DNA of 64,000 nucleotides from the NCBI RefSeq assembly GCF_002077945.1, contig NZ_LVYD01000001.1, positions 496,001 through 560,000 of the forward strand. Direction: 5' to 3'. Below are positions 1-64,000 of this stretch, in pieces (within the stretch, counting starts at the first letter, position 1; each line of letters opens with the position of its first letter). The notes under the pieces were generated by a model. That model was given only the letters and a program-made list of their open reading frames with translations. It was not told the DNA's origin and did no database searches. Source of the DNA: Niastella vici. Lineage in GTDB: Bacteria > Bacteroidota > Bacteroidia > Chitinophagales > Chitinophagaceae. The position numbers and the translations under genes were made by a program.

Positions 1-275
1 GAATATTCAAAGGGTGAATTGCCGTATTCGAGTCCTTCGGCCACTTTGCCGTCGCGTTCACCGGCAGTGATCGCGTCAATGTTCTTTCCCAGTTCAATGC
101 ATTTGGCTACACTGTCAACCGGGATAATGCATTTGGCCCCGTTGTATAACGCAGTAGCAATGGTTGAAGTGGCGCGGAAAACATCAATGATGACTACAAT
201 GGTATTGTTAATATCGTAAAGATCAAGTAACGCAGGAGACGGAGATGTGTACAGAGTCGGTTTATTATTTGACAT
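1..275 (-). CDS. comB: 2-phosphosulfolactate phosphatase, partial (ComB family)
   Basis: Reading the minus strand from the ATG at 275 gives about 91 residues that run off the left edge. Seen: VVIIDVFRATSTIATAL near the start and a GERDGK...YGNSP stretch, the hallmark of the ComB family. Known: ComB removes phosphate from 2-phosphosulfolactate (coenzyme M pathway in archaea); bacterial homologues are common and may serve sulfonate metabolism. The C-terminal part lies outside the window, so integrity cannot be judged. Product assignment is firm at family level, physiological role is not. Confidence 0.8.
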   Translation of the reverse strand, partial: MSNNKPTLYTSPSPALLDLYDINNTIVVIIDVFRATSTIATALYNGAKCIIPVDSVAKCIELGKNIDAITAGERDGKVAEGLEYGNSPFEY

Positions 276-366
276 ATTTCTAATAAACCGCAAAAGTAAT
301 TAAATCAGTCGGCAATGGCCAATAGACAATTGATAATTCCTTCCTATTTTTTGCCTTGAATTTTAC

Positions 367-849
367 CTATTGTTTATTGTCCAGAACATGCTTCCACTTA
401 CTGCTTTCTGCGTATTCTTTGATCACTGTATTTCGTTGTTCTAACAGTTTTTCGAGGTAGGCCGATAAATAAAGTCCGCTGAAAAATTTTCCCAAACCGC
501 CATAAGGAGCTTCATAATAGAAAACGTCTATCATCAGTGTGCCATTCTCTATTGCCTTGAAATGATGTTCATGTTTCATTTTTTTGAAATCACCTTTTTT
601 CATTTCATCTGTAAAGGAAAAAGGTTTTTCCATGGCAGTTATCTGTACTTGCAGAACGCGGGTGCGCATCAGGTGTTTGGCTTTCCAGGTCACCGTTTCA
701 TTCAGGTTTATTAAACCCATGGTGGTGCCGGCAACTGCCTGTTCGTTATGATGGGCCATTGACTTCTTATGCAATTCGATGCTACGGCTCAGATCAAAAA
801 CCCTTTCTATGGGTGCGGCAATAAAGGTGGTCAGGTGGATAATAGGCAT
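367..849 (-). CDS. SRPBCC-fold (START/Bet v 1-like) protein
   Basis: About 160 residues. It begins MPIIHLTTFIAAPIERVFDL, the usual opening of SRPBCC cavity proteins described as cell-division-inhibitor-like or polyketide-cyclase-like, and continues with the ELHKKSM region and the alternating strands typical of the fold. A longer reading frame starts at a GTG at 897, but the ATG at 849 gives the canonical first strand, so I chose it. The family binds hydrophobic ligands; no ligand can be named. It sits alone between comB and gcvT on the same strand. Confidence 0.7.
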   Translation of the reverse strand: MPIIHLTTFIAAPIERVFDLSRSIELHKKSMAHHNEQAVAGTTMGLINLNETVTWKAKHLMRTRVLQVQITAMEKPFSFTDEMKKGDFKKMKHEHHFKAIENGTLMIDVFYYEAPYGGLGKFFSGLYLSAYLEKLLEQRNTVIKEYAESSKWKHVLDNKQ

Positions 850-1148
850 ACACGGATGATCATTTAGGAATCGTTCTCCCCAAGCAGCAATAAACACGCC
901 AAGTGTACAAAAGTCTGGGGGGAAAAGGATCGGGCCGCAAAGTACAGGCGTCAGGGTTTATCACCCAACGGCACAAGGCTAAAATCCGGTCTTCGTCCCC
1001 TTATTGTACACTTTGGTTTGCCGGGGGAGCGAAGGTAAAAAAGCAAAAGGTAGAAGACCGTACAACTTCTTGGATTCCTGTTTTTTTCCATACATCCAAT
1101 TGCTGCAACAACCTTCTACCCTTCACTTTACAATTTATACCTGTATCG

Positions 1149-2234
1149 TTATACAAACGGGAACTTCACCACTTTCGCTTTCAACAGCTTGTCGCGCACC
1201 CCGATATATATTTCTGCATCCAGCGATGCATGACTAAGATCCACGTAGCCCATACCAATGGCTTTTTGCAAACTGGGCGCCTGGGTGCCCGAGGTTACAA
1301 ACCCTATTTTATTACCGGCTGCATCTTTTATATCGTAATGGTGACGGGGAATTCCTTTGTCAACCATTTCAAACCCAACCAGTTTACGGGTTACGCCAGC
1401 TGTTTTCTGGTTTTCCAGTATGGGGCGGGCGGTAAAGTCTTTGGTGAATTTGGTGATCCAGCCCAGCCCGGCTTCCAGGGGTGAAGTAGTATCGTCTATA
1501 TCGTTTCCATACAGGCAAAAACCCATTTCCAACCGCAGGGTATCTCTTGCACCGAGGCCAATCGGCTTCAGGCCCTGTGTACCGCCCTGGCTAAAAATAG
1601 CATCCCAAATTTTGTCGGCATCGCCATTCTTATCTTCAAAATAGATCTCTACACCGCCTGCGCCGGTATAACCTGTGGCGCTGATGAGCACATTGTCAAC
1701 GCCGGCAAACCTGCCTTTTGCAAACGTGTAATATTTTAAATTAAGAATATCAATATCAGTGAGAGGCTGCAGCATTTTGGTGGCATTGGGACCCTGTATG
1801 GCCAGCAAACAGGTTTTATCGGAGATGTTGTGCATCTCAACATTGCTGGTATTGTGCTTCGAGATCCAGTTCCAGTCTTTTTCAATGTTGGAAGCATTTA
1901 CCACCAGCATATACACTTTGTTCTCTTCAATACAATACACCAGCAGGTCGTCAACAATACCACCCTGGTCGTTGGGCAAACAGCTGTACTGGGCTTTGCC
2001 GGCTGTTAATTTGGAAGCATCGTTAGAGGTGACCCGTTGAATAAGATCCAACGCATGTTCTCCTTTCAGAATAAACTCGCCCATATGGCTTACGTCAAAA
2101 ATGCCGGCATTGGTGCGAACGGCCGCATGTTCGTCGTTTATGCCGCTATAAGAAATGGGCATATTGTACCCGGCAAATTCAGCCATTTTAGCCCCCAGGG
2201 CAATGTGCTTTTGCGTGAAAGGCGTGTTCTTCAT
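1149..2234 (-). CDS. gcvT: Glycine cleavage system T protein (aminomethyltransferase)
   Basis: 361 residues, normal for GcvT. Known role: transfers the methylene group from the aminomethyl-lipoyl H protein to tetrahydrofolate and releases ammonia. Seen: the N-terminal [20 protein letters not shown] block, the folate-domain [11 protein letters not shown] motif, [15 protein letters not shown], and C-terminal [21 protein letters not shown]. The track-length frame begins 30 bases upstream, but a promoter-like TATTTTTG at 2269-2262 places transcription start near 2255, so the ATG at 2234 is preferred. No gcvH or gcvP is adjacent. Confidence 0.95.
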
Positions 2235-2261
2235 ACAGTTTATGTAGTTTTTGTTTGGCCG

Positions 2262-2269
2262 CAAAAATA
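2262..2269 (-). promoter_or_regulatory. Bacteroidota -7 box of gcvT
   Basis: TATTTTTG on the minus strand matches the TAnnTTTG consensus of the Bacteroidota primary sigma factor and lies 28 bases upstream of the chosen gcvT ATG. No clear -33 TTTG was seen. No glycine-riboswitch-like fold is evident in the short leader. Confidence 0.5.
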
Positions 2270-2468
2270 GGGTTTTCAGGTTGAACGCTTAACGCCGAAG
2301 GCTTACCACCATCCTGCTTATTTCCGGCTTTGCCCTCCCTGGCCGGCTTTCGCGCTTTCGTTTTACAAAGCCCCCTGCGCTAAAACTTCAGGTCAAAACC
2401 GCCTGCGCCAAAACTCCGGCGTGCAGGCCGGTGACCAGATCAATCAACGCAAGACATATGGGTCAATG

Positions 2469-2492
2469 AAAAAGGGCCCTTAAAAGGGCCCC
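2469..2492 (-). terminator. Intrinsic terminator of the pspC operon
   Basis: On the minus strand GGGCCC-TTTTAA-GGGCCC is followed by a T run. It lies about 160 bases past the pspC stop codon. The rest of 2270-2648 shows only GC-rich imperfect repeats and no gene. Confidence 0.6.
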
Positions 2493-2648
2493 TGTTGTTC
2501 CAACTTCAACCCCGCCTGCTGCCGGCTACCGGATAAGCAGAGCGGCGGGGAGGGTTTATATAAATTTTATGTACTCATTCACTATTCACCAATGCTATTT
2601 CAAGAACCATACAAAACATCACTTAGCCGGTTGTTTGTCGTCGTTATC

Positions 2649-4844
2649 TTACACGCTTGCTGAGCTTTTAGCAGGCACAGAATCTGTTTTTTTAGCGGGT
2701 GTTTGCTTGTGGTAACGGTAGCCACCGGTAGTATCTGTTGTTGTTGATCTTTTCCTGCGCTCGCTGCGGTCACTTCTGTCTTCATCATCATTATCGCCGT
2801 CGTTATCATGATCTTTATCACCTTCCCGTTCTTTATATTCTCCTCTTTGCAATGCTTCAGGATCAAGCTTTTCAACCTGTTTGGGACCATCGGGGGTCAT
2901 GATATATTCATTACCCGATTCAACCCAGTAGGTACGGTCCCAGTTATCAGAGATATCTATACCACCGTGGCGGTTATAGCGCACATCGAACCAATTGTAT
3001 TTTGAAATGCTTTTGTCGAACGTGAATCTTTTGCCTACAGGCACCTGTAATATCAACAGAACCTGCTGCGCACGATACCGTTCATTTTTACTGATCGAAA
3101 ATCCTTTAGGCAGGTATACAACACTATCAGTTTGGGTAATAGGGAAACTGATCTTTTCAGCGGTATTTCTTGCAATTACCGGATCATTACCCCGGCTGAA
3201 CTTTACTTTCGCCAAATGAAAATCGTTGTCATTGCTTTTCACTACATCTATACGAACGGTATTAAGCAGAATGGAGTCAAGATTTTCGCCGAATAAAGGC
3301 CAGTCGTTATCCCAATCGAACCAGTCGTTGCTATAATATCTGTAATTAAACGTGCTGGTAGTAACATCGAGCAACAATTTCCCGTGTGCTGGCTGTACCA
3401 GGGCAACATTCTCTTCTAAAAAATTCCTTGATTTAAAACTGCGTAATATACTCCCGGTAAGCAATGCGGCGCAAACAATACCGATAAACCATAAAGTGCC
3501 AAATACATACCCTAAGTAATGGTTCCTGGAACGTACACCCATAATACGGCGGATGAGCCAGGTTATGAGCGCAATGACGGGAACGCCAAGGAAAAGGAAA
3601 ACACTTAACCAGGCCAGTGAGTTTTGCCAGAAACCTTCCAGCAAAAATTCCTTGAACGCCATTACCTGTACGCCACCAAAAAGCAAGGCCATCAGGACAC
3701 CAAAGAAGGCCAGTGCAACTACACCAACGATGAACAGGAAGAAAGCCTTGAACAACACGCCTATGATATGCGCAATACCGCTGCCTGCTGTTCGTGCTGT
3801 TGTGGAAGCTTCTGTGGAAAAGGTTTTAACCCGTTCACTTTGGGCGAACTGCCGGGCCTGGTTACCCATTTGCTGGGCGCTTTGCTTTACTTCATTTCCC
3901 CAGTTCTGTGCTTTAGATCTGAAACTCTCCAGGTCTTCCTTAACTGTATCACGAATAGAGTTCAGATCAACGCGCTCCCCCCGCATTTCGAGTTTTTCAG
4001 CCGCAGTAAAGGCAATGGGTACTGCAATCCACAACACGATGTATGTTACAAACAAGGTGCTTCCCAATGAGCCGGTCACTATTTTGGGACCAAGCCAGAA
4101 ATCGCCATCGCCAAACCACCAGTTAAATGGCCCTGAAAATAACCCTATAATCAGCGGTAAAGCAAAGATCAACCGGGGCACCCAGGTGTTAATGTTTAAA
4201 TAAGCAGCTAAACCAGCACACACACCGGCTATCACCTTATCATCGGAACTACGGTATAACCTTTTGGTGATGTTCGATTGAACCGATTGCGAAGGCACGG
4301 CTACCCATAAGATCAGGTATACAAGAAAGCCTGAACCACCGGTAAAAAGCAGCACTACGAAAATGATGCGCATTACCACAGGGTCAATGTGAAAGTAATT
4401 GGCCAATCCACTGCACACACCGGCGATTATTTTATCATCGGCATTCCGCACCAGCTTGCCCCGGGCGGGACCACTACTGTAAGCTGCGCCACCAGTTGAT
4501 TGCGATTGCTGCTGACCGGCACTTTGTTGTTGACCGGCTCCGGTTCCGGCCGACTGGCTACCGCCATTGGTGCCTGCCTCCGCTTCTTCAAAATCTTCGG
4601 GGCGGCCCATGCTGGCCATTACTGCCTGCACATCTTCATCGGTGATGCAGGTAGAACCTTTCTTTAACCTTTCAGAAAACAGTTCGGCAATACGGCTTTC
4701 GATATCATTGATGATCTCATCGCGCCCCTCTTCATTGGCAAAATACCTTCGAAGGCTTTCAATGTATTGCTTTAATATTTCGTAAGCAGTTTCCTCAATA
4801 GGAACCACCCTGCCCTGGAAATTTATGTTGATTACCTTTTTCAT
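2649..4844 (-). CDS. Membrane protein with two PspC domains and C-terminal extracytoplasmic domain
   Basis: 731 residues. Seen: an N-terminal ~100-residue soluble domain (MKKVININFQGR...), a Gly/Gln-rich linker, a first PspC domain around residues 130-190 (LVRNADDKIIAGVCSGLANY), a second around 195-280 (LYRSSDDKVIAGVCAGLAAY), several further membrane helices around 365-480, then a beta-rich domain and a charged low-complexity tail rich in Asp, Arg and Lys. Known: PspC proteins act in envelope-stress responses, and multi-domain PspC proteins in Bacteroidota are often co-encoded with PadR regulators, as here. It is the last gene of the minus-strand operon 5630-2649. Exact function unknown. Confidence 0.8.
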   Translation of the reverse strand: MKKVININFQGRVVPIEETAYEILKQYIESLRRYFANEEGRDEIINDIESRIAELFSERLKKGSTCITDEDVQAVMASMGRPEDFEEAEAGTNGGSQSAGTGAGQQQSAGQQQSQSTGGAAYSSGPARGKLVRNADDKIIAGVCSGLANYFHIDPVVMRIIFVVLLFTGGSGFLVYLILWVAVPSQSVQSNITKRLYRSSDDKVIAGVCAGLAAYLNINTWVPRLIFALPLIIGLFSGPFNWWFGDGDFWLGPKIVTGSLGSTLFVTYIVLWIAVPIAFTAAEKLEMRGERVDLNSIRDTVKEDLESFRSKAQNWGNEVKQSAQQMGNQARQFAQSERVKTFSTEASTTARTAGSGIAHIIGVLFKAFFLFIVGVVALAFFGVLMALLFGGVQVMAFKEFLLEGFWQNSLAWLSVFLFLGVPVIALITWLIRRIMGVRSRNHYLGYVFGTLWFIGIVCAALLTGSILRSFKSRNFLEENVALVQPAHGKLLLDVTTSTFNYRYYSNDWFDWDNDWPLFGENLDSILLNTVRIDVVKSNDNDFHLAKVKFSRGNDPVIARNTAEKISFPITQTDSVVYLPKGFSISKNERYRAQQVLLILQVPVGKRFTFDKSISKYNWFDVRYNRHGGIDISDNWDRTYWVESGNEYIMTPDGPKQVEKLDPEALQRGEYKEREGDKDHDNDGDNDDEDRSDRSERRKRSTTTDTTGGYRYHKQTPAKKTDSVPAKSSASV

Positions 4845-4870
4845 GGTGAATAGTGTTTGTTGGTTGAAGT

Positions 4871-5287
4871 TTAGTTGTTGGGTTGGGTTGTTTCGGTTGG
4901 ATAGGATGAATTCTCTACTGTGTTATTACTACCTGTACTAGCCGATGATATCAGCGACTCGCGCTTACTGGCCAGTGTGTTCACTGCATTGGCCAGCTCG
5001 TTCCAGGTAGTTTCCAGTTCTTTAAAAAACTCTTCGCCTTTGGGAGTAAGCGAAAAGTACTTGCGGGGAGGGCCCGAATTACTCTCAACCCATCTGTAGG
5101 TTAACATTTCTGCATTCTTCAACCGGGTTAGTAAGGGGTAAAGGGTACCCTCCAGGATCTGGAGGTTGGCACCTCTCATTTCATCCACTATATCACTCGG
5201 GTAAGCTTCCCCGCGGCGAATGATCGAGAGAATGCAAAACTCCAGTATCCCTTTCCGCATCTGACTTTGGGTGTTCTCAATATTCAT
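4871..5287 (-). CDS. PadR-family transcriptional regulator
   Basis: 138 residues. Seen: MRKGILEFCILSIIRRGEAYPSDIV followed by ILEGTLYPLLTRLKNAEML, the PadR winged-helix signature, then PPRKYFSLTPKGEEFF, which is the wing and start of the dimerisation helix. The gene lies between a small membrane-protein gene (10-base gap) and the pspC gene (26-base gap), all one direction, so it most likely autoregulates this envelope operon. The C-terminal Ser/Thr/Asn-rich tail is nondescript. Confidence 0.9.
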   Translation of the reverse strand: MNIENTQSQMRKGILEFCILSIIRRGEAYPSDIVDEMRGANLQILEGTLYPLLTRLKNAEMLTYRWVESNSGPPRKYFSLTPKGEEFFKELETTWNELANAVNTLASKRESLISSASTGSNNTVENSSYPTETTQPNN

Positions 5288-5297
5288 GGCTATACTT

Positions 5298-5630
5298 TTA
5301 CTGAAGGCAAACCGCCTGTTTCATGTTGCTGTTAATAGAATTGTTTACTGCTGTCATGGGCTCTGTTTTTATGATCTGATATAAACCCAATAACTGGAAA
5401 ATATTTTCAAATGATTCTGCTTCGGGTTGTGCTTTGATGGTAATGGAATGATCATGCTGCACGGGGGCCATCAACACCAGGGTATCGCGATTATCTTTTT
5501 TTTCGACCTGGTAATATTGTTTTCCGCCAACGATCACCACACGGGCCGGACTGTCCTTTTGCGGTTGGTTCATTTTTGCGCCCAGGGTGAACAGGGCGAT
5601 CAAAATGGCTATAATAATTGGAATTGGCAT
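5298..5630 (-). CDS. Small single-pass membrane protein, first gene of the padR-pspC operon
   Basis: Unrecognised protein of 110 residues with an immediate hydrophobic segment (MPIPIIIAILIALFTLG) and a soluble C-terminal part. An in-frame GTG lies at 5666, but a TATATTTG promoter box at 5678-5671 puts transcription start near 5664, so the ATG at 5630 is the likelier start. Operon position suggests an envelope-stress partner of the PspC protein; this is inference only. Confidence 0.55.
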   Translation of the reverse strand: MPIPIIIAILIALFTLGAKMNQPQKDSPARVVIVGGKQYYQVEKKDNRDTLVLMAPVQHDHSITIKAQPEAESFENIFQLLGLYQIIKTEPMTAVNNSINSNMKQAVCLQ

Positions 5631-5670
5631 GGCTACTTGTGAAGCCGGGGTTTTATTCCCTTTCACAACA

Positions 5671-5702
5671 CAAATATAGGGTGGATTTTAGTACTATGCA
5701 AC
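5671..5702 (-). promoter_or_regulatory. Promoter of the padR-pspC operon
   Basis: TATATTTG at 5678-5671 matches TAnnTTTG, with GTTG at 5702-5699 about 20 bases upstream as a -33 element. It would drive all three genes. Confidence 0.5.
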
Positions 5703-6008
5703 ACACAGTACCTTTCTTTTTACGGTAATGTTCTTTCTAAACTAATCAGTTTAACCAATAAATATTGATTATCAATATCTTGAATTGATATCTTATCGAG
5801 AAAGGATTTTTAGGGATTGGATGAGTGGTTAAAAAATAAGGGTGGATGGAGGAAAATGGCAGAAAAGAAACCTGGTTTTAGCTAAAAAGAACTAAAGTCT
5901 GCAACGGCCCTCATTTAAAAACATGAAATGGTTCTAAAGAACCTTTTCAGACACATTTTAAAAATAAAGTGGTTGCCAAATTGTACCGAGGGGTCAATTA
6001 AATAATAA
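5703..6008. other. Gene-free AT-rich intergenic stretch
   Basis: I see no open frame with coding character and no repeat. The stretch separates the padR operon promoter from the 3' end of the COG3014 gene. Confidence 0.5.
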
Positions 6009-6045
6009 AGCGGATAAGGATCCTTTTAAAGGGATGCTCATCCGC
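6009..6045 (-). terminator. Hairpin downstream of the COG3014-family gene
   Basis: GCGGAT...GATCC / GGGAT...ATCCGC forms a bulged hairpin about 45 bases after the stop codon of the minus-strand gene. No long T run follows, so termination strength is uncertain. Confidence 0.4.
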
Positions 6046-6088
6046 TCATATTCTCATTTAATAAAGGATTAGCTGCTTTTGAAATTTC

Positions 6089-7510
6089 TTACCGCAGCGT
6101 GCAAACATTTTGCACCTGCAGACGGCCGTTGCCCTGAACTACCAGGTTTATTGGTTTGGTTTGCTGGTTGGCGCCACTTAAGTTAATTGTTAACTCATTA
6201 GTACCCGCCTGCAACGGTATGCGGGTATATAAAATAGTATGTGGTAAACTCTGCCAGTTACGGGTATCGGCTTTCTCGGTAACAAAACTGAAAACCTGAA
6301 TGGCCGTTGCCACCGCCTCTCTTTCGTCTTTGTCCTTCTCGCTTTTGTTGGCCCTTGCCGCCGCTTCCGCTAATTTTTTAACGGCCAGCCGGCTAAGCGT
6401 TTTGGTCATATCTTTTAAAAACCGCTCTTTCAGGGTGGCAAAAGCAATGTCATTAACGTTCTCGGCCTGCTCAAATGAATACCGGGCATTATTTAATGAA
6501 ACAGAACCCTGGGTATAAAATACAGGCTGTTCCATGTATTTGGGGAATGCAACGCGCAACGACCGTACATCTTCGACCTTAATATTATTGGTATTAAGAT
6601 TGTTGTCGAAAATAAAAGGAACGTTCACGGTTCCGGTAGCATCAGTAAAAGCAAAATTGCCGAGTCCGTTTTTAGTAAGGGAGAAGAAAAAATCCTGTTC
6701 CTGTTTTACCGGCGCCAGTCCGTTTTCCCAGAAAAGGATCAGCTCGCCACCCGCTGCCTTTGCCACCGGCTGCAGCGTGGTATTCAGCAGGGTTGAATAA
6801 TGTTGCACTTCATCCATAAAGCCATTTGCCGCCGCAGTGCGCAGCAGGTCCTGTTTCAACTGTTCGGGCAAACCAACACCATACCAGCTATTCTTATTCT
6901 TTAAAAAGAGATCTACGGCATTTCTGTACGAGATAAACGCATTGTTCATATCGCCGCTTTGCTCGTAAATGATGCCCTGCATCATCAGCGCAAATGCGTC
7001 ATCTGAATATTTGTTGGCCTTATCGCCGGTTTTTTCCTGTTGTGCATAGCTGGTGAGCGAAATTCGCCGGGCCTCTACCATGGCTTCATCGCCCTGGCCA
7101 AGCCCCAGGTAATTTAATGCCTTGTAATAATGCACCATGAACTTTTCAAAATCCTCGCCCTTGTATGTTTCCATCATGGGGTTCAGCAAAGTGCCCAGGG
7201 CTATGTCTTTGGTGCTGGTGTGCGCATCTTCAATGAACAGATCGGCTTCATTAAAGAACAGGTTACTGCTATCGTATTGCTTCAGCAAATGGGCCATTTT
7301 ACCCTTTTCAAAAAGGTACAGCAGCCTGTTGCGTTTGCGCAACAACAGTTTGTTATGATCGATGGCCAGATACGCTTTTTCATACTGGTTACTCACCACC
7401 TGGTCGTAATAAGTACCAATGCGATTATTGTAAGAGGCGCAGGAAAATAACAAGGGCACGAAACAGACTACTGCCAATGCCCTTATCATATGTTTGGATG
7501 ATAAAACCAT
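6089..7510 (-). CDS. COG3014-family lipoprotein
   Basis: About 473 residues. An N-terminal signal peptide with lipobox (VPLLFSC) is followed by YNNRIGTYYDQVVSNQYEKAY, tetratricopeptide-like helices to about residue 250, and a beta-rich C-terminal half. This matches the uncharacterised COG3014 family. ATGs exist at 7510 and 7489, and a TTG at 7531; the signal peptide begins at the 7489 ATG, so either ATG could be right. It follows the lpoB-like gene by under 60 bases, and the two probably form an outer-membrane lipoprotein operon. Confidence 0.75.
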   Translation of the reverse strand: MVLSSKHMIRALAVVCFVPLLFSCASYNNRIGTYYDQVVSNQYEKAYLAIDHNKLLLRKRNRLLYLFEKGKMAHLLKQYDSSNLFFNEADLFIEDAHTSTKDIALGTLLNPMMETYKGEDFEKFMVHYYKALNYLGLGQGDEAMVEARRISLTSYAQQEKTGDKANKYSDDAFALMMQGIIYEQSGDMNNAFISYRNAVDLFLKNKNSWYGVGLPEQLKQDLLRTAAANGFMDEVQHYSTLLNTTLQPVAKAAGGELILFWENGLAPVKQEQDFFFSLTKNGLGNFAFTDATGTVNVPFIFDNNLNTNNIKVEDVRSLRVAFPKYMEQPVFYTQGSVSLNNARYSFEQAENVNDIAFATLKERFLKDMTKTLSRLAVKKLAEAAARANKSEKDKDEREAVATAIQVFSFVTEKADTRNWQSLPHTILYTRIPLQAGTNELTINLSGANQQTKPINLVVQGNGRLQVQNVCTLR

Positions 7511-7547
7511 GCCAGTGAGAATTGCAGGCAAGCTGCAGGTGAACCAA

Positions 7548-8138
7548 TTAATTTTTCACGAATTTGGCAATCTTCTTGTCCCCTATCCATACTACTTCAT
7601 TGCTTTGAATGTTGGTAAGCTCCAGGTCAATCTGGTAGTATACCACTTTCTTACGTTTTTGTGAGTCAACGATGGAGTTGATAGAACCTTGCAGAATATA
7701 ATCAGCCCCTTGTTCAAGGCCAAACTTTTTCATGCTCGAGGTGGAAGCATTTGTTTGCTGATCGGCTTTTTCAGCACGCAGCTCATCTCTTTTTTTACCA
7801 CCCTGTACCAGACGCACTCTTCCTGATTTTATAAAGGAAGATTCTACGTCTTTTACAAAGGTTTCAGCTTCAATATGCTCATGGCTTTTATTGGTAACAA
7901 AACCAACGATCACCACGGGTCTTTGTCCGTTATGCTGTTCCTGGTGCTCACCAATCCATTTTTCTTTCAGCACCATATCGATCATTTGTTCAGCTACAAG
8001 GCGTGAATCGGTATTGTTCCAACGGCCACTGAGGTCAACCTGCTCACCTGGATCAATACGGGTTACTTTGTGCGAACAGGACGACAGGCTCATACCGGCT
8101 ACAATCAGGGCCACAACGGCCAGAGAAATTCGTTTCAT
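7548..8138 (-). CDS. lpoB: LpoB-like penicillin-binding protein activator lipoprotein
   Basis: 196 residues. A lipoprotein signal (MKRISLAVVALIVAGMSLSSC) precedes the domain recognisable by DPGEQVDLSGRWNNTDSRLVAEQMI, RPVVIVGFVTNKSHEHI and the C-terminal ELTNIQSNEVVWIGDKKIAKFVKN. Known: LpoB activates the bifunctional peptidoglycan synthase PBP1B from the outer membrane in gammaproteobacteria. Homologues paired with COG3014 proteins occur in many phyla, and the same pairing is seen here. That it activates a PBP in this organism is inference. Confidence 0.8.
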   Translation of the reverse strand: MKRISLAVVALIVAGMSLSSCSHKVTRIDPGEQVDLSGRWNNTDSRLVAEQMIDMVLKEKWIGEHQEQHNGQRPVVIVGFVTNKSHEHIEAETFVKDVESSFIKSGRVRLVQGGKKRDELRAEKADQQTNASTSSMKKFGLEQGADYILQGSINSIVDSQKRKKVVYYQIDLELTNIQSNEVVWIGDKKIAKFVKN

Positions 8139-8230
8139 CTGAATTTTTTTTATTTTAATAGGGAGTTATAGTAAGATGGATCTATTCAGCAATCCCATAG
8201 CATGCAGAACAGCTTATTTGTTGGTTTTGT

Positions 8231-8692
8231 TTAACGGGTTAACAACCAGCCAATAGTTGCGGCAGTTGCTGCCAGGGGCACCAGGTTCCAATTGTTCCAA
8301 TTCGAATGGTAGTAATTGTAATTGTGGTAAGGGTGATAGTTATACCAATAGTTACCCGAATAGCTGGGATAATATGAATAGGTTGGATAGTAAGAACCAT
8401 AGCCGTTATAATACCAGCCATATTTGGCTCTTTCCAAACGTAATTGGCGGCGGAAAGCCCTGCGCTCGTCACGGCGTGCCTGCCTGTCGGCCATCCAGTC
8501 AATGGCTTTGTAGGTTTCCTGGGGCGTAGTGCCGTGCAGTGCATTCAATGAATCGGCCATTTGAGCATATTTTGCCTGGCTGATCATATAATCAGGATTC
8601 TGGTCTGGAGCCAGTGATTGCGACATGCCCCACGTAGCTATCAACATAGCCAGTGGTAACAGCAACAAATTATAAAGTACATTTCTTTTCAT
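8231..8692 (-). CDS. Secreted small protein with Tyr/Asn-rich tail
   Basis: Unrecognised protein of about 153 residues. The start at 8692 gives a clean signal peptide (MKRNVLYNLLLLPLAMLIATWGMSQS). A basic helical segment (RQARRDERRAFRRQLRLERAKYG) follows, then about 45 residues very rich in Tyr, Asn, Ser and His, and a short hydrophobic end (LAATAATIGWLLTR). It may be a cell-surface or matrix protein. Transcribed with the lpoB pair, about 90 bases upstream. Confidence 0.6.
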   Translation of the reverse strand: MKRNVLYNLLLLPLAMLIATWGMSQSLAPDQNPDYMISQAKYAQMADSLNALHGTTPQETYKAIDWMADRQARRDERRAFRRQLRLERAKYGWYYNGYGSYYPTYSYYPSYSGNYWYNYHPYHNYNYYHSNWNNWNLVPLAATAATIGWLLTR

Positions 8693-8843
8693 ATAATCAG
8701 GATTTACTTTTAAAGTGTTATTGTTATTAACGAAAAAGATCATGCATTAATTATATATCAACATTGAAAGGCGCCTTTTGATTTGAATAATTAATGTTTC
8801 ATGAGACTAAAGTACTCAGCAATCTGTTAAGTGGGGGTTAAAT

Positions 8844-8871
8844 AAAAAGCCCCGATATACGGGGCTCTTTT
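8844..8871 (-). terminator. Intrinsic terminator of the 2OG-Fe oxygenase gene
   Basis: AGCCCCG-TATA-CGGGGCT with flanking A and T runs, 15 bases after the stop codon at 8886. Confidence 0.75.
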
Positions 8872-8885
8872 ACAATTATTTATAG

Positions 8886-9830
8886 TTATTTTTTTAGTCC
8901 TATCTCTCTTAAACGTTCATCGAGGTATTCGCCGGCTGTAGCATCGGGAAATGCCTTGGGATGACTGGCATCAATACAACTTTCGAGGCAGGCCAGGCTC
9001 ATTTCGCCTTTTGGATGCAGGAAGAAAGGTATTGAAAACCGTGAGGTACCCCACATTTCTTTTGGTGGATTTACTACGCGGTGCGTAGTAGATTTCAGCT
9101 TATTGTTGGTAAGCCGTTGAAGCATATCGCCTACATTCACCACGATCTGTTCGGGCAATGAAGTTACCCCCACCCATTCGTTTTGTTTTGTCAAGATCTG
9201 TAAACCGTCGGCAGAAGCGCCTACCAGCAGGGTAATTAAATTAATATCCTCATGTTGCTCGGCACGAATGGCTGATTTGGGTTCCTGTGTAATGGGCGGA
9301 TAATGGATGGCCCGCAAAATGGAATTGCCATTATGTATATGCTCATCAAAATAATGCTCATCCAACCCCAGGTACAGGGCAATGGCCTGCAATAATGCCC
9401 GCCCCGATTTCTCGAATGCCCGGTATGCTTTTGTAAAGGTGGTATTAAATGAAGGTACATCGGCTACCTGCACATTGTCGGGATATTCGCTTTTTACCGG
9501 ATCATTGTCATCAACGATCTGCCCGAACTGGAAGAACTCTTTCAGGTCTGGTGCATCACTGCCTTTTGCATGTTCTTTACCGAAAGACGTATAACCACGC
9601 TGCCCCGCCAGCCCTGGTATTTCATATTGTTTTTTGGTTTCACCGGGAAGTGCAAAGAATTGTTGAACATATTTGTAGAGATCAGCAATAAGCTCATCGG
9701 GAATACCATGATTCTTTACTGCTACAAATCCTACATCTTCATACGCCTTACCCAGTTGGTTTACGAAAGCTTGCTTCAGCTGCGGATCGCCTGATAAAAA
9801 ATCGGCGAGGTTGACTGCCGGTATTGCCAT
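8886..9830 (-). CDS. 2-oxoglutarate/Fe(II) dioxygenase, isopenicillin N synthase-like family
   Basis: 314 residues. Seen: N-terminal DIOX_N block (IPAVNLADF...DVGFVAVKNHGIP), then the jelly-roll domain with the iron ligands H and D in EQHEDINLITLL, the distal His in STTHRVVNP, and the cosubstrate-binding R-x-S in SRFSIPFF. Known: the family uses 2-oxoglutarate and O2 to hydroxylate or desaturate small molecules; members are often annotated as flavonol-synthase or gibberellin-oxidase-like. The true substrate cannot be deduced. It stands alone with its own terminator. Confidence 0.88.
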   Translation of the reverse strand: MAIPAVNLADFLSGDPQLKQAFVNQLGKAYEDVGFVAVKNHGIPDELIADLYKYVQQFFALPGETKKQYEIPGLAGQRGYTSFGKEHAKGSDAPDLKEFFQFGQIVDDNDPVKSEYPDNVQVADVPSFNTTFTKAYRAFEKSGRALLQAIALYLGLDEHYFDEHIHNGNSILRAIHYPPITQEPKSAIRAEQHEDINLITLLVGASADGLQILTKQNEWVGVTSLPEQIVVNVGDMLQRLTNNKLKSTTHRVVNPPKEMWGTSRFSIPFFLHPKGEMSLACLESCIDASHPKAFPDATAGEYLDERLREIGLKK

Positions 9831-9985
9831 AAAAATTATTTATTTCGGTTAATACAATGAATTACCTGAAAATTGCGAGGAACATACAATTTACAAAACC
9901 CTGCATCCCCCACAAAATTTCAGTAATAAATTATTGCAATACCGGCATAAGGGTATTTGGGTAACTGGAAGTCATTACCAGATTG

Positions 9986-10546
9986 TTAATTCGATGCGGC
10001 GGCAGTTTTAGTTTCGGCTGCGGCCTTTTCTTCAGGGGTAAGGTCCATGATCGCATAATGCTTAACATCGTTGATCAACACTTCGTCCAGTACGTTTACC
10101 AGGTGCTGGTAATTCGATTCGGGTGTTGGCTTAACCATCAACATAAGGTCTTTGCGTTTTCCAATTTTATCGAGGGCCCGTTGTTTGTTCCTAACGATCT
10201 GCCCCAGCCCATCAGTCAGCGAATAATTGGTAATCCCATATGTATTCGTTTGCAATGCTTCGGTTAACTCGCCGTGATAGTAGAAGATCTTGTCGTCTTT
10301 GAGCGGTATTATGGTCAATGCCGTGCTTTTGCCCACATTCATATCTGGTGTCTTGGGGTCGGTGTCATCGGGCATCACCAGTTTCATTTGCATGGGCTCC
10401 GACATAGACGTAGTAAAAATAAAAAATGTGATGAGCAAAAACCCAAGGTCAACCATAGGAGTTAAGTCAACGCGGGTACTATGTTTTTTACTTCTGCGCA
10501 CACCGGGTTTATTGCCGCCGGCGGCAGGGATGTTAATTTCAGCCAT
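9986..10546 (-). CDS. exbD: ExbD/TolR-family biopolymer transport protein
   Basis: 186 residues. A cytoplasmic basic N-terminus (RRSKKHSTRVDLTPMVDLGFLLITFFIF) carries the conserved membrane-embedded Asp in PMVD, which uses the proton gradient; a periplasmic domain follows and the tail is Ala/Glu rich. Known: ExbD works with ExbB to energise TonB-dependent receptors. No exbB or tonB lies in the window, so this is either an orphan copy or one whose partners lie elsewhere. Confidence 0.88.
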   Translation of the reverse strand: MAEINIPAAGGNKPGVRRSKKHSTRVDLTPMVDLGFLLITFFIFTTSMSEPMQMKLVMPDDTDPKTPDMNVGKSTALTIIPLKDDKIFYYHGELTEALQTNTYGITNYSLTDGLGQIVRNKQRALDKIGKRKDLMLMVKPTPESNYQHLVNVLDEVLINDVKHYAIMDLTPEEKAAAETKTAAASN

Positions 10547-10678
10547 AACTATTTGGTTTGTACTATAAGATGCGGTGGCACAATTTTTCCATATATACTT
10601 AAATCATTTTGCTTAATGACTGAAATCAGCCATACAGCCAGATGGGGTTGGTAATTTTAATCACCAAAAATAAATAAC

Positions 10679-11521
10679 ATGAAAACGCTGGTAGTTCCTA
10701 CCGATTTTTCCTCTGTATCGGTCAATGCAGTAAATTATGCTGTTGATATGGCAGAGGCAATTAATGCCGGTATCGTATTACTGCACGTGTACAATATACC
10801 GGTATCCTATACAGACGGGCCTGTTTCACCTGTAACCACCGTATCGGTTGAAGAAATAAAACGAACCAGTGAGTTACGCCTCGAAGAAATTAAAAAAAGC
10901 CTGGTAACAGTTACCTCGGGCCGCATTGAAATATTTACCGAAGCCCGCCTCGGCGAAACCATCGACGAGCTGGAACAGCTTTGCAACTCTGTAGAACCGC
11001 TGGCGATAATCATGGGCAGTCACGGCACCACCGGGTTAGAACGCATGATCATGGGCAGTACGACGTTAACCGCTATACGACATTTGAAATGCCCGGTAAT
11101 TGTAGTACCGTCCGGCACTACGTATCATGGTATAAAAAAGATCGGACTGGCCTGCGATTTTGATAATGTTGTACATACAACCCCGGTTGAATATATAAAA
11201 AATATAGTCAGGGAATTCAATGCAGACCTATATGTGCTGAATGTTCAGCATATAAAACAGGAAGAGGATGAGCTGGCCGAAGAAGCTATTATGGATACGG
11301 CTTACCTCGATGCCATGCTCGATGATGTGCGGCCCACCTACGTTCAGCTTACGGGGAAGGATGTGGCCGAAAGCATTCACGCATTTGCCGAAAACAACAA
11401 CCTCGACCTGGTAATGGTGATACCTAAAAAACACAAGTTCATCGACAGCCTGTTCCATAAAAGCCAAAGTAAAGAATTACTAACCCATACACATATACCC
11501 ATTGTTTCTATTCATGAATAG
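10679..11521 (+). CDS. Tandem-domain universal stress protein
   Basis: 280 residues with two USP domains. The first (MKTLVVPTDFSSVSVNAVNYAVDMA) contains the ATP-binding Gly motif as MGSHGTTGLERMIMGSTTLTAIRHLKCPVIVVP. The second, from about residue 150 (KKIGLACDFDNVV), lacks that Gly motif and ends in a degenerate form (VMVIPKKHKFIDSLFHKSQS...PIVSIHE). One nucleotide-binding half plus one degenerate half is the usual Bacteroidota arrangement. Monocistronic, followed by a strong terminator. Confidence 0.9.
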   Translation: MKTLVVPTDFSSVSVNAVNYAVDMAEAINAGIVLLHVYNIPVSYTDGPVSPVTTVSVEEIKRTSELRLEEIKKSLVTVTSGRIEIFTEARLGETIDELEQLCNSVEPLAIIMGSHGTTGLERMIMGSTTLTAIRHLKCPVIVVPSGTTYHGIKKIGLACDFDNVVHTTPVEYIKNIVREFNADLYVLNVQHIKQEEDELAEEAIMDTAYLDAMLDDVRPTYVQLTGKDVAESIHAFAENNNLDLVMVIPKKHKFIDSLFHKSQSKELLTHTHIPIVSIHE

Positions 11522-11530
11522 AAACAATAA

Positions 11531-11570
11531 AAAAACGGTCGTCCCTGCTAAGCTGAGACGACCGTTTTTA
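11531..11570. terminator. Bidirectional terminator between usp and asnS
   Basis: AAAAACGGTCGTC pairs with GACGACCGTTTTT around a 13-base loop. A and T runs on both sides let it serve both converging genes. Confidence 0.85.
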
Positions 11571-11586
11571 TTTGTAGATAATGTTA

Positions 11587-13026
11587 TTAGAATTCTGCGT
11601 TCTTTGGCGTTCTGGGGAATGCGATCACATCGCGAATGTTGGTCATACCGGTAACAAACAACACCATCCGTTCAAAGCCAAGTCCAAAACCGGCATGCGG
11701 TACAGAGCCATAACGGCGGGTATCGAGGTACCACCACATTTCTTCAACCGGAATATGCATTTCTTTCATTCGTTCGGTGAGTTTTTCAAGGCGTTCTTCC
11801 CTTTGTGAACCACCTACTATTTCACCAATACCGGGCGCCAGAATATCCATAGCCGCTACAGTTTTGCCATCATCGTTCTGCCGCATGTAAAACGCCTTGA
11901 TGTCTTTGGGATAACCGGTAACGATCACCGGTTTTTTAAAATGCTTTTCAACCAGGTACCGCTCATGCTCACTCTGCATATCGATGCCCCATTTCACTTC
12001 GTACTGGAATTTCTTTTTCTTATATGCCGGTGAATTAAGTAAAATATCAATGGCCTCGGTATAGGTAATGCGCTCAAAATTGTTGTTTAATACAAATTCC
12101 AGCTTTTCTATGAGGCCCATTTCACTGCGTTTATCCTGGGGCAGTTGTTTTTCTTCTTCTGCCAGGCGTTGCGCCAGGAATTCCAGGTCTTCGCGGTTAT
12201 GCTCCATGGCATAACGAATAAGGTATTTTATGAACTCTTCGGCCAGGTTCATATTGTCTTCGAGGTCGTAAAAGGCCATTTCAGGTTCTATCATCCAGAA
12301 CTCTGCAAGGTGGCGCGGGGTATTGGAGTTTTCGGCACGGAAGGTAGGACCAAACGTATAGATCTCACTAAAGGCCGTGGCTGCGAGCTCGCCTTCCAGT
12401 TGTCCGCTTACCGTTAAATTGGTGCTGCGACCGAAGAAGTCTTCTTTAAAGTTGATGGAACCGTCTTCGTTACGCGGCGGGTTATCGAACGGTAAGGTAG
12501 TAACCCGGAACATTTCACCGGCGCCTTCAGCATCGCTGGCGGTAACGATGGGCGTGTGCAAATACACAAACCCCTTTTCGTTAAAGAACTGGTGAATGGC
12601 AAAAGCCAGTGCATGCCGCACGCGGAATACCGCGCCAAAAGTATTGGTGCGGAACCGGAGGTGGGCTATTTCGCGTAAATATTCAAGACTTGGTCTGTTT
12701 CTAAGCTGCAACGGATATTTTTCAGCGTCGCAATCGCCCAGGATCTCAATAGAAGTTGCTTTTACTTCCACTTTCTGGCCCTTACCCATGGAAGCTATAA
12801 GGGTTCCGGTCGCTTTTATGGAAGCGCTTTGGGTGATCCGCTTTTGGGTTGCTTCATCCAACATGCCCAATTCAACCACTACCTGTATATTATTATTGGT
12901 ACTGCCGTCATTAATGGCAATAAACTGATTATTGCGGAAACCGCGCACCCAACCCATAACAATAACTTCCTGACCGGTAGGCTCACTGGCCAGCAGATCT
13001 TTAACTTTTACCCGTTTGTTGAACAT
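11587..13026 (-). CDS. asnS: Asparaginyl-tRNA synthetase
   Basis: 479 residues, normal length. Seen: N-terminal OB-fold anticodon-binding domain ([22 protein letters not shown]), then the class II core with [22 protein letters not shown] (motif 2) and the C-terminal motif 3 [15 protein letters not shown]. Known: charges tRNA-Asn with asparagine in the cytoplasm. Essential core gene; nothing looks disrupted. Confidence 0.97.
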
Positions 13027-13046
13027 ATCCTATAGATTTTTAAAGG

Positions 13047-13078
13047 CTCCCGACCTCGTCGGGAGGGCTGCAAAGATA
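13047..13078 (-). promoter_or_regulatory. asnS promoter box and 5'-terminal mRNA hairpin
   Basis: TATCTTTG at 13078-13071 matches TAnnTTTG, giving a predicted start near 13064. The perfect hairpin CTCCCGAC-CTC-GTCGGGAG (13047-13065) would therefore be the very 5' end of the asnS mRNA, a place where hairpins stabilise transcripts. No T-box-like features were seen. Confidence 0.5.
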
Positions 13079-13210
13079 AGTATTGGCAGAAGTTTGGGAG
13101 CTGAAATAAAACCGTATAAAAAATATTTGAATAACTAATGACTGTTAGGTTGTAAAAGGGCCTGAGCAGGATCAGGCAAATTGCTTTTGCTTTCTCCTAC
13201 TTTTGATACC

Positions 13211-14194
13211 ATGAAAACCGCTTTTTTTTCGACCCAGTCGTACGATAGGGATTATTTCAGCCGCTTTAACACCCGGCACGAGCTGGTATTTTTTGAAGCG
13301 CCGCTAAACGAAAAAACAGTTTCGCTGGCCAATGGCTGCCAGGCAGTGTGTGTTTTTGTAAATGACCAGCTGAACGAAGCGGTCATCAGCCAGCTTGCGG
13401 CCTTGGGCATACAACTCATAGCCATGCGTTGTGCCGGGTACAACAATGTTAACCTGGCGGCCGCCCAATTACATAATATTAAAGTAGTGCGGGTACCGGC
13501 TTATTCGCCCTACGCGGTGGCCGAGCATGCGGTGGCGCTTATTCTTACCCTCAACCGCAAAACGCATAAGGCGTATAACCGCGTGCGGGAAGGCAATTTT
13601 TCGCTGGAAAAACTTACCGGTTTCGATCTGCATGGAAAAACGGTGGGGGTTATTGGCACCGGGAAAATAGGCCAGGTATTTTGTGATATTATGAAAGGCT
13701 TTGGTTGCCGGGTGCTGGCATTTGATCTTATTGCCAATAAAGAACTACAGGCAAAAGGCATTGAATACCTGCCACTGGTACAATTGCTGCCCCAGTGCGA
13801 TATTATTTCGCTGCATTGCCCGCTTACCGAACAAACCAGGCATATTATTAATTCAGATACATTAGGCTTGATGAAACCCGGCGTTATGCTTGTTAATACA
13901 AGCCGGGGCGCATTAATTGATACCCGTTCCGTTATTCATGCCCTCAAAAGCGGCCAGCTGCGATACCTGGGCATTGACGTATACGAACAGGAAGAAAAAT
14001 TGTTTTTCCATAACCTCTCAGAAGAGATCATTGAAGATGATGACATAATGCGGTTAATGAGCTTTCCGAACGTATTAATAACAAGCCATCAGGGATTTTT
14101 TACTGATGAAGCGCTTATAGAGATAGCCAAAACCACCCTGCAGAATATTACTGATGCCGAAGAAGGTAAAACATTAGTAAATAAAATAGTATAA
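13211..14194 (+). CDS. ldhA: D-lactate dehydrogenase (2-hydroxyacid dehydrogenase)
   Basis: 327 residues. The chosen ATG gives MKTAFFSTQSYDRDYF, the usual start of fermentative D-LDH; upstream in-frame codons are rare starts. Seen: Rossmann motif GKTVGVIGTGKIGQVF, the substrate Arg region NTSRGALIDT, catalytic Glu (GIDVYEQEE) and catalytic His in TSHQGFFT. Known: reduces pyruvate to D-lactate with NADH. A TACTTTTG -7 box at 13198-13205 lies only 5 bases before the ATG, so the mRNA may be almost leaderless. Confidence 0.92.
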   Translation: MKTAFFSTQSYDRDYFSRFNTRHELVFFEAPLNEKTVSLANGCQAVCVFVNDQLNEAVISQLAALGIQLIAMRCAGYNNVNLAAAQLHNIKVVRVPAYSPYAVAEHAVALILTLNRKTHKAYNRVREGNFSLEKLTGFDLHGKTVGVIGTGKIGQVFCDIMKGFGCRVLAFDLIANKELQAKGIEYLPLVQLLPQCDIISLHCPLTEQTRHIINSDTLGLMKPGVMLVNTSRGALIDTRSVIHALKSGQLRYLGIDVYEQEEKLFFHNLSEEIIEDDDIMRLMSFPNVLITSHQGFFTDEALIEIAKTTLQNITDAEEGKTLVNKIV

Positions 14195-14319
14195 CGCAGC
14201 GCACTTAAAAAGGCGGAAATTGGCTTGCAGACAAGTTAATGTCTTGTTTACATTTATTATTTTTATTCCTTACTTTCGAACCCCTGATCTATTAAACCTA
14301 TAACATAACGCATTGCAAT

Positions 14320-16257
14320 ATGAATAAACTGGTTGCTTTTTGCCTCACCGTTCTAACGGGTAGTGTTTCTTATGCCCAATCACCCACGGTCAACATTTCC
14401 AGTCCGGATAAATCAATAAAAGTTACCTGCTCACTCGACGCTTCGGGGAAACCGCAATATTCGGTTCAATATAAAGGCAGTGCAGTGCTGGAAACTTCGC
14501 TGCTCGGGCTCGTACGCGCCGACGGCGATTTCTCTCAGTCACTAACACAAACCGGTTCCGACCCGGTTAAAATAGTAAAAGACAAATACCGGCTGGAAAC
14601 CGGCAAACGCCAGAACAATGAGTATACGGCCAACCGGCAGGTGATCCATTATAAAAATGCAGCCGGTGGATTGATGGATATCATTTGGCAACTCTCCAAC
14701 GACGGAGTGGCCTTTCGCTATTATTTTCCCGGCGCCAACGGCGAGCCTAAAAAAATAGATACAGAATTTACTTCTTTTCATTTTCCCGCAAGCGCCAAAG
14801 GCTGGCTGCAACCTATGAGTGTGGCCAAAACCGGCTGGGAAAAAGTAAATCCCTGTTATGAAGAATTTTACGAGAAAGGTATTGCAGCCGGAACGCCTTC
14901 GCCATTGAAAGCCGGCTGGGTGTACCCTGCCCTGTTTCAATCGGCCGGCCATTGGCTGCTGATCACCGAAGCCGACATGGATGGCACTTGGTGCGCCACC
15001 AAACTCGATAACGATTCGGCCAATGCCAATTATCATATAGCCTTTCCCGATGCCCGTGAAGTGATCCCCGGCAGCGGTTTAAAACCACAATCTGCCCTGC
15101 CCTGGTATTCGCCCTGGCGGGTAATTACCATTGGCAGCCTGGCCACCATTATTGAATCAACCCTGGGCACCGACCTGGCCAAACCCGCTGCAACAACGCA
15201 GAACTTTTCTTTTGCAAAGGCCGGCAAATCGGCCTGGAGTTGGGCCCTTTTGAAAGATGATTCCACGGTGTATTCCGTTCAAAAACGCTTTATTGATTAT
15301 GCGGCCGATATGAACTGGCAGTACAGCCTCATTGATGCCGATTGGGATACCAAAATAGGATACGACAGCATACAATTGCTGATCAATTATGCAAAGCAAA
15401 AGAAGGTTGGCATCTGGTTATGGTATAATTCGGCCGGAAGCTGGAATTCGACTCCCTATCACCCCCGTAATAAATTGCTTACCCACGAAGAGCGGGAAAA
15501 AGAATTCAGCCGGTTACAGAAAATGGGCGCGGCCGGCGCCAAGATCGATTTCTTTGGTGGCGACGGTCAATCGATGATCCGTTATTACCTCGATATTTTA
15601 AAAGATGCTACCGCGCATCATTTACTGGTGAACTTTCATGGCGCTACCCTGCCCCGCGGCTGGCAGCGTACCTGGCCAAATTTAATGAGCACAGAAGCCA
15701 TTAAAGGTTTCGAATATATAACCTTTAGCCAGCACGATGCCGATGAAGAGCCCACGCACGCCGCCATGCTGCCCTTCACCCGCAATGCCTTTGACCCCAT
15801 GGACTTTACGCCCATGTGTTTATATAAGATCCCGCGCATCAACCGGCAAACCACTTCAGCGTTTGAGCTGGCCTTATCAGTCCTGTTCTTATCAGGTTCG
15901 CAGCATTTTATTGAAATACCCGAAGGCATGGCCCATATGCCGGTTTATGTAAAAAATTTCCTGCGCCAGTTACCCACCAACTGGGACGATGTGAAATTCA
16001 TTGATGGGTTCCCCGGTCAGTACATAGTGCTGGCGCGAAAAGCAGGCAACAAATGGTATATCACAGGCATCAATGGCACCGGGGAAGAAAAAAACCTGAC
16101 GCTCAATCTGGATGGGTTCAAAGCTAAAAAAGCCACCATTTTCTTAAACAGCAAAGGCAACACCTTTATTGATCAGCAGGCTATTCCGGTTCAACCCGGT
16201 AAAAAGCAAATGGTGACGCTGGGTAGTCACGATGGGTTTGTAATGGTGTTGGAGTAA
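14320..16257 (+). CDS. Glycoside hydrolase family 97, retaining type
   Basis: 645 residues with a signal peptide ending near SVSYAQ. The N-terminal beta-sandwich (residues about 25-290) is followed by the catalytic barrel (SAWSWALLKDDSTVYSVQKRFIDYAAD...GIWLWYN). The motif AGAKIDFFGGDGQ (Asp410) and NLMSTEAIKGFEY (Glu459) match the nucleophile and acid/base positions of retaining GH97 enzymes such as the Bacteroides alpha-galactosidase, rather than the all-Glu SusB type; this is from recalled family knowledge. Likely periplasmic alpha-galactosidase or alpha-glucosidase. No SusCD partners are adjacent. Confidence 0.88.
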   Translation: MNKLVAFCLTVLTGSVSYAQSPTVNISSPDKSIKVTCSLDASGKPQYSVQYKGSAVLETSLLGLVRADGDFSQSLTQTGSDPVKIVKDKYRLETGKRQNNEYTANRQVIHYKNAAGGLMDIIWQLSNDGVAFRYYFPGANGEPKKIDTEFTSFHFPASAKGWLQPMSVAKTGWEKVNPCYEEFYEKGIAAGTPSPLKAGWVYPALFQSAGHWLLITEADMDGTWCATKLDNDSANANYHIAFPDAREVIPGSGLKPQSALPWYSPWRVITIGSLATIIESTLGTDLAKPAATTQNFSFAKAGKSAWSWALLKDDSTVYSVQKRFIDYAADMNWQYSLIDADWDTKIGYDSIQLLINYAKQKKVGIWLWYNSAGSWNSTPYHPRNKLLTHEEREKEFSRLQKMGAAGAKIDFFGGDGQSMIRYYLDILKDATAHHLLVNFHGATLPRGWQRTWPNLMSTEAIKGFEYITFSQHDADEEPTHAAMLPFTRNAFDPMDFTPMCLYKIPRINRQTTSAFELALSVLFLSGSQHFIEIPEGMAHMPVYVKNFLRQLPTNWDDVKFIDGFPGQYIVLARKAGNKWYITGINGTGEEKNLTLNLDGFKAKKATIFLNSKGNTFIDQQAIPVQPGKKQMVTLGSHDGFVMVLE

Positions 16258-16285
16258 TAGTACAAATCACGGTAAATCAAATATG

Positions 16286-16321
16286 AAGGTGAGTCATCCG
16301 GCAACGGGCGACTCACCTTTT
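16286..16321 (+). terminator. Terminator of the GH97 gene
   Basis: AAGGTGAGTC and GACTCACCTTT form a 10-bp stem ending in a short T run, about 30 bases after the stop codon. Confidence 0.75.
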
Positions 16322-16368
16322 CACTTAATATTTACTTATATCGTAAATACCGGCCCGGTTAAAATCGG

Positions 16369-16376
16369 TACTTTTG
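16369..16376 (+). promoter_or_regulatory. Promoter -7 box of feoB
   Basis: TACTTTTG matches TAnnTTTG and lies 53 bases before the feoB ATG. No good -33 TTTG and no clear Fur box was seen. Confidence 0.45.
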
Positions 16377-16429
16377 CGCTCTTGTTGAAACCCTTTTGCT
16401 TAGGTATTAGGTAAAAGGGTATTTTAGTA

Positions 16430-18553
16430 ATGGCGAAGACGATACATATTGCATTAGTAGGAAATCCAAACAGCGGCAAAAGTTCCCTGTTCAATGTTTT
16501 AACCGGCCTGAACCAGAAAGTAGGCAACTTTCCGGGTGTAACGGTAGACAAAAAAGTAGGCTCCTGTCAGTTATCAGAGGGCCTCACTGCCGCTATTATC
16601 GACCTGCCTGGTACCTACAGTTTGTACCCCCGGCGCGAAGATGAGTGGGTAGCTTACCGCGTGTTGATGCAGCAGGATAAAGAGGTGGAAATGCCAGAAA
16701 TGGTGGTGCTCATCGCTGATGCCAGCAACCTGAAACGAAACCTGTTATTTGCTTCCCAGATCATTGACCTGAAAATACCTGTAGTAGTGGGCCTTACCAT
16801 GATGGATATCGCCCGCCAAAAAGGCATCCAGATCGATGTGGCAGAATTGGAAAGAGAGCTGGGCGTACCGGTAATTCCCATCAACCCCCGCAAGAACAAA
16901 GGTATTCAACCCCTGAAAAAAGCGATAGAACAAACCGCTCTCGAATTATATAAAGCGCCCGTACGCGATTTTATCAATAACGAAGCCCTGGCGCCGGCTG
17001 CCATTCGCAGTGTAAAAGAATTATTCCCCGAACTGAGCGACTATAAAGCCATTCATTACCTCATCAATCACGAATCGTTTTCCCTGAATGGAAGTTTTCA
17101 GGAAAAAATTGAATCAATTGAACAGGTCAATAATTTCAATCATACAAAAACGCAGGCCGAAGAGATCTTGCAACGGTATCAGCGTATCGGTTCCATCCTG
17201 AAGCAATCGGTATCGGAGCCATCGCCCCTGCAAAAAACATTGTTCACCGAAAAGCTCGATAATATTTTCCTGCACCGCCGCTGGGGATATTTTATTCTGC
17301 TTTCAGTATTGTTCTTGTTATTTCAAAGTGTGTTCTGGCTGGCCGAGTATCCAATGAATTTCATCGACTGGGGTTTTGGTGCAATAAGCAGCTGGTTAAG
17401 CAATGTACTGCCAACCGGCTGGTTCGCCGATCTGTTAATAAATGGTATTTGGGCGGGGTTAGGTGGTATTATGGTATTTATACCGCAGATCATGATCCTG
17501 TTTGGCCTGGTGACCATTCTGGAAGATACCGGTTATATGGCCCGTATTAGTTTTTTAACCGACAAGCTGATGCGCAAAGTGGGTTTGAACGGTAAAAGCG
17601 TAATGCCCATGATCAGCGGGTTTGCCTGTGCGGTTCCGGCCATCATGAGCGCCCGTAATATTGAAAACAAAAAAGAAAGACTGCTAACCATACTGGTTAC
17701 CCCATTGATGAGCTGCAGCGCCCGCCTGCCGGTATATACCATTTTGATCGGACTGGTAATACCAAAGAAAATGTTTGCCGGCTTTTTGGGATTGCAGGGT
17801 TTGGTGATGATGGGCTTATACTTACTGGGACCCATTATGTCGTTGCTGGTTTCGTATATCGCCCGTTTGTTTATTGATATAAAAGAAAAAAGCTTTTTCA
17901 TACTGGAGCTTCCGGTGTACCGTGCACCCCGCTGGAAGAACGTGTTTGTAACCATGATCAACAAGGCAAAGATCTTTGTATTTGATGCCGGCAGGGTGAT
18001 CATGATCATCAGCCTGATATTGTGGGCGCTGAGCACCTATGGTCCCAAAGAAAAAATGAAAAGCGTTGAAGCCCATTACGCCCAGCAGGTGAAACAACAT
18101 CCTGAACAGGCAGCCGAGCTGAACCGCCTGAAGAATACCGAACTTTTACAAAACTCCTATGCCGGTATACTGGGCCGCAGTATTGAACCGGTTATTCAAC
18201 CCCTGGGCTACGACTGGAAAATTGGTATCGCATTGATCACTTCATTTGCCGCCCGCGAAGTTTTTGTGGGAACCATGGCCACTTTGTATAGTGTAGAAGG
18301 AGGTGACGATGCCGATGAAAACACCCTGATGTCTAAAATGAATGCAGCGGTAAGACCCGACGGAACCAAAGTGTATAGCCTGGCTGCCGGAATATCCCTG
18401 ATGATCTTTTATGCATTTGCCATGCAGTGTATGAGTACGCTGGCGATCGTAAAACGGGAAACCCGTAGCTGGAAATGGCCGCTGATACAACTGGTGTATA
18501 TGACCGGCCTCGCTTATATAATGAGCTTTATTGCTTACCAGTTGCTAAAATAG
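16430..18553 (+). CDS. feoB: Ferrous iron transporter FeoB
   Basis: 707 residues. Seen: cytosolic G domain with G1 GNPNSGKSS (residues 11-19), G3 DLPGTY and a G4-like position at GLTMMD; a helical insertion to about residue 280; then two Gate domains with the paired Cys-containing motifs GFACAVPAIMSARN and a C-terminal EVFVGTMATLYS. Known: GTP-linked uptake of Fe2+ across the inner membrane. The usual upstream feoA is absent and no FeoA-like domain is fused, so FeoA must lie elsewhere or be dispensable. Confidence 0.95.
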   Translation: MAKTIHIALVGNPNSGKSSLFNVLTGLNQKVGNFPGVTVDKKVGSCQLSEGLTAAIIDLPGTYSLYPRREDEWVAYRVLMQQDKEVEMPEMVVLIADASNLKRNLLFASQIIDLKIPVVVGLTMMDIARQKGIQIDVAELERELGVPVIPINPRKNKGIQPLKKAIEQTALELYKAPVRDFINNEALAPAAIRSVKELFPELSDYKAIHYLINHESFSLNGSFQEKIESIEQVNNFNHTKTQAEEILQRYQRIGSILKQSVSEPSPLQKTLFTEKLDNIFLHRRWGYFILLSVLFLLFQSVFWLAEYPMNFIDWGFGAISSWLSNVLPTGWFADLLINGIWAGLGGIMVFIPQIMILFGLVTILEDTGYMARISFLTDKLMRKVGLNGKSVMPMISGFACAVPAIMSARNIENKKERLLTILVTPLMSCSARLPVYTILIGLVIPKKMFAGFLGLQGLVMMGLYLLGPIMSLLVSYIARLFIDIKEKSFFILELPVYRAPRWKNVFVTMINKAKIFVFDAGRVIMIISLILWALSTYGPKEKMKSVEAHYAQQVKQHPEQAAELNRLKNTELLQNSYAGILGRSIEPVIQPLGYDWKIGIALITSFAAREVFVGTMATLYSVEGGDDADENTLMSKMNAAVRPDGTKVYSLAAGISLMIFYAFAMQCMSTLAIVKRETRSWKWPLIQLVYMTGLAYIMSFIAYQLLK

Positions 18554-19013
18554 ATTTTTAGATTTCGAAATTTCTGGATTTTGAGATTTAAAAATTTGCT
18601 AAGTGCCCCCGACTGAAAGAAATCAAAAAATCTCGAAATCCCTAAATCCCAAAATCAAAAAAAGAGCTCGCGAAAGAGCCCCTTTTTGTTTTGTCCAATC
18701 CATGAAAAATAAACCGTCCTTAAATATCTTGTTGTATTTACAATTACATGTTTAATTCATAGTAAAAGTAATGTGTATCGCGTGTTGCGCCTTAATCAAC
18801 GACTCCCCTTAACTAACAACTAACAAAACCAGTTTCTTTCATTTACGCAATACATGGTTGTATATATGACGGTAAATGATTGAAATAGTTTGTTATAGAA
18901 ATCTTAAATGGTTGCAATAACAACTTTCAGGGAAAGTATTGGTCAGGAGCAGCTTGTAATGAAAGATGAAAAAGAAAAGAGTGGCTTTAAGTAGATTTTA
19001 ATGAGGAGTTGTT
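18554..19013. other. Intergenic region with long imperfect inverted repeat and terminator
   Basis: Just after feoB, an A/T-rich arm (18553-18596, GATTTCGAAATTTCTGGATT) faces a complementary arm (18619-18657, AATCTCGAAATCCCTAAATC), forming a long imperfect stem. A second hairpin at 18658-18690 (AAAAAG-GCTC / GAGC-CTTTTT) is terminator-like. From about 18700 to 19013 I see no gene. Confidence 0.55.
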
Positions 19014-19505
19014 TTATTGTCCTACAATTTTACTTCGCTTTTCAAGCATTACGGTGGTTCGCCAAATGCCATCGAGCTGGGCAATGCGTTCGCGGTAACC
19101 AATAAAGCGGAAACCACATTGTTCATGCAAATGAATGCTGGCCCGGTTCTCTTCATGAATTACGCTTAACAATGACCAAATGCCATTTTGTTCGCTGGCG
19201 CTGATCAATGCTTCAAGCAAGGTTCTTCCTATGCCTTTGCGTTGATGCTGTTGATGAATATACACACTCACTTCAGCTACTCCGCTGTAACAAGCCCTTG
19301 TTGAAACGGGTGCCAGGGCGGCCCACCCAACCGGTACATTATCGTCAACGGCCAGTAATCTTGAATGTGGGAGGTACTTGGCATTGAACCCTTCCCAATC
19401 GGGCACGATTGTTTCGAAGGTAGCCATGCCTGAAGCAATACCATGACCATAAATTTCAAGCACCGCAGCGGCATGTTCGGTAAGCATAGGAATAAGCGTA
19501 ATCAT
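19014..19505 (-). CDS. GNAT N-acetyltransferase, phosphinothricin acetyltransferase-like
   Basis: 163 residues. Seen: the acetyl-CoA binding motif A as EVSVYIHQQHQRKGIGRTLLEALI, NRASIHLHEQCGFRFIGYRERI, and the C-terminal DGIWRTTVMLEKR, all typical of the Pat/YncA subgroup. Known members acetylate methionine analogues or phosphinothricin; the natural substrate here is unknown. It is the last gene of a minus-strand run. Confidence 0.85.
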   Translation of the reverse strand: MITLIPMLTEHAAAVLEIYGHGIASGMATFETIVPDWEGFNAKYLPHSRLLAVDDNVPVGWAALAPVSTRACYSGVAEVSVYIHQQHQRKGIGRTLLEALISASEQNGIWSLLSVIHEENRASIHLHEQCGFRFIGYRERIAQLDGIWRTTVMLEKRSKIVGQ

Positions 19506-19617
19506 ATCGCTAATTTAAAAATCAGGCGGCAACTTCCCAAGGTGATTCGTTTGCCGGCTGGCGAACGGCTCACCAAAGAGCGACCCGCCCCGCCAGGGCG
19601 AGCCGGCTTTAGTCGTT

Positions 19618-20769
19618 TCATATGCGGGCTAACCGTTCGGCTGCCAGGGCCAGCGTTTCCTCCTTTTTGCCAAAACAGAAACGCACCACTTTGTTATCAG
19701 TGGCGTCCTGGTAAAATGCCGAAACCGGAATTACCGCCACCCCGAATTCGCGGGTAATGCGAATGGCAAAATCCTTATCACTTTCATCGCTGATACGGTT
19801 GTACTGTGCGCAAATAAAATAGCTGCCCTTACTATCGAGCATGGTAAACCGGGTATTCTTCATCAGCGATAAAAAGTAATCGCGCTTTTGCTGCAGAAAA
19901 GCGCCCAATGATAAATACGACTCCCTGTTCTTCAGAAATGTAGCCAGGGCAACCTGTGAGGGCGTATGGCAGCTAAAGCAATTGAACTGATGCACTTTGC
20001 GAAATTCCTTTGTAAAGCCGGCAGGTGCTATGGCATACCCCAGTTTCCAGCCAGTGCAATGGTATACTTTCCCGAATGAAAAACATACAAAGCTGCGTTG
20101 CGCCAGATCGGGATATCTTAAAATAGATTGGTGCTTTACATTATCAAAAACTATATGCTCATATACTTCATCCGAAACAATAATGATATTGGTGTTTTGC
20201 ACCAGTTCACGCAATTGTTGGATATCATCCCCACTCAAAACAGCCCCCGTAGGGTTGTGCGGTGAATTCAGCATGATAACCTTTGTTTTCGGTGTGATCT
20301 TCTGGCGTACTTCAGCCCAGTTGATCTTATATTCAGGAAACTGCAGATCGATGCGCACCGGTATGGCGCCATTCACAACGATATTGGGAATATAGCTATC
20401 GTAGCCCGGTTCAAAAACAATCACTTCATCGCCCGGCTGCAATACCGTAGTGAGCGCGGTATAAATGGCATAGGTTCCGCCCGGAGTAATGGTTATTTCT
20501 GTATCGGGGTTAACGGTTGTGTTATATAAAAACTCAATTTTTTCGGCAATGGCTTCCCGCAACGGCATCCAGCCCGGCATAGGCGAATATTGGTTAAACC
20601 CGTTGCGCATGGCATCGGCCACCAATTCAATAAGCGCAGCGCTCATGGGAAAATCAGGGAACCCCTGGCCCAGGTTTACGGCTTTATGCTCGGTTGCCAG
20701 GGCGCTCATGACAGTAAAAATAGTGGTGCCTACTTCGGGTAATTTAGATTGGAATGGAATTTGGCTCAA
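19618..20769 (-). CDS. PLP-dependent aminotransferase, methionine/kynurenine aminotransferase type
   Basis: 383 residues, class I/II fold. Seen: NLGQGFPDFPMSAAL at the N-terminus, MLNSPHNPTGAVLSGDD, the SDEVYEHIVFD region with the PLP-binding Asp and Tyr, and the Schiff-base Lys in CFSFGKVYHCTGWKLGYAIAP. This resembles E. coli YbdL (methionine aminotransferase) and kynurenine aminotransferases. Known role: transamination of methionine or aromatic amino acids. The MmcQ and exonuclease genes follow the same orientation upstream, but a functional link is not apparent. Confidence 0.88.
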   Translation of the reverse strand: MSQIPFQSKLPEVGTTIFTVMSALATEHKAVNLGQGFPDFPMSAALIELVADAMRNGFNQYSPMPGWMPLREAIAEKIEFLYNTTVNPDTEITITPGGTYAIYTALTTVLQPGDEVIVFEPGYDSYIPNIVVNGAIPVRIDLQFPEYKINWAEVRQKITPKTKVIMLNSPHNPTGAVLSGDDIQQLRELVQNTNIIIVSDEVYEHIVFDNVKHQSILRYPDLAQRSFVCFSFGKVYHCTGWKLGYAIAPAGFTKEFRKVHQFNCFSCHTPSQVALATFLKNRESYLSLGAFLQQKRDYFLSLMKNTRFTMLDSKGSYFICAQYNRISDESDKDFAIRITREFGVAVIPVSAFYQDATDNKVVRFCFGKKEETLALAAERLARI

Positions 20770-20799
20770 GGTGAAAAATTGAAAATGTGTAGTGCAAAA

Positions 20800-21159
20800 T
20801 TATTGCTGGCCCTTAACCTGATCGCGCGTTTTTGCCGGCAGGCTGGCCACGATGAGGTCGTATGAATCATTGATCCATTCTTTCAACATGGTATTGGATA
20901 CGCTTCCATCAACGTATATGGTATTCCAGTGCTTTTTATTCATATGATAACCGGGTTGAACGCAGGCGTAGCGTTCGCGCAGCTCGATGGCTCTTTCGGG
21001 GTCGCATTTTACGTTGAACCGGAAAGTTTCGGATTCCATGGGGCAAATTAAAAACACTTTGCCACCAACCTTATACACCAGGGTATCGGGCCCGAAAGGA
21101 AGGGTTTCTTCAACGGCCGGTTTCGATAAACAATAGTCGCGCAATGATTCAATATCCAT
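20800..21159 (-). CDS. MmcQ/YjbR-family DNA-binding protein
   Basis: 119 residues. Seen: MDIESLRDYCLSKPAVEETLPFGPDTLVYKVGGKVFLI and GYHMNKKHWNTIYVDG, the full signature of the YjbR/MmcQ family. This is a double-wing fold with a positively charged DNA-binding face. Biological role is poorly known. Lies 17 bases downstream of the exonuclease-like gene. Confidence 0.85.
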   Translation of the reverse strand: MDIESLRDYCLSKPAVEETLPFGPDTLVYKVGGKVFLICPMESETFRFNVKCDPERAIELRERYACVQPGYHMNKKHWNTIYVDGSVSNTMLKEWINDSYDLIVASLPAKTRDQVKGQQ

Positions 21160-21176
21160 ACAACTCAGCTTAAATA

Positions 21177-21893
21177 TTATTGTTTGATCTCGATATTATC
21201 AGCATCGATAAATTCTTCACCCGTCATTCGCAAATATACCTGGGCAACGGTGACCACATCTTTCTGGCAATAATGAACAATACGTTCAATGTTTTTTTCT
21301 TTCCAGTACACTTCCCAAACCATGCTGCCGTCAATATCATCTTTTGGTGTGGGAATGCCCAGCGTGCAGGCCAGCAGGTTCAGCGATGTAAAGTTTTTAT
21401 AATCCCCGAAACGCCACATGTCCATAGTATCGAGATGGCTTATTTCCCAGGGCTTTTTTCCACGTGTATTGAGAATGGCGGGAATAGGAATGTTTTGTAT
21501 GATCATTCGGCGGCACAGGAAAGGAAAATCGAATTCTTTTCCATTATGCGCGCATAGGAATTTATTTGCATCAGTAGCCCAGCGTTTCAGCATGTCGGTG
21601 AACTGCAACAACAATTCTCTTTCATCATCACCATAAAATGATTTTAGGATCAGTTTTTTTGCAGGATGATATCCCTGAATAATGCCACAGCTGATGCATA
21701 CAATTTTACCAAACTCGGAATATATACCGGCCCGGTTATAAATGGTTTCTACGGTTTCTTCTTCTTTATTGCGGATCAAATAAGCCGCTTTTAAACCCCA
21801 CAGGTCCTTCCATTCGGGCGGCAATTTATCATAGCAATCGAATTGCGGAACAGTTTCAATATCAAGAAAAAGAATGTTGTTGAGTGTAACCAT
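21177..21893 (-). CDS. Predicted 3'-5' exonuclease, PolB-proofreading-like (DnaQ fold)
   Basis: 238 residues from the ATG at 21893 (a longer frame to 21941 adds a less plausible leader). Seen: ILFLDIETVPQ (ExoI, D-x-E), LCAHNGKEFDFPFLCRRM (ExoII, N..x..F/Y-D) and a C-terminal VHYCQKDVVTVAQVY (ExoIII, with Asp in CQKD). This is the DEDD exonuclease set of the family related to the PolB proofreading domain. It probably trims DNA in repair; no polymerase gene is adjacent. Confidence 0.85.
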   Translation of the reverse strand: MVTLNNILFLDIETVPQFDCYDKLPPEWKDLWGLKAAYLIRNKEEETVETIYNRAGIYSEFGKIVCISCGIIQGYHPAKKLILKSFYGDDERELLLQFTDMLKRWATDANKFLCAHNGKEFDFPFLCRRMIIQNIPIPAILNTRGKKPWEISHLDTMDMWRFGDYKNFTSLNLLACTLGIPTPKDDIDGSMVWEVYWKEKNIERIVHYCQKDVVTVAQVYLRMTGEEFIDADNIEIKQ

Positions 21894-22025
21894 AAAATCA
21901 AATGTAGCATTTACCAATGGGCCGGTTAGCAAATTCTGCACAAGAGAATTTGCCGGTTGAATTAGGCTAAAAAGATAAGAAAATTACAATTTATCTAACA
22001 CATCTGCCCATTGAATAATCTACAC

Positions 22026-23108
22026 TTACAGGTATTTATCGCCTTTATTCCTTTTCACCTCGGCTACATATTCCTTGATATCCTGTTCTTTTTCCCTTTT
22101 GCAAATGAGGAGAACATCATTGGTATCAACTACAATAAAATCTTCCATGCCCTGTATTACAACCAGTTTGTTCTCGGGCGTGTGTACCATGCATCGCTGT
22201 GTGTCGAATACAATAACATTTCCACCGCCGGAGGCATTGTTCATGTAGTCTTTTTCCAGGTTTTCCCAGGCACTGTTCCAGCTACCCAGGTCGCTCCAGC
22301 CAAATGAAGAGGGAATTACGTATACATTGTCGGCTTTTTCCATGATACCAAAATCGATGGAGATATTGGTACAAAGCGGATAAATGCGTTGTAAGGCCGG
22401 CACTTCCTGTGTGGTATTGAAATGCTCTTTTTCTGCCTCAAATACATCATACATTTCGGGCAGGTGTTTTTTAAACGCAGGAATAATGTTTTTTACCTGC
22501 CATACGAATATGCCGGCATTCCATAAAAAGTCGCCGCTGGCGATAAAGGTCCTGGCTATTGGAAGCTCAGGTTTTTCCGTAAACGTTTTTACTTTATACA
22601 CATTGTCGCTTACAGCCTGCTGCTCATACTGTATATAACCATAACCGGTATGAGGATAGGTAGGCTTTATGCCAAGTGTAATTAATGCGTTGTGTTTACC
22701 AACAAAACTGAGTGCTTCAAAACAAACTTTATTAAAGGCAACAGGGTCAAGGATCAGGTGATCAGAGGGGGCTACAATAAGAGAAGCCTCGGGATCAAAC
22801 TCGTGCAATTTGTAGGAGATGTAGGCGATGCAGGGCGCGGTATTCTTTCGCGACGGTTCGCCAAGAATATTTTGCAAAGGCAATTGGGGCAATTGCTTCT
22901 TTACAATATTTATATACTCATTGGAAGTGACAACATAAATATTTTCGGCCGGTATAAAGGCAGCAAATCTGTCATACGTAGCTTGTATAAGTGTTTTACC
23001 GGTATTCAAAATGTCAAGGAACTGTTTGGGAAAATTGGTTCGGCTCATAGGCCAGAAACGGCTGCCGATTCCTCCCGCCATTATTGCTACGTAATGATGT
23101 TTGTTCAT
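22026..23108 (-). CDS. manC: Mannose-1-phosphate guanylyltransferase
   Basis: 360 residues. Seen: the nucleotidyltransferase motif GGIGSRFWPMSRTNFPKQFLDI, then LGEPSRKNTAPCIAYI, VAPSDHLI, TFTEKPELPIAR and FLWNAGIFVWQ. Known: makes GDP-mannose from GTP and mannose-1-phosphate for polysaccharide and glycan synthesis. Only the catalytic and beta-helix-like part is present; there is no fused phosphomannose isomerase domain. Next to kdsD, another envelope-sugar gene. Confidence 0.93.
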   Translation of the reverse strand: MNKHHYVAIMAGGIGSRFWPMSRTNFPKQFLDILNTGKTLIQATYDRFAAFIPAENIYVVTSNEYINIVKKQLPQLPLQNILGEPSRKNTAPCIAYISYKLHEFDPEASLIVAPSDHLILDPVAFNKVCFEALSFVGKHNALITLGIKPTYPHTGYGYIQYEQQAVSDNVYKVKTFTEKPELPIARTFIASGDFLWNAGIFVWQVKNIIPAFKKHLPEMYDVFEAEKEHFNTTQEVPALQRIYPLCTNISIDFGIMEKADNVYVIPSSFGWSDLGSWNSAWENLEKDYMNNASGGGNVIVFDTQRCMVHTPENKLVVIQGMEDFIVVDTNDVLLICKREKEQDIKEYVAEVKRNKGDKYL

Positions 23109-23242
23109 TTTTATAAAGTTGTCCTTCGTTTAAATCCGGAATGTTGACAGGTTTATCGGTAATGAAGCAATTTCCTATAAACGGGAAATTGTCAACATTA
23201 TTAGTTGATAAAGTTACAATCTTATTGATTTTTATTATACTG

Positions 23243-24220
23243 CTAAATAAGGCCTTCCCTGATCAGGTCGTGCAAATGAATGAAGCCAAGGTATGTTGAA
23301 TCAGCAGCTACAACAACCAGTTGATTGATATCATACTTCCGCAAACGATCAAGTGCTTCCACAGCCAGCGCATCGGCTGTAATGGTTTTCGGATCAAGCG
23401 TCATGATCTCATTAGCAATAATACCGTCTAATGGTATATTCTTTTCGAGCATACGCCGCAGGTCGCCATCGGTAATAATGCCCAGCAAATGGTTATTCTC
23501 ATCTGTAACAGCCGTTGTCCCCAGTCTTTTTCTCGATATTTCAACAATTACTTCCTTTAACGTAGCAGATGGTGAAACCCTGGGCGTTTCGTTATTCACA
23601 TACAGGTCAGATACGCGCAGGTATAATTTCTTGCCAAGCGTGCCGCCGGGATGAAACCGGGCAAAATCTTCGGAGGTGAACCCCCTCAGCTCCATCAGGG
23701 ATACCGCAATGGCATCGCCCATAACCAGCTGGGCCGTAGTACTGGAAGTAGGCGCCAGGTTGTTGGGGCAGGCTTCCTGCGACACTGTGGTATTTAACAC
23801 AATGCCCGATTGCCGGGCCAGGAAGGAGCCCATATTACCAACCATTCCAATCAAAGTGTTACCGAAATTCCTGATAAGGGGAACAAGTACTTTTATTTCA
23901 GGGCTTTCACCACTTTTACTGATGATCATCACCACATCATCCTGTTGTATCATACCCAGATCGCCATGTATGGCGTCGGCCGCATGCAGGAATATAGCCG
24001 GTGTTCCCGTTGAGTTTAATGTTGCAACCAGCTTTTGAGCAATGAGGGCACTTTTGCCAATTCCACTGATCACTACCCGGCCCTTCGTTTCGTAGATCGA
24101 CCTCACAGCACGCTCAAAATCATCGTTCACCATGGTTTGTAACGATGCTATAGCCTCCGCCTCCAACCCTATGGTTCGAAGCGCAACAGACTTAATATCA
24201 ATGGCAGACAAAGTTGACAT
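23243..24220 (-). CDS. kdsD: Arabinose-5-phosphate isomerase (KpsF/GutQ family)
   Basis: 325 residues. Seen: SIS domain with GRVVISGIGKSALIAQKLVATLNSTGTPA and the HGDLGMI motif, then two CBS domains (LKEVIVEISRKRLGTTAVTDE... and EIMTLDPKTITADALAVEALDRL). Known: converts ribulose-5-phosphate to arabinose-5-phosphate, first step of Kdo synthesis for LPS. The start at 24220 (MSTLSAIDIKS) is preferred over the frame start at 24232. Confidence 0.92.
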   Translation of the reverse strand: MSTLSAIDIKSVALRTIGLEAEAIASLQTMVNDDFERAVRSIYETKGRVVISGIGKSALIAQKLVATLNSTGTPAIFLHAADAIHGDLGMIQQDDVVMIISKSGESPEIKVLVPLIRNFGNTLIGMVGNMGSFLARQSGIVLNTTVSQEACPNNLAPTSSTTAQLVMGDAIAVSLMELRGFTSEDFARFHPGGTLGKKLYLRVSDLYVNNETPRVSPSATLKEVIVEISRKRLGTTAVTDENNHLLGIITDGDLRRMLEKNIPLDGIIANEIMTLDPKTITADALAVEALDRLRKYDINQLVVVAADSTYLGFIHLHDLIREGLI

Positions 24221-24736
24221 ATTAAGGCGCAAACCTACTTGAAAATGTTAATTGCACAAAGCTTTATGCATTTTTGAAAACAATAAACATACGTTTGTTA
24301 AATAACAAAGGAAGGCATCCTTCGCAAAATTTGTTCACCGTTATTTATTGCCTCACGATACGTTATTTATCAAATGCTTATACAAACAAACTTAGCTTTT
24401 GTTAAGTTAAGCAGTTTATCAGTTATTGAAGTGTAGAATCTTATTAAACAGGCAATAAAATACAGGCTGAATATCACTTAAGGAGCTTTTTAAATATGAG
24501 GAATTGACAATTAAAAGATTGGCATAACAACAAAAATGAATTAAATTCGCATCCCTTTACAATGCTGCCTGTAATACATCTTTATCCTAATGGCCTGATT
24601 TAAACACATTCAATTGATCTGACGATTTGCTAAAGGGCAACAATGAAACCGTTATTGCCGTTATATAGCGGCAGTAAGCAGGCAGAATAATTAAATATTT
24701 TCTGAAACAATCTGTGCGAAGGAAACACTTTGAGCA
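24221..24736. other. Intergenic region between divergent kdsD and recQ
   Basis: About 515 bases, AT rich, holding the promoters of both divergent genes. I see no RNA gene or coding frame longer than a dozen codons. Confidence 0.5.
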
Positions 24737-27037
24737 ATGTCAACCACATCAAAAAAAATACCGTCAAAAACGGCAAAAGTTCAGAAAGAAAAAGACAATT
24801 CAGTAGCAAAGAAAAAAGCTGACACTTCTTCTACTTCTACTATCTCCAGCGCTTCTTTACATCAAGCACTCCAGGAGCAATTTGGATTCGACCAGTTTAA
24901 AGGCAACCAGGAACCTATCATTAAATGTTTATTGGCAGGCAAAGATACCTTTGTGATAAAGCCTACAGGCGGTGGAAAAAGTTTATGCTATCAGTTGCCG
25001 GCGATCATCAGCGAAGGCGTGGCGATCATTATCTCTCCGCTTATTGCCCTGATGAAAAACCAGGTTGACCTGGTGCGCAGCTATAGCAGCAAAGATGATG
25101 TAGCGCATTTTCTTAACTCTACTTTAACAAAAAAGGAAATTCGCGAGGTACACGATGACCTGCTCAGCGGCCGTACTAAAATGTTGTACGTTGCTCCTGA
25201 AACGTTGACCAAGCAGGAAAACCTCGAGTTCTTTTCTGATCTGAAATTGTCGTTTTTTGCAGTTGATGAAGCGCATTGTATCTCTGAATGGGGACACGAT
25301 TTCAGACCTGAATACAGAAGGTTGCGTGAAATGATGACGCAGATCAATCCCGATATACCGGTGATTGCATTAACCGCCACTGCCACGCCCAAAGTACAAA
25401 GTGATATTATCAAGAACCTCGGACTGAAAGAGCCCGAGATCTTCATATCTTCTTTTAACCGCCCTAACCTGTATTACGAAATACAGCCCAAGATCAAGAA
25501 AGATCAAACGATCAAAAGTATTGTGCGTTTCATTGTACAAATGAAAGGCAAGAGCGGTATCATTTATACATTAAATCGTAAGACCACTGAAGAGCTGGCC
25601 GATATGCTGATGGCCAATGGCATTAAAGCAGTTGCTTATCATGCCGGCCTCGACAGCAAGCTGCGTGCAGAACGGCAGGACCTGTTCCTCAATGAAGATG
25701 TTCAGGTTATTGTAGCCACCATCGCTTTTGGTATGGGTATCGACAAACCGGATATCCGTTTTGTAATTCACTTCAACATTCCCAAAAGCATTGAAAACTA
25801 TTACCAGGAAACAGGCCGTGCAGGCCGCGATGGACTGGAAGGAAAATGTATCTTATACTATTCGCATAAAGACGTATCGAAGCTCGAGCATTTGATGCGC
25901 GATAAACCGCTCAGCGAACGCGAAGTAGGCGCCCAGCTTATCAGTGAAACGGTAGCTTACTCAGAAAGCGGTGTATGCCGGCGCAAAATACTCATGAGCT
26001 ATTTTGGTGAAGAGTATACCGAAAAGAATTGCGGACAATGCGATAACTGCTTACACCCGAAAGAACAGGTAGAAGCCAAAGATAATGTGGTGAAGGTGTT
26101 GAAAGTGATCAAAGCGCTCGATGAACGCTTTGCCTCAGATTATACGGTAAACATTATCATTGGGCGGTTAACACCCAATATCGCGATGTACCGCCATGAA
26201 GGCCTTGCCGAATTCGGCATAGGTAATGATCAGCCCGATCATTACTGGAATTCGCTGATCAGGCAAATGTTACTGGAAGGACTGTTGAGCAAGGATATAG
26301 AAGATTATGGCGTATTAAAGATCACTAAGAACGGGGAAGCATTTGCCAAAAAGCCAAAATCGTTCAAGATCGTTTTGAACAATTTATATGAAGAGGCCAA
26401 TGCCGATGATGATGAAGGATCAGAAGCAGCTACCGGTGCAGCAGCCGATGAGAAGTTATTTGAAATGCTGAAAGAGCTGCGTCAGAAAGAAGCCAAGAAA
26501 AAATCACTGCCGCCGTTCGTGATCTTCCTGGAAACCTCATTGCAGGATATGGCGACCCTTTTTCCTACAAAACTGGAAGAACTGGAGAAATGCTCTGGCG
26601 TAAGTAAGGGAAAAGCCATCCGTTATGGAAAGCCATTCATTGAGCTGGTAGCCCGCTATGTAGAAGAAAACAATATTGTTCGCCCCGACGATTTCGTGAT
26701 GAAAAGCGTGGTGAACAAGAGCGGTAATAAAGTATATATTATTCAGCAAACCGATAAAAAGATCCCACTCGAGGTAATTGCCAAGAACAAGGGCTGGCGT
26801 ATGGATGAAATGCTGGAAGAAATGGAAACCATTGCCGCCAGCGGCACCAAGCTGAACCTTGATTATGCCATTGCTGAAATGTTGGACGAAAACGAGCAGG
26901 AAGATATAATCGATTATTTTAAAGGATGCGAAACTTCGTCGTTGCAGGTTGCATTGGAAGAATTATCAGATCAGAACTTCACCTGGGAGCAGTTGAAGAT
27001 CATGCGGATAAAATTCCTGGCCCAGTACGGAATGTAG
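24737..27037 (+). CDS. recQ: ATP-dependent DNA helicase RecQ
   Basis: 766 residues. A Lys/Ser/Thr-rich N-terminal extension of about 45 residues precedes the helicase: FGFDQFKGNQEPII (Q-motif region), PTGGGKSLCYQLPA (Walker A), AVDEAHCISEWGHDFRPEY (DEAH and aromatic loop), ALTATATP, and QETGRAGRDG (motif VI). The Zn-binding cysteines (CRRK...CGQCDNC), RQC winged helix and an HRDC domain follow. An acidic linker near residue 560 is also visible. Known role: 3'-5' unwinding in recombinational repair and fork restart. Confidence 0.97.
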   Translation: MSTTSKKIPSKTAKVQKEKDNSVAKKKADTSSTSTISSASLHQALQEQFGFDQFKGNQEPIIKCLLAGKDTFVIKPTGGGKSLCYQLPAIISEGVAIIISPLIALMKNQVDLVRSYSSKDDVAHFLNSTLTKKEIREVHDDLLSGRTKMLYVAPETLTKQENLEFFSDLKLSFFAVDEAHCISEWGHDFRPEYRRLREMMTQINPDIPVIALTATATPKVQSDIIKNLGLKEPEIFISSFNRPNLYYEIQPKIKKDQTIKSIVRFIVQMKGKSGIIYTLNRKTTEELADMLMANGIKAVAYHAGLDSKLRAERQDLFLNEDVQVIVATIAFGMGIDKPDIRFVIHFNIPKSIENYYQETGRAGRDGLEGKCILYYSHKDVSKLEHLMRDKPLSEREVGAQLISETVAYSESGVCRRKILMSYFGEEYTEKNCGQCDNCLHPKEQVEAKDNVVKVLKVIKALDERFASDYTVNIIIGRLTPNIAMYRHEGLAEFGIGNDQPDHYWNSLIRQMLLEGLLSKDIEDYGVLKITKNGEAFAKKPKSFKIVLNNLYEEANADDDEGSEAATGAAADEKLFEMLKELRQKEAKKKSLPPFVIFLETSLQDMATLFPTKLEELEKCSGVSKGKAIRYGKPFIELVARYVEENNIVRPDDFVMKSVVNKSGNKVYIIQQTDKKIPLEVIAKNKGWRMDEMLEEMETIAASGTKLNLDYAIAEMLDENEQEDIIDYFKGCETSSLQVALEELSDQNFTWEQLKIMRIKFLAQYGM

Positions 27038-27059
27038 GTTTTCGATTGAATTAATTATA

Positions 27060-27097
27060 AAAAATGTATGCCCGTTAACTGCGGAGCATACATTTTT
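27060..27097 (+). terminator. Terminator of recQ
   Basis: AAAATGTATGC and GCATACATTTT form an 11-bp stem ending in a T run, 23 bases after the stop codon. Confidence 0.85.
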
Positions 27098-27255
27098 CTT
27101 TTTAGCCAAACCGTTCTTAGCGGGCATTCACCGAACAATAGGCACCTTTAATCGAAATAAAATGCATATTTAGTTACTTGTTAATACTTTACACTACGTA
27201 ATTCCGTTTAAGTGTTAGATTTTATTTAACCCCTGAACGCTAAATTTAAATCCTA

Positions 27256-27699
27256 ATGAAAGCCATTGTATTGATGGGCATTTCATGCCTGATGCTGGCG
27301 GGAGTGTATGGTGTTATGGGTAAGCAGAGCGCAGTCAGCAAAATTTTATCCTTTAACCAGGAAAACAGTGCCGTTTCCCCAACTGGCGCCGAGAATCAGG
27401 AAAAGTCTTCTTCTGCTACTGATACTACAGTAAAAAAAGCTTCAAAAACATTAGATGATAGCCACTGGATCGATGATCCCCTGTTTGAAAAAGCAGCGGG
27501 AACTGAGTTGGTAACCGGGGAGGAATCTTCAGAAACCACAACGGCCCAACCGAAGGCTGCACCGGCCACCAAACGGGCAACACCCAAAAAAGGCCAGGCA
27601 CCTGTTACAACGCCTGCACCGGAAGTAAAACAGCTGATTTTGGAACTGGACCCCGACTCTACGGCACCCAATAAGAAAATACCGACAATAGCGGTATAA
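27256..27699 (+). CDS. Hypothetical exported Ala/Pro/Thr-rich protein
   Basis: 147 residues with a hydrophobic N-terminus (MKAIVLMGISCLMLAGVYGVMG) that could be a signal or anchor. The rest is low complexity: Ser/Glu/Thr then a Lys/Pro/Ala/Thr segment. No domain is recognised. The frame is plausible because of the start and signal-like segment; it may be a periplasmic linker-type protein. Confidence 0.5.
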   Translation: MKAIVLMGISCLMLAGVYGVMGKQSAVSKILSFNQENSAVSPTGAENQEKSSSATDTTVKKASKTLDDSHWIDDPLFEKAAGTELVTGEESSETTTAQPKAAPATKRATPKKGQAPVTTPAPEVKQLILELDPDSTAPNKKIPTIAV

Positions 27700-27766
27700 G
27701 CGAACAATTAGTATAAATCAACTATAAGAGACTGCAATAAGGGCATGAATAATGAATAAGCCAATA

Positions 27767-27795
27767 GCATCCGCCTGCCCGGCGGATGTTTTTTT
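27767..27795 (+). terminator. Terminator after the hypothetical exported protein
   Basis: GCATCCGCC-TGCC-CGGCGGATGT followed by seven T residues. The remainder up to 28010 shows nothing gene-like. Confidence 0.8.
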
Positions 27796-28010
27796 ATGGG
27801 CCCATACTACGATCAACAGCAGTGAAAAATGGCAAACCCATGTACTGCCTGGCCGGTGATTTAAGGGAATAAGCTTGTTCACGGGGCTCGTCATAATGTT
27901 TTTCATCATCCAGGCATTGCTGTTTGAAGCAGACACTTGATTTTTATAAAATAATTGAAGAGAATTGGAATTCTTTTGCCATTTTTTTCACTTTTGTTAG
28001 GAATATCCCC

Positions 28011-28018
28011 TATTTTTG
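28011..28018 (+). promoter_or_regulatory. Promoter -7 box of tRNA-Phe
   Basis: TATTTTTG (TAnnTTTG) lies 57 bases before the tRNA. A TTTG at 27993-27996 is only 14 bases upstream, short of the normal 19, so the -33 element is uncertain. Confidence 0.4.
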
Positions 28019-28075
28019 CTGCCCGATTTAAAGGTTCGGTGCCGCGAAGGCGGATAAGGACCTGAAAAATTTGAT

Positions 28076-28148
28076 GGTGCGGTAGCTCAGTCGGTAGAGC
28101 AAAGGACTGAAAATCCTTGTGTCGGCGGTTCGATCCCGCCCCACACCA
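28076..28148 (+). tRNA. tRNA-Phe (GAA), split by element insertion and rebuilt
   Basis: A full cloverleaf of 73 nt: D stem GCTC/GAGC, anticodon arm GGACTGAAAATCC with anticodon GAA, T arm GGCGG-TTCGATC-CCGCC, discriminator A, no encoded CCA. The 3' half from 28106 is the direct repeat used for integration of the mobile element. The acceptor stem GGTGCGG/CCACACC has a C5-A68 mismatch, unusual for the gene presumably serving as tRNA-Phe. Confidence 0.93.
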
Positions 28149-28149
28149 C
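28106..28149 (+). repeat. attL, 44-bp core of the integrative element
   Basis: The 44 bases from the anticodon arm to the 3' end of tRNA-Phe recur exactly at 56556-56599 and again at 56927-56970. This one is the left junction: beyond 28149 the sequence differs from the other two copies, which share the flank GAAGAGCC. Confidence 0.9.
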
Positions 28150-28156
28150 AGACAAC

Positions 28157-28194
28157 CAAGCAGTTATGAAGTAATTCATAGCTGCTTTTTTGTT
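28157..28194 (+). terminator. Element-borne terminator for tRNA-Phe
   Basis: AAGCAG-TATGAA-GTAA-TTCATA-CTGCTT then a T run. The element replaces the native downstream hairpin (now at 56604) with its own, so the rebuilt tRNA still has a 3' end signal. Confidence 0.75.
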
Positions 28195-28196
28195 TG

Positions 28197-28216
28197 GGTC
28201 TAACATAGGTCTAACA
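28197..28216 (+). repeat. Left subterminal repeat, paired GGTCTAACA motif
   Basis: GGTCTAACATAGGTCTAACA contains the 9-mer GGTCTAACA twice with a TA spacer. The same 20 bases recur in the same orientation at 56434-56453 near the right end. Position and pairing suggest arm-type integrase binding sites. Confidence 0.7.
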
Positions 28217-28224
28217 TTGGCCTT

Positions 28225-28261
28225 CCATCTTACCTGATGGTATTTTCTATGGTAGAAAATA
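28225..28261. promoter_or_regulatory. Two dyads just upstream of the Argonaute fusion gene
   Basis: CCATC-TTACCT-GATGG (28225-28240) abuts the perfect 21-base palindrome-type dyad TATTTTCTA-TGG-TAGAAAATA (28241-28261). They end 30 bases before the ATG, where an operator would sit. No regulator gene is adjacent. Confidence 0.5.
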
Positions 28262-28291
28262 GATATTTGCATTTCTAACGATTGCTTTCAG

Positions 28292-31200
28292 ATGGGTAAA
28301 AGAAATAGTCCAAGACACATTTTCGACAATCCAGATCAATATTTGGATTTTTTGACATTGCCTAATGATCGTGATTTTGAAGGCCAACTTTTCGATAGAA
28401 AGGAAGCCCCTCGTGCAGTCAATGGTGTTGTACGCAGTCAAGATATAAATACATTTAAAACTGATAATATTGTTCCCGTTTTATCTGGATTTGCAAACCA
28501 AAATCATGATGGCGGATTACTTGTCCTTGGCATAGCTTCCAATGGGCAAATAGTGGGAATAAACCACTTGAACGAAAACCAAATCAATTCATTAGCACAG
28601 ATCAACTATATAGTGAATCATAAAGTTGATTTTAAGATACATGAAATTGAGATAAATGGAACAACTCTTCAAATAGGGCTATTTTACAGCGGGTATGCCG
28701 ATAAGGCGATTTGTGAAACGGCAGGCAGCCCAAAGAGAGCTTGGCGTCGTAGTGGCCTTCAAAATCTTGAACTTACAGATATTGACATTGAATCGATGAA
28801 AAGAGACAAAGGTGTTGTTTCTTTTGAGCGTACAAATTGTAGTCGCTTTGATGAAAGCGATGTCGATAGTGATGTATATAAAGAATTCGCGAATACTTAT
28901 TTAGATAGCGCATCTTACACCTGGTCTACCACCGAGTTGTTGAAACGCTTTGGCGGGATCACAAAAATGCCTAATGACGAACTTTGGTTTACCAATTCAG
29001 GTGCATTGTTTTTTAGTGTAAACCCAGAAAGAGATATTCCCCAAGCCTTCATTCGTTTAGTTAGGTTTGATGTTCCCTACTCTGAGCATAGAAACAGGCC
29101 AGCCCCCACCTACGATAAAAAATTTTCCGGTAGCATTACAAAACAAATTAGGGACTTTAGAACGTTTATTTTAGAATCTGCCTTCTTTGAAGTATATCAA
29201 CGACGCAATCCATCGGGTGGTTTTATCGAAGAACCGGAATACCCCACCATTGCAATTGATGAGTCTGTAGTGAATGCGGTTGCCCACAGGGACTATGGCA
29301 TCGGCAAGCCTATTTTTTGTTATAAGTACACTGATGCGTTTGTCGTTATCAGTCCAGGTGGCATTATTCAAAGCGTCGATGTCCCGGAACATTTTTCGTT
29401 AGACAATACACATCTTGAACACCATTCCCGCAACCCACAGCTCATGGAATGGCTGCGTTCAATGAAAGATGCAAATGGAAGAGCCTTCGTCCAAGCTTTG
29501 CAGGAAGGCACTAAAAGAATGCGTGAAGAAATGGCAAAGCTTGGTTTGCAAGCGCCAGAATATATAACCACCCCATTAGAAACCCGGGTTATTCTTTATA
29601 ATAACTCTGCTACGCGTAAGGAGACTTCAAATGAAGAAAACGCGGATTCACCCGAATTTAGTAACCTTTATCCTTTCATGGGCGTTTCCCTTGAGCCCGA
29701 CCATGATAAAAGAGACCATCAAAAAAGGGAAATCATACTGGCATTGAAAAATAAGATGGCCGCGAGTGGATGGTTTATAGATCGTGATTCATTTGGACAA
29801 ATTACTGCACACAGACGCGGTGTGGCACTACCCTCAGTCGCTGCGGTATCTCAAATCGTCCAACTCTTTCCAGCGTATATTTTTCAAATGAAAGAGTATA
29901 AAGACCGATTATTCCTGCTGGTTGACTATACCGTTGAAGTACAAACCGTTTTGCTGCTTCCAAAAGTCCTGAATTATATATCGGCGGAACGTGTAATTAA
30001 TATGAGATGCATTTGCCAATTTCAAGGCTGGTCACATGGGAAAATAGTCGCGATCGAAAATGACTATTGCAGGGTTTTCATTTTTGATACGAAGACCGAA
30101 GAAACGCTGCCAATTAACAAAGTTATTCCTAAGCTGCCACAGGAATCAATCAAACAAGTTTTTGCGGCGCTTGGTGTGCAGTATGACTTACCTAAAGAAA
30201 TTAAAAAAGCGACCTTTGCAACAGACAAAAACGCATCAAGACTACGCGCCGATGTTACACGGAATGTAATAAATGATGTTTTTGAAAATATTTTTCCTTT
30301 AAAGATCGGTTCGTCAGCTTTAACAATTTCAACCGAACCGCTAAGAATGTCACCAAGAGGAGATGGGTCTAATTTATTACGAGTAGATGGCTTAAAGGAA
30401 CCGCAAGTCGAGTTTTCGAAACATAAAGCAAGTCCGGATGTTCGAGAAGGAATTACTCAATACGGATCATACGATAATAGCCCGAAAAATATTGAGATAA
30501 TCCCGCTATGCGGCTCGAATTTCCATTCGAACATGCAGGCTTTAATAGATCGCCTTCGTACAGGAAAATTTAAATTCAAAGGCAGTGAAAGGACATTTGG
30601 GGTAAAGCTAACATATAATACAGTTGTTAATGCTGATCCCCAAAATCTACAAAATGAGATTGGTCGCCTATTAGAGCAGCATCCGGAGTGGAAAGGAGAT
30701 AATACACTCTCAAGAATCTTTTTAGTCCATTGTCCAGAAGTTGGACATTCAATTGACGACGAAACATCTCCATATTACGTCATAAAAAGAATGCTATTGG
30801 AAGCTGGTATTCCTTGCCAGATGGTTGATACACCGACATTACTCAACCCTGATTTTAAAGATTTAAACTTAGCCCTAAATATTGTTGCGAAGTGCGGTCA
30901 AACGCCTTGGGTTTTACCAGAATCAATACCAGACTGTGATTTTTTCATAGGGCTATCCTATACACAGAACTATCGCAAGGGTTCAAACCGAGTCATGGCC
31001 TTCGCAAATGTCTTCAATGAATATGGAAGGTGGGAGTTTTACTCAGGTGGAAGCGAAGTTTTCGCATTCGATGATCGCGTAAAACATTATGAGGCGCTTG
31101 TCAAAGCAACCTTATCAAAACTAAAATTATCTGAAGAGCCAACAATTTGTTTCCATTATTCGGCAAAATTCTCAAGAGAGGATAAAGCTGCAATTCTGAA

Positions 31201-31645
31201 AGCAGCACGATCAATTAGACCAAACGGCACGTATGTATTTGTTTGGATCAATTCACATCACCATGTTAGACTTTATGATGACCGCCCGGAAACGACAGGA
31301 AGTTTAACAAGAGGCAGGTATGTTATTACGCGAGGAAATCAGATCTTATTGTCAACTACTGGAGATAACCCATACAGAAGGGCATTGGGCACACCCAAGC
31401 CGTTAGAGCTTAATATTTTCATTGAAGCTAAAAATAACATGGCGAAAACACCGGATTTACGAGTTTTAGCATCGCAGGTTTTAAGTTTAACGAAACTGAA
31501 CTGGGCATCGACAGACTCTCATTGTGCAGAGCCAATCACGACTAAATATGCCGGTGATATCGCGTATCTTACCGGAGCGTTCATGAGACAGGGCGGGGAA
31601 TTTAAACTTCATCCTGTATTGGAGCGAACCCCATGGTTTTTATAG
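28292..31645 (+). CDS. AlbA_2/HATPase-Argonaute (MID-PIWI) fusion protein
   Basis: 1117 residues. Seen: AlbA_2 (Schlafen-type) domain, about residues 27-165 (RDFEGQLFDRKEAPRA; GGLLVLGIASNGQIVGI; RRSGLQN); a RecG-C/HATPase_c_4 domain, about 200-400, with AIDESVVNAVAHRDYG; then an Argonaute-like half from about 455. Argonaute signatures: GITQYGSYDNSPKNIEI (L2, ~720-736), MID with YYVIKRMLLEAGIPCQMVD (Y829, K832, Q843) and NIVAKCGQTPWVL (K867), PIWI from ~884, and the C-terminal LTKLNWASTDSHCAEPITTK. PIWI catalytic Asp positions read IGLSYT and FHYSAKF, so slicing activity is probably lost. Inferred role: guide-directed sensing coupled to the Schlafen-like module in defence against invading DNA or RNA. 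It is cargo beside attL. The Argonaute call is strong, the mechanism is not known. Confidence 0.88.
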   Translation: MGKRNSPRHIFDNPDQYLDFLTLPNDRDFEGQLFDRKEAPRAVNGVVRSQDINTFKTDNIVPVLSGFANQNHDGGLLVLGIASNGQIVGINHLNENQINSLAQINYIVNHKVDFKIHEIEINGTTLQIGLFYSGYADKAICETAGSPKRAWRRSGLQNLELTDIDIESMKRDKGVVSFERTNCSRFDESDVDSDVYKEFANTYLDSASYTWSTTELLKRFGGITKMPNDELWFTNSGALFFSVNPERDIPQAFIRLVRFDVPYSEHRNRPAPTYDKKFSGSITKQIRDFRTFILESAFFEVYQRRNPSGGFIEEPEYPTIAIDESVVNAVAHRDYGIGKPIFCYKYTDAFVVISPGGIIQSVDVPEHFSLDNTHLEHHSRNPQLMEWLRSMKDANGRAFVQALQEGTKRMREEMAKLGLQAPEYITTPLETRVILYNNSATRKETSNEENADSPEFSNLYPFMGVSLEPDHDKRDHQKREIILALKNKMAASGWFIDRDSFGQITAHRRGVALPSVAAVSQIVQLFPAYIFQMKEYKDRLFLLVDYTVEVQTVLLLPKVLNYISAERVINMRCICQFQGWSHGKIVAIENDYCRVFIFDTKTEETLPINKVIPKLPQESIKQVFAALGVQYDLPKEIKKATFATDKNASRLRADVTRNVINDVFENIFPLKIGSSALTISTEPLRMSPRGDGSNLLRVDGLKEPQVEFSKHKASPDVREGITQYGSYDNSPKNIEIIPLCGSNFHSNMQALIDRLRTGKFKFKGSERTFGVKLTYNTVVNADPQNLQNEIGRLLEQHPEWKGDNTLSRIFLVHCPEVGHSIDDETSPYYVIKRMLLEAGIPCQMVDTPTLLNPDFKDLNLALNIVAKCGQTPWVLPESIPDCDFFIGLSYTQNYRKGSNRVMAFANVFNEYGRWEFYSGGSEVFAFDDRVKHYEALVKATLSKLKLSEEPTICFHYSAKFSREDKAAILKAARSIRPNGTYVFVWINSHHHVRLYDDRPETTGSLTRGRYVITRGNQILLSTTGDNPYRRALGTPKPLELNIFIEAKNNMAKTPDLRVLASQVLSLTKLNWASTDSHCAEPITTKYAGDIAYLTGAFMRQGGEFKLHPVLERTPWFL

Positions 31646-31679
31646 AGTGAATATTCTGATATACAACTGAATGAATTTT

Positions 31680-32963
31680 TCATCGCCTTAGTTGAATTTT
31701 CTTTAAGCATTCCAGCTTTTGAGCAAGCGTTACACCCTCGCCGTAATCAGGACGTTCAAACTTATGCCCCATCAAATCGGCCTGCTCCCTATCAAGCGCC
31801 TTAATGGCTAACAACCTATCCTGAAAACTGTGGCGCAGCGAATAGACCGAATGTTCTTCAGTGGGAAATAGCTTGTTTTCCGTTAGATACTTATTCAAAA
31901 GAGTGGTGAGGCTATCCGGTCGGCCAGCATATCTTGTAAACCCGTCAGGACATTCTTTGAAAGCATCCAACGCAAATCCAACAAGAGGAATTTCCCGTCG
32001 ACGGTACTTCGTTTTTTGAGTGCTGCCTTTGCGAGATACAATAACAATATGCGGAATTTCATCATCCAAGCGAATATCTTCCGGCAACAGACTAACGAGT
32101 TCGGAAATGCCTGCACCCGTTTCGGAAAACGCATACAAGGCATTTCTCGCCTGTTCGTTTAGCCCTGCAAGGTTTTCGGGTTTTAAGAAGGTTTCAAGGA
32201 GATATTCAGTAGTAAATGCTGGGCGTTTTCCTGCATCATCCCGCTTGATCTGTATTTTCTTAAATAAACGAATATCATCAAGGCCAAGCTCATAATGCTC
32301 GGCAACCGTTGTAATGATCGTTTTTACATTGATGAGTTCTTTGTTGGCAGTATTTGAAACGTACTCACCACTCTTCAGTCGCCCAATCCACCAATTTCTA
32401 AAGTTTACTATATCGCTGCGTGTCAGTTCTGGTAGTGGTTTATTGCCAACACATAACAGGAAATTTTTAAAGGCCCTTTTCCGTGGATTTTTCCATTTTT
32501 TAACTTGGCGTTCGGATTTATCGATTAGTTTATCTTTTGATAAATTCCAAAATAACCGCAGGGCATTTTTAAGTTGGATGACAGGCTTTTCTTCGGCACC
32601 AAGAACCGCTTCAACCTGTTTCTCATTGAAGTTTACTTTTTCAAGGTATTGGTAGCGGGCAATGATCTCATGGAACGGGCGTTCTGCAAGGAATTGGTTA
32701 TAATAATATGCAAACCCTAGTACCTGGGCGCGTTCTACAAGTGCCTTGTATTTGGACTCACTGTGCATTTCCCCGGTTTTATGCAGGGTATGCCAATAGG
32801 CTTCTAGCTGGTCGTTTTTTTCATCGGCTAACCGGATAGCGATTTTCTTGCTGTCAGTATTCAAAGACACGCGAACATAGTCGCGAGGGTCGTATTGTCT
32901 ATAAGCGTTCGGTACTTTTCGATTGTAGTAGTAAATGCCATTGCGATTCAGCAAGTGCGTCAT
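31680..32963 (-). CDS. Tyrosine recombinase, DUF6538-type integrase, degenerate active site
   Basis: 427 residues. The N-terminal block (LLNRNGIYYYNRKVPNAYRQ) is the DUF6538 domain common in proteobacterial-type island integrases. In the catalytic domain the first active-site Arg motif reads ETGAGISELVSL, with Gly285 where Arg is expected (GGC instead of CGC), and the box II motif reads YSLRHSF with Tyr in place of the usual His. Arg377, His400 (LMGH) and the Tyr407 nucleophile remain. It may therefore be weak or dead. It faces the Argonaute gene and probably belonged to the MobF island fused into this element. Confidence 0.82.
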   Translation of the reverse strand: MTHLLNRNGIYYYNRKVPNAYRQYDPRDYVRVSLNTDSKKIAIRLADEKNDQLEAYWHTLHKTGEMHSESKYKALVERAQVLGFAYYYNQFLAERPFHEIIARYQYLEKVNFNEKQVEAVLGAEEKPVIQLKNALRLFWNLSKDKLIDKSERQVKKWKNPRKRAFKNFLLCVGNKPLPELTRSDIVNFRNWWIGRLKSGEYVSNTANKELINVKTIITTVAEHYELGLDDIRLFKKIQIKRDDAGKRPAFTTEYLLETFLKPENLAGLNEQARNALYAFSETGAGISELVSLLPEDIRLDDEIPHIVIVSRKGSTQKTKYRRREIPLVGFALDAFKECPDGFTRYAGRPDSLTTLLNKYLTENKLFPTEEHSVYSLRHSFQDRLLAIKALDREQADLMGHKFERPDYGEGVTLAQKLECLKKIQLRR

Positions 32964-33233
32964 GCTCGTTGTTCCTCTGGTTGTGACAAATTCGGGACAG
33001 AAACGAGCTGGTGTATACTCTCATAGCCAAGCTAAATGAGAAATAAACCTGCGAATTAAAGGTTTAGTTGCGACAATCAATCAGAAAATGATAGTTGTTT
33101 GGCGCACCCGACAGGTTCTAAGCTCAATTTCCGCCCCTTCTCCATCTGGTTGACAAATAAGGGATAATCACCGGTTTTAAATTTGATAGTCACCGTTATG
33201 TTGTGACATCCCTTATTCCAATGATTATTGGGA

Positions 33234-33407
33234 TTAAGCGTAATCAATCGCTTGCTTTAAGGCAAGAGCTTTTTTAGTTTCTCGTTCCTTCATCAATTGC
33301 AATTCCAGATATACACGTTGAAACGTAGGCAGATAGGTTTCGCCATACATCGCCACAACCTTTGCCGCCACTTTCAATACGTGTTCAATTTCCTGCATGG
33401 TAGCCAT
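33234..33407 (-). CDS. Small hypothetical protein of the MobF island
   Basis: 57 residues beginning MATMQEIEHVLKVAAKVVAMYG and ending in ALKQAIDYA. It is helical, basic in the middle (MKERETKKAL), and has no recognised domain. The frame is closed by clean start and stop codons between the integrase and the AlpA-like gene, a place where island integrases often have a small accessory protein. Confidence 0.5.
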   Translation of the reverse strand: MATMQEIEHVLKVAAKVVAMYGETYLPTFQRVYLELQLMKERETKKALALKQAIDYA

Positions 33408-33628
33408 TCAATCCCTCATAAATTTTGAAAACGGAAGGGAAAAATATCGTTATCTGCTTTTGAACTGAAATAATTCGTTGCGAATTAAAGTTGCGGCTTT
33501 GCTGGGCAGTTTAAAACATCGCGTCTTATAGATGCATATTATTGTAACCGCTTAAAATAAAAAGAAGAAAAACCTTTAATTAGCTCCGATAAATATTGAC
33601 TTTTCTTAAAAAGATTGTTTTATGCCCC

Positions 33629-33653
33629 ACACTTTTGAGAAATCTCAAAGTGT
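33629..33653. promoter_or_regulatory. Inverted repeat upstream of the AlpA-like gene
   Basis: ACACTTTTGAGA-AA-TCTCAAAGTGT, nearly perfect (one extra T), 38 bases before the gene start. Likely operator for a small DNA-binding regulator. Confidence 0.45.
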
Positions 33654-33691
33654 TCATCCAACCCTTAATAACAACCCAGTAAGGAATTTCA

Positions 33692-33889
33692 ATGCAATTA
33701 CCCAAAACAGGAGATCGAAAAATATACCGCAAGGATGCCGCGCCTTATATCAAGCATACAGTTGGCACACTTGCAGTATATGACAGTATCAAAACGCCTG
33801 ACCTACAGCCGCAAAAAGAGAAAAATGGGCGAGTATATTATTGGCAATCGGTTCTACAGGAATACAGGGAACGAAGGCTGAAGCCTTAA
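33692..33889 (+). CDS. Small AlpA/excisionase-like HTH protein
   Basis: 65 residues. IYRKDAAPYIKHTVGTLAVYD resembles the winged-helix opening of AlpA and excisionase proteins, followed by a variable wing and GRVYYWQSVLQEYRERR, matching the usual ending where the wing contacts DNA. Inferred role: directing excision or regulating the island integrase. Only moderate similarity can be judged by eye. Confidence 0.55.
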   Translation: MQLPKTGDRKIYRKDAAPYIKHTVGTLAVYDSIKTPDLQPQKEKNGRVYYWQSVLQEYRERRLKP

Positions 33890-33970
33890 CCTGAAAAGTC
33901 GGGAAAGAAAGTTGTATCAGAACTTCCTTTCCCTCTGTTCCCTGAAACATTATTTCCATGTGAGGATAAT

Positions 33971-34888
33971 ATGAATAGCAAACAGGCGAAAACTATATCG
34001 CTTTTTGAAATATTGGACAAGCTGGGTTTTAAACCCGAACGAAAGACGAAAAAAGATGCTTATTATCACTATCCTGAAAAGAAGAAAGGTAAGAACCCAG
34101 CCCTTCATGTAAACCTGAAAAAGAACTTCTGGTATGACTTCAGGAAAAAGCGAGGCGGCACAATCATTGACTTTGCAATCGCCCATCTCGAACACAATAA
34201 CCAGCCGCATGACATCTCAGATGCGCTCGCCTTTATTGAAAACACGATGGGTAAAGTAATGACTGGCTCAGTTACTGTAGAAGCCGAACCATCCCAATGT
34301 GAACCACGCTATACAATCAGCAGCACTAAAAAAATTGAAGATCCCGCGCTTATTGCGGAAGTAGAAGCAAAAGGCATTTCATTGAAACTTGCACAGAAGT
34401 ACATGCAGGAAGTGAATGTCTATGATCGGAAGCAAAAATCTCATTTTCTTGCGCTTGGCTTGCCAAATGATGATGACGGCTATCTGATAGAAAATAAATA
34501 CTTCCGTGAATATCTGGAAAGCCAGCCTTGGGTGACTTTTATTCGCGGGGAGGTAACCGGGCCACCGTATATTCATGTGTTTAAGGATAGGTGGGATTTC
34601 TTTTCGCTTTTGGAATATCAAAAGGCTTCGGTATTGAAAAGCGATGCGCTTATCCTGAACGATTATTCATGCCTACCCCAATGCAATGGGTATGTCTACA
34701 AGTACGGTTATTGTGTTGCCTTTACTTATATGCCGAATACACCCGACGGTCAAAACGCCGATAGGGAGCTAGAAGAAATATTCAAACGAGAGGTGGATTT
34801 AATTCACCGGCCCATGAACACTTTATATCCCCCGCCGCATGAAACGGTGAATGCGTGGTGGTTAACTCAAAAGTCTTCGCCAGCCTAA
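33971..34888 (+). CDS. CHC2/Toprim-type DNA primase-like protein
   Basis: 305 residues. The N-terminus (LFEILDKLGFKPERKTKKDAYYHYP...NPALHVNLKKNFWYDF..KRGGTIIDFAIAHL) matches the zinc-finger-like region of mobile-element primases but without the zinc cysteines. The centre (ISLKLAQKYMQEVNVYDRKQKSHFLALGLPNDDDGYLIENKYFREYL) and the Toprim-like part (VFKDRWDFFSLL...SDALILNDYSC) follow. Known homologues help replicate the transferred strand. The start at 33971 lies 80 bases past the AlpA-like gene, consistent with one transcript. Confidence 0.72.
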   Translation: MNSKQAKTISLFEILDKLGFKPERKTKKDAYYHYPEKKKGKNPALHVNLKKNFWYDFRKKRGGTIIDFAIAHLEHNNQPHDISDALAFIENTMGKVMTGSVTVEAEPSQCEPRYTISSTKKIEDPALIAEVEAKGISLKLAQKYMQEVNVYDRKQKSHFLALGLPNDDDGYLIENKYFREYLESQPWVTFIRGEVTGPPYIHVFKDRWDFFSLLEYQKASVLKSDALILNDYSCLPQCNGYVYKYGYCVAFTYMPNTPDGQNADRELEEIFKREVDLIHRPMNTLYPPPHETVNAWWLTQKSSPA

Positions 34889-34912
34889 TAGCATTAGCCG
34901 ATTAAATTTTGG

Positions 34913-34938
34913 AAAGCACCCCTAACCGGGTGCTTTTT
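34913..34938 (+). terminator. Terminator after the primase-like gene
   Basis: AAAGCACCC-CTAACC-GGGTGCTTTTT. Confidence 0.85.
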
Positions 34939-35105
34939 CAATGTCTGAATTTTTGCTGGTGATAGGATAAGATTATTGGTTTTCGAGTTTTTGCAAAACC
35001 TTTAATCGCCGATGTTTTTCCCGTCCTGTAAATAGCCTTCCTGTATAAGCAGCCAGCGTGAAACGCAAGGTATAACGCAGATCATTTCACTTCCCCTGTG
35101 AAAGC

Positions 35106-35240
35106 TGATGGATGCGTACAAGGGACGGTGCCGAAGGCGCTCCCTTATTCCCAACAAAAATTTTCGCCCGCACGCCCAACCCAAAATTTTTGCCGGGAAC
35201 GTTCACTGGCCATTCGGCTGATCCCGCCTTGTACCCATCA
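35106..35240 (+). other. Structured region with nested inverted repeats before the DUF2958 gene
   Basis: Outer arms TGATGGATGCGTACAAGG (35106-35123) and CCTTGTACCCATCA (35227-35240). Inside are a local hairpin AAGGGA-CG-GTGCC-GAA-GGCGC-TCCCTT (35119-35145) and arms CAAAAATTTT / AAAATTTTTG around a C/G-rich loop (35154-35191). Could be the MobF oriT, a single-strand promoter used on the entering strand, or a structured leader RNA. Confidence 0.5.
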
Positions 35241-35263
35241 ACTATCACAAGAAAGGAAAGACA

Positions 35264-35653
35264 ATGAAACTTTATACGCAATCGCAATACGAGCAGCTTA
35301 TCAAAAACGGGCAGCAGCGAGGCAAAGACCATTATCCGGTGATTAAATTATTTATGCCGGGAATGCGACATACCTGGTTGATTACCGAACTTGATCCCGA
35401 AGAACCCGATCTTGCTTTTGGCTTGTGCGATCTGGGTATGGGATTTCCCGAACTTGGTTACGTCAGCCTTGAAGAAATTTCCAGTGTGAAAAATGCTTAC
35501 GGTTTGCGTGTCGAACGTGATCTGCATTTTGAAGCAAAATATCCGATTAGTGTTTACGCAAATGCAGCCCGTTCCTGTGAACAAATCACAGAAGATGATT
35601 CCGTGCTTTCGCGGTACGTGAAGCAAAAACCGCCCGGTTGCAAACCATCGTAA
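35264..35653 (+). CDS. DUF2958 domain protein
   Basis: 129 residues. The core HTWLITELDPEEPDLAFGLCDLGMGFPELGYVSLEEI is diagnostic for DUF2958, a family found almost only on plasmids and integrative elements next to primases, antirestriction proteins and relaxases. Function is unknown. It is preceded by a structured region and followed by its own terminator, so it is a separate transcription unit in what may be the leading region. Confidence 0.85.
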   Translation: MKLYTQSQYEQLIKNGQQRGKDHYPVIKLFMPGMRHTWLITELDPEEPDLAFGLCDLGMGFPELGYVSLEEISSVKNAYGLRVERDLHFEAKYPISVYANAARSCEQITEDDSVLSRYVKQKPPGCKPS

Positions 35654-35670
35654 TTCATGTGCCTCAACTG

Positions 35671-35698
35671 GCAGCGCCTCTAACGGGCGCTGCTTTTT
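35671..35698 (+). terminator. Terminator after the DUF2958 gene
   Basis: GCAGCGCC-TCTAAC-GGGCGCTGC then six T residues. Confidence 0.88.
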
Positions 35699-35729
35699 TG
35701 TTTGTTTCGATTACTAGAGATAACGGCCC

Positions 35730-38483
35730 ATGCTTCGTATGATACAGGTTAAATCTGCGGCACACGCAGAGGATTATTTTAATGATGCGCTTTCACAGGC
35801 CGGTTATTACATCAACGACCAGCAGGAAAGCCCCGGCCAGTTTCAGGGCAAGATTGCAGATCGTTTGAGGATTACTGGACCTGCGACAAAAGAGGTGTTT
35901 CATTCTCTGTGCTGGAATATCAACCCGGTTACCGGCCAAACACTGACACAACGCACAACCGAAGACAGAACCGTCTATTATGATATAACGGCCCTTTGTC
36001 CCAAATCCGTTTCCATTGCTTACGCCGTTTACGGGCATGAGGACATTCTTACCGCGTTTCAGGAATCAGTAAATGAAACCATGCTGGATATACAAGATGA
36101 TGCGCAAACGCGCGTGCGAAAGAACGGGCAGAACGACAATCGCCAAACAGGTGAATTATTATGGTCGGGTTTTGACCATTCAACAGCAAGGCCGGTCGAT
36201 GATGATACCAACCCCGATCCGCACCTGCACCGGCACAACACTGTCTTTAACGTGACATGGGATGAGGCAGAGCAGGTTTATAAAGCCGGGCAGTTCCAAT
36301 TTATCAAGCGCGACATGCCCTATTATCAGGCACGCTATCACAAGAAGCTGGCCGATAAATTAATGGCATTGGGCTACAGCATTCGTAAAACCGCCACATT
36401 CTTTGAACTGGATGGCATACCGCAGCCGGTCATCGACCTGTTTTCCAAACGCAATCAGGAGGTCAACCGGATTGCACGGGAAAACAATATTACCGATACG
36501 GCAGAGCTAGACCAGCTTGCCGCACAGACACGGGCCAAAAAGAAAAAAAATATTTCAATGGCCGAACTGCAAGCGGACTGGCACAGGCAAATCGCTGAAC
36601 TGAACCTGCATAATAGCGATAGCAGTGGCAATCTAAAGAATGTGATCCCCCAACAACAGACTATAACCATTACACCGGCACAATGTATCGACCACGCGCT
36701 TTCAAAATGTTTTGAACGGGCATCGGTGGCCCATGACCGCCGCATCCTTGCCGCCGCCTACCGGTATGGTTTGGGCCATGCCGGTATAACCCTCGATGCG
36801 ATCACGGATGCGTTCAACCGGGACAAACGAATTATCCGCCGCATACAGGATGGCTCGAAACTCATGTGTACCACGCATGAGGTGCTGGCCGAAGAACAAC
36901 GCATGGTCAGGCTTGCTATGGCGGGAAAGGGTTGTTGCGTTCCCTTATACAGCGAAGCACCACCCTTAACCGCTACGGGGGAACATGCCGCAGCCATTAC
37001 CCACGTCCTGACGACCACGGACAGGGTATCGAATGTACAGGGCGGTGCTGGCACCGGAAAAACCACCCTGATGAAAGAACTGGTCAGGCATATACAGGGC
37101 ACGGGCATCAACCCGGTCATGGTGGCCCCGACGGCTAACGCGTCGCGTGGGGTAATGCGGGAAGAAGGGTTTAGCGACGCTGATACCGTCGCCCGGTTGC
37201 TGGTTGATCCCGACATGCAGGACGCCCTGCAGGATGGGGCGCTGATCGTGGATGAAGCGGGGTTATTGGGCGTAAAGGAAATGGCGGCGGTGTTACAACT
37301 GGCCACGGACAGAAACGCACGAGTTTTGCTTTTTGGAGACACACGCCAACACAATAGCGTTATACGGGGCGATGCGCTTCGTATCCTGAATACCGTTGCA
37401 GGTATCAAGGCAGCAGAGGTAAACAAGATATATCGTCAGCGCCATGAATGCTATCGCAAGGCCGTTGAAGATATTGCCGCAGGCAATATCCAGTCCGCCT
37501 TTGAACGGCTGGAAGAATTTAACGCCATAACCGAAATCGATACGGCCAGCCTGAATGCGCAACTGGTCAGCGATTATATGGCTGCCATCACCAAAGGCAA
37601 CACCGCCCTTGTGGTGTCACCCACGCACCAGCAGGGCGAGGCCGTTACCGCTGATCTGCGTAAAGCCTTACGCGCCGCTGGCACCATCGGGCCGGAGGAT
37701 ATAAACGTCACCCGTTACATTAATTTGAACTACACCGAGGCAGAGAAGGCCGATCCTTGCATGTACCAGCCAGGTCTGGCCGTGCAGTTTAACCAGAACC
37801 TTAAAGGCATTGCCCGTGGCAGCATATGGCAGGTGAATGAGGCATCAGGCAACAGCGTTATTATGACCGAAGCCAATGGGGCCACCTTGCCCCTGCCGCT
37901 GGACAAGGCCCACCAATTCACTGTCTATCGGAAAATCACTATTCCGCTTGCCATTGGCGATACGGTTACGATTACCCGTGGCAGCTTTGACCGTAACGGC
38001 AAGCGGCTGAACAATGGGCAAAGCCTGAAGGTGGCATCCATTGATGATAATGGTGTTATTGCACTGGTAAGCCCGGCCAGCGGAGCTGAATACCGTATTG
38101 GTGTTGACTTCGGCCATATCAATCACGGCTATACCACCACGTCCCATGCCGCACAGGGCAAAACAGTTGACGAGGTGTTTATTGCAATGCCTGCGGTCAC
38201 CTTTGCAGCCGCATCTCTGAAACAGTTCTATGTATCAGTAAGCAGGGCGCGAGATATGGTGCGCGTATATACCGAATGCAAGGAAGCCTTACTGGATCAC
38301 GTGTCAGAAACAGGCGACCGGCAATCGGCCCTTGAATTGATGGGCGGGGATAACCTTAGCCAGTTTATCGCCACTCAACAGGCGCAGCCGAAACAACCAG
38401 CGCCACCACAGGCCCAGGTCGAACCTCAACAACCGCCACGTATAGAAAGCACTGTAAGGTCTTATGCACCAAAACCCGTCTAA
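35730..38483 (+). CDS. MobF-family relaxase-helicase (TraI/TrwC-like)
   Basis: 917 residues. N-terminal relaxase domain: AGYYINDQQE supplies candidate nicking tyrosines (Y26/Y27), and DPHLHRHNTVFN carries the metal-binding His triad (H165, H167, H169). The C-terminal part is an SF1 helicase: GGAGTGKTTL (438-447, Walker A), LIVDEAGLLG (Walker B), LLFGDTRQHNSV, and the C-terminal YTTTSHAAQGKTVDEV and FYVSVSRARDMVRVYT motifs. Known: nicks oriT, stays covalently bound and unwinds the strand. Shorter than F TraI because extra C-terminal domains are missing. A start at the ATG 35739 is also possible. Confidence 0.92.
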   Translation: MLRMIQVKSAAHAEDYFNDALSQAGYYINDQQESPGQFQGKIADRLRITGPATKEVFHSLCWNINPVTGQTLTQRTTEDRTVYYDITALCPKSVSIAYAVYGHEDILTAFQESVNETMLDIQDDAQTRVRKNGQNDNRQTGELLWSGFDHSTARPVDDDTNPDPHLHRHNTVFNVTWDEAEQVYKAGQFQFIKRDMPYYQARYHKKLADKLMALGYSIRKTATFFELDGIPQPVIDLFSKRNQEVNRIARENNITDTAELDQLAAQTRAKKKKNISMAELQADWHRQIAELNLHNSDSSGNLKNVIPQQQTITITPAQCIDHALSKCFERASVAHDRRILAAAYRYGLGHAGITLDAITDAFNRDKRIIRRIQDGSKLMCTTHEVLAEEQRMVRLAMAGKGCCVPLYSEAPPLTATGEHAAAITHVLTTTDRVSNVQGGAGTGKTTLMKELVRHIQGTGINPVMVAPTANASRGVMREEGFSDADTVARLLVDPDMQDALQDGALIVDEAGLLGVKEMAAVLQLATDRNARVLLFGDTRQHNSVIRGDALRILNTVAGIKAAEVNKIYRQRHECYRKAVEDIAAGNIQSAFERLEEFNAITEIDTASLNAQLVSDYMAAITKGNTALVVSPTHQQGEAVTADLRKALRAAGTIGPEDINVTRYINLNYTEAEKADPCMYQPGLAVQFNQNLKGIARGSIWQVNEASGNSVIMTEANGATLPLPLDKAHQFTVYRKITIPLAIGDTVTITRGSFDRNGKRLNNGQSLKVASIDDNGVIALVSPASGAEYRIGVDFGHINHGYTTTSHAAQGKTVDEVFIAMPAVTFAAASLKQFYVSVSRARDMVRVYTECKEALLDHVSETGDRQSALELMGGDNLSQFIATQQAQPKQPAPPQAQVEPQQPPRIESTVRSYAPKPV

Positions 38484-38844
38484 TGAGTTATACCGCGAAT
38501 TAAAGGAAAACGATCCCACCCGGCCGTATGTGAATACAAATGCGGGGTCGCCTGACCTGTTTAACGGGGTGCTGATTTGTTGGGAGGATGGGAACAAGGC
38601 AGTTTTCTATTATCCCTTTTTGGTATCGGTAAAATTGCATCTGCAAACCGAACACAATGTGATCATCATGCGGTTTACTTCGGAGATTGTCACGCTAAAG
38701 GGATACCTGTTGAATACCCTGCTGATGAAGTTTACCCAACGAAAGCCCGACCTGATTGACGTTATTAATCCGCGCTATGTGTTACCGGAAACAATCAGCC
38801 AGCCGGTCGTTATTGAGGCAGTGGTGGAGGAAAGAAAGGCATAA
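38464..38844 (+). CDS. Hypothetical protein overlapping the MobF gene end
   Basis: 126 residues starting MHQNPSNELYRELKENDPTRPYVN. The frame overlaps the last 20 bases of the relaxase gene, indicating translational coupling. It contains LICWEDGNKAVFYYPFLVSVKLH and FTSEIVTLKGYLLNTLLMKF, and no recognised family. Such small partners commonly follow MobF genes in mobilizable islands; a relaxosome accessory role is guessed only. Confidence 0.65.
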   Translation: MHQNPSNELYRELKENDPTRPYVNTNAGSPDLFNGVLICWEDGNKAVFYYPFLVSVKLHLQTEHNVIIMRFTSEIVTLKGYLLNTLLMKFTQRKPDLIDVINPRYVLPETISQPVVIEAVVEERKA

Positions 38845-38851
38845 GGCTGAT

Positions 38852-38900
38852 AACAATCCTGCTTTATAAAATCATTCATTACTATTGAGGATTGTTTTTT
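38852..38900 (+). terminator. Terminator at the end of the MobF module
   Basis: AACAATCCT and AGGATTGTT separated by 27 bases, followed by T residues. It marks the boundary between the MobF island and defence cargo. Confidence 0.65.
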
Positions 38901-38973
38901 AAGTCCTTGTCTATTAAGATGAATCCATGATAAAGTTTATAGCATTTTACCAAAAACATTATATTGCAATACC

Positions 38974-39849
38974 ATGACAGCGAACAAAAACAATTTATCA
39001 TTTGGAAAAAGATACGGATTTGAGCCTGTTGAAGTGCCATTTCAAGTGGATAGTATCAGTACCGATTTACGAACGGAACTGTGGAATGCGATTTACCTTT
39101 TCATTTTACAGCCTCTTCATGACGCCCAAAGTTATTCTGAAGATGGTTATAGAACCATACGTCGCATTATATGGGTTCATTATTTAATAAAACCGCTAGA
39201 TGATTTTCCTCGCGATTATGAGTTTGATGATGTCGTTAAACAATATATTGAGAAATCCGTTTGGTACAAAGTCTACGAATTTTTTGAATTCGTGCTGCGT
39301 CAATTCGATGAAAATGAAGGGCGTTATTCATACAATGACTTCATTCAATATATTAATGGCAAACTGAGGCAGCATAATTCGGCCTATACAATTATTAGTA
39401 ACAAATTCGTTCAGATAACAAATAGTACCGAAATAGCGGAAATAAATTCAACTGGGAGCCTCGCAAAAGAACATCACATTATTGGAATTCAAGAACACCT
39501 GAAAGCTGCTATTGATTTGTTCTCTAAAAAACCAAACCCTGACTATAGGAATTCCATTAAGGAAAGCATAAGTATGGTTGAGGTCATTAGCCGTATTATT
39601 GAACCTGAAAATACTTTAGGAAAAGCATTAAATAAGTTAGAAAAAAGTGGCTTTCTAAATCCTGTTTTGAAAGCAGGGTTTGAAAAGTTATATGCCTATA
39701 CCAATGACAAGAATGGGATACGGCACGCATTGCTCGAAGAAAAAAACATTGATACTTCAGATGCACGGTTCTTTTTAGTGTCATGTTCAGCTTTTACGAA
39801 TTATTTAATTGAAAAGGCAAGAAGCGCTAACCTTCTAAGAAAAATTTAA
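38974..39849 (+). CDS. AbiJ_NTD4-type abortive-infection protein
   Basis: 291 residues. Seen: LSFGKRYGFEPVEVPFQVDSISTDLRTELWNAIYLF, the N-terminal signature of AbiJ domain type 4, and a C-terminal DKNGIRHALLEEKNIDTSDARFFLVSCSAFTNYLIEKA, the conserved end of these proteins, probably HEPN-like. Known: AbiJ-related proteins protect lactococci from phage. It lies 9 bases upstream of an Mrr-type nuclease gene, a likely two-gene operon. AT-rich codon use differs from the MobF gene, suggesting separate acquisition. Confidence 0.78.
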   Translation: MTANKNNLSFGKRYGFEPVEVPFQVDSISTDLRTELWNAIYLFILQPLHDAQSYSEDGYRTIRRIIWVHYLIKPLDDFPRDYEFDDVVKQYIEKSVWYKVYEFFEFVLRQFDENEGRYSYNDFIQYINGKLRQHNSAYTIISNKFVQITNSTEIAEINSTGSLAKEHHIIGIQEHLKAAIDLFSKKPNPDYRNSIKESISMVEVISRIIEPENTLGKALNKLEKSGFLNPVLKAGFEKLYAYTNDKNGIRHALLEEKNIDTSDARFFLVSCSAFTNYLIEKARSANLLRKI

Positions 39850-39858
39850 CCGATTGCC

Positions 39859-40419
39859 ATGAAAAAGATGCCAGACAATATCGAAATTTCGCCTGAAGAG
39901 TTTGAAAAACTTGTTCATGAGTATTTGCTTGAAGCTGGTAAAGGGCTAAAGAAATTCGAAGCCGTTCATGATGTTAAAATGCAGGCTCACGACGGGACTT
40001 ATCAAATCGATATAAAGGCAACTTTTGAAGCAATAAATTGTGACATTGTTATTTTGATTGAATGCAAGAGGCATTCTGCACCAATAAAAAGAGAGATCGT
40101 TCAGGTTTTGAATGATAAAGTTCGTTCATTAGGAGCACATAAAGGCATTCTCTTTTCTACGTCCCCATTTCAAGGAGGAGCCAAAACATATGCACAAGAG
40201 CATGGCATAGCCACAGTTCAATTGATAGAAGGCCGATTTACTTATGTCACCAAGGCCGCCGGAGAACAGGAATTCAACCCTCCTTTCTGGGCTAACATCC
40301 CCAAATATGTGGGCCAATTTGAATATGCAAGCGGGTCTTATTACCTTTTACAACCCGGGTATATTGATAAGTTATCTGAGTTTATTTTTATAGACGGGAA
40401 AGAATATCAAAAAAACTAA
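39859..40419 (+). CDS. Mrr-type restriction endonuclease
   Basis: 186 residues. PD-(D/E)xK core: the QIDIKATFEA strand (Asp51), then IVILIECKRH (Glu68, Lys70), followed by VLNDKVRSLGAHKGILFSTSPFQGGAKTYAQEHGI, typical of the Mrr_cat domain. An ATG at 39868 is an alternative start. Known Mrr-like nucleases cut methylated or foreign DNA. The unusual C-terminal 55 residues (FNPPFWANIPKYVGQFEYASG) are unassigned. With the AbiJ-like gene it may form one defence system. Confidence 0.82.
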   Translation: MKKMPDNIEISPEEFEKLVHEYLLEAGKGLKKFEAVHDVKMQAHDGTYQIDIKATFEAINCDIVILIECKRHSAPIKREIVQVLNDKVRSLGAHKGILFSTSPFQGGAKTYAQEHGIATVQLIEGRFTYVTKAAGEQEFNPPFWANIPKYVGQFEYASGSYYLLQPGYIDKLSEFIFIDGKEYQKN

Positions 40420-40425
40420 TAGCAG

Positions 40426-41796
40426 TCACATATCTTCCCTTTCAGTGCTTGTCGGAATATTTAGTGACTCAATGTGCCACTGAACTGCATAACTTTCATT
40501 GAGAAGATGGCTAAGATTAGAGTTAATGTTTTTGAAGACTGCTACTGAAAGCTCCATTGGACAAACTAATATAGATCGAACAGATTGCGGTAGCGACGCA
40601 TCATTGAAGTCGAATTCGCCATATTCTAAATTTTTATCGTCCTTAAGGACATCACATTGACGTATTATTGAAATACTACCAGTAATAGTTTGTTTGATTT
40701 TGTTGTATGCCAATTTATGCCCCGTAATCATCGAAGGGATATCCCAACTGTCTGTTAATGGAAAGCAATAGAATTCATGTGTTTCTGTCTGCAACGATGG
40801 GATCGTTTTTATTAAAATGTATTTATAAGTAAATAGAAACTCGGCAGAGAACAAATGATTTTGCTTTCCTAATGTATTGTCATTATGATTGATTAAGAAA
40901 TCAATATGCCCCATAGCTTGATTTTTTAATTCAAAGGGAGGTTCGGTATAATTCCAGTTAAATTCCCGTTTCATTATATGTTCATTCTTTAACTCGAACC
41001 ACTGCCAGCTATAACTCAATAGCTTTTCTTTGGCGTTGTAGAAAATTCTTTTTCTTAGTGCGGGACCTTCGCTATTCTTCGAAATTCGTTTAGATGCAAG
41101 ATCTTTTAAAATATTAAACTGTCTCAGCTCAATCTTTAAATTAGCGTCTTTATAGTACTCGTTTAATCCTTTGATTAACATATCAAGATGCTGATCAGAA
41201 CTTACGCTCAGAACCGATACCTTTTCATTTTCTATGTCCTGTGTGTTTGAATTTAATTTGGACTTCTCATTTCTATGGGAATTAGTATCTTCCACTTCTT
41301 GAGATTCTAATTTTCCATTGCTAGGGTTAAGCACGTCGTTGAATATACCTCCCGATGATTTTCTTTGAAGCTTTGAATTTTTTGATTGCCTTTGTTGAAT
41401 TTCTCTATGTTCCCACTCACCTGGATCAACGTAATAATCTTTCTTGGTGTGCCTATCAAGAAGCATCGTCTGCCAATCATCAATTTTCTCTTTTATTTCT
41501 TTTACTACTTCTGGGAATTTCTTTGCCACCCTTTCTTGATTGGTTAAACGTTTCACTTTTCTATAAAACGTCAATAAATTCTTTTTACTTATGGCTGGTA
41601 TTATTGATGAATAAAATTGATTTTTGATTGCATTATTTTTTTCTGGTCGATCCAACAAATCCCTAATTGTTTGGTAAAGTTCCTTAGAGGTTTCGGCGTC
41701 CTTAGTCCTTGTAGGATTGTCGTAACAAAATTTAAGTCTTATACAGAGTTCAAAAAACTCGAAATCACTTTTCGTAAACTCTACATTCTTGATCAT
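40426..41796 (-). CDS. Hypothetical protein, 456 residues
   Basis: No family recognised. N-terminal helical region (FEFFELCIRLKFCYDNPTRTKDAETS), a long Ser/Asn/Glu-rich linker around residues 140-205, and a beta-rich C-terminal half with aromatic patches (EFYCFPLTDSWDIPSMITGHKLAYNK). It converges on the Mrr gene with a 6-base gap. AT-rich codon use resembles the AbiJ/Mrr pair. Likely cargo, possibly defence; no evidence beyond location. Confidence 0.5.
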   Translation of the reverse strand: MIKNVEFTKSDFEFFELCIRLKFCYDNPTRTKDAETSKELYQTIRDLLDRPEKNNAIKNQFYSSIIPAISKKNLLTFYRKVKRLTNQERVAKKFPEVVKEIKEKIDDWQTMLLDRHTKKDYYVDPGEWEHREIQQRQSKNSKLQRKSSGGIFNDVLNPSNGKLESQEVEDTNSHRNEKSKLNSNTQDIENEKVSVLSVSSDQHLDMLIKGLNEYYKDANLKIELRQFNILKDLASKRISKNSEGPALRKRIFYNAKEKLLSYSWQWFELKNEHIMKREFNWNYTEPPFELKNQAMGHIDFLINHNDNTLGKQNHLFSAEFLFTYKYILIKTIPSLQTETHEFYCFPLTDSWDIPSMITGHKLAYNKIKQTITGSISIIRQCDVLKDDKNLEYGEFDFNDASLPQSVRSILVCPMELSVAVFKNINSNLSHLLNESYAVQWHIESLNIPTSTEREDM

Positions 41797-41908
41797 GCAG
41801 AAATTTTTTAAAAAATTTTATTTTCTTTTTAAAACGTAATGTCAGGTTCTATTTTACTAAACTTAATAATTATTCTTGTAAAATGCTGACCGCACAAGGA
41901 TTTCCGCT

Positions 41909-41962
41909 TTCATGAATGAATTATTCATGAAAACCCTCTATCACATTTGTGATCACAAGTGA
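41909..41962. promoter_or_regulatory. Two strong dyads in the 41.8-42.0 kb gap
   Basis: TTCATGAAT-GAATT-ATTCATGAA (41909-41931) is a perfect 9-bp dyad. TCAC-AT-TTGTGATCACAA-GTGA (41941-41962) holds a perfect 12-base palindrome with further matching flanks. They lie upstream of the hypothetical gene starting at 41796 and are candidate operators. Confidence 0.45.
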
Positions 41963-42052
41963 TTGGTAATCAGCTTTCATTGATACATTTAAGCAAAACC
42001 GTACTTAACTTAGCATCATAATGATCAAATGGCTTAGTAATGGTTGGTTTTA

Positions 42053-42313
42053 TTAGACTATTGGCCGCTTAGATTCAAATTCAGGACCTCTCCAATGTTT
42101 ACTAACATGCTCATTAAACTTTTGACGATCCTGAATAAACGCTGACAAATTCTCTTTGAGTTCTTTACAGTTTTTGGATTGGGATGAGATTTCTTGAAGC
42201 TTTTGGACCATTTCTTCAGATGCTTCTAAGTAAGCCATCATCGCTTCAGAACTCGATTTGTTCTGATATTTACGCCACGTTCTGATCGTTAGAATTTTTC
42301 CTATAAAAGCCAT
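42053..42313 (-). CDS. Small hypothetical protein
   Basis: 86 residues from the ATG at 42313 (MAFIGKILTIRTWRKYQNKSSS), mostly helical and charged with a coiled-coil-like middle (MVQKLQEISSQSKNCKELKENL). No family recognised; the frame is plausible but unproven. Confidence 0.4.
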   Translation of the reverse strand: MAFIGKILTIRTWRKYQNKSSSEAMMAYLEASEEMVQKLQEISSQSKNCKELKENLSAFIQDRQKFNEHVSKHWRGPEFESKRPIV

Positions 42314-42489
42314 GTGATGCTCCAATATCGTTACAAGCGTACCTAATAGGCAGTCTCAAAAAAATTAAACTGCCGACACCTTTCCTAATACATAATATAC
42401 ATAATGTCAATTCTTAAATACTCCGCTTTTGGTGGAGGCAAGAAATCTTTGTCCATAATAAATCATTGATAATATTAAATATTATAACT

Positions 42490-42936
42490 ATGGCGGCTCT
42501 TAACAGATCAAACGACTATGTGAAGGACGTCCATTCCTGCCTGAATACGTTCTATGTATTGATGGGCAGGAAACAGGTGAAGAAACTTGAAGGTATGTTG
42601 TCCCCAAACCTGCGCCAGTTTATCCGAATGGAAAGTCATCGGGAAAAGTTTCAAAAGGTGTTCCTGTTCGACCGTGAGATCGTAGGATACTACATTCACC
42701 AACTGACTGAAATCAATCCGGGCCTTTTGGATGCGATTATTCTTATCGGATTGGAACCAGTTGATGAATGGGGGAATGCCAGCGCTGCTCAGAAAGTGAA
42801 ATTCAAAAAACAGATTTTAGACCCCGACAAGTTAAAGTACCGGTTTTACAGGTTCCGCTTTATCAATATCCACGATCACTGGTTTATCGATGACGTATAT
42901 CAGGATAATGAATTTTACTGTACCGCTTCAAACTAA
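42490..42936 (+). CDS. Hypothetical protein of the mobilization module
   Basis: 148 residues from MAALNRSNDYVKDVHSCLNTFY, with LLDAIILIGLEPVDEWG and an Arg/Phe/His-rich end (YRFYRFRFINIHDHWFIDDVYQ). No family recognised. First gene of a plus-strand run of small genes leading to the coupling protein, so probably transfer-related. Confidence 0.55.
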   Translation: MAALNRSNDYVKDVHSCLNTFYVLMGRKQVKKLEGMLSPNLRQFIRMESHREKFQKVFLFDREIVGYYIHQLTEINPGLLDAIILIGLEPVDEWGNASAAQKVKFKKQILDPDKLKYRFYRFRFINIHDHWFIDDVYQDNEFYCTASN

Positions 42937-42954
42937 AAACCAAAACATACATAT

Positions 42955-43134
42955 ATGAACCAGCACACACGACAGCCAAAAGGTAGCGCTGAAAAAAGCG
43001 ACTTAACAGAATTTTCAGAGGCAGAGCAGCAACTTGCCGAACTGTTGACAATTCAACAAGCCGTTCAGTCTATAGCCGAAAAGCTAAAAGGCATGATCGA
43101 ACAAGCGATCAAAAAAACAGTTCCAATGGCATAG
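42955..43134 (+). CDS. Short coiled-coil-like protein (59 residues)
   Basis: Begins MNQHTRQPKGSAEKSDLTEF and ends AIKKTVPMA. The middle (SEAEQQLAELLTIQQAVQSIAEKLKGMIEQ) is an amphipathic helix. Starts 18 bases after the preceding gene, in the same direction. Its shortness makes it easy to miss; codon use looks coding. Confidence 0.5.
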   Translation: MNQHTRQPKGSAEKSDLTEFSEAEQQLAELLTIQQAVQSIAEKLKGMIEQAIKKTVPMA

Positions 43135-43306
43135 CTCACCTACCAGATTGTATTGGCCGCTGATCCGGACAGCGGCAATCATTCAAAACTTTCCAGACAA
43201 ATTATATCTGTAATTCTTTAAAAATGTCGCTTGAGGCGCACTGGCCATGCCATGCCCGAAAGCAAGCCCAAATGATCATTTATTATTCACTTTAAATCTG
43301 TCAGAC

Positions 43307-43504
43307 ATGAACAGCAAACAGCAAAATACAGTCCGCCAGGTCGCTACGCAAAATGGCGCTTCGGACTCACATTACGGGCCGTATCAAATTGCCCCTAACG
43401 GTGACAAGATCACTGTCGAAGGCAATAAGACCCAAATCGGCAGCAAGGTTTATTACGGCGAGAAAAGCGCCAAAGATGCCTTGAACAATCTGGGCAAGAA
43501 ATAA
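43307..43504 (+). CDS. Small hypothetical protein (65 residues)
   Basis: The ATG at 43307 gives MNSKQQNTVRQVATQNGASD, then HYGPYQIAPNGDKITVEGNK and a basic end. A frame start 60 bases earlier is less likely. Gly/Asn/Lys rich; no family recognised. Lies 82 bases before the coupling-protein gene. Confidence 0.5.
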   Translation: MNSKQQNTVRQVATQNGASDSHYGPYQIAPNGDKITVEGNKTQIGSKVYYGEKSAKDALNNLGKK

Positions 43505-43586
43505 CCCAGGCGCAATTACTGTAACGGGCGGGCCTAATCAACCCGCCCATTTTTAAACATCTTTTTCTAATCTTCAATTCTTTACC

Positions 43587-45251
43587 ATGCCAACAAGTAA
43601 GAGATACAGGCGCAATTACGTACTGACCGTTATTGTCGTGTTTTTTCTGATCAGTTTTATGACCTGTTTCAGCGTGAATGCTGATGGAACTAATATCTTC
43701 ATCACTTTTCTGTTAGCCGTCGTCTTTATCATTATCCGTATCAAATGGAAGATTGTTGCCGATGGACTTGACATTGTTACAAACCCCAATGACGCCCGCT
43801 GGTCAACAGACGAAGAATTTGCCCGCATCATCCGTCCTGATCCTCATAAAACAGAAGGCGTATGGCTCGGCGGTGACTATATCTGTACGAAAAATGTGCA
43901 TGGAATTGTAATCGGCGGTTCAGGTGCCGGGAAATCAAGTCTGCACCTCATCCCGAACCTCTTGATACAACCATTCAGCAGCAACTTCGTACTGGATATC
44001 AAAAGGGAGCTAAGCCAGATTACGGCATCCGCCCAAAAGGCAATGGGTCAAACCGTTTATATCATCGATCCATTTGATGATCAAACATCGATTCGCGCCA
44101 CGCATGGCATTAGAAACTCAGGCTTTAATCCTTTCATCTTTCTCGAAGATGAAAGCGAGCTGATTGAAAACACCAATATCATTGCACAAGCGCTGATCCC
44201 GGATAATCCTAATGCAAAAGAACCGTACTGGACGCAACGAGGAAGGCATGTTGTAAGTCTCTGTCTTCAACATATAGCGACCGCTTTGCCTAAAAAAGAG
44301 CGGAATATGCACACGCTTTACAAAATGCTCAGAACAAGCGGTGATGAGTTTACCAACCTTTTGCTTTCCATGAAACAGAATACCGCGTTGGATGGAATTA
44401 TTTCAATTGGCGCAGAGGAACTTTTGGGGTTAATTGACAGCGCAGCTACTTTGGCCAGTATTCGCAGTAATGCGCAAAATGGAACCGAGCTTTTTGCCAG
44501 CCCGCAACTGCGCCACAATCTTTCTAAAAATGATTTCAATCCGTATGACCTGTCAGCGAAAGGTAATGTTACCGTCTACCTGATCCTGCCGGAGCGCTTT
44601 GTTGATGTTTACGATGGCTGGGCCCGCATGGTCATTGCACTTTCTTTGAAAGCCTGTAATGCAAAGCCAGCCAATCCAGTTCAATTCTTTTTAGATGAAT
44701 TTCCGCTCCTGAAAAGGTTCGATGATGCCAAACGAAATTTTGCTTTTGGCCGCGGGCAGAATATCCGCATGTGGATTTATGCGCAGTCCATCGCATCCCT
44801 GCGTGATATATATGGAGAAGATGGCATGACTGTCTTTTTAGCCAACGCTGGCGTTCTACAGTGCATAGGTGGTATTAGAGATTTAGCAACGAGGGAATAT
44901 TTTTCCAAGATACTGGGCACCAAAACACGCATAAAGGAACAGCATTCGACCAGCTTTACAGAGGGGAAAGAGGCCAGCACATCTAACAGTATTGCCTATG
45001 TAGAAGAAAAAATACCTCTTTTAACACCTGAACAGATTGGCAATATGAATGGTGTTATCACTCTTTGTGACCGAGCAAAGGTTGTGCTGGATGATACACC
45101 ATATTTCAAGAACCGCTATGAAGGTGTATCGCTGGATGAAAAATGGCTCACAAAGGAAGAACGGGCATTATTGAAAGCAGGGAAACTGCCTGTTGATGAA
45201 ACACATGAGTATTTTATGAAGATGGCCCACCATCCCCAACGGATTGCCTAA
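43587..45251 (+). CDS. Type IV coupling protein (VirD4/TraG family)
   Basis: 554 residues. Two N-terminal membrane helices (about 10-28 and 36-52), Walker A GGSGAGKSS (residues 110-118) in VHGIVIGGSGAGKSSLHLIPNLL, LDIKRELSQIT, and Walker B FFLDEFPLLKRF. Known: hexameric ATPase that links the relaxase-DNA complex to a conjugative channel. Since no channel genes are present, it must dock to a helper element's secretion system. Its gene end overlaps the convergent 45248 gene by 4 bases. Confidence 0.92.
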   Translation: MPTSKRYRRNYVLTVIVVFFLISFMTCFSVNADGTNIFITFLLAVVFIIIRIKWKIVADGLDIVTNPNDARWSTDEEFARIIRPDPHKTEGVWLGGDYICTKNVHGIVIGGSGAGKSSLHLIPNLLIQPFSSNFVLDIKRELSQITASAQKAMGQTVYIIDPFDDQTSIRATHGIRNSGFNPFIFLEDESELIENTNIIAQALIPDNPNAKEPYWTQRGRHVVSLCLQHIATALPKKERNMHTLYKMLRTSGDEFTNLLLSMKQNTALDGIISIGAEELLGLIDSAATLASIRSNAQNGTELFASPQLRHNLSKNDFNPYDLSAKGNVTVYLILPERFVDVYDGWARMVIALSLKACNAKPANPVQFFLDEFPLLKRFDDAKRNFAFGRGQNIRMWIYAQSIASLRDIYGEDGMTVFLANAGVLQCIGGIRDLATREYFSKILGTKTRIKEQHSTSFTEGKEASTSNSIAYVEEKIPLLTPEQIGNMNGVITLCDRAKVVLDDTPYFKNRYEGVSLDEKWLTKEERALLKAGKLPVDETHEYFMKMAHHPQRIA

Positions 45252-45556
45252 AGGTCTTTGAACTCTGGATCATTATAAAGGTTGATCAGGTGGCATTCCA
45301 GAAACAGCGCAATTGTGTTCATCGTGCTTTCGCGCGTTCGGTTGGGTTGCGACAACTTGCAGCAAATGGCAAATTGCATACGCTGATACCACCAATCACC
45401 CGGTGAATTTTTCCACGGCTGTGTGGCATGTTTGGCAATCAATGCATCTGCCACAGGGATAAACAGCGCGTAGCTTTCGTTGTCCGCCCGGTCACCTCTT
45501 GTTAGCCAGGACGAGACACGGTTTTCATTGGCATTGATGATAGTAGAATGGCTCAT
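45248..45556 (-). CDS. Hypothetical protein, minus strand within the mob region
   Basis: 102 residues from MSHSTIINANENRVSSWLTRG. Contains WKNSPGDWWYQRMQFAICCKL and an Asn/Leu-rich end. No family known. The orientation opposes its neighbours, so it may be an independently regulated accessory gene. Confidence 0.45.
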   Translation of the reverse strand: MSHSTIINANENRVSSWLTRGDRADNESYALFIPVADALIAKHATQPWKNSPGDWWYQRMQFAICCKLSQPNRTRESTMNTIALFLECHLINLYNDPEFKDL

Positions 45557-45617
45557 GATCAAGTGTAACAGAAACCGTCAAACCAGACAAGATTTTTAAA
45601 CGTTCAAACGCATTTTT

Positions 45618-46019
45618 ATGACATCGAAAGAACTGGTTGAAAAACATCTACAAGAACGCATTGATTTGGATACAATGCAAAGTCAGGAACTCAAACAGAT
45701 GTTATCCAGACACGATAAGGAGCGACAGGCAAACCCTTACTCAAAATATTTTGCTTCCAAAAGGCAAGAACAAATGGAAAACCTTTTGAAGCGCCACAAG
45801 GTTGAACTGGACAGAATGTATACGGCGCATGAGCAGGAATACCAGAACTGGCGGAAGGTAAACCAGATCATTCGCGATTCCAGAACGCTGTCAGCTGATG
45901 CTGAACCCAAGCGCCAAATCTATCAGCCGAATTACGAACCGGAACAGCAATCCAAGCTGGATAAAGTCATAAAGTTTTTTATGCAGCACCGGAAAAGGGA
46001 TCACGGGCAGGAGCAGTAA
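45618..46019 (+). CDS. Hypothetical coiled-coil protein upstream of mobC
   Basis: 133 residues, highly charged and helical (EKHLQERIDLDTMQSQELKQ; MENLLKRHKVELDRMYTAHE), with no membrane segment. Likely a coiled coil. Precedes the oriT-like region and mobC; a relaxosome role is possible by position only. Confidence 0.5.
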   Translation: MTSKELVEKHLQERIDLDTMQSQELKQMLSRHDKERQANPYSKYFASKRQEQMENLLKRHKVELDRMYTAHEQEYQNWRKVNQIIRDSRTLSADAEPKRQIYQPNYEPEQQSKLDKVIKFFMQHRKRDHGQEQ

Positions 46020-46128
46020 GGTCTTTGTTTGACGCGTTATGACACAGGCCCGGCCGTTGCTTTTTGTATAAGCCGTCCGTTCCTGTGTTCATCCCGCGCC
46101 TCAGGATTGGCATTTTTTAATAAATGCT

Positions 46129-46203
46129 CAAGATGTGGCTTGTTACGTACATTCTGTCCTGCACAAGCCATCTTGAAAGGGAGAGGTACTGCGTTCTCCC
46201 TTT
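46129..46203 (+). other. Candidate oriT upstream of mobC
   Basis: Inverted repeat CAAGATGTGGCTTGT (46129-46143) / ACAAGCCATCTTG (46163-46175) around a 19-base loop that contains GTCCTGC, close to the YATCCTG/Y nic consensus of VirD2/RP4-type relaxases. A second perfect dyad AAAGGGAGA / TCTCCCTTT follows (46176-46203). Location 40 bases before mobC and relaxase is typical for oriT. Confidence 0.6.
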
Positions 46204-46242
46204 ACCCTCTCGGCTGAAATTTTTCACCTTAAAACATTATGT

Positions 46243-46596
46243 ATGCCTCGTTCATATAAAGCTGCTGACAAGCGGCGCAGCCAGCGTTTTGAGTTAAGGC
46301 TAACAATTGAAGAAGCGCATGAAATTGTATCACGCGCAATCAGTGCCGGCATTTCTGTCGCAGACTTCATCCGCAAGTCGGCGTTAGGCGATTCCGCCTA
46401 TATGCAGACAGCAGCACCGGATAAAGCCGCATTGATAATGGAGTTAAACAACCTGAATAAAATCGGGAACGTTCTGGATCAAATTGTCAGTTCAGGAAAA
46501 TTTGTGAATAACCCTGATCAAATGGAACTCTTGACCGATACCTTGACAGGGATAAAAAACCTTTCCGGTCACCTGATAAAAAAACTGTCATCATGA
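46243..46596 (+). CDS. mobC: MobC-like relaxosome accessory protein
   Basis: 117 residues. FELRLTIEEAHEIVSRAISAGISVADFIRKSALGD is a ribbon-helix-helix of the MobC type, followed by the helical MELNNLNKIGNVLDQIV and LTDTLTGIKNLSGHLIKKL. Known: binds oriT and assists nicking. Its stop codon overlaps the relaxase start by 4 bases (ATGA), a translationally coupled pair. Confidence 0.85.
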   Translation: MPRSYKAADKRRSQRFELRLTIEEAHEIVSRAISAGISVADFIRKSALGDSAYMQTAAPDKAALIMELNNLNKIGNVLDQIVSSGKFVNNPDQMELLTDTLTGIKNLSGHLIKKLSS

Positions 46597-47672
46597 TTTT
46601 AATTGGCCGGACACGGGGCAACGGTGGACAGATGGCCCGGTATCTGATGAACAACCCCGCGAACGACAACGCCAAAGTGTTCGATATACGTGGCACCATT
46701 CACAAGGATAATATTTATCTGGCCTTGCGGGAGTTTTCACTAAAAGGTGCATTGACAAAATCCAAGAAGGAAATTTTCCACTTAGTAATAAATCCACCCC
46801 AAGACGCTGTGATGCGGGCTGAAGATTGGTTGAAATGTACGGATATAGTCGAGAAGCATATGCACTTCGCACAGCAACCGCGCATAATGGTGCTGCACGA
46901 TAAACAGCACGTCCATATGCACGTAGGGTATTCGCGCGTGGATGAAAACGGAAAACTCATACCGGACAAGTTCTTCAAACTGGCATTATCAAAAGCACGT
47001 CGAGAAATTGAAGAAGTACTGGAACAAAAGCGCACCCCGTTTCGCAATCACGATCGGGATCTGATCAAAAATACATTGACTGAACTTTGGCAGCAGACCA
47101 CAACCGGAAAAGATTTTATCAGCGCTGCCGAGCGGCATGGCTATACCATTGTGCAAAGTCAATCGCGGCGTCCCTTTATGGTAGTGGATGAAAAAACAGG
47201 TATAAGCTATGACCTTGTACGCCAGTTGAAAAATGTACGGACGAAACAGGTCAGGGAACGCTTGCAAGGTTGCAAGCTGGAACTGGATAAGACGGTGATC
47301 CGTGAGGCGCGCATTCGGCAAGATGCTGATTACTTTGACCGGCTACAAGAAAACAGCCTGACTGTCATCCTTGAACAAAAAAAGAAATACGACCAACGGC
47401 AGAACGAGTTGAAAACCTTCAATGAAAAAATGCGCCTGAAGAAAATTGCCACACAAGAAATGCTGGATAAAGCCATTGATAATCCTGCACAACAAAAGGC
47501 CCATGAGCTCTTGCAATCATTCAAACAGCAACAGGAAAAAATAACCGCTGTAGAAAAGTCCCTGACGCGTAAACCCAATAAGAAACTTGAAAAGGCTTTG
47601 CAGGAGTTAAAGCAGGCTATTGAAGAAGCAGACAAGCGCCAGCAAAAGAAGCAGTTGCGCCTTGATCTCTAG
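46593..47672 (+). CDS. Relaxase/mobilization nuclease (VirD2-like, MobP type)
   Basis: 359 residues. Seen: MILIGRTRGNGGQMARYLM with a Tyr at 17 as possible nucleophile, the metal-binding HDKQHVHMHVGYSRVDENG (H106, H108, H110), and a long Lys/Gln-rich C-terminal helical region. Known: nicks oriT and pilots the strand. The second relaxase of this element, of a different family from the MobF enzyme at 35730. Confidence 0.88.
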   Translation: MILIGRTRGNGGQMARYLMNNPANDNAKVFDIRGTIHKDNIYLALREFSLKGALTKSKKEIFHLVINPPQDAVMRAEDWLKCTDIVEKHMHFAQQPRIMVLHDKQHVHMHVGYSRVDENGKLIPDKFFKLALSKARREIEEVLEQKRTPFRNHDRDLIKNTLTELWQQTTTGKDFISAAERHGYTIVQSQSRRPFMVVDEKTGISYDLVRQLKNVRTKQVRERLQGCKLELDKTVIREARIRQDADYFDRLQENSLTVILEQKKKYDQRQNELKTFNEKMRLKKIATQEMLDKAIDNPAQQKAHELLQSFKQQQEKITAVEKSLTRKPNKKLEKALQELKQAIEEADKRQQKKQLRLDL

Positions 47673-47704
47673 TAACATTTATCACACCCATTCAAACATT
47701 ACTT

Positions 47705-47998
47705 ATGATTTATGATACACGGTTAAAAGATTTATTTACCAAGCAGGAAAACCAGATCAAAGCCTTTGAATACCACAAAGAGCTGATGCGCATAGCAGTT
47801 TCAGATACAGAACAGCAGTTATTGGAGAAGCATAGTTGTACGTACACCGATGCACCACCTGAAGTTTTGGAGATCATTACCAAACTGCGTGAAGATTACG
47901 AACAATATTGGTCGAATGACGGTATCCTGTTAACCGCATTGATGCGCCGACAATTTAAAAATCGTGAGGAATTATTCAACCTACTAACAAATAAATAA
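47705..47998 (+). CDS. Hypothetical protein downstream of the relaxase
   Basis: 97 residues (MIYDTRLKDLFTKQENQIKA...), helical and charged, with LREDYEQYWSNDG. No family recognised. The 33-base gap suggests the same operon as mobC-relaxase. Confidence 0.55.
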   Translation: MIYDTRLKDLFTKQENQIKAFEYHKELMRIAVSDTEQQLLEKHSCTYTDAPPEVLEIITKLREDYEQYWSNDGILLTALMRRQFKNREELFNLLTNK

Positions 47999-48005
47999 TT
48001 TAAAC

Positions 48006-48275
48006 ATGAACATTATTTGCATACAAGATGACGCGTTTCACGCCCTTGTTGATAAAGTAGCAGAACGTCTAATGAACAAATTACCGGTTCAACAAAACAA
48101 GTGGATATCCGATGATGAAGCAATGAAAATGCTTAACATTACGAGCAAAACAACGTTGCAGAATCTGCGCGATAAAGGAAAGATTGAATTCACACAACCA
48201 ATGAAAAAGGTTATCCTGTATAATTATGAATCCATTAATGCCTATTTGGATAAGCATAAAAAGAAAACGTTTTGA
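48006..48275 (+). CDS. Excisionase-like helix-turn-helix protein
   Basis: 89 residues. WISDDEAMKMLNITSKTTLQNLRDKGKIEF...KVILYNYESINAYLDKH is the MerR/Xis-type HTH_17 domain widespread in Bacteroidota integrative elements. Known homologues act in excision or transfer control. Seven bases after the previous stop codon. Confidence 0.82.
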   Translation: MNIICIQDDAFHALVDKVAERLMNKLPVQQNKWISDDEAMKMLNITSKTTLQNLRDKGKIEFTQPMKKVILYNYESINAYLDKHKKKTF

Positions 48276-48280
48276 AAAAA

Positions 48281-48319
48281 GCCCCTGCAACCGGGTAATG
48301 TCCCGGTTGCTACTGGGGC
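48281..48319 (+). terminator. Terminator of the mobilization operon
   Basis: GCCCC-TGCAACCGGG-TAATGT-CCCGGTTGC-TACT-GGGGC, a long stem with an internal loop. No T run follows on the plus strand; an A run precedes it, so it would end transcripts from the minus-strand gene at 48370 just as well. Confidence 0.65.
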
Positions 48320-48369
48320 ATGGGTTAGTAAGCCACACACAACGAGGTTTGATCGGTTATCTATTATTC

Positions 48370-48711
48370 CTATTCTTCTGGATCGGGAGGCATCTGTACA
48401 GGCACGACCAGCACCATGCCTTTTACCGTAATGACCTGCACATGGTCACCGCGCTCAAATCCTGCCCGTTCAATCCATCGACCTGCGAGCCGGATATGAG
48501 CGACATGGTTGTATAGGCCACGCGTGCCAGGATAAGATAAGTCTGCGACTTTAAGCGTTCGTATATCCGCATTTTCGTGCCGACATAAATACTTATAAAT
48601 ATCCTGAACGCCATGAAGGGCGTCCTTCATTCGATCAAAACAGGTTCTGGCTGCAAGTGTTGACTGTTCCTCATAGTCGATAAATTCTTCTTCAAATTCC
48701 GGCGCTTCCAT
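48370..48711 (-). CDS. SymE-like toxin-domain protein with N-terminal extension
   Basis: 113 residues. The C-terminal 45 residues (AHIRLAGRWIERAGFERGDHVQVITVKGMVLVVP) match the SymE/AbrB-like domain. The N-terminal 70 residues (acidic start, then FDRMKDALHGVQDIYKYLCRH) are extra. Known: E. coli SymE is a type I toxin that alters nucleoid structure or cuts RNA. An antisense RNA cannot be confirmed here. Confidence 0.7.
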   Translation of the reverse strand: MEAPEFEEEFIDYEEQSTLAARTCFDRMKDALHGVQDIYKYLCRHENADIRTLKVADLSYPGTRGLYNHVAHIRLAGRWIERAGFERGDHVQVITVKGMVLVVPVQMPPDPEE

Positions 48712-48841
48712 AGTTTGGTATTTTTTATATGAATAAATTGGTTACTGAATATGCGCTTTTTCAATCAAGCCTTCCGTAAGTATGGTTTCTATGCTGCCGT
48801 AATCGGTAGTTTGCGAGCAATTACCCATCGAGAAACATTTT

Positions 48842-49354
48842 TTAGAACGCATTATCGGATTGTTCTTCGCGCCAACGGTTTCGATAGGCAACGCCGTCAC
48901 ATTTATAGTTGTGTATCAAATTGTAGTAATAGGTTGAAATATCACAGGATAAGCAGCTTTCAATCAAACCTTCCTTAAGCATAGCAGTTTTTTGGCCATA
49001 TGTGGAAAAACCTATGCTGGCTTCCATTCTAAATTCGCGTTTTCCAATGAGCGCCTTCGGACAATAAAAGAAAGTTTTTTTCGACCTCTGATAACAGAAA
49101 TACAAGACGTCCCCCTTTACAAGTTCAATCTCATTTTGAGGATCTATTTTGTTGCCGATGGTGAATTTAAATGCCTCATCATTTCTGCCCTTGAGAACAG
49201 TATACGCAATCCTACAGTTTTCACTGAGAGTGTAATACATCAGAAACCCTGCTTGACACGGGATGATATCGTATATGCCGCCATCTTTCAGGATTTCATT
49301 GGCACGCTTGAATAAAGTTTCTTTGCTCTTGTGATACTCTGAAAAGACTTCCAT
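48842..49354 (-). CDS. Hypothetical protein
   Basis: 170 residues (MEVFSEYHKSKETLFKRANEIL...), with repeated Cys/Tyr-rich stretches (DVLYFCYQRSKKTFFYCPKAL; CLSCDISTYYYNLIHNYKCDG). The Cys spacing could suggest metal binding but no known motif is seen. Lies in a minus-strand run with the sigma and XRE genes; first residues overlap nothing. Confidence 0.5.
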   Translation of the reverse strand: MEVFSEYHKSKETLFKRANEILKDGGIYDIIPCQAGFLMYYTLSENCRIAYTVLKGRNDEAFKFTIGNKIDPQNEIELVKGDVLYFCYQRSKKTFFYCPKALIGKREFRMEASIGFSTYGQKTAMLKEGLIESCLSCDISTYYYNLIHNYKCDGVAYRNRWREEQSDNAF

Positions 49355-49369
49355 TGTTTTGTTTTAAGG

Positions 49370-49876
49370 TCATTTCCACTGATACGCATTCAGATACTGT
49401 TGCAGTTCCTGCAAGCCGGTTTGCAGTAATTCGTCTATTCGGTAAATTGGTAGTTTTAAACGGGACGCCGCCTTTGCCTTGCTATAGCCCCTGTCGTAAA
49501 TCAGCCGGATCACTTCACGCGGCCCCGCATCCATTCGATTGAGTAGAGCGTTTATGCCACCGGATGCTGTTTGCAACTGGCTGGCAGTTGGCCATTTCTC
49601 GATCACCGAGACCGTTTCAATGGCATGTCGCAGAGCAATATTGAGCATCCAGGTATAAAGTTTCTGCCCCCGGCGTTTGCGGTCACTGATGGTAAAATAG
49701 GCGGCAATAAATGCCTTTTGCAGCACATCGGCAGCAATGTCCTTATCTCGCAAAAGCTCGATAAGCGGGCCATGCAATGACGGCGAATAGGTGTCCTGCA
49801 AAAAGGTAAAGGCGCTCCTGTCTTTCTTCACGAGCAGATCAACGAGTAGTTGATCCGATATTCCCGGCGCTTTCAT
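49370..49876 (-). CDS. Sigma-70-like (ECF-type) RNA polymerase sigma factor
   Basis: 168 residues from MKAPGISDQLLVDLLVKKD. Region 2 is recognisable (FTFLQDTYSPSLHGPLIELLRDKDIAADVLQKAFIAAYFTI) and region 4 as REVIRLIYDRGYSKAKAASRLKLPIYRIDELLQTGLQEL. The ATG at 49876 begins one base after the XRE stop codon, so the two are coupled. Known: alternative sigma factors; here perhaps for element genes. No anti-sigma factor is adjacent. The 4.2 helix looks degenerate. Confidence 0.72.
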   Translation of the reverse strand: MKAPGISDQLLVDLLVKKDRSAFTFLQDTYSPSLHGPLIELLRDKDIAADVLQKAFIAAYFTISDRKRRGQKLYTWMLNIALRHAIETVSVIEKWPTASQLQTASGGINALLNRMDAGPREVIRLIYDRGYSKAKAASRLKLPIYRIDELLQTGLQELQQYLNAYQWK

Positions 49877-49877
49877 A

Positions 49878-50201
49878 TCAGGAGGCCTTTGCTTGCTTGC
49901 TCTGATGGATAAATTCATACCCGCCTTCCATAAGCTGGTTCAGCCGTTTTAATTCTTCTTTTTGCTGTTTGATGATTTCCCGGAGGGTTCTTATCTCCTC
50001 AATTTGCTCGGAAGCATGAATGAAGTAATTGAATTTGATGTTGTAAATAGCTTCGAGCGCCTTGCCGTGTTCTCGTGTCATTGAAATTTTTGCCGTTTCC
50101 AACTCGTAGTATTCAGGCGTGGGAATGCCCATTTTGTGGGCGACTTGTCGTTTGGTCAGGTTGTGCATTTCGCGACACACCTGCATAAGCACGTTTTCCA
50201 T
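49878..50201 (-). CDS. XRE-family HTH regulator with C-terminal coiled coil
   Basis: 107 residues. MQVCREMHNLTKRQVAHKMGIPTPEYYELETAKISM is a Cro/CI helix-turn-helix; ASEQIEEIRTLREIIKQQKEELKRLNQLM forms a coiled coil for dimerisation. Divergent from the serine recombinase gene, which it may control through the 256-base shared region 50202-50457. Confidence 0.82.
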   Translation of the reverse strand: MENVLMQVCREMHNLTKRQVAHKMGIPTPEYYELETAKISMTREHGKALEAIYNIKFNYFIHASEQIEEIRTLREIIKQQKEELKRLNQLMEGGYEFIHQSKQAKAS

Positions 50202-50457
50202 TGATACGCAGTTTTAGTGAAGTAACAATCGTTTTCTGTGCAACTAATCAATGCCGTTAAATTGTGCTGCAAATATATTTGTTCGGTTAGATATGAAGGA
50301 TAGTTACAGAACAGGTGAACGTTTTATTTTGAAAAAACAAAAACGCTGCAACCCCTGAAAATGCAGGGTTTCCGCTGTATTGCCTTATTTATTTTTTATT
50401 CGATTTTGTTCAAAAATACTTCTTCGAGACTAATAGAACAGATTCAAGGCAAGGCCG

Positions 50458-51114
50458 ATGAAAAAAGCGGTTTCATATATCCGTGTATCAACGCCGGGGC
50501 AAGGCAAAAGCGGATTGGGCCTATTGGCTCAACGCGCTATGATTAAGGCATACTGCAAGGCGAATAAAATTTTGCTGGTAAAAGAGTTCCGGGAGGTTAA
50601 AAGCGGTGAAGACCATGAGAAACGACCGGAAGTCCTCAAAGCCGTTAACTGGTGCCTGCTTCATCCCGAGTTCGATCTGCTGGCAGCGGCCCAAAGTCGT
50701 TTGGGACGTAGCGAGTTCTTTATTTCGAGTTTGATACGTCAGAAAGTTCACTTTGTCAGCATGGACAACCCGACAGCCGATAATTTTCAAAAGCATATTC
50801 AGGCTGCTTATGACGAGAAGTTTTTAGAAGAGAACCGGGAAAACACAAAGCGCTCCTTGCAAGCCAAAAGGGACAAAGGCTACAAATTCGTCGGTAATGT
50901 CAAGAAACTGATACGGACACTTAAACGCAAGAAACGAGCCTATCTGAAAAAGATCAGATACACGATCAGAAGAGAGAAGAAGAAATATACAACAGTGCGC
51001 TCCTTAACCGAGAGGCTTAACCGGTTAGGGCTAAAAAAACTGAACGGCAAGAAACGAGGCTGGCAAGCCAGCGAGGTACACGGCCTCTTACGCGATATTT
51101 CACAACTCAAATAA
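50458..51114 (+). CDS. Serine recombinase (resolvase-type)
   Basis: 218 residues. N-terminal resolvase core MKKAVSYIRVSTPGQGKSGLGLLAQ with the catalytic Ser11, and a LLAAAQSRLGRSEFF segment where most resolvases have DRLSR; the Asp is replaced by Ser. The C-terminal tail is very basic (KKLIRTLKRKKRAYLKKIRYTIRREKKK) with a small DNA-binding end. Known relatives resolve or invert DNA. Too short for a large serine integrase. Function in this element is uncertain. Confidence 0.8.
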   Translation: MKKAVSYIRVSTPGQGKSGLGLLAQRAMIKAYCKANKILLVKEFREVKSGEDHEKRPEVLKAVNWCLLHPEFDLLAAAQSRLGRSEFFISSLIRQKVHFVSMDNPTADNFQKHIQAAYDEKFLEENRENTKRSLQAKRDKGYKFVGNVKKLIRTLKRKKRAYLKKIRYTIRREKKKYTTVRSLTERLNRLGLKKLNGKKRGWQASEVHGLLRDISQLK

Positions 51115-51122
51115 TATATACC

Positions 51123-51557
51123 ATGAAACTGAAACCACTTCTTATTACTGCTTGTATTCTATCAACAGCCGTACTTGTCTCATTCTTTACGTTTTGCTTT
51201 TTCTTGCTGTCGTCCTGCAAAAAGAAAGATGACAGCGGCAATTGCGGTTCTTATGGCGGAGTAGTCGCTTCCAACACTTATTTATTCTGGATCGACCATG
51301 ATTTTTCCTGTGGGCAAATCACCGTTGAGGTCAAAGACGTTGATGGGAAAGTCGTCACCCCTTTTCAGGGAAAGATTTCTTATACCGCCGCTTCAGCGCC
51401 CGAATGCAGTAACGTCAACTATAACAAGTATGCCACATTCGACCTGTATATGGGCAAGACCTACACGTACAGGGCTACTTGCACGGGAAAGACCTGGACA
51501 GGGACGATCATTGTTCCCTGTGAGCAAAACCAATGTAAAAACATCCAGCTTCAATAA
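51123..51557 (+). CDS. Lipoprotein of unknown function
   Basis: 144 residues with signal and lipobox (FFLLSSC) followed by KKKDDSGNCG and a beta-rich body with four further cysteines. Lies 9 bases downstream of the recombinase gene. Likely outer-membrane lipoprotein; no family recognised. Confidence 0.6.
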   Translation: MKLKPLLITACILSTAVLVSFFTFCFFLLSSCKKKDDSGNCGSYGGVVASNTYLFWIDHDFSCGQITVEVKDVDGKVVTPFQGKISYTAASAPECSNVNYNKYATFDLYMGKTYTYRATCTGKTWTGTIIVPCEQNQCKNIQLQ

Positions 51558-51575
51558 CACCTTAAATCATCATGT

Positions 51576-52217
51576 ATGTCTATCAAACCATTTAATGTAT
51601 TGGTTCTTATCTGCCTCCTTGTTTGCAAAGTAAACGCCCAGAGCAAAGTCCGCATTGGCATTAAAGCCGGATTTAATTTCCCGCACTTTAAAGCGTCCGT
51701 TATGGACCCGGCTTTGTTCGAGGTCAGCGATGATAATTATTTCTATGCTGGTGGGCAGGTTGAAGTGAAGATCAAAAAGCATTTCAGCTTGCAGCCGGAA
51801 ATTTTCTATGTCGGTCATTCGGTTAAAGAAGGTGTGACAGCTTTTGAACGGCTGCACCAAATCGCCGTCCCCGTACTGGCAAAGTACCATATCGGCAAGG
51901 TTGCCGTTTATGCCGGGCCACAACTGGACGTTTTACTCAAAGCCGAGCAGCATTATTATGATGTCAACATTCAACGTCAGAAAATCGTGAATGTCACCGA
52001 CAGCAGCTATACAAAGGCCGGACTATCGGCTGTAGGCGGCATTGAATGGACATTCAAATATCGATTTGGTATAGACGTTCGCTATGTATTCGGATTATCC
52101 AACAGGTGTTCAGGAAACGGCATTAGTTTTTTGACAGGCTTTAAAGATCAACATATCACTATCAATGCCATTCAAGCAGGGCTGTATTTCCGCTTCGGGA
52201 AGAAGCCCGGTAAATAG
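51576..52217 (+). CDS. PorT-like outer-membrane beta-barrel protein
   Basis: 213 residues with a signal peptide ending at KVNA/Q, then SKVRIGIKAGFNFPHFKAS, repeated amphipathic strands (HFSLQPEIFYVGHSVKEG; VAVYAGPQLDVLLKAE; IDVRYVFGLSN) and a terminal GLYFRFGKK. This is the small outer-membrane barrel family (PF13568-like) of Bacteroidota. It follows the lipoprotein by 18 bases, forming a surface-protein pair inside the element. Confidence 0.78.
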   Translation: MSIKPFNVLVLICLLVCKVNAQSKVRIGIKAGFNFPHFKASVMDPALFEVSDDNYFYAGGQVEVKIKKHFSLQPEIFYVGHSVKEGVTAFERLHQIAVPVLAKYHIGKVAVYAGPQLDVLLKAEQHYYDVNIQRQKIVNVTDSSYTKAGLSAVGGIEWTFKYRFGIDVRYVFGLSNRCSGNGISFLTGFKDQHITINAIQAGLYFRFGKKPGK

Positions 52218-52254
52218 CCGACTGGCCCGTAATGTTTCCGTACCCTTATGTTTC

Positions 52255-52293
52255 GCCACCCCTGATGGATCAAAGCGCAGGGGTGGCTTTTTT
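52255..52293 (+). terminator. Terminator after the outer-membrane protein gene
   Basis: GCCACCCCTG-ATGGATCAAAGCG-CAGGGGTGGC then six T residues. Confidence 0.88.
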
Positions 52294-52316
52294 GTTATGA
52301 GCATCACCGCACTGAT

Positions 52317-52679
52317 TCAATGAACGTGGTTTGCAGCAGGTGTTATCGTTTTGCCTTTTAAAACCACCGTTTCAGCAGGCAACTTTTTTGGACGCCGGAA
52401 AATTTTGATTCTTCCAAGTTTCACTTTGTCTTTCGCATTTTGCAAATCATAATTGCGCTGCATATTCATCCACAATTCCGGCGTTGTATCAAACGCCTTT
52501 GCCAACCGTAAAGCCATTTCCGCGCTGATGCCTTGATGCTCGTTCAGCAACATGGACAGGGTTTTACGGGCGATGCCGAGATTTTCCGCAGCATCGGCCT
52601 GACTCAAACCAAGCGGTTCCATATACAGGTTTTTCAATACTTGTCCGGGATGCACCGGTTTCATTCCTTGCTTGAGCAT
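52317..52679 (-). CDS. higA: HigA-type antitoxin
   Basis: 120 residues. KPVHPGQVLKNLYMEPLGLSQADAAENLGIARKTLSMLLNEHQ is the HigA/VapI XRE-type antitoxin signature, followed by LAKAFDTTPELWMNMQRNYDL. Known: neutralises HigB and represses the operon. The order here, toxin gene first (12-base gap), is typical of higBA. The basic C-terminal 35 residues are an extension. Confidence 0.9.
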   Translation of the reverse strand: MLKQGMKPVHPGQVLKNLYMEPLGLSQADAAENLGIARKTLSMLLNEHQGISAEMALRLAKAFDTTPELWMNMQRNYDLQNAKDKVKLGRIKIFRRPKKLPAETVVLKGKTITPAANHVH

Positions 52680-52691
52680 AATAGTCTCCTT

Positions 52692-52970
52692 TTAATGATA
52701 GTCGAGGTAATCGACCAGATATGCTTTCCCATCTTCAAACTGAAAGATGATCCGCCAGTTAGCCTTAACGGTGACCGACCAGTAATTGACCAAATCGCCC
52801 TTTAAAGGATGCAAGCCGGAGCCGGGAAAGTTCATGTCGTTAACTTTTTCAGCAGCGTCGAGCAACGTCAGGATAAACCTGATTTTATCGACCTGATCGG
52901 GTGGCAGCTTGGACGTATCGTTTTTTGTCCATAGGCGTTTAAGCCCTTTGTGCTGAATACTGACGATCAT
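52692..52970 (-). CDS. higB: HigB-type toxin (RelE superfamily)
   Basis: 92 residues. FKxL-like IQHKGLKRLWTKND, MNFPGSGLHPLKGDLVNYWSVTVKANWRIIFQFEDGKAYLVDYLDYH matches HigB. Known: ribosome-dependent mRNA nuclease. The pair probably stabilises the element after integration or excision. Confidence 0.9.
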   Translation of the reverse strand: MIVSIQHKGLKRLWTKNDTSKLPPDQVDKIRFILTLLDAAEKVNDMNFPGSGLHPLKGDLVNYWSVTVKANWRIIFQFEDGKAYLVDYLDYH

Positions 52971-53111
52971 AGTACAAATATAACATGTTACGTTACAGGT
53001 TACAAGAACATTTTTTTATTCCAGAACAAGAACGCTTCATTTAGTGATAAAATATTGATAATGCATGATTTTACCCTATCTGTAATCAGAATGTTCTACC
53101 AATAGAAACAG

Positions 53112-54368
53112 TTATACAGGCTTTACGGATTGTGCCTTGGTCTTGCTAAGAACTGCATCCAAAGCCTCGTCCGCGTCTTCATGAATAAAGTTTTGTTGAT
53201 AATTGATAGTCGTTTTCACATCTGAATGCCTGTAGAGCTTTTGCAGTTTTTGAATATCAACCGTCCCGCCTGCCAAAGTCGCAAATGTATGACGGGCAAT
53301 GTGGAGAGTAAGTTTTTTTTCAATCCCCGCAGCAGGTGCAACATGCTCTTGCAAAAATTTATCAATAGCACTGATCTTGAAACCGATTGTTCGCTTTGTG
53401 ACAAACTGGTCGCTCAAGTCAACGCCTTTTAATTCAGGGAACACCAGATCATTCTTGTTTTCCTTGAATTGTTCGTAGTATTTCAGGATACGGGCAGCCT
53501 CATCGGGTACTTTCAATGAACCCGTCTTTTTATTCTTGCCCATTGTGTAATATAGACGGCCATCCTGAAAGTCAGGCCATTTCAGGCGAAAAGCATCGGA
53601 AGCCCGCATTCCGGCAAAATAGAACAGGAACAGCCACAGCTTTCGGGCATGTTCATAACGAGGATCAACAAGCTCGACGTTTTCAAGGGCAATTACCTCT
53701 GTCCGGGAAAGGCCGATCTTTGTTGTTTCGGGAAAAACGATTTTAAATCCCTTTTTACCAAACGGTGTCAATTTCTCATCGACACCAGCCTGATCCCTTG
53801 CAAATGCAAAGACAGAACGGATGGTTACGAAATGATTGGCGACCGATGTGTCGTTGAGGCGTTTTTTCTTTTTTCCTTTGGGTTTGTATACTGTTTTAAG
53901 CCAGGTTTCAAAACGCTGGAGCAATCCAACCGTCAAATCTGAAAACACGAGATCTTGTCCATTCAGAAACTCACGGAAATGTTTGATCCGTGGTCTTTCC
54001 GACATATAGATATTATAATTTGTCGCCTTTTTTACTTTCAGGTATTCTTCCGCTTGTGCGAAAAACGATACTCCGGCTTTTGGCTTGATTTTTTGCCGGA
54101 TGGCTTTAGCGGTGGCTTCAGGCTTCTTGGTTTCTATATCAAGGGCATTATCGGTAGCTTCCGCCAATTTTTTACGAAACAGATTATTCAAGCGCTGATG
54201 ATTAGGGTGGGATTTTTTGACTTCCTTTTTATCATCATCCCAATGTTCAAGTGCTATTTTGCCAATCGTAATAATAGATGGGAACCGATCTTTAATGATC
54301 CGGATAGCGATGGGATAAGTACCATCTTTATTTTGTTTTTTGCGTCTAATAATACTTACAGAAGACAT
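53112..54368 (-). CDS. Tyrosine recombinase, Bacteroidota-type integrase, complete active site
   Basis: 418 residues. N-terminal arm-binding domain (SVSIIRRKKQNKDGTYPIAIRI), SAM-like core-binding domain about 100-200, then the catalytic domain with Arg255 (FAGMRASDAF), Lys near 278-281, His356 and Arg359 (LTLHIARHTFATLAG), His381 (YRHSD) and the Tyr390 nucleophile (TTINYQQNF). Known family: Bacteroidota conjugative transposon and tRNA-element integrases. It lies 2.2 kb from attR and is the most likely enzyme for integration into tRNA-Phe. Confidence 0.92.
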   Translation of the reverse strand: MSSVSIIRRKKQNKDGTYPIAIRIIKDRFPSIITIGKIALEHWDDDKKEVKKSHPNHQRLNNLFRKKLAEATDNALDIETKKPEATAKAIRQKIKPKAGVSFFAQAEEYLKVKKATNYNIYMSERPRIKHFREFLNGQDLVFSDLTVGLLQRFETWLKTVYKPKGKKKKRLNDTSVANHFVTIRSVFAFARDQAGVDEKLTPFGKKGFKIVFPETTKIGLSRTEVIALENVELVDPRYEHARKLWLFLFYFAGMRASDAFRLKWPDFQDGRLYYTMGKNKKTGSLKVPDEAARILKYYEQFKENKNDLVFPELKGVDLSDQFVTKRTIGFKISAIDKFLQEHVAPAAGIEKKLTLHIARHTFATLAGGTVDIQKLQKLYRHSDVKTTINYQQNFIHEDADEALDAVLSKTKAQSVKPV

Positions 54369-54618
54369 TAATTTGCTGTCCTTGTGCAGTTGCAGGGACG
54401 TGGCAATTTAATGATTCATAAGGTGCGTTTCGTACTATCGCCGCCTATTAAAGGTTGAAAGTCAACCGATTGGATACAAATGAATTCAATTCAATATATA
54501 TGGGGGTTTGTGATTAAAGATTTTGTTTGAAATCAATGGAAGCTAAGATGGTTATTGGATAGTAAATATTAAATTTAGGACTGTCTCAAAATCTCTTTAG
54601 CTTTAAAATACAATACGT

Positions 54619-54855
54619 ATGCAATATATTGAACCACGGGAAGTAATTATAAGAACATCAAATTTTGAAATGGAAGGAATTATTTCCGGAACGAGAGATG
54701 CTTTTAATTACGAATCTTCTAATTCACATTTTATATATTGGTTTCCTAGCGGCATAATTGATTCATTAGCGGTTAAAAAGAATCAGATGAAACCTGAGCA
54801 ACAAGAAATTATTGAGGCTTGCGAGAATAAGATGAAGGAATTTCTTCCAGAATAA
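54619..54855 (+). CDS. Small hypothetical protein, right-end cargo
   Basis: 78 residues (MQYIEPREVIIRTSNFEMEGIISGTRDAFNYESSNSHFIY...). No family recognised. Short beta-rich N-terminus, helical end. It precedes the 293-residue gene by 27 bases and may be its operon partner. Confidence 0.5.
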   Translation: MQYIEPREVIIRTSNFEMEGIISGTRDAFNYESSNSHFIYWFPSGIIDSLAVKKNQMKPEQQEIIEACENKMKEFLPE

Positions 54856-54882
54856 TTTGAATGGTGCAATTTTACTTTCAGA

Positions 54883-55764
54883 TTGGATATACTTAAAGAT
54901 ATAATTGAGCAGCATTTTATTTCTCCTGAGAAGCAGGAAATACTAATCCTTTTGAAAAAGTATGATCTTGCTGATTTAATTCTAAAACATGGTACTCTGC
55001 TTATTGAGCAAATTCAAAAGCATCTTTCAACTAATAATAAAGCACCCCTTCCTATTTTATCTTCCTCAGCTTCAAATCTACTTGTAGCAATTAATTCCAA
55101 AGTAACCTTAATAACGGATCCTTTTGAAAAAAGAAAAATTCAGCAAGCTGTAGCGAACTTATCAGTTCGAATGTTTGCCTCTATTATCAAGCTTTTTCCC
55201 AATGATGCATTGGAAGTTTTAAAGGCAGTACAAGAAGGTTTACAATCAACATCAAGTCTTTGGTCTTATGATTACAACGATATTGACCAATTAATGCACC
55301 TCAGCGGGTTCTACGAAATGATTCAGTCTATTGATGGAAGCAATGCGGCAAAGAAGATAAAGAAAATTGAACAAGGCCCTATTTCCTTTTTGAAATGGAC
55401 AAAGAAGTGCGATACAGGCTTCCTCACAAGTGAGTTAAAGGAAAAGGGCTGGATAAAATCCCAAAACGGATTTGTAAAGCTTTTTGACAACCAAGACGAA
55501 TCGCTAAAAGTGCATTGGAATACAAATTACAGATATGAGTTAGCCAGGCTTTTATTTATGCTTCATGAAAAAGATTTTATACGTCCAGTGCCGTCGAAAG
55601 GATATTTTGCTATTGCTGAGCGTCATATAGTGGATTTTGCTGAAAAACCGTTGCCAAAAAATGCATTAAAAAAACTCAGTTCTAAAATGACCCAAGAACC
55701 CGATAAGTACAAGGAAATCATATCAGAAGTTGATGAATTGATTAATAAACTGAATTCTCGTTAA
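54883..55764 (+). CDS. Hypothetical protein, right-end cargo (293 residues)
   Basis: Starts at TTG in this frame; the true start is uncertain. Helical N-terminal region and a C-terminal domain (FLKWTKKCDTGFLTSELKEKGWIKSQNGF...YELARLLFMLHEKDFI) that loosely resembles RteC C-terminal halves; the similarity is weak. AT-rich codon use like the other cargo. Unknown function. Confidence 0.5.
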   Translation: MDILKDIIEQHFISPEKQEILILLKKYDLADLILKHGTLLIEQIQKHLSTNNKAPLPILSSSASNLLVAINSKVTLITDPFEKRKIQQAVANLSVRMFASIIKLFPNDALEVLKAVQEGLQSTSSLWSYDYNDIDQLMHLSGFYEMIQSIDGSNAAKKIKKIEQGPISFLKWTKKCDTGFLTSELKEKGWIKSQNGFVKLFDNQDESLKVHWNTNYRYELARLLFMLHEKDFIRPVPSKGYFAIAERHIVDFAEKPLPKNALKKLSSKMTQEPDKYKEIISEVDELINKLNSR

Positions 55765-55854
55765 GGAACTATTGAAGGACTATTGAGGGACTATTGGCGA
55801 TAGTCCCTTGGTTCGAGATAGATGACAGTCGATATTTGACAAAAAATTACTCTT

Positions 55855-56385
55855 ATGGATTTAGGCCAATTTGTAGCTGCTTATCAGGTGAAACCTGCTG
55901 ATGCAGTAGTTGTTCGGAAAGAAAACTTAGGTATATTCGATCACTACGTTATCTACTTGGGAAAAGATCGGTTCAATCAGCATAAATTCATTGCAAATTA
56001 TGGTGATGGAATAAAGTTCATTTCAAATGACGAATTTATTAAATTCGTCAGAACATATGTACCTGTAAAAATCAATCGTTTCACAGGTACTGAGACTCAA
56101 AGAAGCATAGCTGTTCGGCGAGCCTTAAGCAGGCTTAATGAGAAGGCTTACAATCTAATAATCAATAACTGTGAACATTTCGCAAATTGGGTACAGCGGG
56201 GTTTACCATCTTCGGAGCAAGTCGAAAATTTTGGTAAAGGAATGGCTGTAGTTGGTGGCATCATCACTCTTACAGGGCTAACAACAAAGAATAAGAATGC
56301 AGCGCTTATAGGCGGACTAATTGCTTCACTGGGGTTGATGATGATTGGAGTATCAGTTGTTGTGGATAACAAAGAAATAAAATGA
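55855..56385 (+). CDS. LRAT-like (NlpC/P60 superfamily) membrane protein
   Basis: 176 residues. DHYVIYLG (His30) and NQHKFI (His43) followed by NNCEHFANWV (Cys106) make up the LRAT catalytic triad pattern. The C-terminal third (VVGGIITLTGL; AALIGGLIASLGLMMIGVSVVV) holds two hydrophobic segments, as in LRAT/HRASLS proteins anchored in membranes. Known LRAT-type enzymes are acyltransferases or phospholipases. A bacterial lipid-acting effector, defensive or toxic, is inferred from its cargo position. Confidence 0.78.
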   Translation: MDLGQFVAAYQVKPADAVVVRKENLGIFDHYVIYLGKDRFNQHKFIANYGDGIKFISNDEFIKFVRTYVPVKINRFTGTETQRSIAVRRALSRLNEKAYNLIINNCEHFANWVQRGLPSSEQVENFGKGMAVVGGIITLTGLTTKNKNAALIGGLIASLGLMMIGVSVVVDNKEIK

Positions 56386-56433
56386 ACATAGCAAATTTCA
56401 CTTGCCAAAAAACCAAAAATTACTAAATCATCA

Positions 56434-56453
56434 GGTCTAACATAGGTCTAACA
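56434..56453 (+). repeat. Right subterminal repeat, paired GGTCTAACA motif
   Basis: Exact copy of the 20-base repeat at 28197-28216, in the same orientation, 103 bases inside attR (48 bases inside attL on the left). Confidence 0.7.
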
Positions 56454-56555
56454 ATTGCCCCATTTGGATGAAGTTATTTGAATTCGCTTTTAAGAATGTA
56501 ATTGATAATCAGTGTTTTGAATTCACCTGAAACCAAATTAAGTCATTGAATTTAC

Positions 56556-56599
56556 ACTGAAAATCCTTGTGTCGGCGGTTCGATCCCGCCCCACACCAC
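56556..56599 (+). repeat. attR, 44-bp core of the integrative element
   Basis: Exact copy of the tRNA-Phe 3' half, without the tRNA 5' half, followed by the native flank GAAGAGCC and its hairpin. Marks the right junction. Confidence 0.92.
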
Positions 56600-56603
56600 G
56601 AAG

Positions 56604-56633
56604 AGCCTTTGATTAAAATCAGAGGCTTTTTTA
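56604..56633 (+). terminator. Native tRNA-Phe terminator, first copy
   Basis: AGCCTTTGATT-AA-AATCAGAGGCT (one G-T pair) and a T run. The second copy at 56975 is perfect, showing a base change that keeps pairing. Confidence 0.8.
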
Positions 56634-56637
56634 TTTT

Positions 56638-56931
56638 ATGTACTTCGTTTACATCCTTTATTCAATTTCTTCCGGCAAAACTTATGTTGGATTTTCCAAC
56701 AACGTCGAAAGAAGACTCAGTGAGCATAATATCACTGAAAGTACAGGCTTTACCCTTCGCTATAGACCATGGACTTTAATCCAAACGGAAGAGTATTCTA
56801 CTAAACAACAAGCAATGGCAAGGGAAAAATTTCTTAAAACAGGTCGGGGAAGAGAAGAAATCAAAAATTACGTCACAAAATATTTGAAAGCATCCGATGG
56901 TGCGGTATCCGCCGCGGCGGAAAAGGACTGA
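56638..56931 (+). CDS. Small GIY-YIG endonuclease of a tRNA-associated cassette
   Basis: 97 residues. MYFVYILYSISSGKTYVGFSNNVERRLSEHN is the GIY-YIG core (YVG in place of YIG) with the catalytic Arg and a later Glu (ARE/KFLKTGRGREE). Known: short Bacteroidota GIY-YIG proteins of this type are common beside RNA genes. Unusual here: its last ~14 codons run through a degenerate tRNA-Phe (56899 onward), and the stop codon TGA lies inside the anticodon arm. Confidence 0.87.
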   Translation: MYFVYILYSISSGKTYVGFSNNVERRLSEHNITESTGFTLRYRPWTLIQTEEYSTKQQAMAREKFLKTGRGREEIKNYVTKYLKASDGAVSAAAEKD

Positions 56932-56969
56932 AAATCCTTGTGTCGGCGGTTCGATCCCGCCCCACACCA
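56899..56969 (+). pseudogene. Degenerate tRNA-Phe copy with palindrome in place of the D arm
   Basis: Matches tRNA-Phe at both ends: GATGGTGCGGTA (56896-56907) and 49 bases from 56922 to 56970. The 16 bases of the D arm (28085-28100) are replaced by the 14-base perfect palindrome TCCGCCGCGGCGGA. It cannot fold a D arm and is part of the GIY-YIG reading frame. Confidence 0.85.
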
Positions 56970-57013
56970 CGAAGAGCCTCTGATTTTAATCAGAGGCTTT
57001 TTTATGTACTTCG
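56927..57013 (+). repeat. Second copy of the tRNA 3' half-terminator-GIY-YIG start unit
   Basis: Repeats 56556-56647: tRNA 3' half, terminator hairpin, and the first ten bases of the GIY-YIG gene (ATGTACTTCG). Here the reading frame stops after four codons. The period is 371 bp, so the cassette forms one and a bit tandem units. Confidence 0.85.
56975..57003 (+). terminator. Native tRNA-Phe terminator, second copy
   Basis: AGCCTCTGATT-TT-AATCAGAGGCT, a perfect 11-bp stem followed by T residues. Confidence 0.82.
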
Positions 57014-57197
57014 CTTGATCCAATATGTGACGAAAATTAATCCCCCAACAATTTGATCTGATCCGAAATCAATAGCGGCTCTTTAATGGCGCTACATCAT
57101 TCTCCCTCTGCACACAACTCGCAGTATGAATTTTTTGAAAATAAAATATCCGTTAATTTAAGTGTAAGTGTATACGTGTACTCTTGACATCTAACAG

Positions 57198-57228
57198 TTT
57201 CTCCCATCTTTAGAATGGCCTAGTTTTG
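57198..57228 (+). promoter_or_regulatory. Promoter of the beta-helix T9SS protein gene
   Basis: TTTC, 19 bases, then TAGTTTTG (TAnnTTTG), 53 bases before the ATG. Good match to the Bacteroidota consensus. Confidence 0.6.
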
Positions 57229-57280
57229 GCTCTCGTTTATACAGCGCCTGATTTGTAAACGTTCAATAACCAATAACCTA

Positions 57281-59203
57281 ATGAAAATACCAGTAGCAAC
57301 TTGCTTCGTGTGCCTGTTTGTATTGGCAACAATGTCCGTGTTTGCAAAAAACTATTATGTAGATCCATCTTCTTCCGGATCAAACCAGGGAACGTTGACT
57401 GATCCCTGGAAATCAATAGCCGATGTTCCCGAGTATGTTAATTATTTCCAGCCCGGCGATTCCGTTTTTTTTAAACGGGGCCAACAGTATTTGGGCCCGC
57501 TTTCTATCAACAGTTCGGGCAGCAGCCTCGCTCCTATCGTGTTCATGCCTTATGGTTCGGGAAATGCTCCGGTATTTCAATATAACCTGGCAAACAATAC
57601 TGAACCCATGATCTATAACCGGGTTATCATCCGGTTATACCAGGCAAATTATGTGGTGATCGATGGCTTTGAACTGAAAGATGCCTCGATGCCTGAAACT
57701 GATCACAGTATTACTGCCAATGTAGGCTATGGTGTGTATACCTATAATTGCTCCCATAACATTATAAAAAACCTTACCATAACAAAGCTGGGGGCAGGTG
57801 TTGGCCTCGATGGTGGAAACGATAATACGGTATCCTATTGCAACATCAGTAATCTGCGAATGATCATCAATACGCCCGATGTAGCCTGGGACGACTTTGG
57901 CGCCAACGGAATTATTGTAAAGGGTTCAAATAACACCATTTCGCATAATCAAATCAAGGAATGCTGGGGCCTTAGTTACGATTACCAAATGGATGGTGGC
58001 GCCATTGAAATGTATGGCGCTATTTCCAATAACAAAATATTATACAACACTGCCAGTGAAAACCTCGGTTTTATGGAATTTGGCAGCGGTTCAGGCGGAC
58101 AGGCACTTAATAATGTTATTGGCTATAATCTTTTGGTCAACAACGGCCACGTATTCTGGATCAACACAGAAGGTACTTATGGCCTGGATGTACAGAATAT
58201 TCAGTTCTACAATAATAACGTTGTTGAAACGCATGCGCCCCGGCTGGCCGATGTAAAAAACCTGATCGGTATTTCCAGAACGCCTACGGTTCCAAATGTG
58301 CTCACCATGAAAAACAATATTTTCTGGATCAACACCTCTTCCAACATCACAGATCCTGTGGCGCAACCCTTTAACGGGCAGCAGCTCGTTCACCAGGACA
58401 ATCTGTTCCATATGGGCGGGGGAAGCTTTGGGTATTCTCTGGATGCTTCTGAACAAACCCTGAATACCGCTATATCGCTGTTCACAGATATTATTTCTTC
58501 CAATGACCCTACTTTATGGAATTATAATCTGCAGCCGGCCTCTGCCGCTATTAATATTGGGCAGATTACCGGAATAGATAAAGATTTTTTTGGCCAGTCT
58601 GTTCCTTTTGGCGGCGCTCCCGATGCCGGGATAGCAGAAAATGTTTCCATCATACTTCCCTTGCAGATACTCTCATGCAACGGGTATCGCAACACTAATG
58701 CGAATACTATAGAATGGGAAACCAATGAAGATAAAGCCGATCACTTTGAAATTGAAAGAAGCAACGGCACCGCAAATAACTTCAAATCAATTGCGAAAAT
58801 TACGCCCAAAACAAACACAGGTTCAACCACTATAAATTACCGGTATGTTGATAATGAAGTAACTGATGAAGTACAGTATTATCGAATTAAAGCAGTTGAA
58901 TCGGGCACTTCAGCTTTTTATTCCAAAATCATCACCATCAGGAATAGTTCCTCAGCAGGTAATATGAGTGTTTCACCAAATCCAGCACGTAATTATGTGT
59001 ATGTTAAAAGTCCGGGAAATGATTTTCTCAATAAAGAAATGGTGCTTGTCAACATGGCTGGCATCATATTAAAAAGAGAAAAATTAAATGAAACCAGCAA
59101 TCAGATAAAACTAAATGTAAGTATGCTGCCGCAGGGAGCCTATGTAATTAAACTTACTGATTACAAAACCGGCGACCACCAAAGTACCATATTTACAAAA
59201 TAA
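57281..59203 (+). CDS. Secreted right-handed beta-helix protein with T9SS sorting domain
   Basis: 640 residues. Signal peptide (MKIPVATCFVCLFVLATMSVFA), then a parallel beta-helix with repeated short turns (NCSHNIIKNLTITKL; GNDNTVSYCNISN; GSNNTISHNQIKEC; NNKILYNTASENL) to about residue 440, and a C-terminal type A sorting domain (MSVSPNPARNYVYVKSPG...LPQGAYVIKLTD). Known: beta-helix proteins often bind or cleave polysaccharides (lyases); the sorting domain directs secretion by the type IX system. Catalytic residues are not identified, so substrate is open. Confidence 0.88.
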   Translation: MKIPVATCFVCLFVLATMSVFAKNYYVDPSSSGSNQGTLTDPWKSIADVPEYVNYFQPGDSVFFKRGQQYLGPLSINSSGSSLAPIVFMPYGSGNAPVFQYNLANNTEPMIYNRVIIRLYQANYVVIDGFELKDASMPETDHSITANVGYGVYTYNCSHNIIKNLTITKLGAGVGLDGGNDNTVSYCNISNLRMIINTPDVAWDDFGANGIIVKGSNNTISHNQIKECWGLSYDYQMDGGAIEMYGAISNNKILYNTASENLGFMEFGSGSGGQALNNVIGYNLLVNNGHVFWINTEGTYGLDVQNIQFYNNNVVETHAPRLADVKNLIGISRTPTVPNVLTMKNNIFWINTSSNITDPVAQPFNGQQLVHQDNLFHMGGGSFGYSLDASEQTLNTAISLFTDIISSNDPTLWNYNLQPASAAINIGQITGIDKDFFGQSVPFGGAPDAGIAENVSIILPLQILSCNGYRNTNANTIEWETNEDKADHFEIERSNGTANNFKSIAKITPKTNTGSTTINYRYVDNEVTDEVQYYRIKAVESGTSAFYSKIITIRNSSSAGNMSVSPNPARNYVYVKSPGNDFLNKEMVLVNMAGIILKREKLNETSNQIKLNVSMLPQGAYVIKLTDYKTGDHQSTIFTK

Positions 59204-59211
59204 ATACTTGT

Positions 59212-59272
59212 AGCGGTAGTTCGCTGCCGCTCGTATACCGAAGAAAGGGTCGTAGAAATATGGCCCTTTTTT
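59212..59272 (+). terminator. Two hairpins after the beta-helix gene
   Basis: AGCGGTAG-TTCG-CTGCCGCT (59212-59231) has a UUCG tetraloop; AAAGGGTC and GGCCCTTT (59244-59268) then a T run form the actual terminator. Confidence 0.75.
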
Positions 59273-59324
59273 ATATCTGGTATGTAATCTGCAAACTGCC
59301 GGCATCTACTTTCAAAACCAATGT

Positions 59325-59651
59325 ATGAAATATACTTTCCTTGTTCTCGCCGGCCTTTGTATTTCTGCCCTTACTTATGCACAAACCACTGATCTCAACG
59401 CCGGTAAAACCAAATTAAAAGTAACATTATCAAAGGATAGCCTGTCTGCTGTGTATAATAACCAGCCGGTCTATGTTAGCAACATACAATCGTTGGACAG
59501 TCTCATTAAAAAGATCGCCGACCCGCATCTTGAAGTGGAATTTGAAAGTATTAATGCCATGCCTGAAAAGAACCGGTCTGTTAAAGAGGTTTTGAAAAAA
59601 TGCCAATGTCATATAATAAGTCGTAGCCTTCAGAAAAGGGAATTTAATTAG
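59325..59651 (+). CDS. Hypothetical exported protein
   Basis: 108 residues with a signal peptide (MKYTFLVLAGLCISALTYAQ). Mature part: alternating charged and polar strands (KLKVTLSKDSLSAVYNN) and a helical end. No family recognised. The gene lies between the beta-helix terminator and the tRNA array, plus strand, so it converges on the array. Confidence 0.5.
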   Translation: MKYTFLVLAGLCISALTYAQTTDLNAGKTKLKVTLSKDSLSAVYNNQPVYVSNIQSLDSLIKKIADPHLEVEFESINAMPEKNRSVKEVLKKCQCHIISRSLQKREFN

Positions 59652-59655
59652 ATAT

Positions 59656-59679
59656 CGGCACAAGGCAGTTCTTGTGCCG
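59656..59679 (-). terminator. Hairpin at the 3' end of the tRNA array
   Basis: CGGCACAAG-GCAGTT-CTTGTGCCG, 9-bp stem, 12 bases past the last tRNA. The minus-strand side is followed by ATATCTAATT rather than a T run; likely a processing or termination signal. Confidence 0.55.
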
Positions 59680-59690
59680 TCGGGTGATAG

Positions 59691-59781
59691 CGGAGAGCAA
59701 AGGAATCGAACCTTCATCCCATGGTTAAACGGGAAACATCTTAGCAGGATGCCGCAGCAAACCAATATCTGCCTACTCTCC
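59691..59781 (-). tRNA. tRNA-Ser (GCT)
   Basis: 91 nt. Acceptor GGAGAGT/GCTCTCC, D stem GCAG/CTGC, anticodon loop CTGCTAA (anticodon GCT), long variable arm with CCC/GGG, discriminator G typical of Ser. Last of the array in transcription order. Confidence 0.88.
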
Positions 59782-59834
59782 ATTCAAAGTACCTTATTTT
59801 CATCCGCCTTCGATAAGGTTTCAGCGGGTGATTG

Positions 59835-59921
59835 CGGAAGGTGCAGGACTCGAACCTGCAAACGCTGTTATACGTACGGCAGTTTTCAAGACTGCTGCAT
59901 TGCCAATTATGCTAACCTTCC
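59835..59921 (-). tRNA. tRNA-Ser (TGA)
   Basis: 87 nt. Acceptor GGAAGGT/ACCTTCC, D stem GCAT/ATGC, anticodon arm GCAGT-CTTGAAA-ACTGC, a long variable arm with no obvious stem and T stem TGCAG/CTGCA. Discriminator G. Confidence 0.88.
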
Positions 59922-59931
59922 GTATATGATG

Positions 59932-60007
59932 AGAGCAGGATGGGAATTGAACCCATGTTACATTGGTTTTGCAGACCAATCTCTCCACCAGCATTGAGTA
60001 CCTGCTC
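59932..60007 (-). tRNA. tRNA-Cys (GCA)
   Basis: 76 nt. Acceptor GAGCAGG/CCTGCTC, D stem CTC/GAG, anticodon loop CTGCAAA (anticodon GCA), T arm ATGGG-TTCAATT-CCCAT, discriminator U as required for Cys. The acceptor sequence differs from the usual bacterial tRNA-Cys (commonly GGC...), so it may be an extra or divergent copy. Confidence 0.82.
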
Positions 60008-60013
60008 AAAATG

Positions 60014-60088
60014 TAGCCGCACCGGGATTCGAACCCGGACTGTTCAGATTTTAAAACTGCTGTCTCCTTCCTGTTGGACTATGCGGCT
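60014..60088 (-). tRNA. tRNA-like gene, anticodon TAA on a short-variable-loop scaffold
   Basis: 75 nt. Acceptor AGCCGCA/TGCGGCT, T arm CCGGG-TTCGAAT-CCCGG and D stem GTC/GAC are good. The anticodon arm GCAGT-TTTAAAA-TCTGA has mismatches at both ends. Reading TTTAAAA as the loop gives anticodon TAA (Leu, codon UUA), yet the variable region is only 5 nt, whereas bacterial tRNA-Leu is type II. Isotype therefore uncertain. Confidence 0.6.
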
Positions 60089-60099
60089 GGGCATAGCAG

Positions 60100-60172
60100 T
60101 AGCCCCTGTGAGATTCGAACTCACACTACACTGTTCCTAAGACAGGCGCCTCTCCCGTTGGGCTAAGGGGCT
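60100..60172 (-). tRNA. tRNA-like gene, anticodon TAG on a short-variable-loop scaffold
   Basis: 73 nt. Acceptor AGCCCCT/AGGGGCT, D stem GCC/GGC, anticodon arm CCTGT-CTTAGGA-ACAGT, T arm GTGAG-TTCGAAT-CTCAC. The loop gives anticodon TAG (Leu, codon CUA) but the variable region is 5 nt, not the type II arm expected for Leu. First gene of the array. Confidence 0.65.
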
Positions 60173-60182
60173 AAAAACAAAA

Positions 60183-60212
60183 AACCCTTCAAGTGTTTTA
60201 CCTGAAGGGCTT
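60183..60212 (-). terminator. Terminator between the short leader unit and the tRNA array
   Basis: On the minus strand GCCCTTCA-GGTAAAACACT-TGAAGGGT then a T run. It sits 11 bases upstream of the first tRNA, and no other promoter fits in the gap, so tRNA transcription seems to require read-through. Confidence 0.75.
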
Positions 60213-60237
60213 ATGCGTATTTAAGTAATGTTATTTA

Positions 60238-60330
60238 TTAACTCTCATTCGCAGGAATATAACCGCCCTTCAGCTCGTTGCTATAACAACTGAGTGATAA
60301 AGACAGTAAATATGTATTTGTGCGAATCAT
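60238..60330 (-). CDS. 30-codon ORF upstream of the tRNA array
   Basis: MIRTNTYLLSLSLSCYSNEL then KGG and YIPANES. It holds a single Cys and a Gly-Gly pair. A promoter's -7 box ends 5 bases before the ATG, so it would be leaderless, or the region may be a short non-coding RNA instead. Its transcript would end at the terminator at 60212-60183. Confidence 0.3.
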   Translation of the reverse strand: MIRTNTYLLSLSLSCYSNELKGGYIPANES

Positions 60331-60334
60331 GCTA

Positions 60335-60364
60335 CAAAATTAATAAAAGGTTTCTGATAACAAA
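60335..60364 (-). promoter_or_regulatory. Promoter of the leader unit and tRNA array
   Basis: On the minus strand TTTG (60364-60361), 18 bases, then TAATTTTG (60342-60335), a near-ideal Bacteroidota promoter. Predicted start about 60328. Confidence 0.65.
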
Positions 60365-60390
60365 AAGAATCTCCAAATAATTTCTGCTTA

Positions 60391-60425
60391 ATAAAAAAAC
60401 AAGGCCTCTTTGCAGAAGCCTTGTT
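60391..60425 (-). terminator. Terminator of the EF-G paralogue gene
   Basis: Minus strand AACAAGGC and GCCTTGTT with 12-base loop, followed by seven T residues, 11 bases past the stop codon. Confidence 0.88.
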
Positions 60426-60435
60426 CATTTCCATA

Positions 60436-62502
60436 TCACTTTATACCAACGCCATTGTCGGGCACCAGTTGATAATCATGGAACGTTACCGACACGGCCG
60501 CCCGGCCCGATGAAATGTTTCTTAACGTAGTAATATAACCGAATAATCCACTGAGAGGAACTTCAGCCTTTATGCACTGTACATTACCCTTCAATTCAAT
60601 TCCCCTGATGATACCGCGGCGACGGTTGAGGTCACCGGTAATTACACCTGTGTATTCATCGGGCGTTGCAACATCCACAAGCATAACCGGCTCTAACAAC
60701 CTGGGCGCTGCTTTTACCGCAGCTACCTTAAAGCCCATACTGGCCACCTGTTCAAAATCCTGCGCATGGGAATCATTATCATGGATATCTCCATCGAACA
60801 ATCTTACCCGCATCGATTTAACAGGATAACCTGCCAGCATACCGGTTTGCATGGCCGATTCAAATCCTTTTTGAACGGCAACGATGAATTCCTTTGGAAT
60901 AGCACCGCCTTTGATCTCATTAATAAACTCCAGCCCCGGCAGATCCTGCTCACGCGGAGATAACTCAAAATGTATTTCAGCATAATTACCTGAACCTCCA
61001 TTCTGCTTTTTAAAGATCTCCCTGTGCAACACAGCCTGTGTGAAAATTTCCTTATAGGCTATCTGCGGTTGTCCTTTATTAACTTCAACCTGGTATTCAG
61101 TCGCTAATTTTTCCAACACAACTTCCAGGTGCAACTCGCCCATTCCCTTAAGGATCGTTTGACCGGTTTCTTTATCAGCTTCTACTACCAGCGTTGGGTC
61201 TTCGTCAACAAGCTTCGATAACGCCTCGCTTAACTTACCCGACTCCTTCGAAGACTTTACTTCAATCGAATAGCCGATCATTGGTTCGGGGAACCGGATA
61301 TTCTCCAGTACCACCTGACATTCGGGGTCTGCCAGCGTATCGCCTGTTTTCACCTCCTTCAATCCAACCAATGCGCCTATATCACCGGCGCCGATCTGAT
61401 CTACGGTTTCATATTTATCAGACATGATCCGCATCAGCCGGCTCACCCGCACCTTCTTTCCGGTCCTGCTATTCCATAATGTATCGCCCTGGTGTATCGT
61501 ACCTGAATATACCCTTACCAATGCCAGCTTGCCCGTGTAATCATTGGTGATGATCTTAAAAGCAAGCGCTGCAAAGGAAGCATCCCGGTCGGTTCGCACA
61601 TCCACAGGTTGATCATTCAATGGGTCAATGCCTGTTACTGCTGGTATATCTTCCGGCGAAGGCAAATACTGTACAACAGCATTCAGCAACGATTGTATGC
61701 CTTTATTTCTATACGCAGCACCACACAATACCGGCACAACCTGCATCTTTATAGTTGCTTCACGCAATGCTTTATAAATGCTTTCTGCTGATATCGTGGT
61801 GAAATCAGTAGTGAACTGTTCAAAAAACGCCTCATTCGTCAACGACAATTCTTCCAACAACTGGTTACGAAGCTGCTCAGCTTCCGGCAACAAGTGCGCA
61901 GGAATAGCTGTTACTTCAAATTGCTTTCCATCATCGTTGTTCCAAATCAACGCTTTCATTGTTATGAGATCGATAACACCGCTAAAAGCGTCTTCAGCGC
62001 CAATAGGAAGCTGTACAGGAACTGCATTCGCCTGTAACTGTTGCCTGATCTCATTTACAACCCGCATAAAATGAGCACCCTGCCGGTCCATTTTATTGAT
62101 CAAAATAATACGCGGTATATTATAACGATCGGCCTGCCGCCACACACTTTCCGATTGCGGTTGTACGCCCGATCTGGCGCAAAACACCGCCACTGCACCA
62201 TCCAATACCCGCAATGACCTTTCCACTTCTGCCGCAAAATCAACGTGCCCGGGCGTATCAATGATATTGATCTGGTACCTGCTTTCATTATGATCCCAAT
62301 AGGTAGTAATGGCTGCCGAAGAAATGGTAATGCCTCTTTTTTCTTCCCGCGGATCACTGTCCATCACCGTATTTCCTTCATCAACGTTTCCTAACCGGTG
62401 AATAAAGCCGGTATAATACAGCATGCGTTCGGTAACAGTTGTTTTACCGGCATCGACATGCGCCATAATTCCAATATTCCTGAGTTGTTGTATCCGTTTC
62501 AT
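60436..62502 (-). CDS. fusA: Elongation factor G paralogue
   Basis: 688 residues from MKRIQQLRNIGIMAHVDAGKTTVTERMLYYTG. GTPase motifs AHVDAGKTT, the switch region RGITISSAAIT, DTPGHVDF and NKMDRQGAHF; then domains II-V (FPEPMIGYSIEVKSS, PQIAYKEIF, SGNYAEIHFEL, VKSMRVRLFDGDIHDNDSH, RGIIRGIELKGNVQCI). Not next to rpsL/rpsG/tufA, so probably a second EF-G (EF-G2 type). The frame extends 23 codons upstream, but that part overlaps a terminator hairpin, so the ATG at 62502 is chosen. Known: EF-G translocates ribosomes; second copies can act in recycling, starvation or antibiotic tolerance. Confidence 0.92.
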   Translation of the reverse strand: MKRIQQLRNIGIMAHVDAGKTTVTERMLYYTGFIHRLGNVDEGNTVMDSDPREEKRGITISSAAITTYWDHNESRYQINIIDTPGHVDFAAEVERSLRVLDGAVAVFCARSGVQPQSESVWRQADRYNIPRIILINKMDRQGAHFMRVVNEIRQQLQANAVPVQLPIGAEDAFSGVIDLITMKALIWNNDDGKQFEVTAIPAHLLPEAEQLRNQLLEELSLTNEAFFEQFTTDFTTISAESIYKALREATIKMQVVPVLCGAAYRNKGIQSLLNAVVQYLPSPEDIPAVTGIDPLNDQPVDVRTDRDASFAALAFKIITNDYTGKLALVRVYSGTIHQGDTLWNSRTGKKVRVSRLMRIMSDKYETVDQIGAGDIGALVGLKEVKTGDTLADPECQVVLENIRFPEPMIGYSIEVKSSKESGKLSEALSKLVDEDPTLVVEADKETGQTILKGMGELHLEVVLEKLATEYQVEVNKGQPQIAYKEIFTQAVLHREIFKKQNGGSGNYAEIHFELSPREQDLPGLEFINEIKGGAIPKEFIVAVQKGFESAMQTGMLAGYPVKSMRVRLFDGDIHDNDSHAQDFEQVASMGFKVAAVKAAPRLLEPVMLVDVATPDEYTGVITGDLNRRRGIIRGIELKGNVQCIKAEVPLSGLFGYITTLRNISSGRAAVSVTFHDYQLVPDNGVGIK

Positions 62503-62526
62503 ATAGTATTTAAATAAAGCAGAAAT

Positions 62527-62560
62527 AAAAAAGCCTCCCGTTTCGTAACGAGAGGCTTTT
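62527..62560 (-). terminator. Attenuator-like terminator just before the EF-G paralogue
   Basis: Minus strand AAAAGCCTCTCGTTACGAAA...GAGGCTTTTTT, a strong stem with T run ending 25 bases before the start codon. It would block fusA transcription unless bypassed. Confidence 0.85.
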
Positions 62561-62583
62561 GCAATATGCAATTCAACCTAACA

Positions 62584-62646
62584 TTACGGACCATGTTTGG
62601 TAACTACGCTTTTAAATGTTTTGATGATGAATTTCATATTGCTCAT
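62584..62646 (-). CDS. 20-codon leader ORF between two terminators
   Basis: MSNMKFIIKTFKSVVTKHGP, basic and short, with start and stop inside the interval between the hairpins at 62694-62722 and 62527-62560. Position suggests a leader peptide sensing ribosome stalling. Coding is inferred from position, not from homology. Confidence 0.4.
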   Translation of the reverse strand: MSNMKFIIKTFKSVVTKHGP

Positions 62647-62693
62647 TAATAATTAATTGTTGAAATGATGGGGATATGCCGGGGAGACAAACA

Positions 62694-62722
62694 AAAAGCC
62701 TTCCCGAATACCGGGAAGGCCT
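62694..62722 (-). terminator. First terminator of the EF-G leader
   Basis: Minus strand AAGGCCTTCCCGGTATTCGG then GAAGGCTTTTTG: a 9-bp GC-rich stem with T run, 23 bases past the 42-codon ORF. Confidence 0.85.
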
Positions 62723-62744
62723 TAATATTATTGTAATATTATGA

Positions 62745-62873
62745 TCATCCCCTTTTATCCGGTAATGGGTTTGTCTCCCCATTTCCTATAAAGACAATAC
62801 AGGTACTGGCAATTACAGCTCTGATAGCCGTATTTGCGTTTATACCTGTTTTGTATGTAGTGGTTCTGATCAT
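62745..62873 (-). CDS. 42-codon leader ORF at the start of the EF-G leader
   Basis: Starts MIRTTTYKTGINANTAIRAV, continues with a hydrophobic piece (IASTCIVFIG) and ends PLPDKRG. Begins about 21 bases after the predicted transcription start. Its first residues resemble those of the short ORF at 60330 (MIRT.TY). A leader peptide is the best reading. Confidence 0.4.
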   Translation of the reverse strand: MIRTTTYKTGINANTAIRAVIASTCIVFIGNGETNPLPDKRG

Positions 62874-62900
62874 GATACGTTATGTCGTATTATCGGAATG

Positions 62901-62931
62901 CAAAACTAAATAATAAATTGAAAAGAACAAA
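62901..62931 (-). promoter_or_regulatory. Consensus Bacteroidota promoter of the EF-G leader
   Basis: Minus strand TTTG (62931-62928), exactly 19 bases, TAGTTTTG (62908-62901). Predicted start near 62894. The distance to the EF-G start codon is about 390 bases, a long leader. Confidence 0.75.
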
Positions 62932-63008
62932 TTGTAGCTTATAATTGCTGCTAAACGATATATGCCCTAAATTCAAAATAGCTTCTTTGCAAGCTTAACA
63001 ACTATATT

Positions 63009-63299
63009 ATGTTTAAAAAAATAGCGCCCGATAAATGGAAACATTTTTATGCCGGTACTCTCCTGGGTGTAATATTTCAAATCATTGATATTTGGTTATT
63101 CCCCAATCAACCATTCCTCTCTACAATTATTACCCTGGTAATCGTAATTATAATTAGCTATGGTTTTGAATTGTTTTCAAAAATCACAGGATTTGGCATC
63201 TACGATATTATGGATGCAGTAGCATCCATAATAGGCGGTATTGTGGGGATGGGAGCCGGATGGGCGGTTGCGATAGCATTCCTTCATTACAAAATATAA
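63009..63299 (+). CDS. Small membrane protein, 96 residues
   Basis: Begins MFKKIAPDKWKHFYAGTLLG, has two or three transmembrane segments (VIFQIIDIWLF; STIITLVIVIIISYGFELF; IIGGIVGMGAGWAVAIAF) and the KWKHFYAG motif of a small uncharacterised putative lipoprotein/membrane family. Function unknown. Its last 13 bases overlap the convergent bestrophin gene. Confidence 0.7.
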   Translation: MFKKIAPDKWKHFYAGTLLGVIFQIIDIWLFPNQPFLSTIITLVIVIIISYGFELFSKITGFGIYDIMDAVASIIGGIVGMGAGWAVAIAFLHYKI

Positions 63300-64000
63300 T
63301 AGAACGATTCGGGACGCTTTTCTTCCACCATATCCTGGTCATGCAGCATTTGCCGCAGGTCCCTTTCAATTGTGCCGGCAATGGCCGTCATGGGTGTATC
63401 GGTTGGTTTGTTTTCAAAGGGATCCTGCAAATGGATAGCCATTTTTTCTATCAGTAAAAAACAAGCGCTGATGGCTACCACCAGGGGCACTTCAAGAAAC
63501 CCGAAATAATCAATGACACCAAAAGGCAGCATACATATAAATAGCAACAGCGAAAAGTGAATATATAAACTGTAGGTACTAGGAAACACGGTGTTTTTTA
63601 TGCGCTCGCATTTTCCCATGGCATCGCATAACCGGGTAAGGGTACGGTCCATCTCAATTTGTTGATACCGGTTAATAAACCCTTCTTCCAAACCGCGTCG
63701 CAGATCACGTGCCTGTTGATCGAGCAGGGCCATAGGCACATTGTTAAACCGGCTCAAACTTTCCAGGTCACGGCGGCTTAAATATTTATCGAGCCCGCTG
63801 GCCGGGTTCAACCGGCGCAGGCTTTGTCCCAGGGCATAACACCAGGCAATCTGCCGGCGCACCATTCGTTGCCGCAATTGATGCACTTCATCTTCTTCAA
63901 ACTGGCTTTCGGTAAAAGCCAATACCTGCCTTGCCAGCGTGCGTGAATCATTTACTATGGCGCCCCATACCTGCCTTGCTTCCCACCAGCGGTCATATGC
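63287..64000 (-). CDS. Bestrophin-family channel, partial
   Basis: The frame runs open to the right window edge; the visible part is about 238 residues. Upstream of the first in-frame TTG it reads YDRWWEARQVWGAIVNDSRT, the bestrophin N-terminal signature, followed by a conserved CERIKNTVFPSTYSLYIHFSL segment and two to three membrane helices. Known: pentameric anion or cation channels of the inner membrane (UPF0187). The N-terminus lies outside the window. Confidence 0.88.
   Translation of the reverse strand, partial: AYDRWWEARQVWGAIVNDSRTLARQVLAFTESQFEEDEVHQLRQRMVRRQIAWCYALGQSLRRLNPASGLDKYLSRRDLESLSRFNNVPMALLDQQARDLRRGLEEGFINRYQQIEMDRTLTRLCDAMGKCERIKNTVFPSTYSLYIHFSLLLFICMLPFGVIDYFGFLEVPLVVAISACFLLIEKMAIHLQDPFENKPTDTPMTAIAGTIERDLRQMLHDQDMVEEKRPESFYYIL

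Follow-up and report, generated by a model that had tools for sequence, protein, structure and literature searches.

A Schlafen-type AlbA_2-GHKL module fused to a catalytically inactive long Argonaute in a mobile element of Niastella vici

The 64,000-nucleotide stretch of the Niastella vici genome analysed here (the window) contains, beside the tRNA-Phe end of a mobile element, a single gene in which a bacterial-Schlafen module, i.e., an AlbA_2 domain followed by a GHKL-like domain, is joined to a full-length long prokaryotic Argonaute (pAgo) with a guide pocket and a PIWI domain devoid of catalytic aspartates. We propose, at a probability of roughly 0.5, that the product is a guide-directed sensor with a functional fused Schlafen effector, in which target binding is the switch, and that it serves as an element-borne defence. 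The architecture is already known: it was listed in 2018 (PMC6299218) and is contained in PADLOC-DB of 2023. The features on which the analysis rests are collected in Table 1.

Table 1. Position of the fusion gene, its domains and the landmarks of the surrounding element in the window
Feature	Position	Strand	Basis and remarks
tRNA-Phe(gaa) with attL (49-bp repeat, 28101-28149)	28076..28149	+	repeat comparison
short repeats GGTCTAACAT...	28197..28233	+	26-bp repeat, with a second copy at 56434-56459 close to the opposite end
fusion gene (Schlafen-type AlbA_2-GHKL module + dead long Argonaute), 1117 aa	28292..31645	+	ORF, Pfam, PADLOC
AlbA_2 (Schlafen) domain, residues ~21-158	28352..28765	+	Pfam match at residues 60-158; E30, D35, K37, E38; 82/83 non-acidic
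HATPase_c_4 / RecG-C GHKL-like domain, residues 338-435	29303..29596	+	Pfam
Argonaute N, L1, PAZ-like and L2 region, residues ~453-819	29648..30748	+	by predicted fold; Foldseek and VIA matches to RsAgo; borders approximate
MID-PIWI, residues 823-1096	30758..31579	+	Y828, K832, Q843, K867 kept; S889, S957, G1088 at catalytic positions
tyrosine recombinase, adjoining and convergent with the fusion gene	31680..32963	-	PHROG integrase 3.6e-18; Pfam DUF6538 3.8e-11; Phage_integrase under cut-off
second tyrosine recombinase, near the right end	53112..54368	-	PHROG integrase 7.9e-34
internal att copy, 44 bp matching attL, 371 bp before attR	56556..56599	+	repeat comparison
attR, 49 bp repeating the 3' end of tRNA-Phe	56922..56970	+	repeat comparison

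The open reading frame is intact, and Pfam places three domains on the encoded protein, all over the curated cut-offs: SLFN_AlbA_2 (PF04326) at residues 60-158, HATPase_c_4 (PF13749) at residues 338-435 and Piwi (PF02171) at residues 823-1096, the last scoring 33.6 bits against a cut-off of 28.9. AlbA_2 followed by RecG-C/GHKL is the domain order of bacterial Schlafens, and just 5' of the HATPase_c_4 match lies the GHKL N-box, formed by E324, N328, H332, R333 and Y335. One PADLOC model, PDLC02394, covers residues 4-1117 of the window protein with model positions 1-1121 of 1121 (1859.6 bits), and also spans six further fusions that were scanned, over the whole or almost the whole of their length. 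Residues 53-444 are matched by PHROG 12156, which is labelled DNA helicase (7.4e-43). When a profile of the N-terminal half was built from four fusions and three standalone proteins, it matched PDB 3lmm over almost its full length (7.8e-22); weaker matches were to chains named SLFN11, Schlafen 8, SLFN12, SLFN5 and SLFN14. Two other PADLOC models, PDLC02402 (E 2.3e-11) and PDLC02418 (9.8e-9), which describe SIR2-PNTD1-PNTD2 pAgo-associated proteins, match fusion residues 208-363, hinting that a related module is perhaps present inside some SIR2-type pAgo partners.

For the Argonaute half, a predicted structure was compared with known pAgos. The full-length AlphaFold2 model, made from 5 rows, was poor (mean pLDDT 59, pTM 0.29), and the fold search used a model of the Argonaute half. 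This predicted model has the complete N-L1-PAZ-L2-MID-PIWI fold, and its top fold matches by Foldseek and VIA were RsAgo complexes with guide RNA and target DNA, at ~16% identity to RsAgo across the structural alignment. The best PDB sequence match of the family profile was a chain of 731 aa named EcAgo (1.8e-19), a length that is also given for the BPAN pAgo (PMC10620215). In the alignment the guide-pocket residues Y828, K832, Q843 and K867 are conserved in 9/9 fusions having a complete MID. Read against AaAgo, TtAgo and other active pAgos, the catalytic Asp positions of the same nine proteins are without Asp (S or A at 889, S or A at 957, and G, R or L at 1088), and the DEDX tetrad, as judged on its three Asp positions, is absent. 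An earlier reading of this DNA, made from the sequence only, had described a Schlafen-type module joined to a full-length Argonaute-like part, with Ser889 in a PIWI that lacked catalytic Asp; the former is borne out by Pfam, PADLOC and the predicted fold, the latter by all nine complete-MID fusions. Its suggested comparison of the C-terminal half with pAgo structures returned the RsAgo complexes as top fold matches of the predicted model. Among the guide residues that it named, K832, Q843 and K867 belong to an intact pocket, and Y829 was one residue off, the correct tyrosine being Y828.

Ten fusions were gathered from at least four phyla, so many loci that an assembly artefact or chance fusion is ruled out. 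The relatives, with their identity to the window protein, are from Rubrobacter radiotolerans plasmid 3 (50%), a Poribacteria MAG (47%), a Pirellulales MAG (45%), Runella zeae (40%), a Bacteroidetes MAG (39%; the same sequence as the protein of genome G046, which belongs to the window's order), two genomes of the window's phylum (L017 and L018, 47% each) and two IMG/VR contigs (L048, 48%; L049, 37%). The open frame is full-length in 9/10 copies, identities to the window protein ranging over 37-50%; that of L049 (1492-3993) stops inside MID, 131 bp before the contig end, and this copy was included among the ten for AlbA_2 and left out for MID-PIWI. With the window's genome included each time, the full fusion occurs in 2/59 relatives sampled (G000 and G046), in 3/395 genomes sampled from the phylum and in 1/395 genomes sampled from the class. 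A first scan of genome contigs with the single window protein, and a first scan of viral contigs, gave no match; among 15 records from a phage collection, none covered >80% of the query, and the matches listed lie in the AlbA_2/GHKL half only.

The relationships of these proteins were analysed on a mixture-model tree built from 35 MID-PIWI rows aligned over 275 columns, in which the nine fusions with complete MID-PIWI form one starred clade (support 97/97). The nearest outside row, on a long branch, is an Adhaeribacter plasmid pAgo (89/86). Separate from the fusions stand the short pAgos (100/99) and a 16-row set with RsAgo, EcAgo and SIR2-linked pAgo (100/99). The best tree unites the fusions with the 16 long-B rows at a support of only 57/18, and AU tests rejected neither the fusions with the short pAgos (p-AU 0.488) nor the fusions with long-A (p-AU 0.287). 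Nesting with the RsAgo/EcAgo subclade, a group named after the tree had been seen, was rejected (p-AU 0.002), and a placement beside the single SPARTA row in an earlier tree was lost under the mixture model; the earliest tree, which had one long-A anchor, was replaced by the later ones. The fusions appear on this alignment to form a deep lineage of their own, and no earlier description of it was met in the literature searched.

Three other pAgo loci were observed alongside this analysis. The Adhaeribacter radiodurans plasmid pAgo (L010:2945-6777) carries the annotation of a topoisomerase-type C4 zinc finger protein; an overlapping gene of ~505 aa with no assigned function follows it. The window's genome has a second pAgo (G000:C45, L070:1936-4771). 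This short pAgo, of 516 aa, clusters with that of SPARTA (99/99) and overlaps an upstream 430-aa ORF, which may be a TIR-APAZ-type partner. In another genome of the phylum (L026:383-3777), a long inactive pAgo gene overlaps a downstream SIR2_2 gene, i.e., the BPAS arrangement.

Ryazansky 2018 reported seven long pAgos that carry Schlafen or lambda-repressor-like domains, AlbA_2 fusions among them, and classed the AlbA_2 fusions as long-B (PMC6299218). They have the same N-terminal Schlafen AlbA_2 on an inactive long pAgo as the window protein, and the window family very probably corresponds to these proteins and to PDLC02394. The sections of that survey available to us name AlbA_2 alone, as a DNA-binding domain and without experiment. 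The novelty provisionally claimed in the sequence-only reading was overstated, given the 2018 listing (PMC6299218) and the full-length PADLOC model. The search that it had recommended, for proteins with both AlbA_2 and PIWI, yielded the ten fusions of a previously listed architecture and, in the literature searched, no characterisation. In that literature, which mostly excludes subscription papers, this survey is the sole recognised paper on the fusion, and we found neither an experiment on a Schlafen-Argonaute fusion nor guide, target, toxicity or phage data.

In the BPAN/BPAS/BPAM systems the effector, a nuclease, SIR2 or TM protein, is encoded by a separate gene downstream of the pAgo (PMC10620215). 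In the window such a downstream effector gene is absent and the convergent integrase stands there instead. No adjacent partner gene is common to the ten neighbourhoods (181 frames with ATG starts and >=90 aa), several of which break off after a few kb, L011, L048 and L049 being short on one side. The sole pairs among them are a metal P-type ATPase, away from the fusion in L009 and L012, and frames antisense to the fusion. A first listing of pairs had left out those in which both frames exceeded 800 aa; repeated on the same 181 frames without this filter, it gave the same result. A DUF1828 gene upstream of the fusion in L017 was considered as a partner and is not common to the other loci. Because no adjacent gene is shared by the ten neighbourhoods, the fusion looks like a one-gene system, a property for which we met no earlier description in the literature searched.

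A dead long Argonaute covalently joined to a bacterial-Schlafen module would make a single-gene, element-borne defence protein. The Argonaute would bind a 5'-phosphorylated guide, probably RNA as for RsAgo and EcAgo, and once loaded would sense complementary invader DNA. Target binding would then reposition or oligomerise the N-terminal module, which a nucleotide in the GHKL pocket would gate, and the switched-on Schlafen module would act, most likely on tRNA or other RNA, so that the infected cell stops growing. This is the simplest reading when two kinds of system are considered jointly. The BPAN pAgo is directed to DNA by guide RNA, and its effector is activated on target recognition (PMC10620215); AlbA_2-GHKL Schlafens near BREX have been proposed as RNase effectors in a paper whose references include a preprint of 2025 about Schlafens of bacteria in relation to anti-phage defence (PMC12839542).

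With BPAN/BPAS/BPAM the fusions share a dead long pAgo with a guide pocket and, as working model, effector-based abortive infection; the fusions, however, carry an N-terminal fused module in place of the downstream effector (PMC10620215). With bacterial Schlafens, described with a wHTH in PMC12839542, they share the two-domain AlbA_2 and GHKL-like kinase module, the invariant GHKL residues and the match to PDB 3lmm; in the fusions, however, the pAgo follows the GHKL domain and the carboxylate triad is incomplete. RsAgo is the top fold match, also lacks catalytic Asp and has the YK...Q...K pocket, but is without the N-terminal Schlafen module. SPARTA and other short pAgos are inactive pAgos in complexes bearing an effector domain; they differ in having no N-PAZ, a TIR-APAZ effector and a separate starred clade.

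Caution about an effector role stems mainly from the incomplete triad. The Schlafen triad consists of E205, E210 and D248 of rat SLFN13, of which the E205A and E210A mutants were wholly inactive and the D248 mutant was diminished (PMC5862951), so that an enzyme without the third acid is conceivable. In the fusions the geometry of the AlbA_2 site was read from the alignment alone, and the D248 equivalent (82/83) was placed via the match to GVDD of SLFN11 and spacing. E30 and D35 have the spacing of five of SLFN13 E205/E210; residue 30 is E in 8/10 fusions and H in two, residue 35 is D in 8/10 and E in two, and K37 and E38 are each kept in all ten. Positions 82/83 are without an acid in eight fusions, which have A, S or K instead; the other two, L013 and L014, have Asp there by an ungapped reading, but His replaces their first Glu. 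L017 and L018 have Asp at 84, one residue beyond the site and uncounted by the rule. By a hand count from alignment rows, in which a triad is called complete when D/E occupies positions 30 and 35 and either 82 or 83, the triad is complete in 0/10 fusions and in 22/27 standalone relatives with AlbA_2-GHKL, taken from genomes and from IMG/VR contigs; a stricter rule, with position 82 alone as the third acid, gives 17/27 for the standalone proteins and still 0/10 for the fusions. The standalone set comprises the 31/42 candidate frames that passed the profile, less L008, L057, L059 and L063, in which the site is unaligned. Because rows are related within each set, the contrast amounts to one or few evolutionary events.

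In the GHKL domain, E324, N328, H332, R333, Y335, G356, N381 and G406 are invariant in both sets (10/10 and 27/27). Residues invariant in the ten fusions and rare in the standalone proteins include Q32 (3/27) and E38 (5/27), as well as H92, C141, R305, E314, C343 and W387, each in 0/27, the columns of H92 and R305 being gaps in most standalone rows. Loss of the Schlafen triad in every fusion together with retention of the GHKL residues, as read from these alignments, was not found described in the literature searched. The incomplete triad, which the sequence-only reading had missed, weakens the plain nuclease-effector reading of the Schlafen half: if the half is a nuclease, its centre is altered, and the fused module may cut with such a changed centre or may only bind.

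RsAgo is not known to need a fused effector. The Schlafen half could be an accessory, i.e., a nucleic-acid- and nucleotide-binding platform for guide loading, target holding or dimers, with the dead Argonaute binding as RsAgo does and host nucleases cutting. We regard this as possible but on the whole doubtful. The triad contrast with invariant GHKL residues speaks for it, as does the treatment of AlbA_2 as a DNA-binding domain by Ryazansky 2018 (PMC6299218); the retention of E30, D/E35, K37 and E38, however, goes beyond the needs of a mere scaffold, and a nearby partner effector gene common to the loci was not found in the ten neighbourhoods.

We further analysed the element around the gene, which starts 142 bp past tRNA-Phe. 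Its position beside the attL of a mobile element, claimed earlier from the sequence, agrees with the 49-bp att repeats of tRNA-Phe and the recombinases. Between the att sites lie the two tyrosine recombinases and genes for a TrwC-type relaxase-helicase, an AbiJ_NTD4 protein and an Mrr-type nuclease. The AbiJ_NTD4 gene is closely followed by that of the Mrr-type restriction endonuclease (38974-40419), and the two are a candidate defence pair. The GGTCTAACAT repeats are possible integrase arm sites. At 56556-57005 both right-hand att copies are followed by a near-identical hairpin and T run, and the extra copy with its hairpin was perhaps left behind by a further integration at this tRNA. In L009 the fusion is on a plasmid and is followed by a Tn3 transposase and a tyrosine recombinase, and in L048, as in the window, a recombinase adjoins it, there of the integrase/invertase type.

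This setting bears on the idea that the fusion serves the element and not the host, by excluding competing plasmids or rival elements at the tRNA-Phe site or by maintaining the element. The gene is flanked by attL and a recombinase, the presence of three att copies suggests repeated integration at the site, and the L009 and L048 copies are also associated with mobile DNA. Host-defence genes, though, are often carried on mobile elements too; inspection by eye of the listed frames (>=150 aa) in the Runella and UBA2322 loci showed no recombinase; and the idea differs from our main reading in the invader alone, the mechanism being the same. We consider it rather improbable. A decayed or cargo gene without function is very unlikely, for although both nuclease centres look impaired and the L049 copy is broken in MID near a contig end, the other nine copies are full-length and the family, at 37-50% identity across at least four phyla, keeps many invariant motifs.

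Within the preferred reading, that of a guide-directed sensor with a fused Schlafen effector, a more specific form can be put forward tentatively. The protein may be a guide-programmed Schlafen, in which target recognition by the dead Argonaute would activate, via a GHKL nucleotide switch, a rebuilt AlbA_2 centre made of E30, D/E35, K37 and E38, with Q32 and H92, both specific to the family, close to the site of the lost acid; the fusions would then add one more deep lineage to the inactive pAgos, with an effector logic of its own.

Schlafens and Argonautes are both widespread antiviral families, the former being tRNA nucleases in mammals and having been proposed as RNase effectors in bacteria. 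A fusion of the two would show directly if guide-directed sensing can drive a Schlafen, and as a one-gene arrangement it makes the role of partner-less dead long pAgos testable. The contrast between a triad carboxylate lost from every fusion examined and fully retained GHKL residues provides a sharp test of effector versus accessory function.
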